A stretch of 64,000 bases of DNA from Spiroplasma sabaudiense Ar-1343 (GTDB taxonomy: Bacteria; Bacillota_I; Bacilli_A; Mycoplasmatales; Mycoplasmataceae), in contig NZ_CP006934.1 in assembly GCF_000565215.1 (NCBI RefSeq), positions 186,001 through 250,000 of the forward strand. Direction: 5' to 3'. Position numbers and translations under genes: made by a program. A model generated the notes under the pieces. It was not told the origin of the DNA and made no database searches. It saw only the letters and a list, made by a program, of their open reading frames with translations. This document shows positions 1-64,000 of this stretch, piece after piece. Every line of letters begins with the position of its first letter. The first letter of the stretch is position 1.

Positions 1-451
1 ATACATACCTCACATCAGTTTTTGTATTTTTAATTGATATTTTATCATATTTAAAAACATATTTTTTTCCGCTTACTAAATATTTTTCATTTTTAAATTT
101 ATTATTGATATCAGCTCGATTTATTTCAAGACCTACATCATAAAAACAATCAGTTTCCAGTTCCAATGTTTTTTCCATTTCTTTAATAATAGTTTCTCGC
201 ATTAGAGAATTTAGAAAATCCATTGTTGGTAACTTACTTTTTATTTCTTCATCCCTTGGCTCATCAATAAAGATAAATTCTCCCTCATAGCTGAATGTTT
301 TATTTTCGGTAAAAAATTTTTCTACATTTTCTTCGTTGAATTCTAGTTTTTCTTCTGGTCTAGGATTAATTGGACCCCCACAGGATACCACACTAATTGT
401 TGAAGTAGTTAAAAGTGACAAAGAACCGATCATACTTAGTAATTTTTTCAT
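1..451 (-). CDS. Lipoprotein, array copy 1 (most divergent; 3' end outside window)
   Basis: The 150 visible residues begin with a lipoprotein signal: basic start MKKLLS, hydrophobic core, and lipobox VVSC near residue 23, so a lipid-anchored surface protein is expected. The rest is hydrophilic and acidic, with the family block EEKLEFNEENV followed by a YEGEFIFI motif, as in the other five copies. It is clearly less similar to them than they are to each other (for example SCGGPINPR against ACQE). The gene runs off the left edge still open, so total length is unknown; its neighbours encode 301-307 residues. A purine-rich ribosome site precedes the ATG. Function is not recognised. Confidence 0.85.
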   Translation of the reverse strand, partial: MKKLLSMIGSLSLLTTSTISVVSCGGPINPRPEEKLEFNEENVEKFFTENKTFSYEGEFIFIDEPRDEEIKSKLPTMDFLNSLMRETIIKEMEKTLELETDCFYDVGLEINRADINNKFKNEKYLVSGKKYVFKYDKISIKNTKTDVRYV

Positions 452-625
452 TTTTTTCTCCTTTAAATTTATTATATTTACATAATTTATAATATCATTT
501 TTATTTAATATATACTATTAATGAAAAATTTAAAATTAATATTTGTGATTTGTGGATAGGGTAGATTAATTTGGATAATATAGGCTTAGAAAAGGCGCTT
601 TATAAGATTCTATTCTGAAAAATAA

Positions 626-657
626 AAAATTTTCAATCTTCTATGATTGAAAATTTT
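626..657 (-). terminator. Terminator of lipoprotein copy 2
   Basis: Thirteen-pair perfect stem (626-638 with 645-657) and six-base loop. It reads into a T-rich run on the minus strand and overlaps the stop codon of the gene ending at 656. Confidence 0.8.
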
Positions 658-1579
658 AGTGTGAATGTCCTGATTTATTGACTAACTCTTTTTTTCAAAA
701 TCCCCAATTTCCTGAAAAATTAGCTTTTTGACCATTATTAATATTGGGAAATGTTGCAACCCCGCTAATATTTGCAAAAACTAATTTTTCACTTTTATTG
801 GGTAATAATTTGACATTTTCTATTTCAACTGTAAAACGGTATTTTTCAAAAATTGGAGTTCTGACATATCCCATTCAATTACTGTTCGAAAGCTCCTCAA
901 TACCAGATTTAATTTCTTTTTTAGAATCATCTAACGAACCATTTTCCAAAGTATCTGCAACTTCATGAAAGCTAGCATCATTAGCCTTTGCTCAGTTAAA
1001 TCTCTCACTGGGCTCTGAGTTTATTCCTCCAAGTCAATAACTAAACAAATTTTCAATCTCTTTTTCTTCGACCTTGTCGCTAATTATTTCATTTGTTTGC
1101 TTAAAATTAAATTTAAACTCATTAAAAACCATTTTTTCATCGGTGGTAGTATTTTCTATTAAAACTTCATCAAAAGTAAAAACGTAATTTTTATCATATT
1201 TTGGATACTTGTCAGGGCCTAATGATTTTTTTAAACTTGGTGTTCCTAATATTGATACAACTTGAATAAAATCATTAGTATTTAAATCAATATTTTTAGA
1301 CATTTCTTTAATTATCGTTTTTACGAATAGACATTCAATTATATTGGTTGTTGAACTAAATACATCAAAATCTTCATTATCCATTTCTCAAGGATCACTT
1401 ATAAAAATAAAATCACCTTCATAAGTGAATTCCTTATTTTCTTCAAAAAAATTTGTCACATTTTCTTTGTTAAACTCGAGTTTTTCCTCGGGTTTTACTC
1501 GTTCTTGACAAGCTACAACACTAATTGTTGAACTTGTTAATAAAGATATTGAACCAACTATACTTAATATTTTTTTCAT
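656..1579 (-). CDS. Lipoprotein, array copy 2 (altered C-terminus)
   Basis: 307 residues. Signal peptide with lipobox SVVAC (Cys at about 24), then the acidic EEKLEFN block, a YEGDFIFISDP motif, a middle domain ending in NLFSYW, and a C-terminal domain with the family signature GVATFPNINNGQKANFSGNW. Most copies end with a KKRV tail (SQ, SK or NQ). This copy instead ends KKELVNKSGHSH, because a run of T near 689-694 has seven bases where copies 3, 5 and 6 have eight. The reading frame therefore shifts just before the usual stop and uses a later TAA. The middle section (about 950-1340) is almost identical to the same part of copy 5, while the ends differ, which points to gene conversion. Likely a surface-anchored protein of unknown role. 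Confidence 0.9.
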
Positions 1580-1755
1580 TTTTCTCTCCTTTTATAAAAT
1601 ATTTATTTAATATAAAATAATGTTATCACTTTTATTTAATATATACTAAAATTGATAAACTTAAAATTAGTAATTGTGATTTATGGATAGGGCAGATTAA
1701 TTTGGATAATATAGGCTTAGGAAGGGCGCTTTATAAGATTCTATTCTGAAAAATA

Positions 1756-1789
1756 AAAAATTTTCAATCATTAATGATTGAAAATTTTT
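1756..1789 (-). terminator. Terminator of lipoprotein copy 3
   Basis: Fifteen-pair perfect stem (1756-1770 with 1775-1789) around a TTAA loop. Runs of A and T flank both sides, so it could work on either strand. Confidence 0.8.
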
Positions 1790-1806
1790 AATGTAAACAT
1801 TATGAT

Positions 1807-2715
1807 TTATTGGTTGACTCTTTTTTTTCAAAATCCTCAATTTCCTGAAAAATTAGCTTTTTGACCATTATTAATATTGGGAAATGTTGCAACCCCGCTA
1901 ATATTTGCAAAAACGAATTTAGTACTCTTGTTTGGTAATGATTTGACATCTTCTATTTCTACTGTAAATCGATATTCTTCAAAAACCGGAGTTCTAGAAT
2001 TTCCTTCTACTATTTTTCTGTTTGAAAGTTTCTCAATACCGGATTTAATTTCTTTTTTAGAATTCTCCATCGAACCATTTTCTAAAGTATCTGCAACTTC
2101 ATGGAAACTAGCATCATTACCCCTTGCTCAGTTAAATCTATCGTTAGGTTCTGTGTTTATTCCTCCAAGCCAAAAATTAAATAAATTTTTTATCTCTTCT
2201 CCCCCAACCTTATCACTAATTATTTCATTTGTTTGCCTAAAATTAAATTTAAAGTCATAAAAAACCATTCTTTCATTGGTGGCAGTATTTTCTATTAAAA
2301 CTTCATCAAAAATAAAAGTATAACTTTTATCATAGCTTGGGTACTTATCAGTGCCTAATGATTTTTTTAAATTTGGTGTTCCTAATGTTGAGTCAACTCA
2401 AATAAAATCCTTGGTTCCTAAATCAATAGTCTTAGACATTTCCCAGACTATTTTTTTTATAAATAGACATTCAATTATATCGTTAGTTGAATTAAATACA
2501 TTAAAATCTTCAGTACCCAACCCTTTTGGATCACTTATAAAAATAAAATCACCTTCGTAAGTGAATTCCTTATTTTCTTCAAAAAAATTACTCACATTTT
2601 CTTCGTTAAACTCTAGTTTTTCCTCTGGTTTTACTAGTTCTTGACAAGCCACAACACTAATTGTTGAAGCTATAAGCATAGATGTTGAACCCAGTATACT
2701 TAATATCTTTTTCAT
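1807..2715 (-). CDS. Lipoprotein, array copy 3
   Basis: 302 residues. Lipoprotein leader with SVVAC lipobox; mature protein hydrophilic, with the EEKLEFNEENV, YEGDFIFISDP and GVATFPNINNGQ blocks seen in all copies. Its middle section (about 2260-2440) closely matches copy 6, including the shared KSYTFIFDEVLIENTATNER stretch, whereas its KIVWEMSKTIDL stretch matches copy 5. The sequence is thus a patchwork of its neighbours. It carries C-terminal changes of its own (SLPNKSTKFVF in place of LLPNKSEKLVF). Ribosome site AAAGGAGAG lies a few bases before the ATG. Confidence 0.9.
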
Positions 2716-2890
2716 TTTTCTCTCCTTTTATAAAATATTTATTTAATATAAAATAATGTTATCACTTTTATTTAATATATACTATTAATGATAAATTCTA
2801 AATTATTATTTGTGACTCGTAAATAGGGTAGACAAATTTGGATAATATGGGTTTAAGAAAGGTGCTTTATCAGGTTTTATTCTAAAAAAA

Positions 2891-2916
2891 ATTTTCAATC
2901 AATTATGATTGAAAAT
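2891..2916 (-). terminator. Terminator of lipoprotein copy 4
   Basis: Eleven-pair stem (2891-2901 with 2906-2916), ATTA loop, followed on the minus strand by a run of T. Related in sequence to the terminators of the other copies. Confidence 0.75.
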
Positions 2917-2936
2917 CCCTAATATTAACATTTTTA

Positions 2937-3842
2937 TTACTGGCTAACTCTCTTTTTTACAAATCCCCAATTGCCTGAAAAATTAGCTTTTTGACCATTA
3001 TTAATATTGGGAAATGTTGCAACCCCGCTTATATTTGCAAAAACTAATTTTTCACTTTTATTGGGCAATAATTTGACATCTTCTATTTCTACAGTAAATC
3101 TGTATTTTTCAAAAACCGGAGTTTTAATCCCTCCCATTCTATAACCATTTGAAAGTTCTTCAATACCAGATTTAATTTTATTTTTAGAATCATCTAAAAA
3201 ACCATTTTCCAAAGTTTCCGCAATTCCACTAAAACTGCAATCATTAGCTAATGTCCAGTTAAATCTATCATCAGGTTCTGAGTTTATTCCCCCAAGTCAA
3301 TAACTAAACAAATTTTTAATCTCTTCTTCTCCAACCTTATCACTAATTATTTCATTCGTTTGCCTAAAATTAAATGTAAAGTCCTTGAAAATCATTTTTT
3401 CATTAGTGGTAGTATTTTCTATTAAAACTTCATCAAAAGCAAAAACATAACTTTTATCATAGTTTGGATACTTATCGTCACCTAAAGATTTTTTTAAATT
3501 TGATGTTCACAAATTTGATTGAATCAGAATAAAATCATCTTTTTCAGGATTAATAGTTTTAGACATTTCTTTAATAACGGTTCTTATAAATAAGTATTCA
3601 ATAATTTCAGCAGTTGAGACAATTACATCAAAATCTTCATTATCTACTTCTTCTGGATCACTTATAAAAATAAAATCCCCTTCATAAGTGAACTCCTTAT
3701 TTTCTTCAAAAAAATTATTCACATTTTCTTCGTTAAACTCGAGTTTTTCCTCGGGTTTTACTCGTTCTTGACAAGCCACAACACTAATTGTTGAAGCTAT
3801 AAGCAAAGATATTGAACCGAGTATACTTAATATTTTTTTCAT
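2937..3842 (-). CDS. Lipoprotein, array copy 4
   Basis: 301 residues. Leader MKKILSILGSISLLIAS with lipobox SVVAC. It carries the most divergent middle of copies 2-6: after DNEDFDVIVSTAEIIEYLF comes INPEKDDFILIQSNLW, where the others have a TIDL and LGTP stretch. The C-terminal half has its own variants too (EELSNGYRMGGIKTP; WGFVKKRVSQ, with Val in place of the usual Trp). The terminal signature GVATFPNINNGQKANFSGNW is intact. Expected to be lipid-anchored on the cell surface; function unknown. Confidence 0.9.
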
Positions 3843-4019
3843 TTCTCTCTCCTTTTATAAAATATTTATTTAATATAAAATAATGTTATCACTTTTATTT
3901 AATATATACTATTAATGAAAAATTTAGAATTATTATTTGTGACTCGTAAATAGGGTAGATTAATTTGGAGAATTTAGGTTTAAAAGGTTCTTTATTTTAT
4001 TTATTCTGAAAAATAAAAA

Positions 4020-4045
4020 ATTTTCAATCATAAATGATTGAAAAT
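4020..4045 (-). terminator. Terminator of lipoprotein copy 5
   Basis: Eleven-pair stem (4020-4030 with 4035-4045) around TAAA, followed on the minus strand by a long T-rich run. Confidence 0.75.
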
Positions 4046-4066
4046 ATTTAATGTAAACATTCTGCT

Positions 4067-4975
4067 TTATTGACTAACTCTTTTTTTTCAAAATCCCCAA
4101 TTTCCTGAAAAATTAGCTTTTTGACCATTATTAATATTGGGAAATGTCGCAACCCCGCTAATATTTGCAAAAAGCAATTTTTCACTTTTATTGGGTAATA
4201 ATTTAATATCTTCTATTTCTACAGTAAATCGATATTTTTCAAAAATTGGAGTTCTAGAAGTCTTACCCATTCTATCTCCATCGGAAAGCTCCTCAATACC
4301 AGATTTAATTTCTTTTTTAGAATCACCTAACGAACCATTTTCCAAAGTATCTGCAACTTCATGAAAGCTAGCATCATTAGCCTTTGCTCAGTTAAATCTC
4401 TCACTGGGCTCTGAGTTTATTCCTCCAAGTCAATAACTAAACAAATTTTCAATCTCTTTTTCTTCGACCTTGTCGCTAATTATTTCATTTGTTTGCTTAA
4501 AATTAAATTTAAAGTCATTAAAAACCATTTTTTCATCGGTGGCAGTATTTTCTATTAAAACTTCATCAAAAGTAAAAACGTAATTCTTATCATATTTTGG
4601 ATACTTGTCATTACCTAATGATTTTTTTAAACTTGGTGTTCCTAATATTGATACAACTTGAATAAAATCATTAGTATTTAAATCAATAGTCTTGGACATT
4701 TCCCAAACTATTTTTTTTACAAATAGACTCTCAATTATATCAGTAGTAGAATTAAACACATTAAAATCTGCGTTATCTATCCCCTCTGGATCGCTTATAA
4801 AAATAAAATCCCCTTCGTAAGTGAATTCCTTATTTTCTTCAAAAAAATTTGTCACATTTTCTTCGTTAAACTCGAGTTTTTCCTCTGGTTTTTCTGGTTC
4901 TTGACAAGCCACAACACTAATTGTTGAACTTGTTAATAAAGATATTGAACCAACTATACTTAACATTTTTTTCAT
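4067..4975 (-). CDS. Lipoprotein, array copy 5
   Basis: 302 residues. Leader with lipobox SVVAC and the family blocks in order. It is a clear mosaic: the segment after the leader (EGIDNADFNVFNSTTDIIES) matches copy 6, the KIVWEMSKTIDL stretch matches copy 3, and the long stretch from NTNDFIQVVSILGTPS to the end of NLFSYW matches copy 2 nearly base for base (about 4350-4680 against 950-1280). Tail KKRVSQ. The ribosome site reads AGAGGAG in place of the AAAGGAG seen in several other copies. Confidence 0.9.
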
Positions 4976-5155
4976 TTTTTTCTCCTCTTATAATATATTT
5001 ATTTAATATAAAATAATGTTATCACTTTTATTTAATATATACTAAAATTGATAAACTTAAAATTAGTAATTGTGATTTATGGATAGGGTAGATTAATTTG
5101 GATAATATAGGCTTAGAAAGGGCGCTTTATAAGATTCTATTCTGAAAAATAAAAA

Positions 5156-5181
5156 ATTTTCAATCATCAGTGATTGAAAAT
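5156..5181 (-). terminator. Terminator of lipoprotein copy 6
   Basis: Eleven-pair stem (5156-5166 with 5171-5181), TCAG loop, and a T-rich run on the minus strand. Confidence 0.75.
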
Positions 5182-5202
5182 CCTTAATATTAACATTATG
5201 AT

Positions 5203-6111
5203 TTATTTGCTAACTCTTTTTTTTCAAAATGCTCAATTTCCCGAAAAATTAGCTTTTTGACCATTATTAATATTGGGAAATGTTGCAACCCCGTTAATAT
5301 TTGCAAAAACCAATTTTTCACTTTTATTGGGTAACAATTTCACATCTTCTATTTCTACTGTAAATCGGTATTTTTCAAAAATTGGAGTTCCAGAATATCC
5401 TTCTATTATTTCTCTGTTTGAAAGTTTTTCTATACCAGATTTAATTTCTTTTTTAGAATCATCTAACGAACCATTTTCCAAAGTATCTGCAACTTCATGG
5501 AAACTCCCATTACCACCCTTTGCCCAGTTAAATCTATCATTAGGTTCTGAGTTTATTCCTCCAAGTCAATAATTAAATAAATTTTCAATTTCTTTTTCTT
5601 CGACCTTGTCACTAATTATTTCATTTGTTTGCCTAAAATTAAATTTAAAGTCATTAAAAACCATTCTTTCATTGGTGGCAGTATTTTCTATTAAAACTTC
5701 ATCAAAAATAAAAGTATAACTTTTATCATAGCTTGGGTACTTATCAGTGCCTAATGATTTTTTTAAATTTGGTGTTCCTAATATTGATTCAACTCAAATA
5801 AAATCCTGGGTTCCTAAATCAATAGTCTTTGACATTTCCCTAACTACTGTTTTTAAGAATAGAGATTCAATTATATCTGTAGTAGAATTAAACACATTAA
5901 AATCTGCATTATCTATTCCTTCTGGATCACTTATAAAAATAAAATCCCCTTCGTAATTGAATTCCTTATTTTCTTCAAAAAAATTACTCACGTTTTCTTT
6001 GTTAAACTCAAGTTTTTCCTCTGGTTTCACTGGTTCTTGACAAGACACAACACTAATTGTTGAACTTGTTAATAAAGATATTGAACCAAGTATACTTAAT
6101 ATTTTTTTCAT
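5203..6111 (-). CDS. Lipoprotein, array copy 6 (right border)
   Basis: 302 residues from the ATG at 6111. A GTG three codons upstream is in frame, but it falls inside the ribosome site AGAGGTG, so the ATG is preferred. Lipobox SVVSC, where copies 2-5 have SVVAC. Middle section shared with copy 3, N-terminal section with copy 5. C-terminal signature present with WAFWKKRVSK in place of WGFWKKRV. Only 88 bp separate its start from the divergent gene at 6200, so the two probably share a regulatory region. Confidence 0.9.
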
Positions 6112-6199
6112 TTTTTTCACCTCTTATAATATAGTTATTTAATATAAAATAATATTATCACTTTTATTTAATATATACTATTAATGAAAGGAAAAAAAT

Positions 6200-8965
6200 A
6201 TGAAAACAATTAATCGAGAAAAAATAAAAAATAAGAATAGTTTAAAACAAAAAATAATTACAATTAGTATGGCTTCCTTAATTTTATCAGGGAGTCTAAT
6301 GTTGATACCCCAAGGTAATCAATACTTTTATAATTTTGAAGGTCGTAGTTTTGCTAACCAGTCTCAAGTGCTAGATTATGCACAAACAAAAGGTATTAAG
6401 ACTTTGGAAAATGACACTCATTATTATTATAAATATAAAGGTAAAATCTACTCTCTAGAGGAAAAAAATCAAGTATTGCAAGACATGATAAGAGATGCCA
6501 AAATCAGCAAAGAATTTACTTATCGAAATGTTGGAAATTATGTTATATCGAATTCTGGGGAATTATCTGCTAGTGTTAAACAAACACCAAATGATAAACT
6601 TGTGGATGTTCATAAAGGTAAAAACGGTAACTCATATATTGATTTAGATGAAGCAATTGAAAGTTATTTTGATTATGACGAAGTTTTATTAACTGAAAAT
6701 TTAAATCAAGAATCAGGAGTCCCAATTGAATTTTATAACGAAAGTGAGCTAATTCAATATTTGGAAAATAATAAAAAAGCATCACTAGAACAAGGCGAAG
6801 AAAGTGATTGTTATTTGGTATCGGGAATTTGTCAAGATGAAGGAACTGTCAAAAAATGATTAAAAAGCACATCAACTTATAAATATCGTTATAAAGATTA
6901 TGAATGAAGTAATTTTGCACCAGCTGAAATTGACAAAATTGAACTTTTAGAACAAGATAAAGTTTATCAAGAAAATATTTTCCCGCATAGTGGTAACCTA
7001 AATGCTCATTGATTAACAATTGACAATGATGGTAAGGGGGCTTTTAGTGGGAGTCAATTTATTGAAACCAAGTTAGAAAGCCAAGCAGTTAATGAAAAAA
7101 TTCAACATGGCTGAACCACAAAACAAAGTGATACTATCAATATTTTTCTATCACCATTTGTGGGTTTTGGAACTTTAGTTAGTATGCAAAACAAAGTTAA
7201 TGATGGTAAAAAACCAAAAGAGGGCGAATGAACTTTCTTGGATAATATGTTTAATGGTAATGATGAAGAAATGCGTAATTTTTTTGAAATGGTAAGAGAT
7301 ACAGCATGAATTGAACTAGACGAATCTAAGAGTGAAGAACTTTACTATAAAAACATCGAGGACGACTTAACTAAAGTTGGACCAAACATGGATTCACAAA
7401 CTAAAACTTTGGTCTTTTTTAGAAGACTTGCAAATGCTAGTTTATTGAGAAATAATAGTGATAACGAAGCTGGAATGCTAAAGTTTGAAAATGAATGTAA
7501 AAAGACTATTCGAAAAATTGTAGACAACGGTAGTGAAAACATGAAAGAAATCTATGATGAACTTTTTAAAGAAAACAATCCAAGCATTTCAATTGATGAT
7601 GTTATCAATATGTTTTTAAATCCATCAGCTTTTCAATATAAAGATGATGCTGCGCAAGCAGGATTTTACAACCTAATGGTTAAAATTAATAAAACAATTG
7701 ATAGCATCATGGAACCAATGGAATCATTAAATAAAATGGTTGAAGATCATTATGATGAAAAAGGGAAACGCAAACAAGGTGATTTATCGCAAAAAGAACG
7801 CATGGAATTAATTGATGCTAATACTAAAATGATTGAAGCAACTTATTCAAAAGACCAAAAAATTATTGCAGACGATGGAAAATCTTATACTCGCGATGAG
7901 TTAATTAAAATAAACAAATCAGATGTTGGAAATGTTGATATTTCTGCTGACAGAAAAATTAATGTCTATGGGGGAATGCCCTCACCAATAAAATCAATCA
8001 CTAGTGGATTTAACACATTACAAGTGGCTTGAGAATTGGGAAATAAATTTTCACCCTTTAAAATGAAGACAATGTCACTTGATTTTGGAGCAGGTCAAGA
8101 ATTACTTTATACTTATATGGGATTTTCATTACCACTTCTTGGAGAGGTAAATAAAGTAAATCCAGGAGGATATGTTGGAAGTATTCCTTTATATAAGGGT
8201 ATTGGAAATCCAGATAAACCAGGTTATCGAGTTAAAGGAAGTTACTTTAGCGAAAAAGAAGACGCTGAATACTACATGAAATCGTTAATGATTCGTAACC
8301 CTGAGGAATATTCTGAAATTTCTAAATTTAATATTAGTATTATGGATAAAAACGAAGAAATGGTTATTGAAGATAATGGTTATGATACAACTGAAGAACA
8401 ATTGGATATTTTCATAGACAAAATTTTTCAAAAATACTATGCCAATTCTAAACAACGTTACTTCACTGATGGCTTTGGAAATAAATTTGATAATCAAATC
8501 GATGCCCTAGCAAGTATGAGAGAACGTATTAGTAAAAAACAATTTATTCGCAAGTACCAATGAAAAGATAAACACGGCATTAAACGTAATTATGACACTT
8601 TTGAAGAAATGAAAAAAATTCAAGATATTTACATTGAAAACACGTATATTGATAAAAAACGAGTTTTAGCAAGTGATTTATTTTCACAAATTGATTATGA
8701 CCGCCTTGAAGGACAAGCTGGTAGTCAAAACGAATTCTATTCATTAATGGATGGAACTAAAAAACGCTACTTTAGAACATATGATGATGCTTGTGCTTTT
8801 GTCATTAATAAAAATCAGTTTGAACTTCAAATTGAAGAAATTACAAATATTTATATCAAATATGATGATCAAACTTTTGATTCTGAGCAAAGTTTCTTAG
8901 TTTGAGTAAAAGCCAATACAACAGTAACTAACAAGAAAGGTGAGGTGCTAGATTATGCCATTTAG
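6200..8965 (+). CDS. Large exported repeat protein, first gene of a three-gene locus
   Basis: 921 residues, not recognised. A basic N-terminus and one hydrophobic segment (about residues 18-36) give a signal or anchor without a lipobox, so most of the protein should be outside the membrane. A degenerate repeat of about 20 residues, roughly Y-x-Y/F-x-x-G-x-x-F-x-(S/D)-x-x-(E/D)-A-x-x-Y, recurs near residues 43, 75, 136, 675, 750, 783, 847 and 884: three times early, then mainly in the last 250 residues. The central part (about 280-640) is mostly predicted helix and lacks the repeat. Ribosome site AAAGGA is close to the ATG. The end overlaps the next gene by 11 nt, suggesting translational coupling. 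Confidence 0.88.
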
Positions 8966-11048
8966 TATGATGAAAACATGATTATCAATTAATTTAGCCC
9001 TATCAACAAGTGCCTCATCGGCAGTCTTACTAACCGATCAACTAGTTGAAGAAGATCGTCAATATGAAGTTGAGTCAATGAAAAACTTGATTAAAACTAA
9101 ATCACAAGTAGTTTCAACCGAACAAATATTTAATTTCGATGGTCACAATTTTAATGGTCGCGAAGCGATGGATGATTATATTGTTGAAAATAGTTTAATT
9201 CAAGAATATTTAACATCTTCTAATTTAAGTAACATCATCAAAGATCATCAAAATAATATTTTAGATAAAGATAAAATTTATGGAACTGATTTTGATGATT
9301 TCCAATTAGTTTATCGCGATGCTTTTGGAAATGCTTTAACCTCAAGAAGCAAAGCTTTAAATTCTTATACAAATAAAGGATTAATTCGTCAAAAATATAG
9401 TTATGACTATCAAGGATGATATGATTCACCAACAGAGGCAAAAGATAATTTTGTTTATGCGGGAGGATTAGAAAAATCATTATACTATCAAGTTGACCAA
9501 AGATATTATAATTTGTTTAATCCCATTGACCAAGACGAACTTAGAAGTACTTTTTTAGATGGTTACAATTTTAAACCAAGTAACTTTACTAAAAAAGAAC
9601 GTTTGTATGGTGACAATCAAAAAATTGAAACTTCGGTTTATAATAACTTTCGTAGTACCTGAACTAGTGCTCAAAAAAAACCAGCGACACAAGGAATTGA
9701 TGATGACTTAAATTATCAAGATTATATTGATTATGATACTGATACCACAACAACTCTTTTTGCTCACAAAGATTTAGTGATGGCAGTTAACGGAAAAGAA
9801 CAACCCGAAAACCAGGTTCAATTTGAAAAGTTAGAAACCAAATACAACTCTCGCTTCTTTTTAGACCAAAAAAATTACACAAGAACTGTTAAAAAAGTTG
9901 CAAAAAAAACTAAAGAAAAATGACGCCAAGTAACATATACAACCTATTACTATGAAAAGGGAAATAACAAAGCAAATAAATTTGAAGTTTACTTAAATAA
10001 AAGTAAGTTAAATAAGAAAATCGATATTGATTTTGATTTTACAAAGCTCTCAGGTTCAGATACTCATAAATCTTGAATTAGACTTTATTCAAGAAAATTT
10101 GATTCTCTTACAGCGGAAGAAAGTTCTAACTACTTAATTGCGACAAATTCAAATTTAGATTATCGAATTAAAGATGCCAACGATATTTCAACTCAAGACG
10201 TTCAAAATATGTATGTTACTTGATTTCCATATTTTGTGAAAGACCAATTATTAAACTTTAACAAAATCCCTTATGGGGAATACAATCAATTTGGAGTTAA
10301 AAGAGATCAACTTTATGACATTAATGGTCGCAAAGGTTATGAATACTCTTATTCTGAGGGAATGGAATATTACCATAATACAATGAAACCAGAATTATAT
10401 AAAAACTATGTGGGAACTGATGTTCACGGAAATGCTTTGTATCGCATTAATAATAACTTTGATGCAACAGCTGAAGATTTAGAAAACTATATGTATTTAG
10501 CTGGAAAACAAGACATTCGTTTAATGTATACTTTTACTGGTGAAAAAAATTACTCATCAATTGATGGCCTGGCTTTAGCACCAACTCAAGCCGAAGCACA
10601 AGAAAAGTTATTTCAAATTGAAAGAAGTATTTTAAGTAAAAAATATTTTGCTTACGATGTTTATGGAAATTATGAAGTTTCAGGAAATAACGAAGATGAA
10701 GCAATTCGAAAACTTCAACAAAAAGTTGACCTGCAAGCAAAATACGTCCACAAAGATGAAATCAAAAGCTGAAACAATCGTCCCGTTAGTTTTGAAAATA
10801 TTATAAGTGATGGAGTTTATGTTACTTATCGCACAGTTATTCGTGATGAATTTGTTTATTTCTTAAACCATCATGATGCTTATAATGCTTTAACTGGGGA
10901 AATGAATGGTCAAACTGTTGTCACTAGTAAAACCGTTAATATTTACTTGTATACTGAAAAACAAGGAGATAGTTATGTGGAACATACTTACAGCAATGAC
11001 TATGAGTTAGATATGTTAGCAAACAAACTGTTAGGTTATGCACATTAA
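8955..11048 (+). CDS. Second exported repeat protein, overlaps both neighbours
   Basis: 697 residues, not recognised. The ATG lies inside the last codons of the previous gene, with GAGGTG upstream as ribosome site. One hydrophobic segment (about residues 8-26) acts as signal or anchor. The same loose repeat as in the preceding protein appears as NFDGHNFNGREAMDDYI (about 62), RDAFGNALTSRSKALNSY (about 118), YDYQGWYDSPTEAKDNF (about 142), and later GTDVHGNALY and YDVYGNYEVSGNNEDEAI (about 570). A lysine-rich, RTVKKVAKKTKEKW stretch lies mid-protein (about 313). Shared repeats and overlapping genes suggest that the two proteins work together, for example as a surface complex; that is inference. 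Confidence 0.87.
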
Positions 11049-12459
11049 TAAAAAAACTTATTTATATTTAATAATTCCAAGCATTTTAATTTTGCTTGGA
11101 ATTAATTTTGCTTGCTTGCTGTTATTGCAAAAACCGTTATTCATTTATATGGTTTTTCTAGCGACAATTTTATTAACAGTTTATTTATACAAATTTGGGA
11201 TGAAATATTTTGCCTATTGTGAAGATGACATTTGAAAGTTAAAACCAACAAAAGAATTTCACAAAAAGTTGGCTGAATTAATTGGGGTTATTATTTGTGG
11301 AACTTTAATGCTTAACTTTATGACGATATATTCATTTTGAGTTATAGTGACAGATATTTTACCAACTCCCCAAGCAGTAATTGTTGTTGTCATTTTAGTG
11401 TGATTGTTTGCAACAATTTTAGAATACAAACTGTCAGCAGTTTTATTTATTTTGATTTTTATCAATCCGCTACTTGTCAATACTTTTGAAAGTTCATTGC
11501 TGATAATTGCCGCAGTTATTGGGACAACACACTTAACTTTTAGCGTTAAACAATCACGAGAATTTTTCACTGACAACAACAATAAAATTTTTAATGCAAA
11601 ATTACGACTTTTAATTTTAGCGCTAATAATTGGTTGCTTATTATTTGGGTTTTTCCCCTTTGCTGACAAAGGGATTTATATTGATTACTATGACTTTTCA
11701 AAAACTTCTCAGATTTTAAATTTATTACCACTTTTAATCATTTTAATTATGGTAAGTTTTCAATTGCAGTGACAGTGAATCACTTTAGCAATAATTGTGG
11801 TCCAAGTGACATTGGGGTATAGTTTAGGTTTTGCAAAGCAAGTATCATCACAAAATTATTTAAATATTTTGTTTTTCAATGATGAAATCTTTTTTGATGC
11901 TGAAACTTTTAAACCAATAATGATGGTTTTAAAAGTTTTGCTTGATGTTATTTACCTATTAATGCTTGGGTTTCTTCTATTGGGGTTAAGTGATTTACTA
12001 AATAAAAATTTTCAAGCTTTTAGTTCAACCCCAAAACCTAAAACCAATCCCAAGTATGCTTTGGCGACTTCATCATTTTGAATTATTTTAGATCAATTAT
12101 TTTTCTTTGGAGAAGATTATAAGGAAAGTGATTACCCCTTTGAAATTAGCAATGGGGAGGTTAAAGATATTATTGTCAATGAAGGGCTTGTGAGCTTATT
12201 TAAAAGCATTAATCCCTTTGACTTTTCAAATATCTTATTGATTATTTGTTTTTCAACGACCTTAGACTACTCAACCCCATTTACGGTTTTATTGCTATTA
12301 AAGTTCAACTGAATCACTTATTTATATGTGATGCTAGTGTTCTTAGTTAGAATAACAGGTAAATGAAGTAACTTTATGTTGAGTACGAATTGACTAAATT
12401 TTTCAAATATGATACCTAAGCGTAAAGAAAAAAACTTAATTAACACTGAAAAATCATAG
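11038..12459 (+). CDS. Polytopic membrane protein, third gene of the locus
   Basis: 473 residues, not recognised. Its ATG sits in the last 11 nt of the preceding gene, the same geometry as the overlap at 8955. Hydrophobic segments lie near residues 7-31, 34-52, 83-107, 113-131, 139-160, 190-207, 222-240, 244-262, 287-312 and, more weakly, 395-445, giving about ten membrane spans, with a hydrophilic loop around 318-385. No transporter signature is visible. It could anchor, export or energise the two upstream proteins, but nothing in the sequence proves that. The ribosome site is weak (TTAGG), as expected for translation coupled through the overlap. Confidence 0.85.
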
Positions 12460-12489
12460 GCTATCAATAAAATTGCTTAAAATAATTTT

Positions 12490-12544
12490 AAAACAACCTA
12501 AAAGAAAGCCAATAATAAATTGGCTTCTTGAACGGTTGTTTTTT
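12490..12544 (+). terminator. Terminator after the three-gene locus
   Basis: Two nested stems, AACAACC/GGTTGTT outside and AAGCCAAT/ATTGGCTT inside, followed by a run of T. It lies between convergent genes and may serve the minus-strand gene ending at 12593 as well. Confidence 0.75.
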
Positions 12545-12592
12545 CATTCTCAAAACGTATGCTGTTAAAACTAATTATTTTAGCCTTTATGA

Positions 12593-12781
12593 TTAGGTTA
12601 AAACGATTCCTAAAGTAATTAAGATAATAAAAGCTGCAAAGCAAATTGCAAAACAACTAATAATTGCTGGTTTATGTCAAAATTTAAATTGTTGTTGCAT
12701 TTTTTCTAAGAATCTTATGACCATTCAAAAAAGAAAGGGAAAGATAAAAAAAATTGCTCCAAAAATTGCATAAATTTCCAT
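12593..12781 (-). CDS. Small two-span membrane protein
   Basis: 62 residues, short and only open with TGA as Trp. Ribosome site AGGTGA five bases before the ATG. Two hydrophobic spans, about residues 3-20 (rich in Phe) and 41-61, are joined by a basic loop containing EKMQQQFKFWHK. Divergent from the GH1 gene, with start codons 66 bp apart. No family recognised; codon pattern and ribosome site support a real gene. Confidence 0.6.
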
Positions 12782-12847
12782 AAAATCACCTATTTCTATA
12801 TTATTATATAAGAAATTGGTAATTAATCCAATTAGAAATGAGGAAAC

Positions 12848-14344
12848 ATGAAAAATAGAAATTTTATATTTAGTGCATCAACAAATGCTTTTCAAATTGA
12901 AGGGGGTCGTAACCTTGGGGGCCGTAGTGATTCAATTTGAGATGAGTTTACAAAACGAAACTTTGTTATTCCTCCAACTGGAGTTGCTGGAAGGGAGATT
13001 AATTCAATTGATGTGGCAGCAGACTTTTACCATAAGTATAAAACCGATGCCCGCATTATGAATAAATTAGGACTTCAAGGCTTAGTTTATAATATGGATT
13101 GAACTCGTATTTTCCCAAAAAATGCGACTGAAATTAATCCTGAGGGAATTAAATGACACGATGATATGTTTAAAACCATGGTTGAAAACGGGGTTCAACC
13201 AATTCCGATTTTATATCATTGAGATACTCCAATGTGAGCGCAAATTCAAGGTGGTTTTGAAAATCCTGAAATTGTTGAATGGTTTAGAAGTTATGTTCAA
13301 GCTTGTTTCAAATACTTGGGAAAATACACAGACATTTGATTTGTAAATGATGAAAATTCAACATTTGCTTTAAGTGGTTACTTATCAGATTACATGCCCC
13401 CAGCCAGAAAAGATAAAACCGCTTTTGTTAAAGCGCTACATCATTTAAATATGACAGCCGCTGTTACCAAAGAAGAATTCTTGAAAGCTAAAAAATTGGG
13501 ATATTTATCACAAGATGCTATTTTGGGAATAGATCACGATTGAAACCCTCCAATCCCACTTCGCCAAGACAATAAAGATGATTTAAAGGCTTGTGAAGTT
13601 TATAACCAATGATTTAAAAACTTATACTTAGATCCAAATTTAAAAGGAACCTACCCACAAGTTTTCTTGGACTGAATTAAAGCCGAAAAGATTGCCTTTG
13701 AAATTAGCGACCAGGATTTAAAATTCTTAAAAGCTAATCCAATGGACTTTATTGGTTGAAATTACTATCGCCCATGTTATATTAGTGCTTATAATTTTGA
13801 TGAAAAAACCATTGAACTACAAAAACCAACTGAGGAATTTTTTGTCAAAGAGTTCAAACAGTTATATCCCAAAGCTGGGGTTAAATATACTGACTGAAAT
13901 TGAATTATTGATGCATCAAAATTGGTTTCAGGAGCTTTGGAATTGAAAAACGATTATGGTGACCTGCCATTTATGATTATTGAAAATGGAATGGGTGATT
14001 TTGATGATAAATCACAAGAACTAATTTGAGATAAAAAACGTGTTGAATTTTTACAAAGTCACATTTGTGAGGTTTTAAAAGCCAAAGAAGCGGGAGTTAA
14101 CTTTATTGGTTACTCGCTGTGAACTTATTGTGATATCTTTTCTCCAAGTGGGGGATATCGAAAAGATTATGGTTTAGTTAGTGTTGATTTTAATTCTCCC
14201 ATCAAGGAACGTCGACCAAAATTAAGTTATGCTTGATACAAGCAAGTAATTGAGTCGAAGGGAAAAGATTTAAGCATTAATGAAGCAAAACTAAAACAAG
14301 ATTTAGAAGCAATTGTTTCATCTTGAGATCTTTATTATAAATAG
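12848..14344 (+). CDS. bglA: GH1 6-phospho-beta-glucosidase, divergent
   Basis: 498 residues, the usual size for glycoside hydrolase family 1, which in this phosphorylating context would split 6-phospho-beta-glucosides imported by a PTS. Visible landmarks: SASTNAFQIEGG at the start, YHWDTP near 120, nucleophile Glu379 in IIENGMG, and the phosphate-binding pattern S-x6-K-x-Y in SPSGGYRKDYG. The acid/base Glu169 is in VNDEN, where the family normally has FNE, so the Asn before the Glu is Asp here. The usual Arg of the RFSxxW motif is replaced too (LVYNMDWTRIFP). The next gene starts 2 bp after the stop. It could be a subgroup with altered sugar preference. Confidence 0.88.
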
Positions 14345-14346
14345 TT

Positions 14347-14970
14347 ATGAAAAAAGAATTGAAAAGTGTCAGGATTTTAGATCCAGAATTAATTACAAAA
14401 TATGAAGCTGAGTTTGCTGAAAACGAAGCTAAAATAACAGAAAAGGTTTATCAATCAGTTATTGAAGAACGCGCTCGCGTTAAAAAAATTATTTGCAAAA
14501 AATCAATTGCCGCACCAATTGAAAAAGTTTACCAAGCTTATTTAGAAAAAGCTGCCCATGATTTACATCCCAATTTAAAACCTGAAGAATTACAACTAAA
14601 TGGTTTTTATCAAACAAGTAAAAGTAATAACCGTACAATTTTTAAAATTAAAAGTTTAATTGAAAATCAAGAAATTATGGTTGAGTGATTTGCAAAAGAC
14701 CAATGATTTACACGAACAGTGCTGTTTTCTCAAAACAAAACTAATACAAAAACTAAAATTAAATATATGGATATTTCAAAGGGAAAACGTAGTATCGCTG
14801 GATTTATGGAGCGACATGTTGCAGGTGTCTACAATAAGCGCCAGCAGCTGGCTTTTTTAGTGCAGATTTTTGAAATGAAAATCAAGCTGGGTTTATACCC
14901 GCAAAAAAAGATTCCAATTATTGAAAAGCGAATAGCACGAATACTAAATTATTCAAAAAATCTATTTTAA
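14347..14970 (+). CDS. Unknown protein coupled to the GH1 enzyme (possible DUF3284-like domain)
   Basis: 207 residues, starting 2 bp after the GH1 stop, so surely co-transcribed and probably co-translated. The first 45 residues are acidic and helical (ITKYEAEFAENEAKITEKVYQ). From about residue 48, a stretch beginning ICKKSIAAPIEKVYQAYLEK resembles the SRPBCC-like DUF3284 proteins that often sit beside 6-phospho-beta-glucosidase genes in Firmicutes and mollicutes. That match is from memory and not firm. The basic C-terminus (KKIPIIEKRIARILNYSKN) contains no membrane span. Terminator at 14982. Confidence 0.8.
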
Positions 14971-14981
14971 AATTTTTAAAT

Positions 14982-15015
14982 AAAAAAACAATGCATTTTA
15001 CTGCATTGTTTTTTT
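14982..15015 (+). terminator. Terminator after the GH1 operon
   Basis: Fourteen-pair stem (14982-14995 with 15002-15015) and a six-base loop, A-rich on the left and T-rich on the right, so it can act on both strands. Confidence 0.85.
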
Positions 15016-15087
15016 AAAATTATTTTTACTTGATGATAATGTTAAACAGTTTTGAGTAGTATCTTTTCCTTAAAAACTAAAACCAAT

Positions 15088-15666
15088 TTAATCAAAAAAT
15101 CCCTCGTTGCGTTTTGCTTTTTGAAATGTGAAAAAATATGCTCATCCTAAAAGAGGTAGTAATAAGCAGAAATATCTAGCCCATCGATAAAAATCTTTTG
15201 AAAATTTGAGCAATATTAAAATTGAAATAACAGCTATTAGATAAGCTACTAATACAATTAAATTTATTAAACCAATGAAGACAAGAGGGTTTCATAAATT
15301 TATTTTTAAATTAGAAATTAGCATTAAGGTCATGTTTAAAGAAATTAAATTTGTTATCAAAATTATAATTCCTCCAAAAACAAATATCCCAATCAAAAAA
15401 TAAGATTTGCTGATATAAAAAGTTCCGACATTAATAAAAAAAATATTATAAAATCTGTCAATTCATTTTGGACAATAGGATAAAAAATTTCTAAGAAAGT
15501 ATAAAATAATTAGACAACAAATTACGGCAAACTCAACCCCGAGAATACTGTAGGCTAGTAATTTTTGATCTTCAGCTATTGAATTTGTAAAAATTATTGT
15601 AGCAATAATTATAAGTATACCTATTTCCAAAGACAAAATAATGCCTGGAATTGCCTTGTTCTTCAC
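15088..15666 (-). CDS. Four-span membrane protein of unknown function
   Basis: 192 residues from a GTG start with ribosome site AAAGGAG nine bases upstream; no ATG in frame fits better. Hydrophobic spans near residues 7-28, 38-60, 82-109 and 124-150, with a weaker fifth around 165-177, then a short basic tail ending NEGFFD. No motif recognised. Convergent with the GH1 operon. The absence of nearby partners gives no clue to function. Confidence 0.75.
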
Positions 15667-15969
15667 TTGAATATGCTCCTTTGCTTATAAAGTTACTTAT
15701 GAGTAAGATTATATTAACAAACCAGAAATTTGCAATCTTTTTGTGATTTTATTTTTACTTGACAAATTATATTATGGTTGTAACATGACAATTTCATTTA
15801 ATATTTAACTTAACAACAAATTCAATTGAAAGTGATAGGACGGCTTCTCATAAAAATAAAACCATTAAATAACGTTTCCAAAGCTGAATTATGATCCATA
15901 TAGCCAACAAATACAAAAGTATATAACTATCACTAAATTACAAAAAATCTACATTAATAAAATATCCAA

Positions 15970-16020
15970 ACCAACCTTTATTGAGAAATGTTTTCATTTT
16001 CCTAAGGGTTGATTTTTTTG
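15970..16020. repeat. Dispersed hairpin element, copy A
   Basis: The arms AACCAACCTTTATTGA and AGGGTTGATTTTTTTG match copy B at 42880-42934, with a diverged centre. The arms can partly pair (AACC with GGTT). In both places it lies downstream of the 3' end of a minus-strand gene. Could be an old terminator family or a small mobile repeat. Confidence 0.45.
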
Positions 16021-16065
16021 AACAAAAGTTAAGATATTAGATTACTTACTTCTTAAATTTGACAT

Positions 16066-16126
16066 AAAAAAAATCCCTTCAGTTCCCATAATTGTTTTTG
16101 ACAACTATGTGCACTAAGAGGATTTT
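16066..16126 (-). terminator. Terminator of the DEAD-box helicase gene
   Basis: Arms AAAATCC (from 16070) and GGATTTT (to 16126) pair, extended by CTT/AAG. On the minus strand the hairpin ends in eight T. The long loop contains a second small stem. Confidence 0.65.
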
Positions 16127-16159
16127 ATTTGCAATATTTTATTGCGTTATTTTTTTATC

Positions 16160-17578
16160 TTAACTTCAGTTTGATTTTGTTTTACTTTTGCCACCAGCAT
16201 AACCTGAACGTTTTGGTTTGCTAGTGTTAAAATCGCGTTTGCGACGGTCTTTTGAAGGGCCATTGTTTTCAAATGAACCACCACCTCCAAAATCGTTGCT
16301 TTTTGTAAATGGTCGATCTGAACTTGGTTTAAAGTTTCTTGAACTTCCCCCAGAAGAACCGCGGTTGTCAGAAAAGTTTCTTCCTCCCCCAGAGCGGTTA
16401 TCAGAACCTCTTCTAAAGCCACCAGAATTTCCACCACCAGATCTACGTTCAATAATTGGTAGTTCTCAGCTGGTTACATCCATTTGTTCGATTTCTTTGT
16501 TTTGGTATTTTTCTAAATCTTTTAAATGAAAGAAGTTATTACGGTTTCCAACAAGTGAAATTGAATTACCACTTGATCCTGCACGAGCTGTTCTTCCAAT
16601 TCGGTGAATGTAGTATTCGTGATCATGGGGCAAGTCGTAGTTAATTACATAATCGATTCCTGGAACATCAATTCCTCGAGCTGCAACGTCTGTTGCAACT
16701 AAAACTTTAGTAGCTGATGTTTTAAAAGCTTTTAAAGCACGGTTACGTTCACTTTGACGTTTGTCACCATTGATAACAAAACTGCGAACCCCGTTTTTAT
16801 ATAACAAACTGCTAATTTCTTCAGTTTGTGATTTAGTATTGGCAAAAACAATGCTCAATTCGGGTTTAATATTTGAATAAATTGCTAATAGAGCATCTTC
16901 TTTATTGTGGGTTTTTGTATCAATAAAGTATTGTTTAATATTTGCTCCACTAAGTGCTCCACGCTCAACTGATACTTCAATTGGGTTTTTTAGATATTTA
17001 TTAGCAATTTCATTTACTTGTTTATTCATTGTTGCTGAAAACAATAATGTTTGGTGTTCTTCGGGAATACTAGCAAAAAGATTGTTTATATCTTGTTTGA
17101 ATCCCATTTTTAGCATTTCATCAGCTTCGTCTAAAACGACTGTTCTAACTTGGTTTAGTTTTAATGCCTTACGGTTTAAAAGGTCTGTAATTCGTCCTGG
17201 AGTTCCAACAACGATGTTTGCACGTTTTAGTGACTGGATCTGGCGAGCAATATTAGCTCCCCCTGTTACACCTGCAGAAGATATTCCTTCAAGGTACATT
17301 GATAAATCACGAACCTTGTCCAGAACTTGCAAAGCAAGTTCTCTGGTTGGGGTTACTATAATTGCTTGAACAAAGTTCACATTTGGTACTAATCTTTCTA
17401 AAATTGGAAGTAAGAAAGCTGCTGTTTTCCCTGTCCCTGTTTGAGACTTTCCAATAATATCTCTATTTTCAAGAGCCAACGGAATTGTTTTTTCTTGAAT
17501 TTCCGTTGCCACTGTTAAATTATGGCGAGCCAAAGCTTTTTGAAGCTCAGGCTTTAAGTTTATTTCGTTAAAATTCAT
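16160..17578 (-). CDS. DEAD-box ATP-dependent RNA helicase
   Basis: 472 residues. The full motif series is visible: Q motif around FNEINLKPELQKALARHNL, motif I SQTGTGKTAAF, Ia PTRELALQ, GTPGR, II VLDEADEM, III SAT, then in the second RecA domain VFANTK, ARGIDVPGIDYVINYDLP and HRIGRTARAG. After about residue 375 the protein becomes a low-complexity tail rich in Gly, Ser, Arg and Asn, typical of cold-shock/ribosome-assembly helicases (CshA/DeaD type), where it binds RNA. It unwinds RNA duplexes in ribosome assembly and mRNA turnover. Single gene with a strong promoter and a roughly 130-nt leader. Confidence 0.95.
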
Positions 17579-17627
17579 TTTTTTAATGATTTCCTTTCTT
17601 TAAGTTGGAGTAAGAAAAAGTTTATGC

Positions 17628-17649
17628 TTAACAACTTTAAAGTTGTTAA
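17628..17649. promoter_or_regulatory. 22-bp perfect palindrome in the helicase leader
   Basis: TTAACAACTTT followed by its exact complement AAAGTTGTTAA, 50 bp upstream of the helicase ATG and inside its predicted transcript. It can be a repressor site in DNA or a hairpin in the mRNA leader. No T run follows, so it is unlikely to be a terminator. Confidence 0.5.
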
Positions 17650-17715
17650 ATACTTTAGAACTTGAAAATTAATCCAACCAAGAGAAAAGCCATCAAGTTA
17701 TGCTACAACTTATTA

Positions 17716-17744
17716 AGTATATGGTATTTATCGGGTTATGTCAA
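17716..17744 (-). promoter_or_regulatory. Promoter of the DEAD-box helicase gene
   Basis: On the minus strand, TTGACA, a 17-bp spacer and TATACT. Transcription should start near 17709, giving a leader of about 130 nt, which is long for this genome and fits regulation at the RNA level. Confidence 0.7.
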
Positions 17745-17894
17745 TTGAAAATCAGGATAAGTTAGATTATCCGTGTTTAATCGGTCTTTTAATGTTAAAG
17801 ATAGTTAAAAAAACCTCAAGGATAGAAAAAAACCTCAAAATATAGTAAAATTATAAAAGTTAAAAAAATTTATAGAATAGATTGAGGAATTTTT

Positions 17895-18665
17895 ATGGCC
17901 AAAGAGGGATTTATAGCGGTTAATTACGTTGAAGACATTTTAGAAGATGTTAACGGAGCTTACAAGAATTTTGTTAAGAGCTATAAAAAGTTTTTTATTT
18001 TACCCGAAGAAGTATTAGGATTTTTTAAGGATAATAAAACTATTCGCGATAAACAAACTTTAGAGAATTATACTATTACATTAGAACAGAATTTTTCAAA
18101 TATTAGTTGTATTGTGGGAAAAGAAAATTTTGCGATTTTTTTAAATCATCACTTTTACTTAATTAGAAACTCATTAATTAATATAAAATCAATTGACGCA
18201 AATTTAACAGAACAAAAATTTGAAACTGATGTCATAAGAAATTCTTCAGCAATGGATATTGTTGCTCTGACAGCAGTTCACATGCTTGGGGCCAATTTGA
18301 GTCAACTAAGAGATACATACAACAAATTAGAAATGTTTAATGAACCTAATGGTGTTTATTTGAAATTATTGGAATTAATAAATAAAACCCTAGAACTTGA
18401 CGGTGAAAAAGCCTTTAAAACACTATTGGATAACATTGCCAATTATTTACAAAATTACAATACAATTTATAAAACTATTTCAGAGCTACCAGAGGACGGA
18501 TGAAGTCCGGTTCGAATTGAAATGTTTATGTACTGTACCGACGCTTATTTTTTATTAGGAATCATTTACAAAATTTTATTGCAAACCCCATTAAACAACA
18601 AAATCATTGATAGTAAAATGTTTAAGCGATTAGTTCCTGAATTAGATGCTTTTAGCACAATTTAA
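17895..18665 (+). CDS. Hypothetical cytoplasmic protein
   Basis: 256 residues, not recognised. No signal peptide or membrane span; mostly helical, mixed charge, with two His-rich points (NHHFYLIRN near residue 79 and VHMLGANL near 128). Ribosome site GAGGAAT before the ATG. It stands alone between the divergent helicase and the str operon, with its own terminator directly after the stop, so it is probably a monocistronic gene. Confidence 0.75.
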
Positions 18666-18690
18666 AACCGCATTAATTTGCGGTTTTTTT
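18664..18690 (+). terminator. Terminator of the hypothetical gene at 17895
   Basis: Nine-pair stem AAAACCGCA/TGCGGTTTT ending in a run of T; it overlaps the stop codon. Confidence 0.85.
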
Positions 18691-18722
18691 GTATGAAATT
18701 GCCAATATTTTCCCCAATTCAA

Positions 18723-18751
18723 TTGCAAAATTTAGAATATAAATGTAATAT
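18723..18751 (+). promoter_or_regulatory. Promoter of the str operon
   Basis: TTGCAA, a 17-bp spacer and TAATAT, about 50 bp before rpsL. Between promoter and gene lies an unusually good ribosome site (AAAGGAGG). Confidence 0.6.
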
Positions 18752-18800
18752 ATATTAGTGTAACTTCGATACACACGGTATTGTGGAAAGGAGGCTGAAT

Positions 18801-19220
18801 ATGCCAACAATTAACCAATTAGTTAGAAAACCTCGTAAAGCTAAAACTTGAAAAACAAAAGCGCCTGCTTTAAACCGAGGAGTTAATACATTATTGAAAA
18901 AAGTAACTAAAGTTTCTTCACCTCAAAAAAGAGGAGTTTGTACTCGTGTTGCTACAATGACACCTAAAAAACCTAACTCGGCGTTACGTAAATACGCAAG
19001 GGTTCGTTTAACAAACGGAATGGAAGTAACAGCTTATATTCCAGGAGAAGGACACAACTTACAAGAACATAGTGTTGTTTTAATTCGTGGGGGAAGGGTA
19101 AAAGACTTACCCGGAGTTCGTTATCATATTGTTCGTGGTACTCTAGATACAACTGGAGTTAACGGAAGAATGCAATCGCGTTCACTTTATGGAACTAAAC
19201 GTCCAAAAGAAAAAAAATAA
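18801..19220 (+). CDS. rpsL: 30S ribosomal protein S12
   Basis: 139 residues. Starts [15 protein letters not shown] and contains the decoding-centre segments [11 protein letters not shown] and [13 protein letters not shown], the places where streptomycin-resistance changes occur in other bacteria; the usual Lys residues are present, so no resistance allele is visible. Ends with the basic tail TKRPKEKK. First gene of the str operon, 35 bp before rpsG. Confidence 0.98.
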
Positions 19221-19255
19221 CAATCAAACAAGATAATATAGAAAGGGGTTAAAAT

Positions 19256-19723
<468 letters not shown>

Positions 19724-19763
19724 TAGTTAATAATTATTTTAAAAATAAAAAGGAGAAACTTAA

Positions 19764-21833
19764 ATGCCAAGACAATTTAGTCTAGAAAAAACACGTAACT
19801 TTGGTATTATGGCCCACATTGATGCGGGAAAAACCACTACCACAGAACGTATTTTATTCCATACTGGTAAAATTCATAAAATTGGTGAAACTCATGAAGG
19901 GGCTTCACAAATGGACTGAATGGCCCAAGAACAAGAGCGTGGGATTACAATTACTTCAGCGGCAACAACTGCTTTTTGAAGAGACTTGCGTTTTAATATC
20001 ATTGATACTCCTGGTCACGTTGACTTCACAGTTGAAGTTGAACGTTCACTTCGTGTGTTAGATGGTGCTGTTGCTGTTTTGGATGGTCAAAGTGGGGTTG
20101 AACCTCAAACTGAAACTGTTTGAAGACAAGCAACAACTTATCAAGTACCAAGAATCGTATTTGTTAATAAAATGGACAAAACCGGTGCTGATTTTATTTA
20201 TTCAGTAAAATCAATTGGTGATCGCCTTGGAGCAAAAGCTGCCCCAATTCAATTACCAATCGGAGCTGAAGATGCTTTTGATGGAATTATTGATTTAGTA
20301 GAAATGAAAGCCTACCATTTTGATGGAAAAGCTGAAGAAATTGCTCAAGAAATCGAAATTCCAGCAGATTTAAAAGATCAAGCTGCAGATTTACGTAATA
20401 AATTAATTGAATCTGCTGTTGAATACGATGAAGCTTTAATGGAAAAATTCCTTGATGGAAAAGAACTAACAGTTGCTGAAATTAAACAAGCAATTCGTAA
20501 AGGGGTTCTATCAGCTGAATTCTTCCCAGTATTAGCTGGTTCAGCCTTCAAAAATAAAGGGGTTAAACTTTTATTAGATGCTGTAACTGACTACTTGCCA
20601 TCACCATTGGATGTTCCAGCAATTAAAGGAATTTTACCAAATGGTCAAGAAGCAGAGCGAAAAGCTGACGACAAAGAACCGTTTTCAGCGCTAGCTTTCA
20701 AAATTATGACAGATCCATTTGTGGGAAAACTAACATTCTTTAGAGTTTACTCAGGAGTGCTACACAAAGGAAGTTATGTATTAAACGCAACAAAAGATAA
20801 AAAAGAACGAGTTGGTCGTTTATTAAAAATGCACGCCAATGACCGTGAAGAAATCGAAGAAGTTTACGCTGGGGATATTGCCGCAGCGGTTGGACTAAAA
20901 GATACTACTACTGGGGACACTCTAACTGATGAAAAACATGAAATTATTTTAGAGTCAATGGTTTTCCCAGAGCCAGTTATTAACCTGGCTTTAGAACCAA
21001 AAACTAAAGCAGACCAAGAAAAAATGGGGATTGCTTTAAACAAACTTTCAGAAGAAGATCCAACTTTTAGAACTTTTACAGACGAAGAAACTGGACAAAC
21101 TATTATTGCTGGAATGGGTGAACTACACCTTGACATCATTGTTGACCGTATGCGTCGTGAATTCAAAGTTGAAACTAATGTTGGGGCTCCGCAAGTTTCA
21201 TATCGTGAAACAATTAAAGCTGCAACTAAAGCTGAAGGTAAATATGTTAAACAATCTGGTGGTCGTGGACAATACGGTCACGTTGTGATTGAATTTGAAC
21301 CAAATCATGATAAAGGATTTGAATGAGTTGATAAAATTGTTGGGGGAAAAATCTCAAAAGAATACATCAACGCTGCCAAATCTGGTCTAGAAAACGCCCT
21401 ACAAAACGGGGTAGTTGCTGGATATCCAATGATTGATGTTAAAGCAACAATCGTTGATGGTTCATACCATGATGTCGATTCAAATGAAATGGCATATAAA
21501 ATCGCTGCTTCATTGGCTCTAAAAGAGGGTGCCAAACGTATGCAACCAGTTCTATTAGAACCAATTATGTCTGTTGAAGTAACTATTCCAGATGAATATT
21601 ACGGAGATGTAATGGGTAACATTTCATCAAAACGTGGATTAATCGAGGGTAGTGAACAAAGAGGAAATGCTCAAACAGTTAAATCAAAAGTTCCATTAAG
21701 TGAAATGTTTGGTTATGCAACTGAGTTGCGTTCATTTACTCAAGGACGTGGTAACTATACAATGCAATTTAGCCACTATAATGAAGCACCAAAATCAATT
21801 GCAGAAGAAATTATCAAAAAATCAGGTAAATAA
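19764..21833 (+). CDS. fusA: Elongation factor G
   Basis: 689 residues. GTPase motifs G1 [14 protein letters not shown]2 [10 protein letters not shown]3 DTPGHVDF and G4 [10 protein letters not shown] are in order in domain I. Domains II-V follow, including [10 protein letters not shown] and [15 protein letters not shown] in domains III and IV. It drives translocation of the ribosome and, with RRF, recycling. Third gene of the operon, preceded by AAAAGGAGAA. Confidence 0.98.
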
Positions 21834-21956
21834 ATAGTGATTTTATAAAATTTAAAATCATTGATTTACATCAGAAAAAGTATTGTATTTAAATCTAAAT
21901 ATAATACAATTATAAATGACATTTGTCGTATATCAAAATGAAGGGAATTTAAAAAA

Positions 21957-23144
21957 ATGGCAAAAGAACAATTTGACCGTAGTTTACCGCATGTTAACAT
22001 TGGAACAATAGGACACGTTGACCACGGTAAAACTACTTTAACAGCTGCAATTACTAAAGTATTGTCAGCAAAAGGTGGTGCAGAATTTAAAGATTATGCA
22101 AATATCGATAACGCACCAGAAGAAAGAGAACGTGGAATTACAATTAATACTTCACACGTTGAGTATAAAACAGATAAAAGACACTACGCTCACGTAGACT
22201 GTCCAGGCCATGCCGATTATGTTAAAAACATGATTACTGGAGCTGCTCAAATGGATGGGGGAATCCTTGTTGTTGCTGCAACTGATGGACCAATGCCTCA
22301 AACTAGAGAACATATCCTTTTATCAAGACAAGTTGGAGTACCAAAAATCGTTGTTTTCTTAAACAAATGTGACATGGTTGATGATGAAGAATTAATCGAT
22401 CTTGTTGAAATGGAAGTTAGAGATTTATTAACTTCATACGAATTTGATGGTGATGGAGCTCCTGTTATCCGTGGAAGTGCTTTAAAAGCTCTTGAAGGTG
22501 ACGCAAAATGAGAAGCTAAAATCGTTGAATTAATGGATGCAGTTGATGAATACATCCCAACTCCAGTTCGTGAAACTGATAAAACTTTACTAATGCCAGT
22601 TGAAGACGTATTTACAATTACTGGTCGTGGAACTGTTGCAACAGGACGTGTTGAACGTGGAATTGTAAAAGTTAACGAAGAAGTTGAAATCGTTGGATTA
22701 CATGAAGAAAGTAAAAAAACTGTTGTTACAGGATTAGAAATGTTTAGAAAATTATTAGACTTTGCTGAAGCAGGGGATAATGTTGGAGCATTACTACGTG
22801 GTGTAAACCGTGAAGATATTGAACGTGGACAAGTTATTGCAAAACCAGGATCAATCAAACCTCATACTCAATTAAAAGCACAAGTTTATGCTTTAACTCA
22901 AGAAGAAGGGGGACGTCACAAACCATTCTTTAACAAATATCGTCCTCAATTCTACTTCCGTACAACTGATGTAACTGGTGAAGTTACTTTACCAGCTGGA
23001 ACTGACATGGTTATGCCAGGAGATAACGTTGAATTAAATATTGAACTAATCAAACCAGTTGCCATCGAACAAGGAACTAAGTTCTCAATTCGTGAAGGTG
23101 GACGTACCATTGGTGCGGGAACTGTTGTTGAAATCGTAAAATAA
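21957..23144 (+). CDS. tuf: Elongation factor Tu
   Basis: 395 residues. GTPase motifs [23 protein letters not shown] and NKCDM are intact, and the C-terminal domain ends [14 protein letters not shown]. It brings aminoacyl-tRNA to the ribosome. The 123-bp gap after fusA contains a TATAAT-like -10 at 21900-21905, but no clear -35 at the right distance. An extra promoter for tuf is possible but not proven. A strong terminator closes the operon at 23156. Confidence 0.98.
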
Positions 23145-23155
23145 CAATTATTTCT

Positions 23156-23184
23156 AAAAATCTAAATTTTAAATTTAGATTTTT
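23156..23184 (+). terminator. Terminator of the str operon
   Basis: Twelve-pair stem (23156-23167 with 23173-23184) and a five-base loop, continued by a T run, 11 bp after the tuf stop. Confidence 0.85.
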
Positions 23185-23415
23185 TTTATTTTTAAAAATA
23201 AAAGGCGGTATAATAATAATTAAAACTAAAAAAAATATGAAAATAAATAATTTTTCTTCAAATTAAATATAATATGTATAATATGAGCTCGAAAACACCG
23301 ATTTTTACTACCTTTTAAATGTTGTGGATAACTTTGTATAACGCGATAAAAATTCCTGAAAATTGACTTAAAAAATAAATTTTCATATAATTAGTACATA
23401 CTAAGGAGAAAAAAG

Positions 23416-26361
23416 ATGAAAAAATTACTCATAGTTTTATCAAGTTTAGTAATTACAGCGCCAACAGCCGCAACGGTTGTTTCATGTAATTGGTCAACTG
23501 GTAATAAAATTGTTCCGGAAGGAAAAATTGAGATTGGATCGGAATGAACTGGTAAGAATGAAATAGATTCTAAAAACGGTTCAAAACGTTCAAAAACAAA
23601 TAAAACATCAGAAGTATTAACAACCAACCAAGGTGCTAAGAAAGGGTCATCAGCTCGTAGCGCCTCATCAACATTATTAAAAAGTACTATTGGAAACGAA
23701 AATTTAATTGGAAACAATTTAAATAAATCTAACAATCCAGTATTTAAGCCATATGCTGATATTGGAATTGTTGAAGATAGTGTCGAGTATGCTCTAAAAT
23801 GACATAGTAAGTCAGGAGCAAGTTATGAAGAAGCTAAAAAAATTCTTGAAGCCGAAGGCCAAGATGTTGTAAACTACAACAATTTAGCTCAAATTTCAAA
23901 TGACAAATCACTTATTGATTCTGCTAATGGAGATGGAATTGTTTTAGGATTTATGCAAAATGCCTCAGATAAAGGTGAATTATCACCAATGTGAGATGCA
24001 GCACCAAAAGACTTTAACAATAATCAATCAGAAAAATGATTCCAAGAGCGTTTTGATGGATGAAAAAAAGAAGGTCTAAATACAAAAAATATGACTATTT
24101 CTTTTGGTCCATTTGCTAACTCATTGTGACATACAGCTTACCAAAATAACTTAACCGAAGAAGAATTTGCAGATCAATTAACATTGATTTCAGAGGCTTA
24201 TGGAACTCGTTCATTCGACTTTTATTTTGCAGCACCGTATTTAACAACTCAAGGAAGTTATAAAGAATCACAAAAACTACTTGCAGGAGCTTTAAAAATC
24301 TTGCTAGAACGTGCTGAAGCAGCTGGGGAAACTACAAATCAATGAGATTTCCGTCTATCACTTGTTTCATCAACAAAAGATGGAGTTGCAACTTCACCAG
24401 CTTTCTTACAAAGTGGTTTAGAACAACACGTTGGGGATGAATTCTCACCATTATATGTATTTACAAAATACTTGGGAATGAACTTCAAATTAAACTTAGT
24501 AACAGGATATTTAACAACTGATTCTCAAGATCCAAATGGTGATTGAGAAGTTGAACAAATGAAATCAGCTATTGAAACAACTCAAAAAAATTGATTGAAA
24601 ACTCATGAAATTTTAAACGGAAATTCAAATGGCTTGACTTCAGCTGACGTTTATAAACGTATGATCGTAACACCATGAAATGGTCGTCGTGCAGAAAACG
24701 CAACTTATAACTTTACACCAAAAGATGCTGCAGAATTACGTAAATTCGCAATTGAAAAAGGTGTTGGAGAATTATCAATGTTTTATATCACTCGTGATCA
24801 CCCATCATACTTTGATTCAAATAACCTACCAGGAAATGGATTGGCAGATTTAAATAAAATCGATCAAAACATTCGTTCTGGAGCAGGTTATGAAGAATTT
24901 GCTTATGCAAAAGCTTTAAATGGTAAACTAGCAGACGCTAGCTCATTAAAAGAAGCAGCAAGCAAAACTGAAGTAGCTAAATTAAAAGGTTACTTAGATG
25001 TTGATAAAATCAACGGTAACACAAAACTTCAAGGTCTAGAATCTGATGGTGGATGAGATGGAGCTGGAGTTGGAGGAGAAACTACTTTACCTGGTGGTGG
25101 AGGAGATACAGGTCCAACCGCACCAGTTGATCCAGGAGTAGTTCCAAACAATAAAAGTTTATATCGTGATCGCTTAGATGCAAACCCAGTTCGTGCTAAA
25201 AACAACAACTGAATCACACAAAAAACAAAAAATTCAAGTGCTTACTTTTCACCATATTTAGACGCAGGTTTATGAGAAGGAAACAACATTGATGAAATTT
25301 ACAATGGTTCAAATGGACAATCAGGAGTTAAAGGTTTTGACCACTTAACTCTAGCATTTGCACAACAAGTAAACAAACACAATGATAGTTTAGAAATTTC
25401 ATTTGCTGGTCTTGAAAAAAATAACGAAGGTTATACATATTGAGAACAAAATCAATTAAAAGCCAAAGTTTTAGATCCAATCGTTAAAAAAGGTCACTTT
25501 AAAAATATTAAAGTTGCCTACGGGGGAGCTACAACTGGGGGAATGACTGAAAAAAATCCTTGAAATGTTGCTTACAAACTAGCAAATGGTGACTTCAACA
25601 AAGCCACAGAAATCTTAACTAAAGGTTTAACAGATTTCCAAAAAGAAATCGCAGACTTAGTTGGACAACCAATGACTAGAGCAATTGACTTTGATATTGA
25701 AGGTCATGCACAAGAAAATATTAATGAATTACGTGTTTTAGCAAAAACTTTAGCAAAAATGAAAAAATTAGACAAAAGATGAGACTTCTCACTTACTCTA
25801 CCAGTTTTACCAACAGGATTAACTCCAGTTGGATATAAAGTATTAGACATTTTTGTAGAAGAATACAACAAAGCAGGTCTTTCATGAACTGATATTCCAG
25901 TAACAAACCTAATGTTAATGGATTATGGTAACCCAATGTACTTACAAGCAATTGCGCAAGGAAAAACAAACTTTGACCTAGCAAAAGATGCTTTATTATC
26001 AACTAAAAACAACATAGCAACTTCAATTTTCAATAATTATGGTGAAACCATTTCAATTGATAAAGTTTATAAATTATTAGCAGCAACACCAATGATTGGT
26101 GTAAATGATACTGTTGAAGGAGTATTTACTTTAGAAGATGCTAAAGAACTTTATAACTGAGCAAACAATGTTGGTTTAGCTTACGTTTCAATGTGATCAA
26201 TGAATGATGACCGTGGACGTCAAAACAACATCAATGCTGTTAACAAAAGTCTTGTAACACACGGATTAGCTTATTTAGAACAATACGACTTTGCTCGTGC
26301 CTTTTCAGGAGACTGAATTGATCGTGTAATTAAACCTCGTGATAAATGATCAAATAATTAA
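23416..26361 (+). CDS. Chitinase-like lipoprotein with two GH18 modules, the first inactive
   Basis: 981 residues. Lipoprotein leader with VVSC (Cys near 24), then a Ser/Thr/Lys-rich spacer. Module 1 (about 110-500) has the GH18 strand pattern, but where the catalytic DxDxE belongs it reads SFDFYFAAP (Asp268, Tyr270, Ala272), so it should not cleave. A Gly/Pro/Thr linker spans about 545-578. Module 2 (about 580-975) has AIDFDIEGH with Asp758, Asp760 and catalytic Glu762, plus LMDYGNPMY near 835 as the later GH18 strand. Module 1 may bind chitin or glycan. Insect-associated mollicutes often carry such surface chitinases. Monocistronic with its own terminator. Confidence 0.9.
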
Positions 26362-26375
26362 TCAATAAGTTATTT

Positions 26376-26406
26376 AAAAACTAAAACATTTTATGTTTTA
26401 GTTTTT
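26376..26406 (+). terminator. Terminator of the GH18 lipoprotein gene
   Basis: Fourteen-pair stem AAAAACTAAAACAT and complement around a TTT loop, then T-rich sequence. Confidence 0.85.
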
Positions 26407-26465
26407 TTATTATATTTAGCAAAATATTTCAATTTAATGTAGAATTATAATAAATAGAGGTAAAA

Positions 26466-27482
26466 ATGAAAAATAAAATTGAAGATAATAGTTTAGCCCA
26501 TGACGTTGTTTACAAAAACTTTCTTGAAAAGTATTTTCACGATGAAAACGTAGATAAGATATTTCGTGACCTAAAGTTAACTATTTTTGGAAAACGAATG
26601 AAAAAGCCAATTTTAGAAATTATATTGTTAACACTAGCCTCAATATATGTAATTTCAGTAGGAATTATTTATTTTTTCAAAGCAGCCAATGTCGCAACGT
26701 TTTTCAAAAACGATTTTGTTTTTTTATTTATTTCGCTTTCATTTACAGCCCTAATTTTATTGCGAATCGGGAGCCTAACTTTGGCCAATTATAAGATAAA
26801 TGACTCTTTTATTTCAAGTTTTTGAACCAACAAGTATTGTGAGATGGAAAAAATAAGCCCACAAGACTTTAATGCTAATAAAGTTTATGATTTAATTTTT
26901 TTAGATTTAATGGATAAAATTGATCATAAAAAGTTTCCCAATTTAACCAGGCTTCTTTATAGTTGTTTTTATACCTACCTAATTTTTATTGTTCAAATCT
27001 TAATTTTAGCTAATATGTCTTTTGATGAAGAAGGGACAAAATCAGTTATTGAAATAGTCATCCCAACAATTGATTCATTTTTGATTATTTATATTTCCAA
27101 AGATTATATTAAAAGTTTGGCTCTTTATTATCGAGATAGGGAGTTTAAGTTAGTTGAATATATTAATTTCTTTGATATTAATAATATAGTTATTGAAGAA
27201 ATGACCAAAATTTGTGAGGCTCCATTAGAGGCTCGCGCAAAACTTATCTTAAATTTTCAAAGTTCGATTGGAAAACTAAGAAAGTTTGAGTTATATACTG
27301 ATTTAGGTAATATTTTAAATATCATGACTGATAATAGTTTTACAAGCGAGTTAGACTTAAAAGCTTTAAAATATTATATTTTTATTACTAATCTGGCACT
27401 AGCAAAAATCTTAATTAACACTAATTCAAAATCTGAAAATATTTATATTATGAAATTATTTATTGATGAAGCGATAAAATAA
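26466..27482 (+). CDS. Four-span membrane protein of unknown function
   Basis: 338 residues, not recognised. Hydrophilic first 45 residues, two membrane spans (about 47-72 and 83-105), a soluble stretch, two more spans (about 165-187 and 195-215), then a cytoplasmic helical C-terminal part of about 120 residues. A TATAAT-like -10 lies just upstream and GAGG before the ATG acts as a ribosome site. The gap of 71 bp to the next gene includes another TATAAT, so the two may be transcribed separately. Confidence 0.75.
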
Positions 27483-27553
27483 TTCTAAAATCTAAACTTT
27501 CATAATTTATTCAATTTTATTGATATAATAATATCTATGAGAAGGAGAAAATT

Positions 27554-28312
27554 ATGAATTACAAAGCATTTAAAATAAGTTACAAACTTATTTTCGGAAT
27601 AAACGGCTTTTGTATCTTATTGTGAGCTTATATATCAGGTATGCTAAACCTGGATTATATAACCAATACTTACAATGGAAACTACCAATTGTATACTGAA
27701 GAATTTATTACAACGTATACATTTTTATCAAATATTTTAGTTATTACTTGACTAATTTATTCAGGTATTTTTCATAAAAATGAGAACAAAAATCGTTTTC
27801 AATCACAGGGATATGCCTTAGCGATTTCAACTTATATTTCAGTAACTTTTATCGTTTATAATTTTGTTTTGATTCCAGTTGAAGGTTGACCAAGCTCAGC
27901 CAGCGATCAAGCAACAACAATTATAGACCATATGGTTAACCCAATTGTCATGGTTGTTTATTTTGTATTTTTTATGGAAAATAAAACTCATGTTAGCCTA
28001 AAAGAGATTATGAAAAATAAATTTATTTATATTTGAATGGGAACTTTAGCATATTGTATTTTTGCAATGGTTAGAGGTGAATTACGTTTTGCATCAGGAG
28101 AGTATTTTAAAGACTTATTATACCCATACTTTTTCTTAAATATTCACGCTCACTTGGGAGTTGTATGATTTGTTATGGCATTTATCGGAATATCTGGAAT
28201 GCTACTGGGATTTTCTGTCTTGTATACTTTTGCAAGCAACAGAATGATCAAGAAGCCATATTATCAAAAAATGGCCTCAGAAGGACTAAATATAGCAGAA
28301 AAAAGCGAGTAA
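27554..28312 (+). CDS. Six-span membrane protein, Pr6Pr-like
   Basis: 252 residues with about six hydrophobic spans. The motif order fits the Pr6Pr-type membrane proteins that I know from mollicutes and actinobacteria: TYTFLSNILV at the second span, VYNFVLIPVEG before the fourth, DHMVNPIVMV at the start of the next, and YPYFFLN before the last. Substrate and function are unknown in that family. Ribosome site GAAGGAG is strong. A terminator overlaps the stop codon. Confidence 0.75.
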
Positions 28313-28324
28313 AACCGCTTTTTT
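28299..28324 (+). terminator. Terminator of the Pr6Pr-like gene
   Basis: Stem AAAAAAGCG/CGCTTTTTT surrounding the stop codon, followed by T-rich sequence. Confidence 0.75.
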
Positions 28325-28408
28325 ATTTTAAAGAATGTTCTTTTAAAAGAAGGATAATAAAACCGCGATTTTTTATGTATAATTAGGTTGAAAGATTTGA
28401 GGGATATT

Positions 28409-28852
28409 ATGAAAAAAATAGTTGATAATTTATATTTAGGTGACCGCCATTCCGCCCCGGAAACAAGCAAATTAATCATTTCTTGTGCTGAGGAGATTTT
28501 TAATGAGCAAAATAGCGGTGAGACAAGTCACTTTCAAAAAGACGAAATTCATCATTATTTTAATTTTGAGGATTATCCAAAAGAAGAGGGGATTTCAAAA
28601 AGCACTCTAAGTGAAGTTATCTCTTTAATGGAGCGAAATATTCCTAACCAAGAAGTTTATGTTCATTGTATTTGGGGAGTCAATCGAAGCGCTTCGATTG
28701 TTTTCATGTACCTGGTTAAAAACAAGAAAATTCCAGCAACAAGTTTTAAGGCAGCTCAAAAAGCTTTTCAAAAAATTTATCCAAAGTTTTCTCCCAATCC
28801 AGGATGACAATTGTTTTTAATTAATAATTTTCCCTATAATAATTTGGTTTAA
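28409..28852 (+). CDS. Dual-specificity protein phosphatase
   Basis: 147 residues. The phosphatase loop HCIWGVNRSAS (Cys87 as nucleophile, Arg93 binding phosphate) fits C-x5-R, and the Asp in the loop NFEDYP (about 53) is a candidate general acid. The short length fits a bare catalytic domain of the VH1/DSP type. The start is the ATG after GAGGG; an in-frame TTG 21 bp upstream lacks a ribosome site. The next gene begins 6 bp after the stop, so the two form an operon, although a phosphatase and a DNA repair protein have no obvious link. Confidence 0.88.
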
Positions 28853-28858
28853 AATATA

Positions 28859-29374
28859 ATGTCAAATTTAAGAACTTTAAATTGATGTAAACTGGATATT
28901 GAAGACAAAAATTTTATAATTGGATTTTGTCAAGAAAAAATTGCTTTTTTGAGTTTTGGAGAATCAGCACTCGCGGATTTACTTAGTTTTTCTAAAAAAT
29001 ACAAAGTTGTCTTAAACGAAAAAAATGACTTAATTTATTTGAGTACGAAGATATTGGAATCATATTTTAAAAATGAATTGAAACTTGCAATTGAAGATTT
29101 CTATTTTTTTGGAACAGACTTTCAATTAAATGTGTGAAAAACAGCCTTCGATATCCCTTGAGGTAAAACAACTACATATTGGGAGATTAGCAAAAAAATT
29201 AATAACCCTAATGCTGTTAGAGCCGTTGGTAGCGCACTTGGAAAAAATAACATTTTGTTGCTTATTCCTTGCCATCGAGTTATTTCAAAAAATGGTTCAA
29301 TAAATTTTCGTCTAGGAGCAAATATAAAAACTGGCTTAATAAATCAGGAGAAAAATAAAATTAACCATAGTTAA
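28859..29374 (+). CDS. ogt: Methylated-DNA--protein-cysteine methyltransferase
   Basis: 171 residues. The C-terminal domain is diagnostic: VWKTAFDIPWGKTTTYWEI, then RAVGSALGKNN and the active-site IPCHRVI with acceptor Cys138. It removes alkyl groups from O6-alkylguanine by transferring them to this Cys in a one-time reaction. The N-terminal half is poorly conserved, as usual, and the last 30 residues depart from the usual GYxGG pattern (INFRLGANIKTG). Second gene of the phosphatase operon; terminator at 29467. Confidence 0.92.
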
Positions 29375-29466
29375 AGATAAAAACAAGTAATATTTAAGAA
29401 TTTAAAAAAAGTAGTTTCTAAGTTTGAAATATAATTTGCAAATTTTGATAGCCTTTTTAAATGTTT

Positions 29467-29492
29467 AAACCGACTCACTCGAGTCGGTTTTT
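29467..29492 (+). terminator. Terminator of the phosphatase-ogt operon
   Basis: Ten-pair stem AAACCGACTC/GAGTCGGTTT with loop ACTC and a T run; the most GC-rich hairpin in this neighbourhood. Confidence 0.85.
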
Positions 29493-29575
29493 AAAATTAT
29501 ATTCATCCAGCTTAAATCGCCATTTTTCTAACTAATGAACTTTAAAAAGTAATAATTTTAGAAAAATAATTATCA

Positions 29576-29860
29576 TTAAAAATTAAGTCTGTAGTTAATG
29601 CATCTATTTTTTACTTTTTTACAAACTCCAATAAAGAATAATAAAAGTATGAGATAAGGTAAGACGGGGTTAAGATAAATCAATAAAATAGCGATTGAAA
29701 ATACATTAACAATTGAAGCTATTATTGATTTGAATAATCAAATGCTAAATATCTCAAAATTAGAATATTTTGAGATATTTCAAAATCACTTTTTAGGCTT
29801 GAGCGAAAAAAAGCAAGAGTTTTTTAAAAAAGTTCACGGACTGTCATTTTGAATGTTCAA
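29576..29860 (-). pseudogene. Possible remnant of a membrane-protein gene
   Basis: On the minus strand a frame stays open for about 95 codons and ends with two convincing membrane spans (IIASIVNVFSIAILLIYL and VLPYLILLLFFIGV) and a basic tail. There is no ATG and no ribosome site; the only in-frame start is a TTG at 29860, and a TAA closes the frame just upstream. This looks like the 3' end of a decayed gene, but chance cannot be ruled out in such AT-rich DNA. Confidence 0.3.
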
Positions 29861-30020
29861 AATTTCAAGGAAAACAGCAAGTGAACAATTTTAAGCAAAT
29901 AATGATCACGATAAAAAATGAAAACGGAAACTGGCGGTTTATAATTCACAAAAAAGCAATTCTTGTTCTTGTGTCAAGGAATTTTTATTAGGTTTGGTAA
30001 TTGGATTTGAAAAAAATAGG

Positions 30021-30253
30021 TATAATAAAAAAAATTGAAGAGGGAGCCTAACTGGCCGAATCTCAAGCTTTTAAGCTTGAGAACTTATATAAGACTATTA
30101 CTCAAAACGGTCTCAAACTATATTTAGAAGAAATAGAATTACAAAAGTTAAATTTATGGCTATCCCTTAATAATATATATTAAATTAAAACATCGCCATA
30201 CCTTGACAATGCTAAGCGGCATATTACCGATAAGAGTCTCACACTTTTTTAAA
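30021..30253 (+). ncRNA. Candidate structured RNA or tiny gene in a 1.1-kb gap
   Basis: A TATAAT at 30021-30026 precedes a segment with strong pairing. GGGAGCC (30042-30048) pairs with GGC-TA-TCCC (30158-30166) to close a domain of about 125 nt, and inside it lies a ten-pair hairpin (30061-30070 with 30073-30082). Downstream come further short stems and a TTTTTT at about 30246. The same region has a 43-codon frame (30052-30183) beginning with CTG after GAGGGAG, without an ATG. It matches no RNA family that I recognise (not tmRNA, RNase P, SRP or 6S by their known core motifs). Either reading is tentative. Confidence 0.35.
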
Positions 30254-30472
30254 GACATAATCAAATTTAGTTTTATTTAAATTGTTGTTTTAGTGGTCAA
30301 CAAATTTGTAAAAATATTTCTCAGCCACTATTTTTATAAAGATTTTTGATAAATGAAAAGAACGAATTGACTTGAGGTTTGAAAATATTTAAAAAAATAT
30401 AGAAATTAATAAATTAACTTATAAGTGTGATAGAATTATTATATGCAAATAATGCATTATAAGGAGAATAAA

Positions 30473-32302
30473 ATGAAAAAACTTTTGTCAATTATAGCTT
30501 CCGCATCTATTTTGGTGTCGGCGCCACTTGCGGCAGTGGCTTGTGGAAAAAGAGACAATTCTAATGGATCAGAATTTGACTACGAGGCCACCCTATCTGA
30601 AATGTTGTCTTCTTTAAAAGAATCATTTCAAATTGGGATGAGTAAAGAACTGAATCCTTATTTTTTTACTGATGAATCAAAAATTGATTTTCTAGATTAT
30701 GTTAATTTCGAAAATATTTTTAAATTAGTTGTCAATGCAAACGCCCCAGTTATAATAAATCATGGAACAGATGAATTCAATAATATCAAAAATGACTTGT
30801 CACAATTGGTAGGTTGAGACAATGTCTTGGGAAATGTGAAAAATGACATTGTAAACAATGTTAACTACCGTAAACTACTAGTTGACGGAGCAAATCCATT
30901 ACAAACCAGATTTGATTTCGACTATATTACAATTACCAAAACAAGTGACGACATTGTTTCTATTAATTTTAGAATTTCTAGTGTCGCTGTTTATAAGAAT
31001 AAAATGGGTCAAAATGAATACGAAACATTAAATTATAATTCAAGTATCTCTATATTTCAAGAAAAAGACGTTGCAGAAGAGTTAAATAAATTAACTTTGA
31101 AAATGTCAGAAAACCTAGCATCACCTGAGCATGCAAACCATTTTGTCTTAGAAAGTGATTCAGGAAATATTACAAAAAATATTGGTGAATTAGAAAAATC
31201 AAATTATTTAAACGGATTTAATAGTTTATTTGAAGCTGCAGTTGAATCAGACATTTCTCTAAAACGATTTACTTTGGATATGAGTTTAGCAAAATTAGAT
31301 TCCTCGTTGGCCATGACTGCTTATTCTTCACCCCAAGAAATAACTTATTATGACAAACATGTAGTTCCTGGGACAGAAAATCACGTAGGTGTTGGTACTA
31401 TGTTTGAGTATTGAAATCAACCAGATAAGTTTGACACCTTTACTTCAAAATGAGTTTTACCATATACAGAGGAGAAAACAGGAACACCAAGAAAAGTTTT
31501 AACCCCATATGTTTTAAGTAAAATTAAAGCAGATTCAAATTCATCATGGGCCTTAAATCATTACGCTTTAAAAGAGTCGATAGAAAAATTTGTGTTTCCA
31601 ACTCTGAGCAAATCAATAGAAGGTAATTCATCACAGTTCTCGATTAGTGAAGAAAACGACAATAAAACTATTGCCGTTTATGGAACAAATATTTCTGGTA
31701 TGCAAGTTACTTTCACAAATCAAATGGGAGTTCGAATTACTTTGGACTTACCAAAAAACTTCTTTTTGATCAAGCAAAATACGAAACAAATAGATACAAA
31801 CACTCTCTTAAGAAAATGATACAACGCAGCGTTTGAGGTTCAGGCTAATTTTGTTTGAAAAGTTGATGGCTATCAAAGGTTATTTCAAGCATTTGACGCT
31901 CCTCAATCAATTGGTGCTGGCCAAATGATTGTCAATAAATCGTATAACACAGAAGAGGTTTTTGAAGCTGTTTTTGATGAGTATTATATTAAGTCAGCTA
32001 ATGCTGATTGAAAAAATTATGTAAGTGACTGGGCTATTTTAGTAAACAATGAAAACAGCGAAAATGGAACTTCGGCTATGAGTCGATTTATTAAGCCGTC
32101 TCATTCAACTACTCCGCGAAGTAATGTAAAATTTTATGACTGAAATACAGGTCTGGAAGTAAATCCAACAATTAGAATGAATTTCTTTTCGCAAGGAAAA
32201 TATAACTCAGGATTAGGAAATTTAGTTTTTGATTTTGGTTATAACAAAACAAATTTTAAATTTAATAGTTCTCCCTTATATAGAGAATGAAGTTTTTATT
32301 AA
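30473..32302 (+). CDS. Large lipoprotein, perhaps MOLPALP type
   Basis: 609 residues. Leader MKKLLSIIASASILVSAP with lipobox AVAC (Cys near 23), then a long hydrophilic, Asn- and Ser-rich mature part without membrane spans, expected outside the cell. The ATG is set by AAGGAG; an ATG ten codons earlier in the same frame lacks a ribosome site. Size and style recall the paralogous mollicute lipoproteins called MOLPALP, but I could not confirm a family signature. Not obviously related to the array at 1-6111. Ends at a strong terminator. Confidence 0.85.
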
Positions 32303-32330
32303 AAATATTTAATAAGGTAAAATAATTGTG

Positions 32331-32360
32331 AAAAGAGGCCACTATAAAGTGGCCTCTTTT
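32331..32360 (+). terminator. Terminator of the 609-aa lipoprotein gene
   Basis: Thirteen-pair stem AAAAGAGGCCACT and complement with an ATAA loop, continuing into T. Confidence 0.9.
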
Positions 32361-32761
32361 TCTATTAGTTAAAAAATTTTAAAAGCAATAATTTGATGTA
32401 AAAACCATCCAAAAATTTTAATTATTAGCAAAAAAAGCAGATCACTATTTTAAATAATTTTCTCTTGAAAAGTAGGATTTTCGGCTATTGGTTTTAATCG
32501 AAAAAATAGAAACAGAAAATCTATGAAATTTTAACAAATCTGAATCAATAGTGTTCCATTGTGCGATCGGAAATAAAAAATTCTTTTTGTTTAAAACCAT
32601 AAATGTTTTAATAGATGCAATTAACAAGAGAATTATTTTTATTTATAAGGAGTATTAAATTTTGAATTGTGGAGATAAAATGCGATAAGTGGCAGCAAAA
32701 TCTTTGCAATTTTTCTAGGTCAACCCTGATTTATTTTTAATCTAATTAAGAGATCGAGTAT
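32361..32761. other. Intergenic region without a supported gene
   Basis: AT-rich. A 60-codon minus-strand frame at 32445-32627 has no ribosome site and starts only at TTG, so it is not called. An AAGGAG at about 32647 is followed by a frame of eight codons only. Nothing else is supported. Confidence 0.5.
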
Positions 32762-33070
32762 TTATTTTAACAAGTCATTAATATTTGACTGAAATTCCTC
32801 TCAAGCTTTAATGTTCTTTGTTAATTCCTCACGCCCTAGATCGGTTATTTTATAATATTTTCTAGCGGGGTAATTGCCATCAGAATCAAGCATATAAAAA
32901 TCGCAGTACCCCTTATTAATCATTTTTTTTAAAATAGCATAGGAGGTTGATTCATTAATTTCTATTACCTTGTTTATAATTTTATTTAACTCATATGCGT
33001 AACAGTCTTTATCGCGCAAATGTTTCAATATTATTAATTCTAAGATTCCTTTTTTTAATTGTGTATCCAT
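32762..33070 (-). CDS. PadR-family transcriptional regulator
   Basis: 102 residues. The winged-helix pattern of the family is clear: LKKGILELIILKHLRDKDCYAYEL for the first helices, then STSYAILKKMINKGYCDF and the wing with YPARKYYKITDLGREEL. PadR proteins are dimeric repressors, often controlling their own operon and a membrane or transport protein. It lies 14 bp behind the HAAS-domain gene, and the shared promoter at 34190 contains inverted motifs that could be its operator. The C-terminal dimerisation helix is short, as in the PadR-s2 type. Confidence 0.88.
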
Positions 33071-33084
33071 TGAATACCAAATCC

Positions 33085-34170
33085 TTAATTTATCTTTATT
33101 TCCAGTAACGGACTTCCAAGTGAAACTATCGCCAACGTCCAGTTATAATAGTCAAGACTGATTTTAAATACGGGTTTTCCCATGTTAAATTCTAATAACT
33201 CAATTGCTAGATTGCCAATGTTACTTTCTCTTCACGAATGGCTAAAATTTACAACGATATTTTGAATCGGTTCATTTCCAACTAAACGATTGTCAGAAAT
33301 ATCTTTATTCAAACCATTATTAGATGGTAAACCTTCAATTTGAAAGTTTGAATAACTTAAATGATGGTCTGAAGTAATTTGTTGATCACTTAGGTCTAAA
33401 GCAGTGGAAGTTTGATAAAAATATTTATCAGCGATCATTGCTCCCCCGATTGAATTTTCTCCCGAAAATGTCCAAATAGCACCACCACCACCAACTCCCG
33501 TTAATAGAGCGGCACTTATTAGTAAAGCAATTTTAGCTCTTCTTTTAAATGGAATTGCTATCCTTGAAACTCGTCTTTGAGAATCATATGACGCAAATAA
33601 ACCATTGGTTGATATGATTCCTAATCGATAGCACCCGACTGTCATAAACCATAAAACAATTGCTAATAGCGGAATTCCACCAACTCCAGTCATTACCAAA
33701 GGTAGCACCTTAATAAAATCATAATTTATAAATGCAAAGACAATAAATGGAATAAATGCAACTAAGATACCTATGATAGCTAATAAGAAGGTTAGTGCCA
33801 GCATCATTGGCAAGAATACTCCCAAGATCATGGTAAAGATATTTAAAAAAGTTACTCATGTGTTTTTTCAAATTTTTTCTGCAGTAGATTTTTCATCATT
33901 TTTAACGGAATTAGTATCAATATTAAATTCTTGGTAGACGTTTTCACTAATAGTGCTTACAGGTTCTAGAGATTCTAGGATATCATTAATTTGACTACCC
34001 TCAGCTAACTCAATGTTAATTTTTTCTGAATAAGAATTGATGATATCGTCACGATCGCTCTTTTCTAATAGTAATAGCGATTTTTCTAATTTTTTCAACC
34101 ATTGTTCTTTTTTAATTTTAGCCTTATCTTTTTTGGCTTTTTCGTTTTGTTCTGGATTATTTTTAGTCAT
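33085..34170 (-). CDS. HAAS (DUF1700)-domain membrane protein
   Basis: 361 residues. The charged N-terminus carries a HAAS-type three-helix domain (about residues 20-70: WLKKLEKSLLLLEKSDRDDI, then YSEKINIELAEG). Four to five membrane spans follow between about 105 and 220, and a C-terminal soluble part of about 130 residues is likely outside. HAAS domains are typically found together with PadR regulators and act as sensors or anti-repressors that bind them; this pair fits. Gly-rich span GVGGGGAIW near 217. ATG at 34170 after GAGGTAAG; an upstream in-frame start lacks such a site. Confidence 0.85.
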
Positions 34171-34189
34171 TTTTCTTACCTCAATTACT

Positions 34190-34218
34190 ATATTATAACA
34201 AGTACTATTTATTGTCAA
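34190..34218 (-). promoter_or_regulatory. Promoter and likely PadR operator
   Basis: On the minus strand, TTGACA at 34213-34218 and TAATAT 17 bp later (34190-34195), with an overlapping TATAAT. The stretch is flanked by ACTATA (34220-34225) and TATAGT (34187-34192), and ACTTG occurs twice within it, so a dimeric repressor could bind here. Confidence 0.6.
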
Positions 34219-34229
34219 GTATAGTTTTC

Positions 34230-34563
34230 AAAGTTTTTTTGCATAAAGTTGAGAAGGAATTTTTTATTAGAACTTGCAAAATCAAAATTTTAAATCAAAA
34301 TTTCAAATTTAATTAAATAAAAAAGCATGTAAACATTGTAAAATAATTTGGATAAAAAAATGTTTAAATCTAAAAAATATATTCTAATAATTTACTAAAA
34401 TTAATATCTAGTGTTTTTTTTCATAAACCGCAATTGCGAAAAATATATAAAATGCACATATTTTTAAAGACTTTAACTGGATGTTTATTTTTTAAAATAA
34501 TTGGTAGTTTAATTATGCACAACAGTTGTTAAATTAAATCTGCTAAAAAAATAATAACTTATT
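34230..34563. other. AT-rich intergenic region
   Basis: No open frame with a start and ribosome site on either strand, and no convincing terminator for the gene ending at 34564. A short palindrome CGCAATTGCG is visible near 34428. Nothing further is supported. Confidence 0.5.
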
Positions 34564-35334
34564 TTATGATTTTTCTATGGCAAAGTATTTTTCAATTGTA
34601 GCTTCCAATAAAGCCGCTTTGATATCAATAATATTTGGACCAATTAGAATATTCGCAGAATCTGGTTTTTTGATGTTTTGATTTCATAGTTTTTCAATGC
34701 TCTCAATTTGATTTTGTTTTCGAAATAAAAATTTAATAAAATTATCATAAATTAAATCGTTTTCAAAACCTCTCTTTTTTATTTTTTTTAAGCAAATGTT
34801 TCTGTTTTTTATTAAGTGGTTTAAATCATTTGTGTATTTAATTAAAATTTTATTAATTTCACTTTTTTCAATTTTATTTAAGTCAAGGTCATTTTTAATT
34901 TTAAAATTATAGCTCAGGGTTTTTAAATTACTCATCACATCTGAAGCTTTAAAATAACTTTCGCTTCCAATAAAAAGAGTATCGGGATCAAAATAAATTT
35001 TTATTATCAAAAAATAAATATAAGTTCATAAAATTAAATACGCCCATTTTTTTACTTCTATGTTCGATTTATAGTAAACAAATAAAGTTAGCAATAAGCT
35101 TAGTGAGAATGTACAGGTCATTATTACTAAAAAAAATAAGTATTTCGTTTTGAAATAATTACCTCGCTCTGTAAATTTGAGCTTTATTCTATACATGGCC
35201 AAATCTTTTTTGTAGTATTTGTTTGTTCGTTCAATTCTTTCATTGTTGACGATTATTAAACAAAATAGAATTATATTTTCAATGATTAATAAAGCGACTG
35301 CTGGTGTACATAATTTTTGGTAGAAAATTAACAT
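34564..35334 (-). CDS. Membrane-anchored protein of unknown function
   Basis: 256 residues. Two or three membrane spans at the N-terminus (about residues 9-28, 66-88 and 98-112) are followed by a charged, probably cytoplasmic region of 140 residues rich in Lys, Asn and Ile. Ribosome site GAAGGGA precedes the ATG. No domain recognised. It stands alone, without a clear operon partner. Confidence 0.7.
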
Positions 35335-35489
35335 AATAAATTTCCCTTCTAAGAATCTATCTACGACAATGATTGATACTCATTCATTTTAGTACTTAAT
35401 TTAAAAAAGTGTTGATTTAAATTATAATTATTTTTAATTTTTAACTTGTATATTATGAAGAAGGTAGTATCCTGAAAAGGAGATTAAAT

Positions 35490-35498
35490 ATGAATTAA
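35490..35498 (+). other. Two-codon ORF with a strong ribosome site
   Basis: GAAAAGGAGAT stands seven bases before ATG AAT TAA, a start followed at once by a stop, 60 bp upstream of the gene at 35558. Such a minimal ORF can stall or load ribosomes and tune the downstream gene; it may instead be the stump of a lost reading frame. Confidence 0.45.
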
Positions 35499-35557
35499 TT
35501 TAACCTGGTAGGTATTTAGTTTCAATTATTTTTAAGAGAAAGGAAGGGAATAAGTAA

Positions 35558-35914
35558 ATGAGTATATTTTTTTCAATAGTTACTGGCGGAATCAATGTTG
35601 TTAGTCCGTCACAAATTAATAATGAAAATGTGTCAAATATTAATACTATAAATTCAAATATTGAAAATAATGGAGGCAATTTATTGTTAAGTTCAAACAA
35701 TGGTAAAAATTACGATATAAGCTTTGGAAATAAGAAAGTCCCAGATACAGTTCAAGAACCAAAAAACTATGTCGGAGATCTTTTACAAATTGGCGGGGCA
35801 GTTAATTCTATGCTCCCTGGAATGCAAATTTTTCAACCCGCTTGATCAATTGCTCAGGCTTCAAATAATATCATCACTGCGATTAAACCAACACAATCAT
35901 ATTGAATTGGCTAA
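35558..35914 (+). CDS. Small protein, unknown
   Basis: 118 residues, not recognised. It begins with a weak hydrophobic stretch (MSIFFSIVTGGINVV), then is rich in Asn, Ser and Gly; the last third contains a mildly hydrophobic part with Pro (VNSMLPGMQIFQPAW). No lipobox. Ribosome site GGAAGGGA before the ATG. The composition is like a secreted or surface peptide, but the leader is too weak to be certain. Confidence 0.6.
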
Positions 35915-36044
35915 TACTTCAAGTAGATAATTTGATTTGCATATCATTTAATTGCACTTAATAAATGTCAGACAAATTAATTAAGTTTAAAAATAAATGC
36001 ACTTTGCTTTTAAAATATTCAATGTGTATTTTTCTTTACAATTT

Positions 36045-36089
36045 AATAACGCCGGCATCTCAAAATTGAGAAGCTGGGCGTTATTTTTT
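36045..36089 (+). terminator. Terminator after the small-protein gene
   Basis: Stem AATAACGCC/GGCGTTATT with an inner stem TCTCA/TGAGA, followed by a run of T. It stands 130 bp beyond the stop at 35914. Confidence 0.75.
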
Positions 36090-36234
36090 TATTGCCAAAA
36101 TTTTATCTTAATCAGATTTATAAAATATTTCTCACCTAGAATGGTGATTTTTTATAATTATGACATTCTCTTCAAATAGGATTAGAAGATTAGTGTGATT
36201 TTTATTTATGATATACTATAAAAAAGGAGAAATA

Positions 36235-36630
36235 ATGAAAGTAAAATATTATAAAAAAGCTAGAATTTGTAATTTTGTATTTATCGGTATCATTGCTGCT
36301 TTGTATGGATTTTTTGGAGGATATTCCGCAGTCCTAACAATAATATTGTTATCTTATCAAAGCTTCTGGGCAGGAGTTACTTTTACATACTTTTGTTTCG
36401 CTACAGGCATAGCAATTTTGTTACTAGTCATGCCGATCACGATTGAAATTTATCTAAAAAAAGATATAAAAAATCAGAATTTTCCCGGCCATAAAAATAT
36501 TGCCTACATGGCAATGGCTTTTTGTCCTATACTTGGAATCATCACAGGAATTTTTATTCTTGAGGGAGACAAAATCATTGAAGGAGATAATAATCCGCCA
36601 GTCGATAACGAGGCGCAAACCCTGAATTAA
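36235..36630 (+). CDS. Three-span membrane protein, unknown
   Basis: 131 residues. Spans at about residues 12-33, 40-70 and 92-113, followed by a short acidic tail with Pro (EGDNNPPVDNEAQ). Start set by AAAGGAG before the ATG at 36235; an earlier in-frame ATG at 36208 overlaps the promoter-like TATACT. No family recognised. Gap of 115 bp to the HAD operon. Confidence 0.7.
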   Translation: MKVKYYKKARICNFVFIGIIAALYGFFGGYSAVLTIILLSYQSFWAGVTFTYFCFATGIAILLLVMPITIEIYLKKDIKNQNFPGHKNIAYMAMAFCPILGIITGIFILEGDKIIEGDNNPPVDNEAQTLN

Positions 36631-36745
36631 ATATTAATATTTCATAGCAATTATTGAACCCAATAGTAATCAAAAAAATAAAGTCAATCGTGAAAAGGTA
36701 AAAATCGCTTAGACTGTGTTATATTTAAGTATAAAGGGGAATTTT

Positions 36746-37582
36746 ATGAGAAAAGATCTTATTATTTTTAGTGACCTAGATGGCACAGCATTGGGGGATA
36801 ATCATTTATTTTCAACCGAAACTAAAAATACTGTATCTAAACTATATGAAAATGGCATATATTTTTGTCCTATTACAGCAAGATCACCAGTTGATATCCT
36901 AAATCAGGGTAAGATTTTAAAACTAGATCAATATGGAGGTATAATTGCAGGAGCAAACGGCGCTAAAATATATGATTTTAAAACAAAAAAATGAATTTTT
37001 GAAAGCTATATTGATCGAAACACTATTGAGACCATTTTTAAAGAAACTTTTGGTAAAATTGGCAAAATTAAGGTCCATTATTTTGCTGATGACACTGTTT
37101 ATGTATACGGAATGGGAGAAAATTCAAAATACTGAAGTGATTTAATGAAAATGGATTATAATATAATAGAAACAGTTGTTGAGATTACTAAACCCATTAC
37201 TCATTTGACAATAGTCTTGGAAAAAGACTCAACAGATGAAAATGCCGAACAATTTTTTCAAAATTATATAAACAAATTACCCAATGTTGACATTAAAAAA
37301 TATACAAAGCGCGTGTTTGAGGTAATTAATAAAGGCGTTAATAAAGGGCTAGCAGTAAGAAAAATTTGTGAATACTTAGGCTTTGATAAAAAGACTTCGA
37401 AATCTTATGCTTTTGGAGATAGTTTTAATGACTTTGAAATGTTTGAAAAGGTAAATGTTGGAGTTGCGATGGAAAATGCCATTACTCAATTAATTGAATT
37501 GGCAGATGATAGAACAAAAAACAACAACGAAAATGGAGTTTCACAATATATAGAAAATGTAATTTTAAAAGATTGCAAATAA
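36746..37582 (+). CDS. HAD-superfamily hydrolase, Cof type
   Basis: 278 residues. Motif I FSDLDGT supplies the nucleophile Asp and the general acid; motif II is probably the Thr of PITARS; motif III is a Lys in NKGLAVRK; motif IV GDSFNDFEMF binds Mg. The C2-type cap between about 85 and 195 places it in the Cof/HAD-IIB group, which dephosphorylates sugar phosphates and related small molecules. First gene of a HAD-trxA-HAD operon (13 and 7 bp gaps). Confidence 0.9.
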
Positions 37583-37595
37583 AGGAGAAAATATT

Positions 37596-37901
37596 ATGTC
37601 AAAAATACAAATAACATCAGTTGATAATTTTAATGATGTAATAAAAACAGATAAGGTACTAGTTGATTTTTATGCAGATTGATGTGGTCCATGTAAAATG
37701 ATTGCACCAATTTTAGAGGAAATTTCAAACGAACAATCACATACAAAAATCGCAAAATTAAACGTTGATGATATTCCTGAAGTTGCTCAAAGCTTTCAAG
37801 TTATGTCAATTCCTACGCTAATATTATTTGAAAATGGTAAAGTAAAAGAAAGGTTAACTGGATTTTTTCCCAAAGAAAAAATCTTAGATTTAATTAAGTA
37901 G
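37596..37901 (+). CDS. trxA: Thioredoxin
   Basis: 101 residues, the usual size. Active site WCGPC (Cys30 and Cys33), the cis-Pro loop SIPTLILF, and the buried Asp in VDFYADW are all present. It reduces disulfides of target proteins such as peroxiredoxins and ribonucleotide reductase. It lies between two HAD phosphatase genes, with a good ribosome site AAAGGAG. Confidence 0.96.
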
Positions 37902-37908
37902 GTATTTT

Positions 37909-38727
37909 ATGATAAAAATGATAGTTGTTGATATTGACGGAACCTTGGCACTAAAGAAAAGTAAAGTTTCTAAAGAAAATATCGCGGCCATCCAAAAGGC
38001 TAAAGATCAGGGAATTTCTGTTGTTATCGCCACAGGTAGAAACATAACAAAAATTAGAAAAGTTGCTGAGCAAATTAATTCACACAATGATAAAAGTCCG
38101 ATTATTTCTTTAAATGGGGGAATGATTCACTATTGGGACGAAAACAATGACTTAAACATCACATATAAAAAAGGATTTGAAAAGTCACAAAGTGATATAG
38201 TTTTTGAAGCGGCAAAACAAAACAAAATACTTTTATTTTCTTATTGTGAAGATGACAGATATGCTTATGTTAACAAAAAGCGTGGTCTTTTTGTATGAGT
38301 GCTACGAAGAATAAGTAAAAGAAAAGCACTCCTTTTTGATAAAACTGATAAACCAATGACAATAATGAAGTTTATTTGCTATGGTAAAAGCGAGAACATG
38401 AAAAGCTTTCGTCAGGAAATGGAAAAGCATAAATTTGAAACTTTTTCTTGAAGTTATATTGCTAAAGGAACTACAAATCTTGAAGTGAACCCTCCTGGTG
38501 TTGACAAGTCAACTGCTTTAAAAATGGTAGCAGATAAAATGAAAATCAAGCCAGAGGAAATCATTTATTTTGGAGATGGTGAAAACGACTTAAGAGCTTT
38601 GCAGTGATCTGGAACTGGAGTAGCGATGGGAAATGCACCAGATGCCATCAAAGAGAGTGCAAACGAAGTTACCTTGCATCACAAAAAACATGGCGTGGCT
38701 GTTAAAATAAACGAAATATTAAAATAG
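37909..38727 (+). CDS. HAD-superfamily hydrolase, Cof type
   Basis: 272 residues. Motif I VVDIDGT, motif II Thr in IATGR, motif III Lys in GVDKSTALK and motif IV GDGENDLRAL are intact, with a C2 cap in between. Likely a soluble small-molecule phosphatase. Third gene of the operon; the ATG is 7 bp after the trxA stop. One of three Cof-type paralogues in the window (with 36746 and 47958). A strong terminator follows. Confidence 0.9.
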
Positions 38728-38740
38728 TTTTTAAAACCTT

Positions 38741-38770
38741 AACCTTTTGATTCATCAGTCAAAAGGTTTT
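38741..38770 (+). terminator. Terminator of the HAD-trxA-HAD operon
   Basis: Ten-pair stem AACCTTTTGA/TCAAAAGGTT followed by seven T. Confidence 0.85.
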
Positions 38771-38784
38771 TTTATTTTCAAAAT

Positions 38785-38812
38785 AAAAACCATAACTTTA
38801 AGTTATGGTTAA
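38785..38812 (-). terminator. Terminator of the AlaX-type gene
   Basis: Stem AACCATAAC/GTTATGGTT with a TTAAA-type loop, followed on the minus strand by a T-rich run. Confidence 0.75.
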
Positions 38813-38821
38813 AAAAACACT

Positions 38822-40192
38822 CTATTCTTCTAGGGCTGACTTAATGGTTTTAAAATCCTCTTTTGCGGGAGAAAAAATTTGAATAATAAGAGGCCCGCCC
38901 CCACCTTTAAAGCCGGTTTTATCAGCCAACTTTTCATCAAATCATAATTTAACATTGAAGTTAGCTTTTTGATTGCAAACCAAGACTGCATTACTGTTTG
39001 TTTGACCTTGGTTTGCTAAAATAATAACTTTTTCTGGATTTTCATTTGCCAACAATGACGCCTTAGAAATCAATAATTTATTTGTATAATTTTCATTGCT
39101 GGTTTCAATATAATAAAATTTGTCTTTAATAATCTTTGGCTGAAAATCTTGACTTAAAAACTGTTTAATATTTTCTTGCTCCAGATTTTTTAAAAATTTG
39201 TTAATAAGGGCTGTAATATTTAAGCCAATCTCATTTAATTCTTTAATAGCAATGTAATTATTTGCCTCTACCAAGTTTCTAGCAACTTTTAACTGTTCAT
39301 CAAAACTATCTCTCATCCCAGCTTCTAATGCCTTTGAAATTTGGCTCTCTATTTCTTTAAGGCGGTCTTCTAATTTAGTTTTAAAGTAATTCTTCGCAAC
39401 TGCAGGATTTGTTGTCATATCAATAATAACTGCTTTATTTGTTTTGGTAAAATTCATAAACCAAATTTTTTTCAACTCTTCGGTACTGTCAATATGAGTT
39501 CCGCTACACGGTTCAATAACAATTCCGGGAAACTCCACCATTCGAACCATTTCACCGGGAGCTATTTTTGTAAACTCAAATAAATAGTTCTTAGCTTCTG
39601 CTTCTTCTTGGGTAACAAAAAAGATTTTTGATTTAATTTTTTCTGGAATTGTTTTACTATTAATTTGCTCAACAGCCTTCAAAACCAACTGGGGAGTTAT
39701 CATTTCATCATTGCAAAATTGTAGTTGATACCTCTCATCATTTAATTTACTCCCAAGCTCTTCAACATAATGGCCAACATTGTTTAAAATTGTTTGTCAA
39801 GTAATGTGTAAAGCGGAATGATTAAGCGAGGAATTATACCTAAAATCTGCACAGACTCTCAAGTCAACTAAATCTCCAATTCTAAGTTCTTGTTCGCTCA
39901 GGTTAACTTCGTGAATGAAATATCCTGGAATAACATCTTTTCGAACGTCAATTATTTCGATTTCAACTTGATTAAAGATTAAGTGTCCCTTATCGCTATC
40001 TTGGCCTCCAGATATTGCATAAAATGGTGTTTGATCAAAAATTACAAACCCAGTCCCCGTTAAATGTTGGACTCCAATTCCTTCTTTATTGTAAAGACCT
40101 AGAACTTTAGCTGAAGCATCGAGGTTTTCATAACCAATAAATTTTGTTTTTTCAAGATTTAAAGGCTCTAGTTTTTTTAATAATTCAATCAT
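38822..40192 (-). CDS. Stand-alone alanyl-tRNA editing protein (long AlaX type)
   Basis: 456 residues, aligning to the C-terminal half of alanyl-tRNA synthetase but without the aminoacylation domain. The zinc and substrate site is complete: NHSALH (HxxxH), and CSGTH corresponding to CxxxH. FYAISGGQ matches FYAEKGGQ of AlaRS. The last section with GFKGGGGP is a DHHA1 domain, which makes this the long form. Such proteins hydrolyse Ser- or Gly-tRNAAla made in error, in trans. A complete alaS with its own editing domain is at 50636. ATG at 40192 after AAAGGAT. Confidence 0.88.
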
Positions 40193-40360
40193 GATTTTTA
40201 AATCCTTTCGTTTGTTTGATTTTAACATAAATCAATTTTTCAAAAAAATTACTTCAAGAGAATTTAAATTTTTTAATATAATTTATAAATTATATTACTG
40301 GTAATATAAAGCCTTTTTTTGTAAAAATCAAGGTATAATAATTTAAAAGGAGAATAAAAT

Positions 40361-40519
40361 ATGAGTGATTTCAATTCAAAATGTTTTAAATGTGTTGCTG
40401 AGCAACAAAAAAATGGAGCCCCGAAGGGTGCTGCTGGAATTCTATTTGGTAAGATGCAACAAGGCTTAGTTGGTGGAGTTGATGATGAAATTTTTGTTTG
40501 TGCAAAACACAGCAAATAA
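40361..40519 (+). CDS. 52-aa CCCH zinc-finger-like protein
   Basis: 52 residues; ribosome site AAAAGGAGA and a TATAAT-like box about 35 bp upstream support it. Cys8, Cys11, Cys47 and His50 form C-x2-C-x35-C-x2-H, a plausible zinc site holding a Gly-rich loop (GAPKGAAGILFG). No family recognised. The GIY-YIG gene starts 8 bp after its stop without a ribosome site of its own, so the two are translationally coupled and probably linked in function. Confidence 0.7.
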   Translation: MSDFNSKCFKCVAEQQKNGAPKGAAGILFGKMQQGLVGGVDDEIFVCAKHSK

Positions 40520-40527
40520 TCAATAAT

Positions 40528-41229
40528 ATGAATTATGATAAATTAATGGCAACATTAAAATTGGATTCTTCCAATTTTAATGATGACGAAAAACACTTGT
40601 TGTATAATTCTTATACAAGATATCGTCTACTAAGACAAGCTAAACTACATAACAACCCCAAAACTAACCACTTTGCCCAAGATTTTCAAAACCGCTTAGT
40701 AACTAATATTGAAGCGAATTTCAGAGTTTTTAGTTACAAAGAAATTTTTGAAACTAAAAAAACAGAAGATTTATTAGGGGCTGGAGTTTATTTAATTTAT
40801 CTAAAAGATAAATCAGGGAATGTTGTCTTAACATATGTTGGAGAATCCAAAAATATTTGAGTACGTTGAAAAACGCATTTAAAAGATATTAATCCTAAAA
40901 CAAGCACTAAACGTAAGCGCTTATATTCAAAATTAAAAAAGCTCTTTCGTGAGCAAAAGTTAAATTATGAGAATGTTCAATTTGTTAAAATTGTTGATCA
41001 AAGTGATGCCAATCAAAGATTATTTAGTGAAGCTTACTTTATATATAACTTTAAGTCGCCAGTAATAAATGCTAATAACAAAAATTTGAATAGTCGTGCA
41101 GCTTGTACAAGTGGTCATGGTAGAATGGCTAGCTGCTTAACTTATCAAATTAGGGAGAAAGAAGTAATCCCGGTAGTACAATTTAGATGCCGCAATCAAG
41201 AATGTCGCATTAAATTTGAAATCTTTTAA
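40528..41229 (+). CDS. GIY-YIG domain protein, putative nuclease
   Basis: 233 residues. A helical N-terminal part of 80 residues precedes a GIY-YIG fold: GVY (86-88), YVG (103-105), Arg113, His117 and Glu168 in FSEAYFIYNF are the expected catalytic positions. After about residue 190 a Cys-rich tail (Cys193, Cys203, Cys221, Cys226) looks like a second metal site. This is not UvrC: there is no UvrB-binding or RNase H-like domain. Start ATG 8 bp after the small CCCH gene. Role unknown: DNA repair, restriction or RNA cutting are all possible. Confidence 0.8.
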
Positions 41230-41265
41230 AAAAATCATTTATAATAGAAAAAAGGAGACTTTGAA

Positions 41266-42615
41266 ATGATATTATTAAATTCAAAAAAAGAGTTTGAGCT
41301 AACTTTAAAAGCTATTGATAAAAAAAATATAAAAAATACTTTGATTTCTACAGACGAAGGAAGTGTAACATTAATTTCTGAGGACAAGGCCTTTTATCTT
41401 ACAGTCGATACAGCACAGTGTCTTTATAAAGGGATTTCAAAAGGTCTGTCAGACTTCTTTAAAAACCAAAAACACGATATAAATATTGATGTTGAGTCAT
41501 TTTTACAAATAGATTCAAAAAAAGGGGATGCTATTTTTGATGCTATTGTTGAAACTGCGTTTTTTGAAAATCATGATTTAGTTTCATATAAAGAAAAACC
41601 CCAACCCAAAAAAGATATCAATCTAATTTGCAAGTCTGATAGAAGTAATCGCTTTGAAGAAGAAAAAATTAAAATGGAATTTGTAAACTTTACTAGAGAT
41701 TTACAAGATACTCCACCAAATTTAGCTACAAGTGTAATGATCGCTGATAAAATTTCAACAAAAGCAAAAGATATCAAGGGATTAAAACTAACTGTTTATA
41801 ACAAAAAACAAATTGAAGACTTAGGAATGGGTTTATTGTTATCTGTTAATGCTGGAAGTTATGTAGAACCACGAGTAGTTGTTCTAGAATATGTTGGCGA
41901 TCCAAAACAAGAAAAAATCGGACTAGTTGGAAAAGGAATTACTTTTGACTCTGGGGGATATTCTTTAAAACCTTCAAATTTCATGGAAGGTATGAAATTT
42001 GATATGTCCGGAGCTGCAATAATGCTTTCAACTGTAATGGCTTTGGCCAAAGCGCAAGCAAAAACTAATGTTATGGCGATCGGATTATTTACAGATAATC
42101 GTATCGGAGGTCATGCAACTCTAGTTGAATCAGTAATTAAAAGTATGAACGGGAAAACTGTTGAAATAACCAATACAGATGCTGAAGGGCGTTTAGTATT
42201 AGCTGATGGAATAACTTATGCTGTTAGAGAGAGTAAAGTAGATAAAATAATTGATGCTGCAACCCTGACAGGGGCAATAGTTATCGCATTGGGAAAATGA
42301 CAAACAGGAATGTTTTCAACAGACGACGCTTGATACCAAGCGGTTGCTGATGCTGCTAAAAAAGCCCATGAACCAGTTTGAAGACAACCACTAATTCCAG
42401 AACATTTAAAGGCAATTCAATGTTCTCCGGTTGCTGATTTGGTTAACTCAGAACCAGGTCGTAACGCTGGAAGTTCAACTGCTGCGGCATTTTTAAATTC
42501 TTTTGCCGAAGGTAAACCATTTGTTCACTTAGATATTGCTGGAACAGCTGATAACGGAAAACGTGGAACTGGTGTTATGATTAAAACTCTATTTGAATTA
42601 TTAAATAAAAAATAA
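41266..42615 (+). CDS. pepA: Leucyl aminopeptidase, M17, copy 1
   Basis: 449 residues. The M17 catalytic domain (from about 130) has GKGITFDSGGYSLKP with the metal-binding Lys and Asp, FDMSGAA, and the signature NTDAEGRLVL at about 302 with the Asp and Glu ligands. It removes N-terminal residues from peptides in the cytosol using two metal ions; hexameric in the family. The N-terminal domain is weakly conserved. Ribosome site AAAGGAG. A second gene of identical length lies on the opposite strand at 42983; the two converge on a shared gap. Confidence 0.95.
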
Positions 42616-42667
42616 TTTACTTTATAAAATACACCAAAATTAATATTTAAAAGTAGCAATCCTTATT

Positions 42668-42697
42668 GGACACCATTGAAAATTGGTGTCCTTTTTA
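42668..42697 (+). terminator. Terminator of aminopeptidase copy 1
   Basis: Eight-pair stem GGACACCA/TGGTGTCC followed by T-rich sequence. Confidence 0.85.
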
Positions 42698-42773
42698 TTT
42701 GCTTCATCAACGAAGCTGGATTTATGATTTAAATCAAAAATAAAAAATGTAATTTTATTTAAAAGCCTTCTAC

Positions 42774-42801
42774 TTGAAAATGGATAGCTATCAATTTTCA
42801 A
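42774..42801. repeat. 28-bp near-perfect palindrome
   Basis: TTGAAAAT, a variable base, GATAGCTATC, a variable base, ATTTTCAA: symmetric except for one pair. It is not followed by a T run on the plus strand. Possible protein-binding site or cruciform; function unknown. Confidence 0.5.
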
Positions 42802-42879
42802 TCAATTTTTACATTTAAAACAAGGGGGCTCGGTTATTTTCTCTTTAAGATCTTGTTAATACGAATTTTTTATCAAAAA

Positions 42880-42934
42880 AAACCAACCTTTATTGAAAAC
42901 CTTTTGGTTAACTTAGGGTTGATACCTCTTTTTG
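42880..42934. repeat. Dispersed hairpin element, copy B
   Basis: The arms AACCAACCTTTATTGA and AGGGTTGAT match copy A at 15970-16020. In both cases it lies downstream of a minus-strand gene, here the second aminopeptidase. Confidence 0.45.
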
Positions 42935-42982
42935 TTTTTATATTCGGGTTTTTAATTTGTAAAAAACTTTCTAAAAATTAAA

Positions 42983-44332
42983 CTAGTGATTTAGTAGTTC
43001 AAAAATATTTTTCAACATAATTGCATTTCCTCGAGTTGGTGTGTGGCCTGTGGCTGCAATGTCTAAGTGAATTAGGGGGCGCCCTTCGCTGAATTCTGCT
43101 AAGAAGGCAGCCGCATTACTGCTGCCTCCATCAGGAACGGGAGCAATATTTGCTAAGTCTGCAATTGAACTGCTGCGCATATATTTGAAGTTTTGAGGAT
43201 GAATGGGCATTCTTCAAATTTCCTCATGACCTTTATGCGATGCTAATTCAAATTCTTGATAAAATTCATTATTTGTTGCAAAGGCTCCGGTCATATAAGT
43301 TCCCAGGCAGAAACGAATCGCACCTGTTAAAGTGGCAACATCAATTAGTCGGTCTGCTTTTAAATTTCTAACAGCATATGTAAGACCATCTCCTAATACT
43401 AAACGCCCTTCAGCATCAGTGTTTAAAATTTCTACTGTTTTTCCGTTCATGCTTTTAACCACGGATTCAACCAGTGTTCCTTTGCCTCCGATGCGATTAT
43501 CTGTTAGAACGGCAACAGCTGCAACATTTGCCTTTGCTTTATTTTTTGCCAAAGCCAATACTGTTGAGCAAGTAACTGCGGCCCCGGTCATATCAAATTT
43601 CATACCTTTCATGCTTGAAGCGGGTTTCAAAGAATATCCCCCAGAATCAAAAGTAATTCCCTTTCCCACCAAGACGGTTTTTTCAAGATTGGCATCACTA
43701 CAATATTCAACCACAACTACTCTGGGCTCTTCATAGCTAGCAGCATTTACTGCCAGCAGCATTCCCATTTGCAATTTTTCAATTTCTTTTTTATCTAAAA
43801 TTTTAACACTTACATTTGCAATTGCCTTAGCTTTTTCTTGAATTTGGTTTCCAAAATAGGTTGCTGTACAAATGTTTGGGGGAGTATCTTGTAAGTCGCG
43901 AGCAAAATTAACAAATTCCATTTTAATTTCGGTCTTTAAAAAATGTTTATCAAAGTCTTTTTTTGTTAGAATATTATAATTCTTTTTAACTACTGATCTT
44001 GTTGTTTTTAAAGAAAGTTCTTGATGCTCCATTCAAAATAAAGACTCAACAATTGCATCAAAAACTAATTCTTCGCAATTTAAAATACTTTCAAATTCAT
44101 CAAAACTAATTGTCAGTCCAAATTCAAAATCTTTATAAATTTCTTTAATTGCTTTGCTAAGTTCAAAATAGGGATCTTGAAAAAATGGTTCCCCAATTGT
44201 TAAGTATAAAGTTTTGTCCTCAGAAATCAATGAAGCTTTTCCGCTAACTTTTGAAATTAGCGAATTTTTAATCTCTTTAACCAAAATTGGTTTTAAGAAA
44301 ATTTCTTGGTTATTTTTATTTAATGTAATCAT
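42983..44332 (-). CDS. Leucyl aminopeptidase, M17, copy 2
   Basis: 449 residues, exactly the length of copy 1 and similar throughout the catalytic domain: VGKGITFDSGGYSLKP, FDMTGAA, NTDAEGRLVL. All metal ligands are kept, so it should be active. Near the C-terminal active site it differs (CLGTYMTGAFATN and PVPDGGSSNAAAF where copy 1 has ALGKWQTGMFSTD and NSEPGRNAGSSTAAAF), which could change substrate choice. Start ATG 44332 with a very good ribosome site, GGAGGT; an upstream in-frame ATG has none. Likely an old duplication, now inverted. Confidence 0.94.
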
Positions 44333-44468
44333 AATTACCTCCAAAATAATTATAATCACAAATATAGGATAATTAATAAATTTCGGTTTTAAAATAAAGT
44401 AAGTGTTAAAATTACTTCAAGAACGACGTTGACTCGTCAAGATAAATAAGGTGAAGGGAGCATTTAAA

Positions 44469-44747
44469 ATGAAAAATCTAATTAAACTAAAGCACTCAAA
44501 ATATGACTGAGTTTTTATAATAAAAAAAAATGAGTCCCCGCTATGATATTTTAGGGTTTTGGAACGCGAAATAACTCAAACAAACGCCAAAGTAATATTT
44601 GACCTAAATAAAAAAAGCGAAAACTTAGAAGATCGATTTTATTCATGTGATTTAAAAAATAAAGTTTTTGATTTTTCAACTTTTACAAAACTTACCAATT
44701 TATCAAACGATTTGCTCCAAGCAATTGTGGAAGCCTACGAAAAATAA
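44469..44747 (+). CDS. Small hypothetical protein
   Basis: 92 residues, open only with TGA as Trp. Ribosome site GAAGGGAG before the ATG. Soluble, charged, with two Trp near the start (YDWVFIIKKNESPLWYFRVL, about residues 12-31) and no known motif. Located between the divergent aminopeptidase gene and pepF, each with its own promoter. Confidence 0.65.
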
Positions 44748-44805
44748 CATTATAATCAACTTTAAAAATTGTTTGATAATGCTATAATGTATCAAAGGAG
44801 ATTTT

Positions 44806-46590
44806 ATGAAGAGAACAGAGGCAAAGCAAGAATACAAATGAGATTTTTCCCACTTGTATAAAGATGCAGGAGCATTTAAAAAGGAATTAAAAAATCTAGA
44901 AAAAATTATTTCAAAATTTGAAGACTTTCAGGGAAAACTAAAAGAGGAAACTAAATTTTTTGAATATCTTGAATTGGACACTCAAACAGATTTGATTTTT
45001 ATGAAATTGGGACAATATTTACACCTTCAAGATATTGATCAAACAAACACAGAGTTACAAGAATTAGAAGGGTACATGATGACCTTTTACCAAAAATTGA
45101 AAATTGCAACAAGTTTTATTGCACCAGAATTAAAAGAGGTTGGTGAAAAAACGATTCAAGGTTGATTGGAATCTAATCCAAAATACAGTCATCATCTTTT
45201 TGGAATGAAAAAATTCTTTGAGCAGGCAAAACACATATTACCAGCCCAAGATGAAGAACTTTTGAGTAAAGTTTCTAGATCACGTGGAGCTGTTGGAAGT
45301 TTATATGATGTTCTAGCTTATGCAGATCGTCAAGAACAGTTATTTACTTGAAAGGGCAAGGAGCAACCCCTAACTCAAACTTTGCTAACTGAAATAATGG
45401 AAGATTCAGATCCATTAAAAGATCAACAATTACGTAGAGAAGCTAGCAAGCTTTTTGCCAAAAATTTTATTGATAAGAAGCATTCTTTTGCTAAAATTTA
45501 TGAGGGAATTTTACAAGCAAGTTTTGAAAATGTAAAAATTAGAAATTATCCATCGGCATTGGAGGCAAGTCTTTCAAGTGATGCAGTTCCTAAAGAAGTC
45601 TATGAAAATTTAATTGCTGTGGGAAGAAAGTTTATAAAACCTTTCAAGGATTATAATTTATTAATTAAAAATCACTATAAGTTTAAAAAGTTTTATCCAA
45701 CAGACAGAATGCTAAAATTGGCAAAAGATCATCAAAAAAATTATACTGTTGACGAAGCAAAAGAATTAATTCGCACAGCTTTGCTTGTTTTGGGAAATGA
45801 TTATAAAGAAAAATTAGAAATTGCCTGATCTGCAAATCGAATTGATTATTTTGAAGACACCAACAAACGTGATGGAGCTTATTCTTCGGGAGGAGCTGGC
45901 GTCGAACCAATTATTTTAATGAATTGAGATGATAAATTGTCTTCAGTTGCAACATTAGCGCATGAAATTGGTCACAGTGTCCACACATTGTTTGCTGATG
46001 AAAGTCAAAAATACCCATTAAGTGAATATCCAATTATTTTGGCTGAAGTTGCTAGTACTTTAAATGAACATTTATTATTTGAGTATTTATACAAAAATGC
46101 CACAAAAAAAGAAGAAAAAATCTACTTGCTTCAACAAAGAATCGGTGATTTATGTGGAACTTTCTTTAGACAAATCCAATTTGCAGAATTCGAATTAAAT
46201 TGTCATAATTTAGTGGCTCAAGGAGAACCAATCACAGCGGAAGTTTTGGCGCAGTATTATAAAACCAGTGAGCAAGGGTTCGGTTATGAAATATTTGATT
46301 CATCAGACCAATTACCTTTTGGATGACCAAGAATCTCACATTTCTTTCATTCACCATTTTATGTTTATAAGTATGCCATTGATGTGACAGCCAGTTTTAA
46401 ATTATACCAAGATGTTAAAGATGGCAATATTGATAAAGTTACTAGCTTTCTAAAGGCGGGGGGTCATAAAAACCCATTAGAAATTCTAAAAGATGTTGGA
46501 ATCGACTTTAATGAAGAGAGCACTTATGAACCTTTAATTAAGGCAATTGAGTCAATGGTACAAGATCTTAAAGATTTGTTACAAAACTAA
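44806..46590 (+). CDS. pepF: Oligoendopeptidase F, M3B
   Basis: 594 residues, the family size. The zinc site HEIGHSVH (His386, Glu387, His390) and the downstream Glu in LAEVASTLNEH are present; GGAGVEP upstream is also typical. It cuts peptides of roughly 7-17 residues in the cytosol after import. TATAAT at 44783-44788 with a weak -35 is its likely promoter, and AAAGGAG the ribosome site. Followed after 14 bp by a J-domain membrane protein gene, so perhaps an operon. Confidence 0.95.
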
Positions 46591-46604
46591 AAGGGGGACT
46601 AAAA

Positions 46605-46967
46605 TTGGATGATTTGGCAAGAATAATTTGAAGAATTTTATATTATATATTCATTTGGTGAATAGTAGACCTAATCTTTAGGGGAAACCGTAATAAAAAG
46701 AGCAAATATAATAATTCTGATGATTCTGGTGCTTCTTATGAAAGTGATCAAGAAAAAACATTTGCAAACCAATCAGGTTTGGAGCTTCAAAGATGCTATG
46801 AAGTTTTGGGTGTTGATGAATCGATTAGCACCAAGGAACTCAAAAAAGTTTATTTGGAATTAGCCAAAAAATATCACCCAGATAGTTCAAACGACCCAAA
46901 AAGCGAAGAAAAAATGGTTGAAATTAATAGTGCCTACCAATATATTCGCGCTCATCGGGGTCTATAA
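46605..46967 (+). CDS. Membrane-anchored protein with a C-terminal J domain
   Basis: 120 residues from a TTG start after GGGGGA; no ATG precedes the membrane span in frame. Order: one membrane span (about 7-27), a basic then acidic linker (28-60), and a J domain at the very end with YEVLGV, ELAKKYHPD (HPD at 91-93) and a final helix ENINSAYQYI-like stretch. The J domain stimulates DnaK ATPase. There is no Gly/Phe or zinc region, so it is not DnaJ itself but a membrane recruiter of DnaK. The protein at 58409 has the same plan. Confidence 0.85.
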
Positions 46968-46973
46968 AAATAT

Positions 46974-47004
46974 AAAAAAATCCGATTATTAATCGGATTT
47001 TTTT
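46974..47004. terminator. Bidirectional terminator between convergent genes
   Basis: Fourteen-pair stem AAAAAAATCCGATT and complement with an ATT loop; T runs on both strands serve the J-domain gene and the peroxiredoxin operon. Confidence 0.85.
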
Positions 47005-47014
47005 ATATTTAAAA

Positions 47015-47440
47015 TTACAAATTTTTTATTATTGTTTCGATATGGCCAACAGGGTCAACTCGACGCATTTCGTATTTTGAATTTAATCCATTGTCTAAAA
47101 TAAAAGTCGATCTTTCTACTTTAGGTTCGGATTCATCAGTCATTACTCCAAAAGCCCTGTGTAGAGTTAGGTCAGTATCGCAAATCAAATCATAAGTTAT
47201 ATTACAATCGGTTGCAAATTCAACTTGATCTTTGTGATTGTCGCGTGAAACTCCAACAACAGTGAAACCGCGCTTTTTGATTTTTTCTAGTTTGTCTTGA
47301 AAGGCTTTGACCTCAAGGATGCAGCCACTGGTATTGGCTTTGGGATAGAAAAATAAAACAATACCATTTGGACCTTTCATATCTTCAAAACCTTTTAGAT
47401 TATTATTTTGTAATAGATATTCTTTTTCTTTTCAGTTCAT
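47015..47440 (-). CDS. bcp: Peroxiredoxin, Bcp type
   Basis: 141 residues. The peroxidatic Cys is in YPKANTSGC, where the family has a PGC motif; the Pro is Ser here. VVGVSRDNHKDQVEF and RSTFIL follow as in other Bcp proteins. It reduces peroxides and organic hydroperoxides with thioredoxin as donor. ATG at 47440 with GGAGG upstream, inside the end of the preceding gene (38-bp overlap), so translation is coupled to the Cys-less homologue upstream. The N-terminus is about 15 residues shorter than typical. Confidence 0.9.
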
Positions 47441-47888
47441 AGTATAGTTCCTCCATGATCTTATCAAAATCTCATTTTTGATTTTGACTTCGAAATTCTT
47501 TCTGCACATTAAAATTTTTACTTAATAAAAATACACTTTTTTGGATTATAATTCTGCTACTATCAATGCTATTTTTATAAAAAACAACATTAAATATATT
47601 TGTCAAAGTTCCGTCGTAATCATTTAAAAATGTTATAGAATTGCTTTCAAAATTTTCAGTAATTGCTTTATCCCCGGGCATTGCTCTTGAAATTGCAAAA
47701 ATATGAAAATTTCAAAAAGATTTTTTTTTGCAAAAATCTTGCATTTTGCCAATTTCTAAAATAATTTCATCGCCGCTATCTTGTGGGAAAAATCAGATAA
47801 CAATTTTTTTGTGAACTCCACAAAAACTTAAGGAAACTTTAAATCCATTTTGGTGGTAAAGTGAATACTCTCGTAATTTTCAGCTCAT
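47403..47888 (-). CDS. Degenerate peroxiredoxin-like protein lacking the catalytic Cys
   Basis: 161 residues. The fold order resembles the Bcp that it overlaps: KKIVIWFFPQDSGDEIILEIGKMQDFC-like positions align with GIVLFFYPKANTSGCILEVKAFQDK, then HIFAISRAMPGDKA with VVGVSRDNHKDQ, and SSRIIIQKSVFLL with the RSTFIL strand. The active Cys is replaced (SGD in place of SGC), so it should not act as a peroxidase. This comparison was made by eye and is moderately certain. Ribosome site GGGAGA precedes the ATG at 47888. It could have become a regulator or partner of Bcp. Confidence 0.75.
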
Positions 47889-47957
47889 TTTGCTCTCCCT
47901 TTATTTATCAAATAAAGTTAGTAAAGTGCTGCTAATTGCTTAGTGAATATTTATTTA

Positions 47958-48830
47958 TTAAACTTCCTCACCTGCAAGCAGTTTTTCTAAAAAATAACCG
48001 ACCCCACCTTCATCGTTTGTTTGGTGAGTGATTCCTGAAGCAATAGCTTTTAAATCATCATTTCCATTTTTCATAGCGACCCCATAACCAACCAATTGAA
48101 TCATGTCATAATCATTCATTTGATCTCCAAAGGCGATCACATCGCGAATATCCTTGTTATAGTATTGTGCTAATATATTGGAAACATAACCTTTATTTAC
48201 TAACTTATTTGTTAGTGTAATCATACTGCGGTTTTCATCATCAATATGGCCATAGACCGTTCCGGTCTGAACTTTAATTGTGTTTCTAAATGCTTCTAAA
48301 CGTCTCAGCACATTGTCTTTTAATTCTGGTGTTTTTAATGTCAAAACTACGTTTGTACTTGGTCCGGTTCAAACTTCATAAGGATTAGCAATAAAATATT
48401 CATCATCCTCAACATCATCAAGATGAAAAAAGTTCTCTAAAAAGGCATCTTTTTTCATTACTACTGCTCGATTATAGTTCTCAATCAAAATATTATCAAC
48501 TGAATCTTTAATGATTGGGTCATTAATTACACCCATGACAGTTTCAAAACTGATTGGTAAGACCATTCGCTTGAACATCCGCTTTAATGGATCATGAATA
48601 TGGGCTCCATCAAAATTTGTTAAAAGGGTAGAAAGTCCTAATTCTCGATAAAAGCGAATACTTGCTCTGTGCGGGCGACCTGTAATAATGCAAACTCTAT
48701 GACCATCTCGTTCTGCTTGTTTGAGTACTTCGATTGTCTTAGGATGCATACTCATGCCACCTTTTACAAGTGCTGTCCCGTCTAAATCAATTAGAATTAA
48801 TCTTTTCTTATCTAAATGTTGTAACTTCAT
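47958..48830 (-). CDS. HAD-superfamily hydrolase, Cof type
   Basis: 290 residues. LIDLDGTALVKGG (motif I), IITGRPHRAS (II), and FGDQMNDYDM (IV), with an insert cap of about 130 residues. Likely phosphatase on a small phosphorylated metabolite or flavin. It is the first gene of an operon of three, followed after 69 bp by the degenerate peroxiredoxin and then Bcp. A HAD phosphatase beside redox proteins also occurs at 36746-38727, where thioredoxin is the partner. Confidence 0.9.
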
Positions 48831-49016
48831 CGTTCTTCTCCTTTGGATAATTTTAACTCACATTTTTACAAAAAGAAATTTAATTTTCTTAATTAAGTAA
48901 TTACATCTTCAAATGTCATTAATTATTAAGATTCGTTAAACTATAATAATTTTCAATTATTATCCTATTTGTTTTTATTTAAAAAAGTTGCAATTGAAAA
49001 TAAGAACTTGCTTTTG

Positions 49017-49044
49017 TTGACTTTGTCATTTTAATCTTTAATAT
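49017..49044 (+). promoter_or_regulatory. Promoter of the ABC-2 transporter operon
   Basis: TTGACT, a 16-bp spacer and TAATAT, about 20 bp before the start codon at 49064. Confidence 0.6.
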
Positions 49045-49063
49045 AGTATTAAAGGTGAATTAT

Positions 49064-49831
49064 ATGCAAGAAGTGATTTTAAAAGTAAATAATTTAAAAA
49101 AAGCATATGGTAAGAAAACGGTTTTAAACGATGTTTCCTTGGAGATTATAAAAGGCGACCGTATTGCGATAATTGGTCCGAACGGTTGTGGGAAAACTAC
49201 TTTTTGCGAGACAATTGCAGGAATTTTGAATTACCAAAGTGGGCAAATTGTTAAAACAGATAGTTTAATTATTGGAATGCAACTACAAGGTAATATTGCT
49301 CCAAAAAATATTAAAGTTTGAGATTTTATAAAATATTATTTAGATGTTTATAATATTGATTGAAGTAATGAAGTTTTAGAAAAAGAGTTTCAAAAATTTG
49401 CAATTACAGATGTTATCGATAAGGATGTCTCAAAATTGTCTGGAGGCCAACAACAAAAGGTTAATATTTTTTTATCTATATTAAATAACCCAGACTTATT
49501 AATTTTAGATGAGTTAGCAACAGGATTGGATATCGAAATTGTTGATACCATTTACGAAAATCTTGATCGATTTTTATTAGATAAGGAAAAAACTTTATTA
49601 TTGATTTCTCATAATATGGAGGAAATTCAGAATTTTTCGGATAAAATCTTGTTTATGAACGGCGGGGAGATAACCTCGATTAATAACACCGTTGATGTTA
49701 TTAAAGAATATGGCAGTGTCAAAGATTTTGTCAAGGAGAAATTTAAAGAGTATAGTATTGAAAATTACGAAAACAATAATATTGGAGGTTTGCAAAATGC
49801 AAAATGAGCTAAAGACCGCAAGAATAAATAG
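49064..49831 (+). CDS. ABC transporter ATP-binding protein
   Basis: 255 residues. Walker A GPNGCGKTTF, Q-loop region at GMQLQGN, signature LSGGQQQK, Walker B LLILDELATGLD, and switch His in LISHNMEE. Size and motifs fit the ATPase of a small ABC-2 exporter. The start is the ATG after AAAGGTGA, not the in-frame GTG inside that ribosome site. The C-terminus runs 35 bp into the permease gene and ends WAKDRKNK, so the two are read in overlapping frames. Confidence 0.92.
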
Positions 49832-50555
49832 GGATTCAACAAGTGCCTTTTCCCCAAATAAAGCGTTTTTTAAATTTATTTTAAGACTAATGAAAAGGTC
49901 AAAAAAATATTTTATTTTTTCTTTTCTAGTTGCCTTATTTTTTGCCGCATTCCCGTCAGTATATTTTATTTTTATTTTTAAAACAGTCGAGCCATCTGTT
50001 GAGACTGCAACCTTATTTGGATCTTGAATCATTTCAATGTGAATTGCCTCAACACTAATTGGATCATCGGTATTTTTTCAAAAAATTTATTTGGAAAATC
50101 GTAATACAGCAGTTTTTAAGAGAGTTGCCCTAACAGGAATTTCAAAAAACAACTTCTTAAGAATTAGTTATTTGGTAATGACTTTATATGCAATTATTCC
50201 CTGAATTTTTTCAACAATTATTGCCCTAATATTTTCTTTAACAATAATTGGGGCCCAGGGAACAAGTATTTTATTTTTTAACTATAGTTTTTTAACAGGT
50301 GTCTTAACTTTAATGGCTGCTTTAGTGGCGAGTACTGGTTTAGGATTTTGAACCTTTTCATCGGTTAGTTCCTTTTCTGTTTCTAGGATTTGCTATTCAA
50401 TTTTCTTATCATTTTCAGTAATAATTGTTCAGTTGAAAAATTTTATCCCTCAAGAAGCATGACTTTTAGCAGACTTATTAATTTTAGCGTCATTTTTAAT
50501 TTTAATGATATTGTTTTGATCGATGGCAATTAAGAAATTTCAATATTATATTTAA
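49797..50555 (+). CDS. ABC-2 type transporter permease
   Basis: 252 residues with six membrane spans: about 40-65, 78-95, 127-150, 163-190, 193-215 and 222-240. Preceded by GGAGG within the ATPase gene, which it overlaps in another frame. Together the two should form an exporter, perhaps of a peptide or drug; the substrate is unknown. A perfect hairpin terminates the operon at the stop codon. Confidence 0.85.
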
Positions 50556-50590
50556 ATAATTAAACCATTTTTTAAGGTTTAATTATTTTT
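50555..50590 (+). terminator. Terminator of the ABC-2 operon
   Basis: Twelve-pair stem AATAATTAAACC and complement, loop ATTTTTTAA, followed by T. Confidence 0.85.
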
Positions 50591-50635
50591 ATTTTATGTG
50601 ATAAAATATTTCTAAATATATTAGGAGTAAAAATA

Positions 50636-53317
50636 ATGAAAAAATTAAGTGCAAACGCAATAAGACAAACATGAATTGACTTTTTTAAAAGTAAGGAACA
50701 TTTATTTTTACCACCAGTATCATTGGTGCCTGTTCAAGACCCAAGTTTATTATGAATAAACTCAGGAGTTGCAACACTAAAACCTTATTTTGATGGACGA
50801 CTAACTCCACCAAGTCAACGATTAACAAATTCTCAAAAATCAATTAGAACAAATGACATTGAAAATGTCGGTATTACAGCTCGCCATCAAACAATGTTTG
50901 AAATGCTAGGTAACTTTTCAATTGGAGATTACTTTAAAAAAGAAGCTATTCTTTTTGCCTGAGAATTATTAACTAGCCCGAAGTGGTTTGATATTCCCCC
51001 GGAGAAACTTTATATAACTGTTTTTGAAGATGATGAAGAAGCTTATAATGTTTGAACAAAAGACATAAAAATAAGTCCAGACCATATTTTTAAAGGAAAT
51101 CGCTCAACAAATTTTTGAGATGTTGGACAAGGACCATGCGGACCAAACAGTGAGATCTTTTTTGATCGCGGACCTTCTTGAGACCCCAAAAATATTGGGC
51201 CTAAATTATTAAAAGATGATATAGAAAATGACCGCTATATTGAAATTTGAAATATTGTTTTCTCACAATTTAACAATGATGGTAATAATAACTACACTGA
51301 ACTCCCTAGAAAAAATATTGATACTGGGGCTGGCTTAGAGCGTTTAGTTTCGATTTTTCAAGAGGCACCAACAAACTTTGAAACAGATTTGTTTATTCCA
51401 ACCATTGAAGCAATTGAAAATTTAACTGGCCGAAAATTTTTATACGATTATGAATCAGCTAAAAATCAGAATAATAAATTAAACCCGACAAATACTGCTT
51501 TTAAAGTAATTGCAGATCATATTCGTGCTGTTACTTTTGCGATAAGTGACGGAGTTTTCCCTGGTAACAAAGATCGTGGTTATATTATTCGCAGATTAAT
51601 TCGTCGCAGTAGCGTTTATGGTCGTAAAATTGGTATTAACGATGCCTTCTTATATCGTTTAGTTGACATAGTTATTGGGACAATGAAGGAATTCTATCCA
51701 TATTTAATTGAAAAACGTAACTTGGTTGTTGAGGCAATCAAAACTGAAGAAAATAAATTTTTAAAAACTTTAACAAAGGGTCAAGAAGCATTGGCAAATA
51801 TTTTAAAAAAAACTAAGAAGATTTCAGGTAAAGAAGCCTTATTATTATTTGAGTCATATGGTTTTCCAATCGAACTGACTGTTGAACTAGCAAATGAACA
51901 AAATGCAATTGTTGATGAAAAAGAATTTCAAAATCTTTTAGAAAAAGCAAAGGAAATTTCGCGTAGTTCTCGCAAGGATTTAAAAGCTTGAGACAAACAA
52001 AACGAATTATTTACTAAACTGACAATTCCTTCAAAATTTATTGGGTGAGAAACTGAAACTTGTGAAGCGGAAATTGTTTATATGTTCGCAAACGATCAAG
52101 TGATTCAAAGCGCAAACAGTGGGGAAGTTTTTGTAATTTTAAACCAAACACCTTTTTACGCTGAAAAAGGAGGTCAAGCAGCAGATTGTGGACTTCTTAT
52201 TAAAGGTCATGAAAGTTATACTGTTGTTGATGTTCAAGAGGGACCAAATCACCAAAATATTCATCAAGTAATTTTAAATGGTAGCGAACTAAGGGTTGGG
52301 GATAAAATATTTGCCCAAGTTGATTCTGAAAAACGTTATTTTACAATGAAAAATCATTCAGGAACACATATTCTTCACTCTGCGCTTCGAGAAGTTTTAG
52401 GAAAAGAAGTAATGCAGTGTGGGAGTTATAACGATGAAAATGGTTTAAGAATTGATATAACATTTAATCGTCAAATCACTGCTGAAGAACAAATGAAAAT
52501 TCAAAAAGTTGTTGATAGAGAAATCGCTTTAAAAGTACCGCGAGAAGTTTATTTTACATCAATGGATGAAGCTGTTAATAAACATAAGGCATTAGCTTTT
52601 TTTACAGAAAAATACGATGGAATTGTAAGAACGGTGAAATTTGGAGACTTTTCATCAGAACTTTGTGGAGGAACTCATGTTGAGAACACAAAAATAATTG
52701 AAGATTTAATCATTACATCTGTGGAGTCAAAGAGTGCTGGGGTTTATCGAGTTCACGCCTTAACAAGCAATCAAGCGGTAGAGGCTTTTGTTAAGAACGT
52801 TTTTGATAAAATAATTGAAGAATCAAGGATTATTGCAAATAAACATAATGAAAACAAAGATATTTTGAATGATCAAAAAATTTTAGAAATTTACCAAAAA
52901 ATTATTGATTTAAAAATTAATAAAGACAACATTAACAATCTAAAGATAATGTCAGAGCAATTGAAAATGGAATTTAAAAATTATGATAAAAAGTTACAAG
53001 ATTTAAAAGTAAATGATTGTATTAAGATTTATCAAAATGTTGAACCAAAACCGAATCAAAAGGGGGTTCCCCAAATTGAGTTAAATGTATCAGATTTAGG
53101 TATTAAAGAAATGAAAGCGTTGAGTGATCAGTTAATTAATAAGTATAAAGATTTGATTATCATAATCTGCTCAGTTAATAAAGCTGATAATTTATTAACG
53201 GTCGGAGTAAGTGATTCATTAAATAATGAGTATCCAGCAATTGATATTTTTAAAAATTATAAAAATTTAAACCCAAAAGGAGGAGGAAATAAATTCTTCG
53301 CTCAGGGTAAATATTAG
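50636..53317 (+). CDS. alaS: Alanyl-tRNA synthetase
   Basis: 893 residues, complete. Class II aminoacylation domain with the start [34 protein letters not shown] (motif 1/2 region) and DTGAGLERL (motif 3); tRNA-recognition helices around 400; editing domain with [10 protein letters not shown] and CGGTH for zinc; C-terminal DHHA1-like part with [13 protein letters not shown]. It joins alanine to tRNAAla and clears Ser/Gly errors. No T-box is visible upstream. Likely leads an operon with the next three genes (gaps 20, 13 and 58 bp). Confidence 0.97.
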
Positions 53318-53337
53318 TTTAAAAATAGGAGAATCCA

Positions 53338-54585
53338 ATGAGAATCGCAATTAAAAAAATCGTAACAATGATGTTTCTATTAATAGCTTATTTTTTATAT
53401 TCAGCTTTTTTAAAAAAGTTTTCAGATAGTAATGTAATTTTATACACACTATTTGATCCATTTAAGTTATTAATACTAGCATTTATTTTTGGAATTATAG
53501 TATCAACCTTTAAAACCTTATTTCTTGGTTGATTTAAGAACATAAAAGGATACCAAACTAGCCGCCATAATTTCTTATTATTAAGCTTCGATGAAACTAT
53601 AAGTAGTTTAGAAAAGTTAAAACAATTAGTTATAAAGGGTTCACACCACGATATCAAAGTTCAATTGGCTGGAATGACCAAATTGCACTACAAACCAATT
53701 TTTTTAAATGCGTTAATTAACGATATGATTTCGTCTTTATTCAAGGAAGAACCACTAGATAAATTTGTAGTTTTAATCGACAATTCAAAAAACGAAATTT
53801 TAGCGTCACAAAAATTAGAAGAGGATCGCTTAAAATCAAAAAAAAGCGAACCCTTTTTTGATATTAAACGAGCATACGAATACAATTACCAGGGTTCTAA
53901 GCCCTACATTGGCTATTACAATCTAAAACAAGAATCTATTGAAGCAAAAGGGCGAAATGATTGAAACATTTTATCACTACAAATGCTTAAATTTTACACA
54001 ATTTTGCTTTATTCTATGCTAATATCATTAGTAGCAAGCACTTTATTGGTGCCTGTCTTATTATTTTCTATCAAAATAAATATTTTTCTAACAATTACGA
54101 TAATTTTTATAGTCTTAACTACAATTTTATCAATTGTGTGACATATAATTTACTTGTGAAAAAATAAAGCAGGACCAAGAATTTTAGCAAAAGTTTGAAT
54201 ATTTTATTCACTATCAATTTTGGCATCAATCAATATTATTTGAAGCATTTTTAGTCTAGAAGCAGTTTTAAAAATTAAAACAGAAGTTAATGTTGATGAA
54301 CAACTGTTTGAATTTTTATTTAGACTTTTATATTGCGTTTTGTCAACTGCATTACTATTTTACATATTCAGTACAATGGTAGAAATTTTTAGAGATGTTT
54401 ATTTTAGTAAGACAATTTTATTTGAGGGTGTAATTATTCCGGCAATTATTTTTGTTTTAATTACTTTTATAAATATCCTTAATATTTCAGTACTTGATAA
54501 TCAAATAACTTTTACGACAAATTTAACAATTTTAAGCACTTATTGAATTGGGGTTTGAGTTCTAACACCAATTCTAAAATTTTAG
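53338..54585 (+). CDS. Membrane protein upstream of an ABC exporter
   Basis: 415 residues, not recognised. Two N-terminal spans (about 8-24 and 38-62), a long soluble section of about 145 residues with many Lys, Glu and Tyr, then spans around 225-245, 248-270, 283-305, 330-352, 362-385 and 392-410. Ribosome site TAGGAG. Lies between alaS and the ABC exporter at 54599 with gaps of 20 and 13 bp; perhaps an accessory of the exporter. Confidence 0.75.
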
Positions 54586-54598
54586 AAGAAGGAAAAAA

Positions 54599-56470
54599 AT
54601 GGAAAAGAAAAGAAAGTCATTTACTGATGTGAATGAGTATTTAGAGACTCCAGAAGAATCAAAACAGTCGGCACTAGCCTTAATGAAAAGCATTAAAGAT
54701 CGTCGAATTGGTTTCTTTAAATTAGTTACGATTTTTTATGGACGATATTTTTGAAAATCTTTAGCAATAATCATAGCATTAATAATTTCATCTGTTGCAA
54801 TTGTTTCGATGACTTATATTATTTCACAGCTTGTAAGTCAAGTAATGTTTGAATTTGGAGGAACAACTTCTCAATCATCAGATACTGGTCTTAATTGATA
54901 CTGGTGATTAACAATCGCCTTCATTACTCTTATTATTGCAGCAATTGCGACCTGAGTTAGAGAAAAATTCGGAGGAATGTTAGGCCGTAAAATTGAGATG
55001 GATGCAAGAAATGCGGTCTTGTCAAATTTAATTAACATGAATATCGGATACTATTCAGATAAAAAAATTGGTGAAATTATGACAAAGCTAATTAATGACA
55101 CCCAAGTTCTAGGAGATGAGGCCCAACTAACACCAGCAAACCTAATTAGTATTCCAATTATTTTTATTGGTTCAGCAATTTCTTTAATAATAGTTGACTG
55201 ACCAACTGCTATTGTTGCCCTGGTTTGTACTTTAATCTTTATGGTTATAGTAATTTTTACTTTTAATGCACAATCAAATGAAACTGAGAGAGTTCGTAAG
55301 AAAGTGACAGAAGTGAACGGAGACTCAACAGACCGAATCGGCGCAATTGCACTTATTAAAGCATCAGGAACAGAAAAGTATGAACAAAAACGATTAAAAA
55401 TGATTAATGAAGACTATTACTTGTCTAATCGAAAACTAAACTCAGTTCAGGCCACAACAATAACAATTATCATAATGAGTGCCTTATCTTTAACTTTAAT
55501 TGCTATAACTTCAGCAATCTTAATTTATCGAAATGCCGAAAATGGAGCTGACCAAATTATCAGAATTTTACCGTCATTAATAACCGGAATAAACACGTTG
55601 GCATGACCAATTTATACTCTAACAGGATTGATTCCAGGAATGGCTCGCGCAACAGCATCAACGCGAAGAGTAGTAGAGCTTATTAAAGTTGATTCTACTT
55701 TGGAAATAAATGAATTTGCTCCCGAAGTTAAAAGTATTGAGGGTAATATCATATTCAAAGATGTTGTTTTTGAATATCCAGAAAAACCAGGAATTGTTAT
55801 TTTACCAAAAACTCAATTAGTACTGGAAAAGGGTAAAAGCTATGCTTTTGTTGGTGAAACTGGAAGTGGGAAATCAACCATTTCAAAACTTTTATTAAGA
55901 TTTTATGATCCCACAAGTGGAGAGATAATTGTAAACGGCCAAAATTTAAAATCACTAAATTTATCAAGTTATTTGAGTCATGTTGGTTATGTCGAACAAG
56001 AACCAAAAATTTTGTATGGCGATGTAATGTATAATGTCAGATATGGAAACTTTTCAGCCACTGATGAGGAAGTAATTGAAGCTTGTAAAAAAGCTAATTT
56101 ACATGATTTAGTCCAGACTTGAGTTAATGGTTACCAGACAATTTTGGGTGAACGCGGATTTATTATGTCGGGAGGGCAAAAACAACGCCTTGTAATCGCT
56201 CGTATGATTTTAAAAGATCCCCAGGTTTTAATTCTGGATGAAGCAACCAGTGCCCTAGATAATATTGTTGAAAAAGAAATTCAAAAAGAGTTAGAAAAAA
56301 TTATGGTTGGTAAAACTACGATTTCAATTGCCCACCGTTTGAGCACAATCAAAAACTCTGACCAAATTTTTGTTTTAGGTAGTGGACAAGGAATTGTTCA
56401 AAGTGGGACTTATGATGAATTAATTAGTAAACCAGGTCACTTTAAAAAACTTCACAGTGCTGGAAGTTAA
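54599..56470 (+). CDS. ABC exporter, fused permease and ATPase
   Basis: 623 residues. Six membrane spans between about 50 and 350, then an ATPase domain: Walker A GETGSGKST, Q-loop VEQEP, signature MSGGQKQR (Met in place of the usual Leu), Walker B VLILDEATSALD, and His loop IAHRLST. This is the MsbA/multidrug-type half-exporter layout; it would act as a dimer. Only one such gene is present here, so homodimer or partnering with a gene elsewhere are both possible. Ribosome site AGAAGGA. Confidence 0.93.
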
Positions 56471-56528
56471 AATTATTCAATATTTTACCATTTTTCATAT
56501 TATAATTATTTAAGAATGAGGTATTTTT

Positions 56529-56999
56529 ATGGCAATTTGAATTACTCTTGCAGTTCTTGTTTTTATAGGTTTTTTAATTTTTATTGGCTCTTTTATTTAT
56601 TTAAAGTACAAAAACTTTAATAGTGAAGCCCATCTTCAAATTAAAAATGCCTTAATTAAATTAGGAGATCCAAATTATGATTTTCAATCACAATCAATTT
56701 GAAACGATTTATTTAAAAGCGTTAGAAAAGAAGTGATTTCAATTAGAAACAGCTTTGGTCTAGCTAGAAATAACGTTAGTTGAGAATCAACTAGAATTGA
56801 GAAAAACGCATTCGAAATTGTAAAGGAATTTTACGAAAAAGATTCAGGAAATAGAGTACTCTCAAAAAAAGAAAAACGCCAAAATTTAGATACAAAAAGC
56901 CGCCAAATTATTGATGCGCCTCCAGAAAAAGAATTACAAAGCATTATTTTGGAGATCGAGAATGAAATCAATAAGGATAACTCTAAAAATATATCTTAG
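56529..56999 (+). CDS. Single-span membrane protein, unknown
   Basis: 156 residues, readable only with TGA as Trp. One N-terminal span (about 5-25), then a charged cytoplasmic region rich in Lys, Glu and Asn that looks helical. Ribosome site GAGG. It follows the exporter by 58 bp and ends before a terminator, so it is probably the last gene of the alaS operon. No family recognised. Confidence 0.7.
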
Positions 57000-57025
57000 A
57001 ACTTTAACATTATCAATTATTAGAG

Positions 57026-57058
57026 CAAAAACCCAATTTTTATTAATTGGGTTTTTAT
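57026..57058 (+). terminator. Terminator after the alaS/ABC exporter cluster
   Basis: Stem AAAACCCAATT/AATTGGGTTTT followed by T-rich sequence. Confidence 0.85.
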
Positions 57059-57202
57059 TTTGCCTTTAAATAGATAATTTGTAATTGAATCAGCATAAAC
57101 GTTAACTTTACTTTTAAATATAATTTTGAAAAATTGGTAAATAAACAGCCAATTTTTATTAAAACTATTTTTTCAAAACATCCTTTTATTTCAAGACTTT
57201 TA

Positions 57203-57231
57203 TTGTATTAAAAACAATATATGTATATAAT
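57203..57231 (+). promoter_or_regulatory. Promoter of the rplU operon
   Basis: TTGTAT, exactly 17 bp, then TATAAT. Transcription would start at about 57238, right at the first stem of the leader. Confidence 0.75.
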
Positions 57232-57237
57232 TAATGA

Positions 57238-57315
57238 GGTTGTTAGTTTCAACCGCTCTTTTGTGCGTAATAAAGAAGTTTTTAACTCACGTACAAGGCG
57301 AGTCTATACTTAAGG
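57238..57315 (+). promoter_or_regulatory. Ribosomal protein L21 leader
   Basis: The leader folds as GGTTG/CAACC (57238-57242 with 57250-57254), then TTGTGCGT pairing with ACGTACAA, with the CCGCTCTTTTGTG and GGCGAG segments that I know from L21 leaders of Firmicutes. In that family the RNA binds L21 and controls the operon. The match is from memory, hence the moderate confidence. Confidence 0.6.
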
Positions 57316-57326
57316 AGATTTTATAA

Positions 57327-57671
57327 ATGTTTGCAATTTTAAAAACAGGGGGAAAACAAATAAAAGTTCAACCCGGTGATGAAATTTATATTGAAAAAAT
57401 CTTAGGCGAAGAAGGATCAGTTGTAACTTTTAGTGAAATTCTAATGGTTGATGACAAGGTTGGAGCTCCATTTTTAAATGGCGCTTCAGTTAAGGGTACA
57501 GTTGTAAAACAAGGTAAAGAAAAAAAATTACGTGTTGTTAGATACCACCCTAAAAAGAACGTAAATAAAGTTTATGGTCACCGTCAACCGTTCACAAAGG
57601 TTAAAATTGATTCTATTCAAGCCGGAGGTTCTTCAAAAGCTGCTCAAAATCAAAACGATTCAGCAGAATAA
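57327..57671 (+). CDS. rplU: 50S ribosomal protein L21
   Basis: 114 residues. Starts MFAILKTGGKQIKVQPGDEIYIEK and contains KNVNKVYGHRQPFTKVKI, both typical. It binds 23S rRNA. The tail is extended by about 12 polar residues (SKAAQNQNDSAE). First gene of rplU-prp-rpmA. Confidence 0.96.
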   Translation: MFAILKTGGKQIKVQPGDEIYIEKILGEEGSVVTFSEILMVDDKVGAPFLNGASVKGTVVKQGKEKKLRVVRYHPKKNVNKVYGHRQPFTKVKIDSIQAGGSSKAAQNQNDSAE

Positions 57672-57676
57672 TAATT

Positions 57677-57991
57677 ATGATTGAGGTTAAAATTAAAAAA
57701 ACGAACTCACATTATCAAAGCTTTGTAATTTCAGGGCATGCTCAAAGCGGTCCTTATGGACAAGATTTGGTTTGTGCTGGAGTTTCAGCAATCATCGGAG
57801 GAGCTTTAAATGCTTTCGATAAAATTTTTAGTAATTTTGTCGAATTAGTTGTTAGTGAAAATAAAGTCAAAATATTGATTAATAATTTAAGTAATGAGGA
57901 AATCCAAGTTGCTTGTCAATTTTTACATATTCAATTAGAAAGTATTTATTTGCAATATCCAAAAAATATAAATATACAGGAGGTAAGTTAA
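57677..57991 (+). CDS. prp: Ribosomal-processing cysteine protease Prp
   Basis: 104 residues. The catalytic His is in [14 protein letters not shown] and the catalytic Cys in VCAGVSAI, the fixed pattern of Prp. It cuts off the short N-terminal extension of L27 before the protein enters the ribosome. It sits between rplU and rpmA as in Firmicutes, starting 5 bp after rplU with little ribosome site of its own. Confidence 0.93.
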
Positions 57992-57992
57992 T

Positions 57993-58286
57993 ATGCGTTT
58001 TTTATTAAGTTTACAGTTCTTTGCTTCTAAAAAAGGAGTAGGGTCAACAAGAAACGGAAGAGATTCTGAATCAAAACGTTTAGGAGCTAAAAAAGCTGAT
58101 GGTCAATTTGCTAATGCAGGATCAATTATTTTTAGACAACGTGGGACTAAAATCCATCCAGGTCAAAATGTTGGGCGCGGTGGAGATGACACTTTGTTTG
58201 CTTTAGTATCGGGTACAGTTAGATACCAAAAATTTGGAAAAGACCGTACACGAGCTGTTGTAATTCCAGCTGAAGCAAAAAACTAA
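57993..58286 (+). CDS. rpmA: 50S ribosomal protein L27 with Prp-cleaved extension
   Basis: 97 residues. The N-terminus [15 protein letters not shown] holds the Prp cleavage motif (cut after LQFF), followed by the normal L27 start [15 protein letters not shown]. The mature N-terminus reaches the peptidyl-transferase centre. Ribosome site AGGAGGT lies at the end of prp; the start is 1 bp after its stop. The downstream gene is preceded by a TATAAT-like box. Confidence 0.96.
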
Positions 58287-58408
58287 AAATATATTTTTTA
58301 AAAGAATACCAAGTAAAGTTAAATATAGTCAAGCAGGACTGATTAATTTTATAAATGGGTTCTTTTTTTATTTTAAAATAGGTTATAATATCATAAAGGT
58401 GGAGCAAC

Positions 58409-59359
58409 ATGACTTGATTATTATCTTTAATTGGTTCTTTTTTTGGGATGTTGTTTTTAATAGCAATTGCACTTTTTATTTTTGCTTTTTTGAGGGCTAG
58501 TTGAAAAAACCGGAACACTTCTTTTGGGAGATTGTTTCGCAAAAATATGAAAGCAAAAAAACGAAACCAACCAATCAAAATTTACTACTTTGATTTCGAA
58601 GAGTTTTTCAAAAACTTTCCTTTCAATAGTGATTTTCATGAAACCGAAAAATTTTTGATGACCAAAACTCAGGATCGTCAAAAAACTGTTAAAATATTAG
58701 AATTAATTTATAATTGTTTTGAAGACTTATTTTTAAACTGGTCTACAAACGAAAGCGTTTTATTATCAAAATTTGATGAGATTCAAATTAGTAGTCCAAT
58801 AAAACTTAAGAATGCCGCTTATATAAAGTATTACAATGATTACTTAGATAAAACTTCGGAGTTATTTTTAAAAAATTTTACAGAAAAAATCATGCCAGCT
58901 TATATTGCTCGGGAATTGGGTCTTGATTGTAATTTAATTTTTGGAGTTAATAGTTTTGATCAAGTTATCAATGATAGTAAAAAAATAATCAACAACTATT
59001 GCGAACAAAGATGTCGAGAAGTTACATTAAACGCAACCCGTGAAATCAGCAAAATGATTGAAGATTTATTTGGTCGCTTTCAAAGGAACTTTAATGGATC
59101 TAGTTCGTTTAATCAAAGTAATGCAAACAGAAACAATCAGTCAAACTGAGGAAATCAAAAAGCTGAGCCATCAGAACTTGAAAAAGCTTACAAAATTATG
59201 GATGTTAATGAAAAAATTAGCGACCGCGACTTAAAAAAAACTTATCTAAGATTAGCCAAAGAATATCACCCAGATGTTAACAAGTCGGTCTATGCAAAAG
59301 AGAAGATGGCGAAAATAAATTCAGCTTATGACACCATTTGCAAGGCTCGAGGAATTTAA
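58409..59359 (+). CDS. Membrane-anchored protein with a C-terminal J domain (long form)
   Basis: 316 residues. One N-terminal span (about 4-29), a basic patch, then a helical region of about 190 residues without known domain, an Asn/Ser-rich linker (NGSSSFNQSNANRNNQSN, about 215-232), and a C-terminal J domain with LAKEYHPDVN (HPD at 287-289) and MAKINSAYDTI. Same plan as the 120-residue protein at 46605. It should recruit DnaK to the membrane, perhaps for protein export or surface assembly. ATG follows GGTGGAG. Confidence 0.85.
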
Positions 59360-59385
59360 CAATAACCACCAAAGGAGATTTTCAA

Positions 59386-60210
59386 ATGAATAAAATACTT
59401 AAAAATGACATTATTTTAAATAATGGTGTAAAAATGCCACAAATTGGTTTAGGAACATATAAAATGACAGATGAAACTATTACAAAGGATGCAATTATTT
59501 TTGCCTTAAAATTAGGTTATCGTAATCTAGATACAGCTCAAATTTACAAGAATCATAAAATTGTTGCTCAAGCAATAAAAGAGTCAGGAATTCCTAGAAA
59601 TGAAATTTTCATAACTTCAAAAATATGAATTACAGACTTTCGTGATGCCAAAATCGCATTTCAAAGAATTTTGGATGAATTGGAAATTGAATATTTAGAT
59701 TTATGCTTATTGCATTGGTTTGCACCAAATTGAAGAGATGCTTATCTCGTGCTTGAAGAGGAATACAAAAATAAACGTATTCATGCAATCGGGGTTTCAA
59801 ACTTTTTGGAAGAACATCTAGAAGAGTTATTAACTACAACTTCGGTTATTCCAGCGGTTAATCAAGTAGAATTACACCCGCAATTGCCCTGCGTTGCCCT
59901 AACTGATTATTGTCAAAAAAAAGGAATTGCAATAACTTCATGACAAACAATTATGCGTGGAGAAATTGATAAAGTTCCTTATATTCAAGAAATTTCAAAA
60001 AAATATAATGCTACTCCCGCACAAGTTGCACTAAAATGAGCTTGACAACGTGGAATAATAATAATTCCAAAATCAGTCACTTTTTCAAGAATTGAAGAAA
60101 ACGCCAATTTAGGGTTTTTTGAATTAACAGAAGAAGAAATCAAAAAAATTAATGATTTAGGTCCAGAACTACGTCTTGGTCCAAACCCAAATAATTGAGA
60201 AGAACTATAA
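59386..60210 (+). CDS. Aldo/keto reductase
   Basis: 274 residues. Tetrad positions are visible: Asp and Tyr in [10 protein letters not shown], Lys in ITSKIW, His in LLHWFAPNW. The substrate loop reads [11 protein letters not shown] and the NADP-binding [14 protein letters not shown]. Reduces aldehydes such as methylglyoxal with NADPH, in the cytosol. Ribosome site AAAGGAG; 15 bp before the dipeptidase gene, so probably co-transcribed. Confidence 0.93.
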
Positions 60211-60225
60211 AAAGGAGTAACGTTT

Positions 60226-61575
60226 ATGAAAATTGACAACAGTAAATTAAAGACTGAATATTTCCCGAAAGCCTTAAAGGTTCTTCAAGACTGTATTGCC
60301 ATCCCATCTTATTTACAAAAATCTGAATTGGATGCGCCATTTGGCCCGGGAGTAAAAAAAGTTTTGGATTTCATTATAAAAACATGCCAAGATTTAGGAT
60401 TCAAAACTAAAATAGGAAAAGACTTCAAATATGGCTATGCTGATTATGGGGAGGGGGAAAAACTGTTAGCAATTCTTTGTCACTTAGATGTTGTTCCTCC
60501 AGGAAATTTGGAAGAATGAATAGCGCCCCCATTTGTACCAACCATAAGTGATGGGGTTTTGTTTGGCCGTGGTTCACTTGATGATAAAGGCCCAACCATA
60601 ATGAACATTTTTGCTGTGAAATATTTAATGGATAACAATTTTATTCCAGATTATAAAATTAGACTAGTTTTTGGTCTCTCTGAGGAAACCACTTGGGAGT
60701 GTATGCAAAGCTACATTGCCAATGAACAAATTGCAGATATTGGTTATACCCCTGACGGTCAGTTCCCTCTAGTTTATGCAGAGAAATGAATTTTAGATTG
60801 TGATATTAGCGCTAACAACCCTATAAACTACGAAGTGCTTGGTGGAGACGCTTACAATGTTGTTAATGATATTGTAAAATATAAAGGTCCTAAACAAAAA
60901 GAAATTAGCGAATATTTAAAAAAACACAAAATTTCTACAGCCTGAGAAAATGACTTTCTTGTTGTTAAGGGCAAGTCAGCGCATGGTAGTTTGCCAGAGC
61001 GAGGAATAAACGCAGGGACTTGACTTTTCAAAGCAATGTTTGAAAATGGTATTAAAGATGCTTGAAGTGATTTTATCGCAAATCAATGTCATCAAAATTT
61101 CCAAATGGAGCGATTTTTTGGTGACTTAACCGATGAATCAGGAAAACTAACAGCAAATATTGGTATTTTTGAGTTTAACAATCAAAGCCAGCGACTAACC
61201 TTTAATTTTCGTATTCCGGTTCATTGTAATGTTGAAGAACAAATTATTAATATTTTTAACGATTTTTGTAAAAAAAATGGTTTTAACTATGCAACCAAAG
61301 CGATAGAACCCCGTGTTTATATGAGCAAAGATAGTGAACTGGTCAAAAAAATTATGAGCGTTTATCAAGAGGTAACCGGTGACTTGAAAGCCACTCCCGC
61401 AGCAATTGGTGGAGGAACTTTTGCCAAAGCAATGCCAAATGTTGTTGCCTTTGGAGCTGAATTTGATTTAGAAAATTCTTCGATGCATTCTTATAATGAA
61501 TCGATAAAGGTTTCAGAATTGGAAATGATGCTAGAGATTTACACTAAGTCACTGGTCAAACTAGCTAAATTTTAA
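60226..61575 (+). CDS. pepV: M20 dipeptidase, PepV type
   Basis: 449 residues. Metal site residues: His in LCHLDVVPPG, Asp in GRGSLDDKGP, the Glu pair in GLSEETTWE, Asp in YTPDGQFP and His near the end in SSMHSYNES. GGGTFAKAMPN is typical of PepV. It splits dipeptides, completing peptide use together with pepF and the two M17 enzymes in this window. Two zinc ions and a lid domain are expected. Confidence 0.92.
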
Positions 61576-61619
61576 TTAATTTATTAAAAAATAAAGAGAT
61601 TTTGTGATAATATATTATT

Positions 61620-61727
61620 GCTATTCGTACCAAAGAAAGCAACTGGGGAAACCCTTAATTTGTTGCCGAGGAATGAAAACATAAATTGTTTTTTATTTTG
61701 CCTCGGTTCTTGCCGAGGTTTTCTTTT
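61620..61727 (+). promoter_or_regulatory. Ribosomal protein L10 leader with attenuator
   Basis: The leader contains the L10-type segment around CGTACCAAAGAAAGC and a stem GCAAC/GTTGC (61639-61643 with 61662-61666). CCGAGG occurs at 61666-61671 and 61713-61718, and CCTCGG at 61701-61706. The middle CCTCGG can pair with either: the second pairing makes a terminator ending in TTTTCTTTT, the first would block it. Such a leader normally senses free L10/L12 complex. Confidence 0.75.
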
Positions 61728-61754
61728 GCAAAATTAGATTGGAGGAAACTAAAA

Positions 61755-62258
61755 GTGGAAAAAATGTCAAGACCAGCTCATGCTAAAAAGAATGAAGTTG
61801 TTAAAGAAATTGTTGATCGTTTAAAAAACCAACAAGGAATGGTAATTGCTGAATACAAAAAAATTAGCGTTGCTCAAATTACTGAAATGAGAAAAGTGGC
61901 ACTTGAAAGAAATATCTTTATTAAAGTTTATAAAGATTCATTATTTTCAAGAGCTGCTGAGGAATTAAAAATTGAAGGGTTAAACCCGTACTTAACAGGA
62001 CAAAATGTTTATATTTTTTCAAATGAAGAATCAATTGCTCCAGCTAAATTAGTAGATGAATTTAGCAAAAAATTCCCAGAACTAAAATTAAAAGCTGGAA
62101 TCTATGAAGGACAAGTACTAGATACTGTTGGTGTAAATGAACTTGCATCATTACCTTCAAAAGAAGAACTTTACTCAATGTTTGCATCATCACTGATTTA
62201 CCCATTGCGTCAGTTCATGTTATTAACAAAAGAAATCGCAAAAACCAGAGCAGAATAA
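61755..62258 (+). CDS. rplJ: 50S ribosomal protein L10
   Basis: 167 residues from a GTG nine bases after GGAGG; the ATG three codons later is a possible alternative. Family blocks: KNEVVKEIVDRLKNQQG, MRKVALERNIFIKVYKDSL and the C-terminal helices that carry the L7/L12 dimers. With L7/L12 it forms the stalk that binds translation factors. First gene after the attenuator leader. Confidence 0.95.
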   Translation: MEKMSRPAHAKKNEVVKEIVDRLKNQQGMVIAEYKKISVAQITEMRKVALERNIFIKVYKDSLFSRAAEELKIEGLNPYLTGQNVYIFSNEESIAPAKLVDEFSKKFPELKLKAGIYEGQVLDTVGVNELASLPSKEELYSMFASSLIYPLRQFMLLTKEIAKTRAE

Positions 62259-62313
62259 AGCACTAAAAGTACAATAGCTTATCAATTAATTATGAAAAAA
62301 GGAGAAAAAAAAT

Positions 62314-62682
62314 ATGGCAATCACAAAAGATGATATTATCAAAGCTTTAGAAGAAATGAAATTAGCTGAATTAAACGATTTAGTTAAAGCAATCGAAGAC
62401 CACTTCGGTGTAGTTGCAGCAGCAGCAGTTGCAGCACCAGCAGCAGGTGGAGCAGCCGCAGCAGCACCAACAGAAGTTAATGTTTTATTAACAAATGCAG
62501 GAGCACAAAAAGTACAAGTAATTAAAGTAGTTAAAGAATTAACTGGTTTAGGACTAATGGATGCTAAAAAATTAGTTGATGGTGAATTACCAGTAACTAT
62601 TAAAGAAAACGTAAAAGTTGAAGATGCAGAAAAAATGAAAGAAGAATTAATGGCAGCGGGAGCTTCTGTTGATCTTAAATAA
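62314..62682 (+). CDS. rplL: 50S ribosomal protein L7/L12
   Basis: 122 residues. N-terminal dimer domain, an Ala-rich hinge ([20 protein letters not shown]), then the conserved C-terminal domain with [19 protein letters not shown] and DAKKLVDG. It recruits and activates elongation factors. Strong ribosome site AAAGGAG. Confidence 0.97.
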
Positions 62683-62686
62683 TTTA

Positions 62687-62720
62687 TAAAACTCACCATT
62701 TTAAACTTGGTGAGTTTTTA
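62687..62720 (+). terminator. Terminator of rplJ-rplL
   Basis: Stem AAAACTCACCA/TGGTGAGTTTT followed by T, just past the rplL stop. Confidence 0.85.
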
Positions 62721-62738
62721 ATTTATGGAGGTTATTTT

Positions 62739-63383
62739 GTGGAAGTTAAAAAACAATTTGGTCCCAATCCTAATGAACCATTAAATAAATATTTAGGAAC
62801 AGATTTTTTAAAAATTTATATTACCAATCCCAATATTGAAATTGGAGATTATACCTATTACTCATCTTTAAAGTCACAACAAGATTTAGTTAATTTTCAA
62901 AACGAAAATATCTTATATCACTTTCCCTTTGTTGGGGACAAGTTGATTATTGGTAAATTTTGCCAAATTGGCTATAAAACAAAGTTTATTATGAAGGGTG
63001 CCAACCATGGTTTAAACAGAATTTCAACCTATCCTTTTAGTATAATGGGTAGTGGTTGAGAACAACAAGAATCATTTATTTCCAATAAAGGAGATATTAT
63101 TGTTGGCCATGATGTCTGATTTGGTTACAATTCAACAATTATGCCGGGTGTAAAAATCGGCAATGGGGCGGTTATTGGTACTAATGCTCTTGTGACAAAA
63201 GATGTTCCAGATTATGCCATTGTTGGAGGCAATCCAGCCAAAATAATCAGATTTCGTTATAATAAGAAAACTATTAAAAAATTAAATCAAATCGCTTGAT
63301 GAGATTGAGATATTAAAAAGATTACAGAAAATCTTGAGTTATTAGCTTCTAATAAAATAGATAAACTAATGGAGAAAATTTAA
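62739..63383 (+). CDS. Hexapeptide acetyltransferase, CatB/Vat type
   Basis: 214 residues from a GTG after GGAGG. Left-handed beta-helix repeats are visible ([39 protein letters not shown]), and [15 protein letters not shown] contains the catalytic His of xenobiotic acetyltransferases. The family acetylates drugs such as streptogramin A or chloramphenicol, but many members have other substrates; no resistance role is shown. The ending [12 protein letters not shown] is typical. Confidence 0.9.
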
Positions 63384-63384
63384 T

Positions 63385-64000
63385 ATGAAGAAATTTGCAA
63401 GTAATTTTAAGCAATTAATCGTAATTGAATGAAAAATTTTATTATATCGTTTTGGAATATTTGTAGTTGGGTGATACTTATTTACGTTAGCAATTGCCTT
63501 ATATACGCCCACAATGGTTGGTGCTAGTCAAATCGATTTTACAATTTTTGCATTCTTAGGTGTATTTAGTAATTCAAAAATTGACGGCGCTGGTTCTATT
63601 ACAAATGCTTTAGGGCAATATTCCACCTATTTATTATTGATGTATGTAGTAATGATGGTAATAACAGTTATTATGGGAGCAATAAACACTGCCCTGGATT
63701 TTAAGAAAAATAAAAATGTAGAAAAAATTTATTGATATATCTTATTTGTTATTGGGGATATCATTTCTTTGTTTATTATTCCTTTGGGTGTGCAAATGCA
63801 GTTTTTATACATAACAGATGCAATTTATGCTAACTTAAGTGAAAAGGCGGCTAATTATTTAAGAATTTGAATCTTTGTAATAGCTTTTTTAACTTATTGT
63901 ATTTCCATCGCTCTAATGGTTTATTGCTCAATAATGCCAGGAGTTTATAATTCAATTGCTGAAGAATCTAGAAAACTAACTAAAATGTCTTATCAAGCCT
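63385..64000 (+). CDS. Membrane protein, cut by the window end
   Basis: 205 residues seen, open at the right edge. Starts 1 bp after the acetyltransferase stop. Spans near residues 25-42, 82-112, 123-148 and 162-182, so polytopic. Neither the ribosome site nor the family is clear. Coupled to the acetyltransferase by position. Confidence 0.65.

What the first reader, a model, noticed from the sequence alone, without database searches (positions are those of the whole stretch)
6200..12459. Unrecognised three-gene surface system with identical 11-nt overlaps
Two large secreted proteins with the same degenerate Y-G-F-A repeat and a polytopic membrane protein are fused into one translational unit by two overlaps of the same length and frame shift (ATGCCATTTAG and ATGCACATTAA). 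Fixed stoichiometry and joint membrane placement are suggested. No motif of a known secretion, adhesion or toxin system is visible. This is my main candidate for an undescribed system.
Basis: partly seen in the sequence, partly recalled or inferred. Interest (0 to 1): 0.65.

Follow-up and report, generated by a model that had tools for sequence, protein, structure and literature searches.

The report
Unnamed paired surface-protein cassette of Mollicutes
In a wall-less insect-associated bacterium, three overlapping genes for two large surface proteins and a membrane protein, next to an array of similar lipoprotein genes, are one version of an apparently unnamed surface-protein cassette found in three families of these minimal bacteria; its function is unknown, but it is probably a host- or ligand-binding surface complex.

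Summary
A (6200-8965, 921 aa), B (8955-11048, 697 aa) and C (11038-12459, 473 aa, about 9-11 TM) overlap by 11 nt twice, the only short same-strand overlaps in the window. A and B share distant homology and a degenerate repeat, well above shuffled controls. None of the three matches Pfam, NCBIfam or a PDB sequence.

Of 45 long B genes found, 44 have A directly upstream. Every strong C hit lies at an A/B locus, and C-linked B genes form one clade.

Two things were missed. (1) A divergent lipoprotein array of six paralogues precedes A; array copies carry the A promoter core. Lipoprotein genes flank most A-B loci. (2) In two other mollicute families A-B lies in a fixed order: ABC ATPase, six-TM permease, A, B, often lipoprotein(s). 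C is the membrane partner in the window's lineage.

Best reading: a modular surface complex with a conserved A/B platform, a swappable membrane base and variable lipoproteins, probably for binding a host or other ligand. Linkage and modularity are shown; assembly and function are inferred. Structure prediction failed (pLDDT 36-40). No description turned up in eight open-access searches.

The parts
6200..8965 (+). Gene A: 921-aa surface protein, N-terminal hydrophobic helix (aa ~19-37), ectodomain with degenerate units at aa ~42-190 and ~676-907
   Evidence: family profile A2, 25 of 60 family genomes
8955..11048 (+). Gene B: 697-aa protein with N-terminal signal-peptide-like segment; units at aa ~57-204 and ~521-697; distant paralogue of A
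   Evidence: 22 of 60 family genomes by single-protein search
11038..12459 (+). Gene C: 473-aa polytopic membrane protein, about 9-11 predicted TM segments
8955..8965 (+). 11-nt A/B overlap ATGCCATTTAG
11038..11048 (+). 11-nt B/C overlap ATGCACATTAA
8942..8947 (+). Shine-Dalgarno-like GAGGTG inside the A gene, 7 nt before the B start
   Evidence: sequence
6112..6199 (.). Divergent intergenic region between lipoprotein 5 and A; its core recurs upstream of the other array lipoproteins
5203..6111 (-). Array lipoprotein 5 (about 302 aa from the ATG at 6111; lipobox VVSC), divergent from A
4067..4975 (-). Array lipoprotein 4
2937..3842 (-). Array lipoprotein 3
1807..2715 (-). Array lipoprotein 2
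656..1579 (-). Array lipoprotein 1 (76-89% identical to the others)
1..451 (-). Sixth array lipoprotein, N-terminal half; the gene continues to G000:C1:185555 outside the window

Best explanation
The locus encodes a modular surface complex. Shown by sequence comparison: A and B are an ancient related pair, conserved as adjacent genes across three mollicute families; A-B is accompanied by a membrane protein that is C in the window's clade, a six-TM protein D in other clades, and a permease with an ABC ATPase in the outgroup operons; and it is mostly flanked by lipoprotein genes that are unrelated between clades beyond the signal peptide and often form tandem arrays. Inferred: A (anchored by its N-terminal helix) and B (exported) are made from one coupled mRNA and assemble on the outer face of the membrane through their related ectodomains, on C as a base; the lipoproteins are exchangeable ligand-binding subunits, expressed from the opposite side of the same regulatory region. 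Duplication of a lipoprotein-plus-promoter unit and recombination between copies would give a variable repertoire. Most likely role: binding a host or other macromolecular ligand (adhesion or capture), in overall design like the mycoplasma MIB-MIP pair with its dedicated ATPase, but with no detected homology to it and with an ABC module in the outgroup form.
For: 44 of 45 B genes >=550 aa have A directly upstream on the same strand; 38 of 45 have a lipoprotein of four families within 2 kb. All strong C hits (E<1e-38) lie within about 0.7 kb of an A or B gene. All D hits with E<1e-100 lie at A-B loci. The B tree puts the 13 C-linked loci in one clade (SH-aLRT 99); partner labels need 4 changes against 19.6 for shuffled labels. 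Outgroup operons ATPase-permease-A-B: L090, L093, L097, L098, L099, L102, L103, L106, with lipoprotein gene(s) after B in L098, L099, L103, L106. Outgroup A against Spiroplasma A profile E=3.4e-34, B against B E=2.2e-15. One outgroup array lipoprotein matches an LRR adhesin model, HupY/LrrG, E=5.5e-21, below its cut-off. Six lipoproteins in the window's array with a shared promoter core, the five complete ones 76-89% identical; A fragments lie between lipoproteins in L038 and L039. The MIB-MIP analogy: PMC12994834.
Against: No structure, expression, localisation or interaction data. C has no homology to D (hhalign null) or to the outgroup permease, so 'C takes the permease's place' rests on gene position and clade only. 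Spiroplasma D and the outgroup permease align only weakly (76.7%, 25 columns). Many A-B loci have no identified membrane partner, or are decayed. The lipoproteins may be neighbours rather than subunits: in the window's genus they are divergent from the A-B-C unit. Adhesion or binding is not demonstrated for any component.
Confidence: 0.45

Rival explanations
1. Export or maturation machine: an ABC-2-like permease (or C) with A and B as extracellular chaperones carries or matures the cognate lipoproteins encoded beside it. The lipoproteins are cargo, not ligand-binding subunits.
For: The outgroup permease has six TM segments with a ~370-aa ectodomain between TM5 and TM6, and one copy has a weak ABC2_membrane_4 match (E 0.0049, below cut-off). 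The ATPase is in the same operon. Cognate lipoprotein families track the A-B clade.
Against: The same genomes carry other lipoproteins away from such loci. C has no ATPase beside it in the window, and the window genome has no D hit.
Confidence: 0.22
2. Nutrient or lipid acquisition: lipoproteins and A/B capture a host molecule and pass it to the membrane transporter (C or permease).
For: Mollicutes must take up lipids, nucleosides and sugars; lipoprotein plus ABC layouts are often importers (general knowledge).
Against: The permease layout is exporter-like, no substrate-binding-protein family matches were found, the lipoproteins are unrelated between clades, and the cassette is patchy (25 of 60 genomes), against a core nutrient.
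Confidence: 0.15
3. Loose neighbourhood of expanding surface-antigen genes: A-B is a two-gene adhesin operon; C and the lipoproteins are carried along and do not form one machine.
For: C is clade-restricted; array duplication and decay show a fast-changing region; mollicute two-gene surface operons are common (P97/P102; P60/P80, PMC1173108).
Against: A tight B/C junction is kept (11, 8, 1 or 0 nt overlap, or a 4-nt gap); no strong C hit occurs away from A-B loci; partner types are clustered on the tree.
Confidence: 0.15

Closest known systems
MIB-MIP antibody capture/cleavage system with F1-like X0 ATPase (mycoplasmas; PMC12994834)
   Same: Two large surface proteins encoded side by side, often in several copies, next to a dedicated membrane ATPase
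   Different: A/B match no Pfam or NCBIfam model, so no peptidase family is seen; the outgroup ATPase is ABC-type, not F1-like; [quoted passage not shown] lipoprotein arrays here
hitABL P80/P60/HinT membrane complex (M. hominis and others; PMC1173108)
   Same: Mollicute operon of two exported surface proteins, one with a cleavable signal peptide
   Different: No HinT gene noticed beside the A-B pairs; no NCBIfam hit; different neighbours (ABC module or C, lipoproteins)
P97/P102 adhesin family of M. hyopneumoniae (from general knowledge; named in PMC4772806)
   Same: Paralogous surface proteins, by my recollection in two-gene units with N-terminal anchors
   Different: No family match for A or B; no membrane-protein or ABC partner recalled for that family; not compared directly
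ScARP/SARP1 adhesins of Spiroplasma citri (PMC3485318)
   Same: Spiroplasma surface proteins with short degenerate repeats (38-42 aa)
   Different: ScARPs are plasmid-borne with a signal peptide and a C-terminal TM; A is N-terminally anchored, chromosomal, paired with B; repeat homology not tested

Membership tests
MIB-MIP system | Peptidase-family (MIP) or immunoglobulin-binding (MIB) profile match | tested here: not met
   No Pfam or NCBIfam hit above cut-off for A or B
MIB-MIP system | Adjacent F1-like X0 ATPase cluster | tested here: not met
   Neighbours are C, D or an ABC ATPase
MIB-MIP system | Binds and cleaves immunoglobulin | not testable with these tools
   needs protein
hitABL P80/P60 complex | HinT gene in the operon and P60/P80 homology | tested here: inconclusive
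   No NCBIfam hit for A or B and no HinT recognised among the neighbours listed; no direct comparison with P60/P80 made
ABC-linked A-B operon (outgroup form) | ABC ATPase and permease directly upstream of A-B | tested here: not met
   Absent at the window locus; C follows B instead; present in L090, L093, L097-L099, L102, L103, L106. Membership is claimed for A and B by homology, not for the whole operon
A-B cassette family (defined here) | A homologue directly followed by a B homologue on the same strand | tested here: met
   Window included among the 44 of 45 long B genes
ScARP/sarpin repeat adhesins | Sarpin repeat (38-42 aa) and C-terminal TM anchor | not tested
   A is N-terminally anchored; sarpin sequences were not fetched

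The most novel reading that the evidence does not exclude
A previously undescribed class of mollicute surface machine, with a conserved A/B platform, a swappable membrane base (C, D, or ABC ATPase plus permease) and a diversifying lipoprotein array made by duplicating a lipoprotein-plus-promoter unit. It would be the Spiroplasma counterpart of MIB-MIP for handling a host macromolecule.
Probability: 0.3. Interest if true: 0.8.

Novelty: new variant of a known kind. Interest (0 to 1): 0.6.

Why it matters
It gives one frame to many genes with no family match in minimal genomes and names a concrete, testable complex. The modular layout (conserved pair, changing membrane base, changing lipoproteins) would show how wall-less bacteria build and diversify their surface, and a lipoprotein-plus-promoter duplication unit would be a simple route to surface variation.

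Tried and rejected
Scans of genome contigs and viral contigs found no relatives, and plasmids none; near relatives of the window may be left out of those collections, so organism names could not be attached. PDB profile searches for A, B, C and D gave nothing significant. Single-sequence structure models of two window fragments were poor (pLDDT 40 and 36), so no fold search was run; deeper alignments were not sent because relatives fetched by the genome search are not on the tool's allowed list. C as a divergent form of D or of the outgroup permease: no profile similarity. The '7th protein' of the mreB locus (PMC10074174) was considered because two A-B loci sit beside an mreB-like cluster: the paper describes a single Citri-clade lipoprotein downstream of mreB3; not compared directly. 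The identical overlap length as a special signal: rejected as a genetic-code effect plus common ancestry. The lipoprotein families as one family: rejected, they align mostly over the signal peptide only.

Full report
Setting. The window is bases 186001-250000 of a single-contig genome of 1,075,953 bp, read with code 4.

Observation. They are the only short same-strand overlaps in the window. The length is not special in itself: with TGA read as Trp the usual ATGA overlap is impossible, and across fetched loci the short overlaps are mainly 1, 11 and 8 nt. Within the C-type loci, 11 nt recurs at 8 A/B junctions and 6 B/C junctions.

What A, B and C are. hmmscan with Pfam and NCBIfam gave nothing above a cut-off that explains any of the three or their relatives; the only NCBIfam matches in the A family are lipoprotein signal-peptide models in two divergent members. 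PDB profile searches gave nothing significant. A and B are distantly related: profile-profile alignment of 132 columns, E=4.3e-9. Their degenerate unit, roughly an aromatic strand, a turn with G, a second strand and a helix, occurs at both ends of each protein; cross-search with unit profiles exceeded shuffled controls about 70- and 190-fold at 5 bits. The secondary-structure reading is mine; the AlphaFold models without alignments are unreliable (pLDDT 40 and 36).

Conservation. Profiles of B, A and C were run over whole genomes. A occurs in 25 of 60 genomes of the window's family, B in 22 of 60 by single-protein search, C in 14 of 60, strong in 12. The window's genome has a second A-B-C locus at C1:404396-410604 and a divergent third, with a C fragment, A and B, at about C1:496443-502368. 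In the 45 B genes of at least 550 aa in fetched regions, A lies directly upstream on the same strand in 44; the exception is a decayed locus. Every strong C hit lies at an A-B locus. These loci come from related genomes and are not independent; the tree addresses this: the 13 C-linked B genes are one clade (SH-aLRT 99) and membrane-partner labels need 4 changes against 19.6 when shuffled.

Lipoproteins. Immediately upstream, divergent from A, are five complete lipoprotein genes and half of a sixth, six in all in the genome's array. The five complete ones are 76-89% identical, with patches shared between different pairs, which suggests gene conversion (my reading of the alignment). Their upstream regions repeat the core of the Lp5/A intergenic region, so the duplicated unit probably included the promoter region; promoter activity itself was not tested. 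In a sister genome, fragments of A lie between the lipoproteins (L038, L039). A lipoprotein of one of four families lies within 2 kb in 38 of 45 B loci; the families align mostly over the signal peptide only, so the mature parts differ by clade. In another mollicute family one array protein matches an LRR adhesin model below its cut-off (L103).

Wider family. Searching with profiles that include divergent members reached two other mollicute families. There A and B sit in a fixed order: ABC ATPase, permease of about 570-617 aa (6 TM, a ~370-aa loop between TM5 and TM6), A (1163-1273 aa), B (776-905 aa where complete), and then lipoprotein gene(s) in four of the loci (L098, L099, L103, L106). 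A and B of these operons are homologous to those of Spiroplasma by profile (E=3.4e-34 and 2.2e-15). The permeases are clearly related in two sets by pairwise search, only weakly similar to D of Spiroplasma (25 columns) and not to C. One outgroup genome has the size of M. penetrans HF-2 (from memory). In Spiroplasma clades without C, D lies beside some A-B pairs; all D hits with E<1e-100 are at A-B loci.

Interpretation. The adjacency of A and B and its co-inheritance with membrane partner and lipoprotein family is shown. That they form one complex, that C is its base, and that the lipoproteins are its variable ligand-binding parts are inferences from order, overlaps, shared promoter region and topology. 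An export machine for the lipoproteins is the strongest rival. Novelty is limited by search scope: eight open-access full-text searches found no description, but most subscription papers were not searchable.

Noticed in passing
L043, L083 (window's genus): An A-B pair of a divergent type lies directly upstream of a cluster of mreB-like genes.
   Followed up: partly
L038:8335-9452: A transposase-like insertion splits the B gene in a sister genome.
   Followed up: no
L042, L053, L087, L088, L092 and G000:C1:185323-185472: Decayed or fragmentary copies of A or B, including an A remnant beyond the far end of the window's lipoprotein array.
   Followed up: partly
window 12848-14344: GH1 glycosidase (6-phospho-beta-glucosidase-like) downstream of C on the same strand, separated by about 390 bp; no evidence that it belongs to the cassette.
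   Followed up: partly
L103, L106: Lipoprotein array after B in another mollicute family; one tested member (L103) matches the LRR adhesin model HupY/LrrG (E 5.5e-21, below cut-off).
   Followed up: partly
L082: Two A copies in tandem and B fragments downstream of an ABC ATPase and a six-TM protein in the window's own genus.
   Followed up: partly
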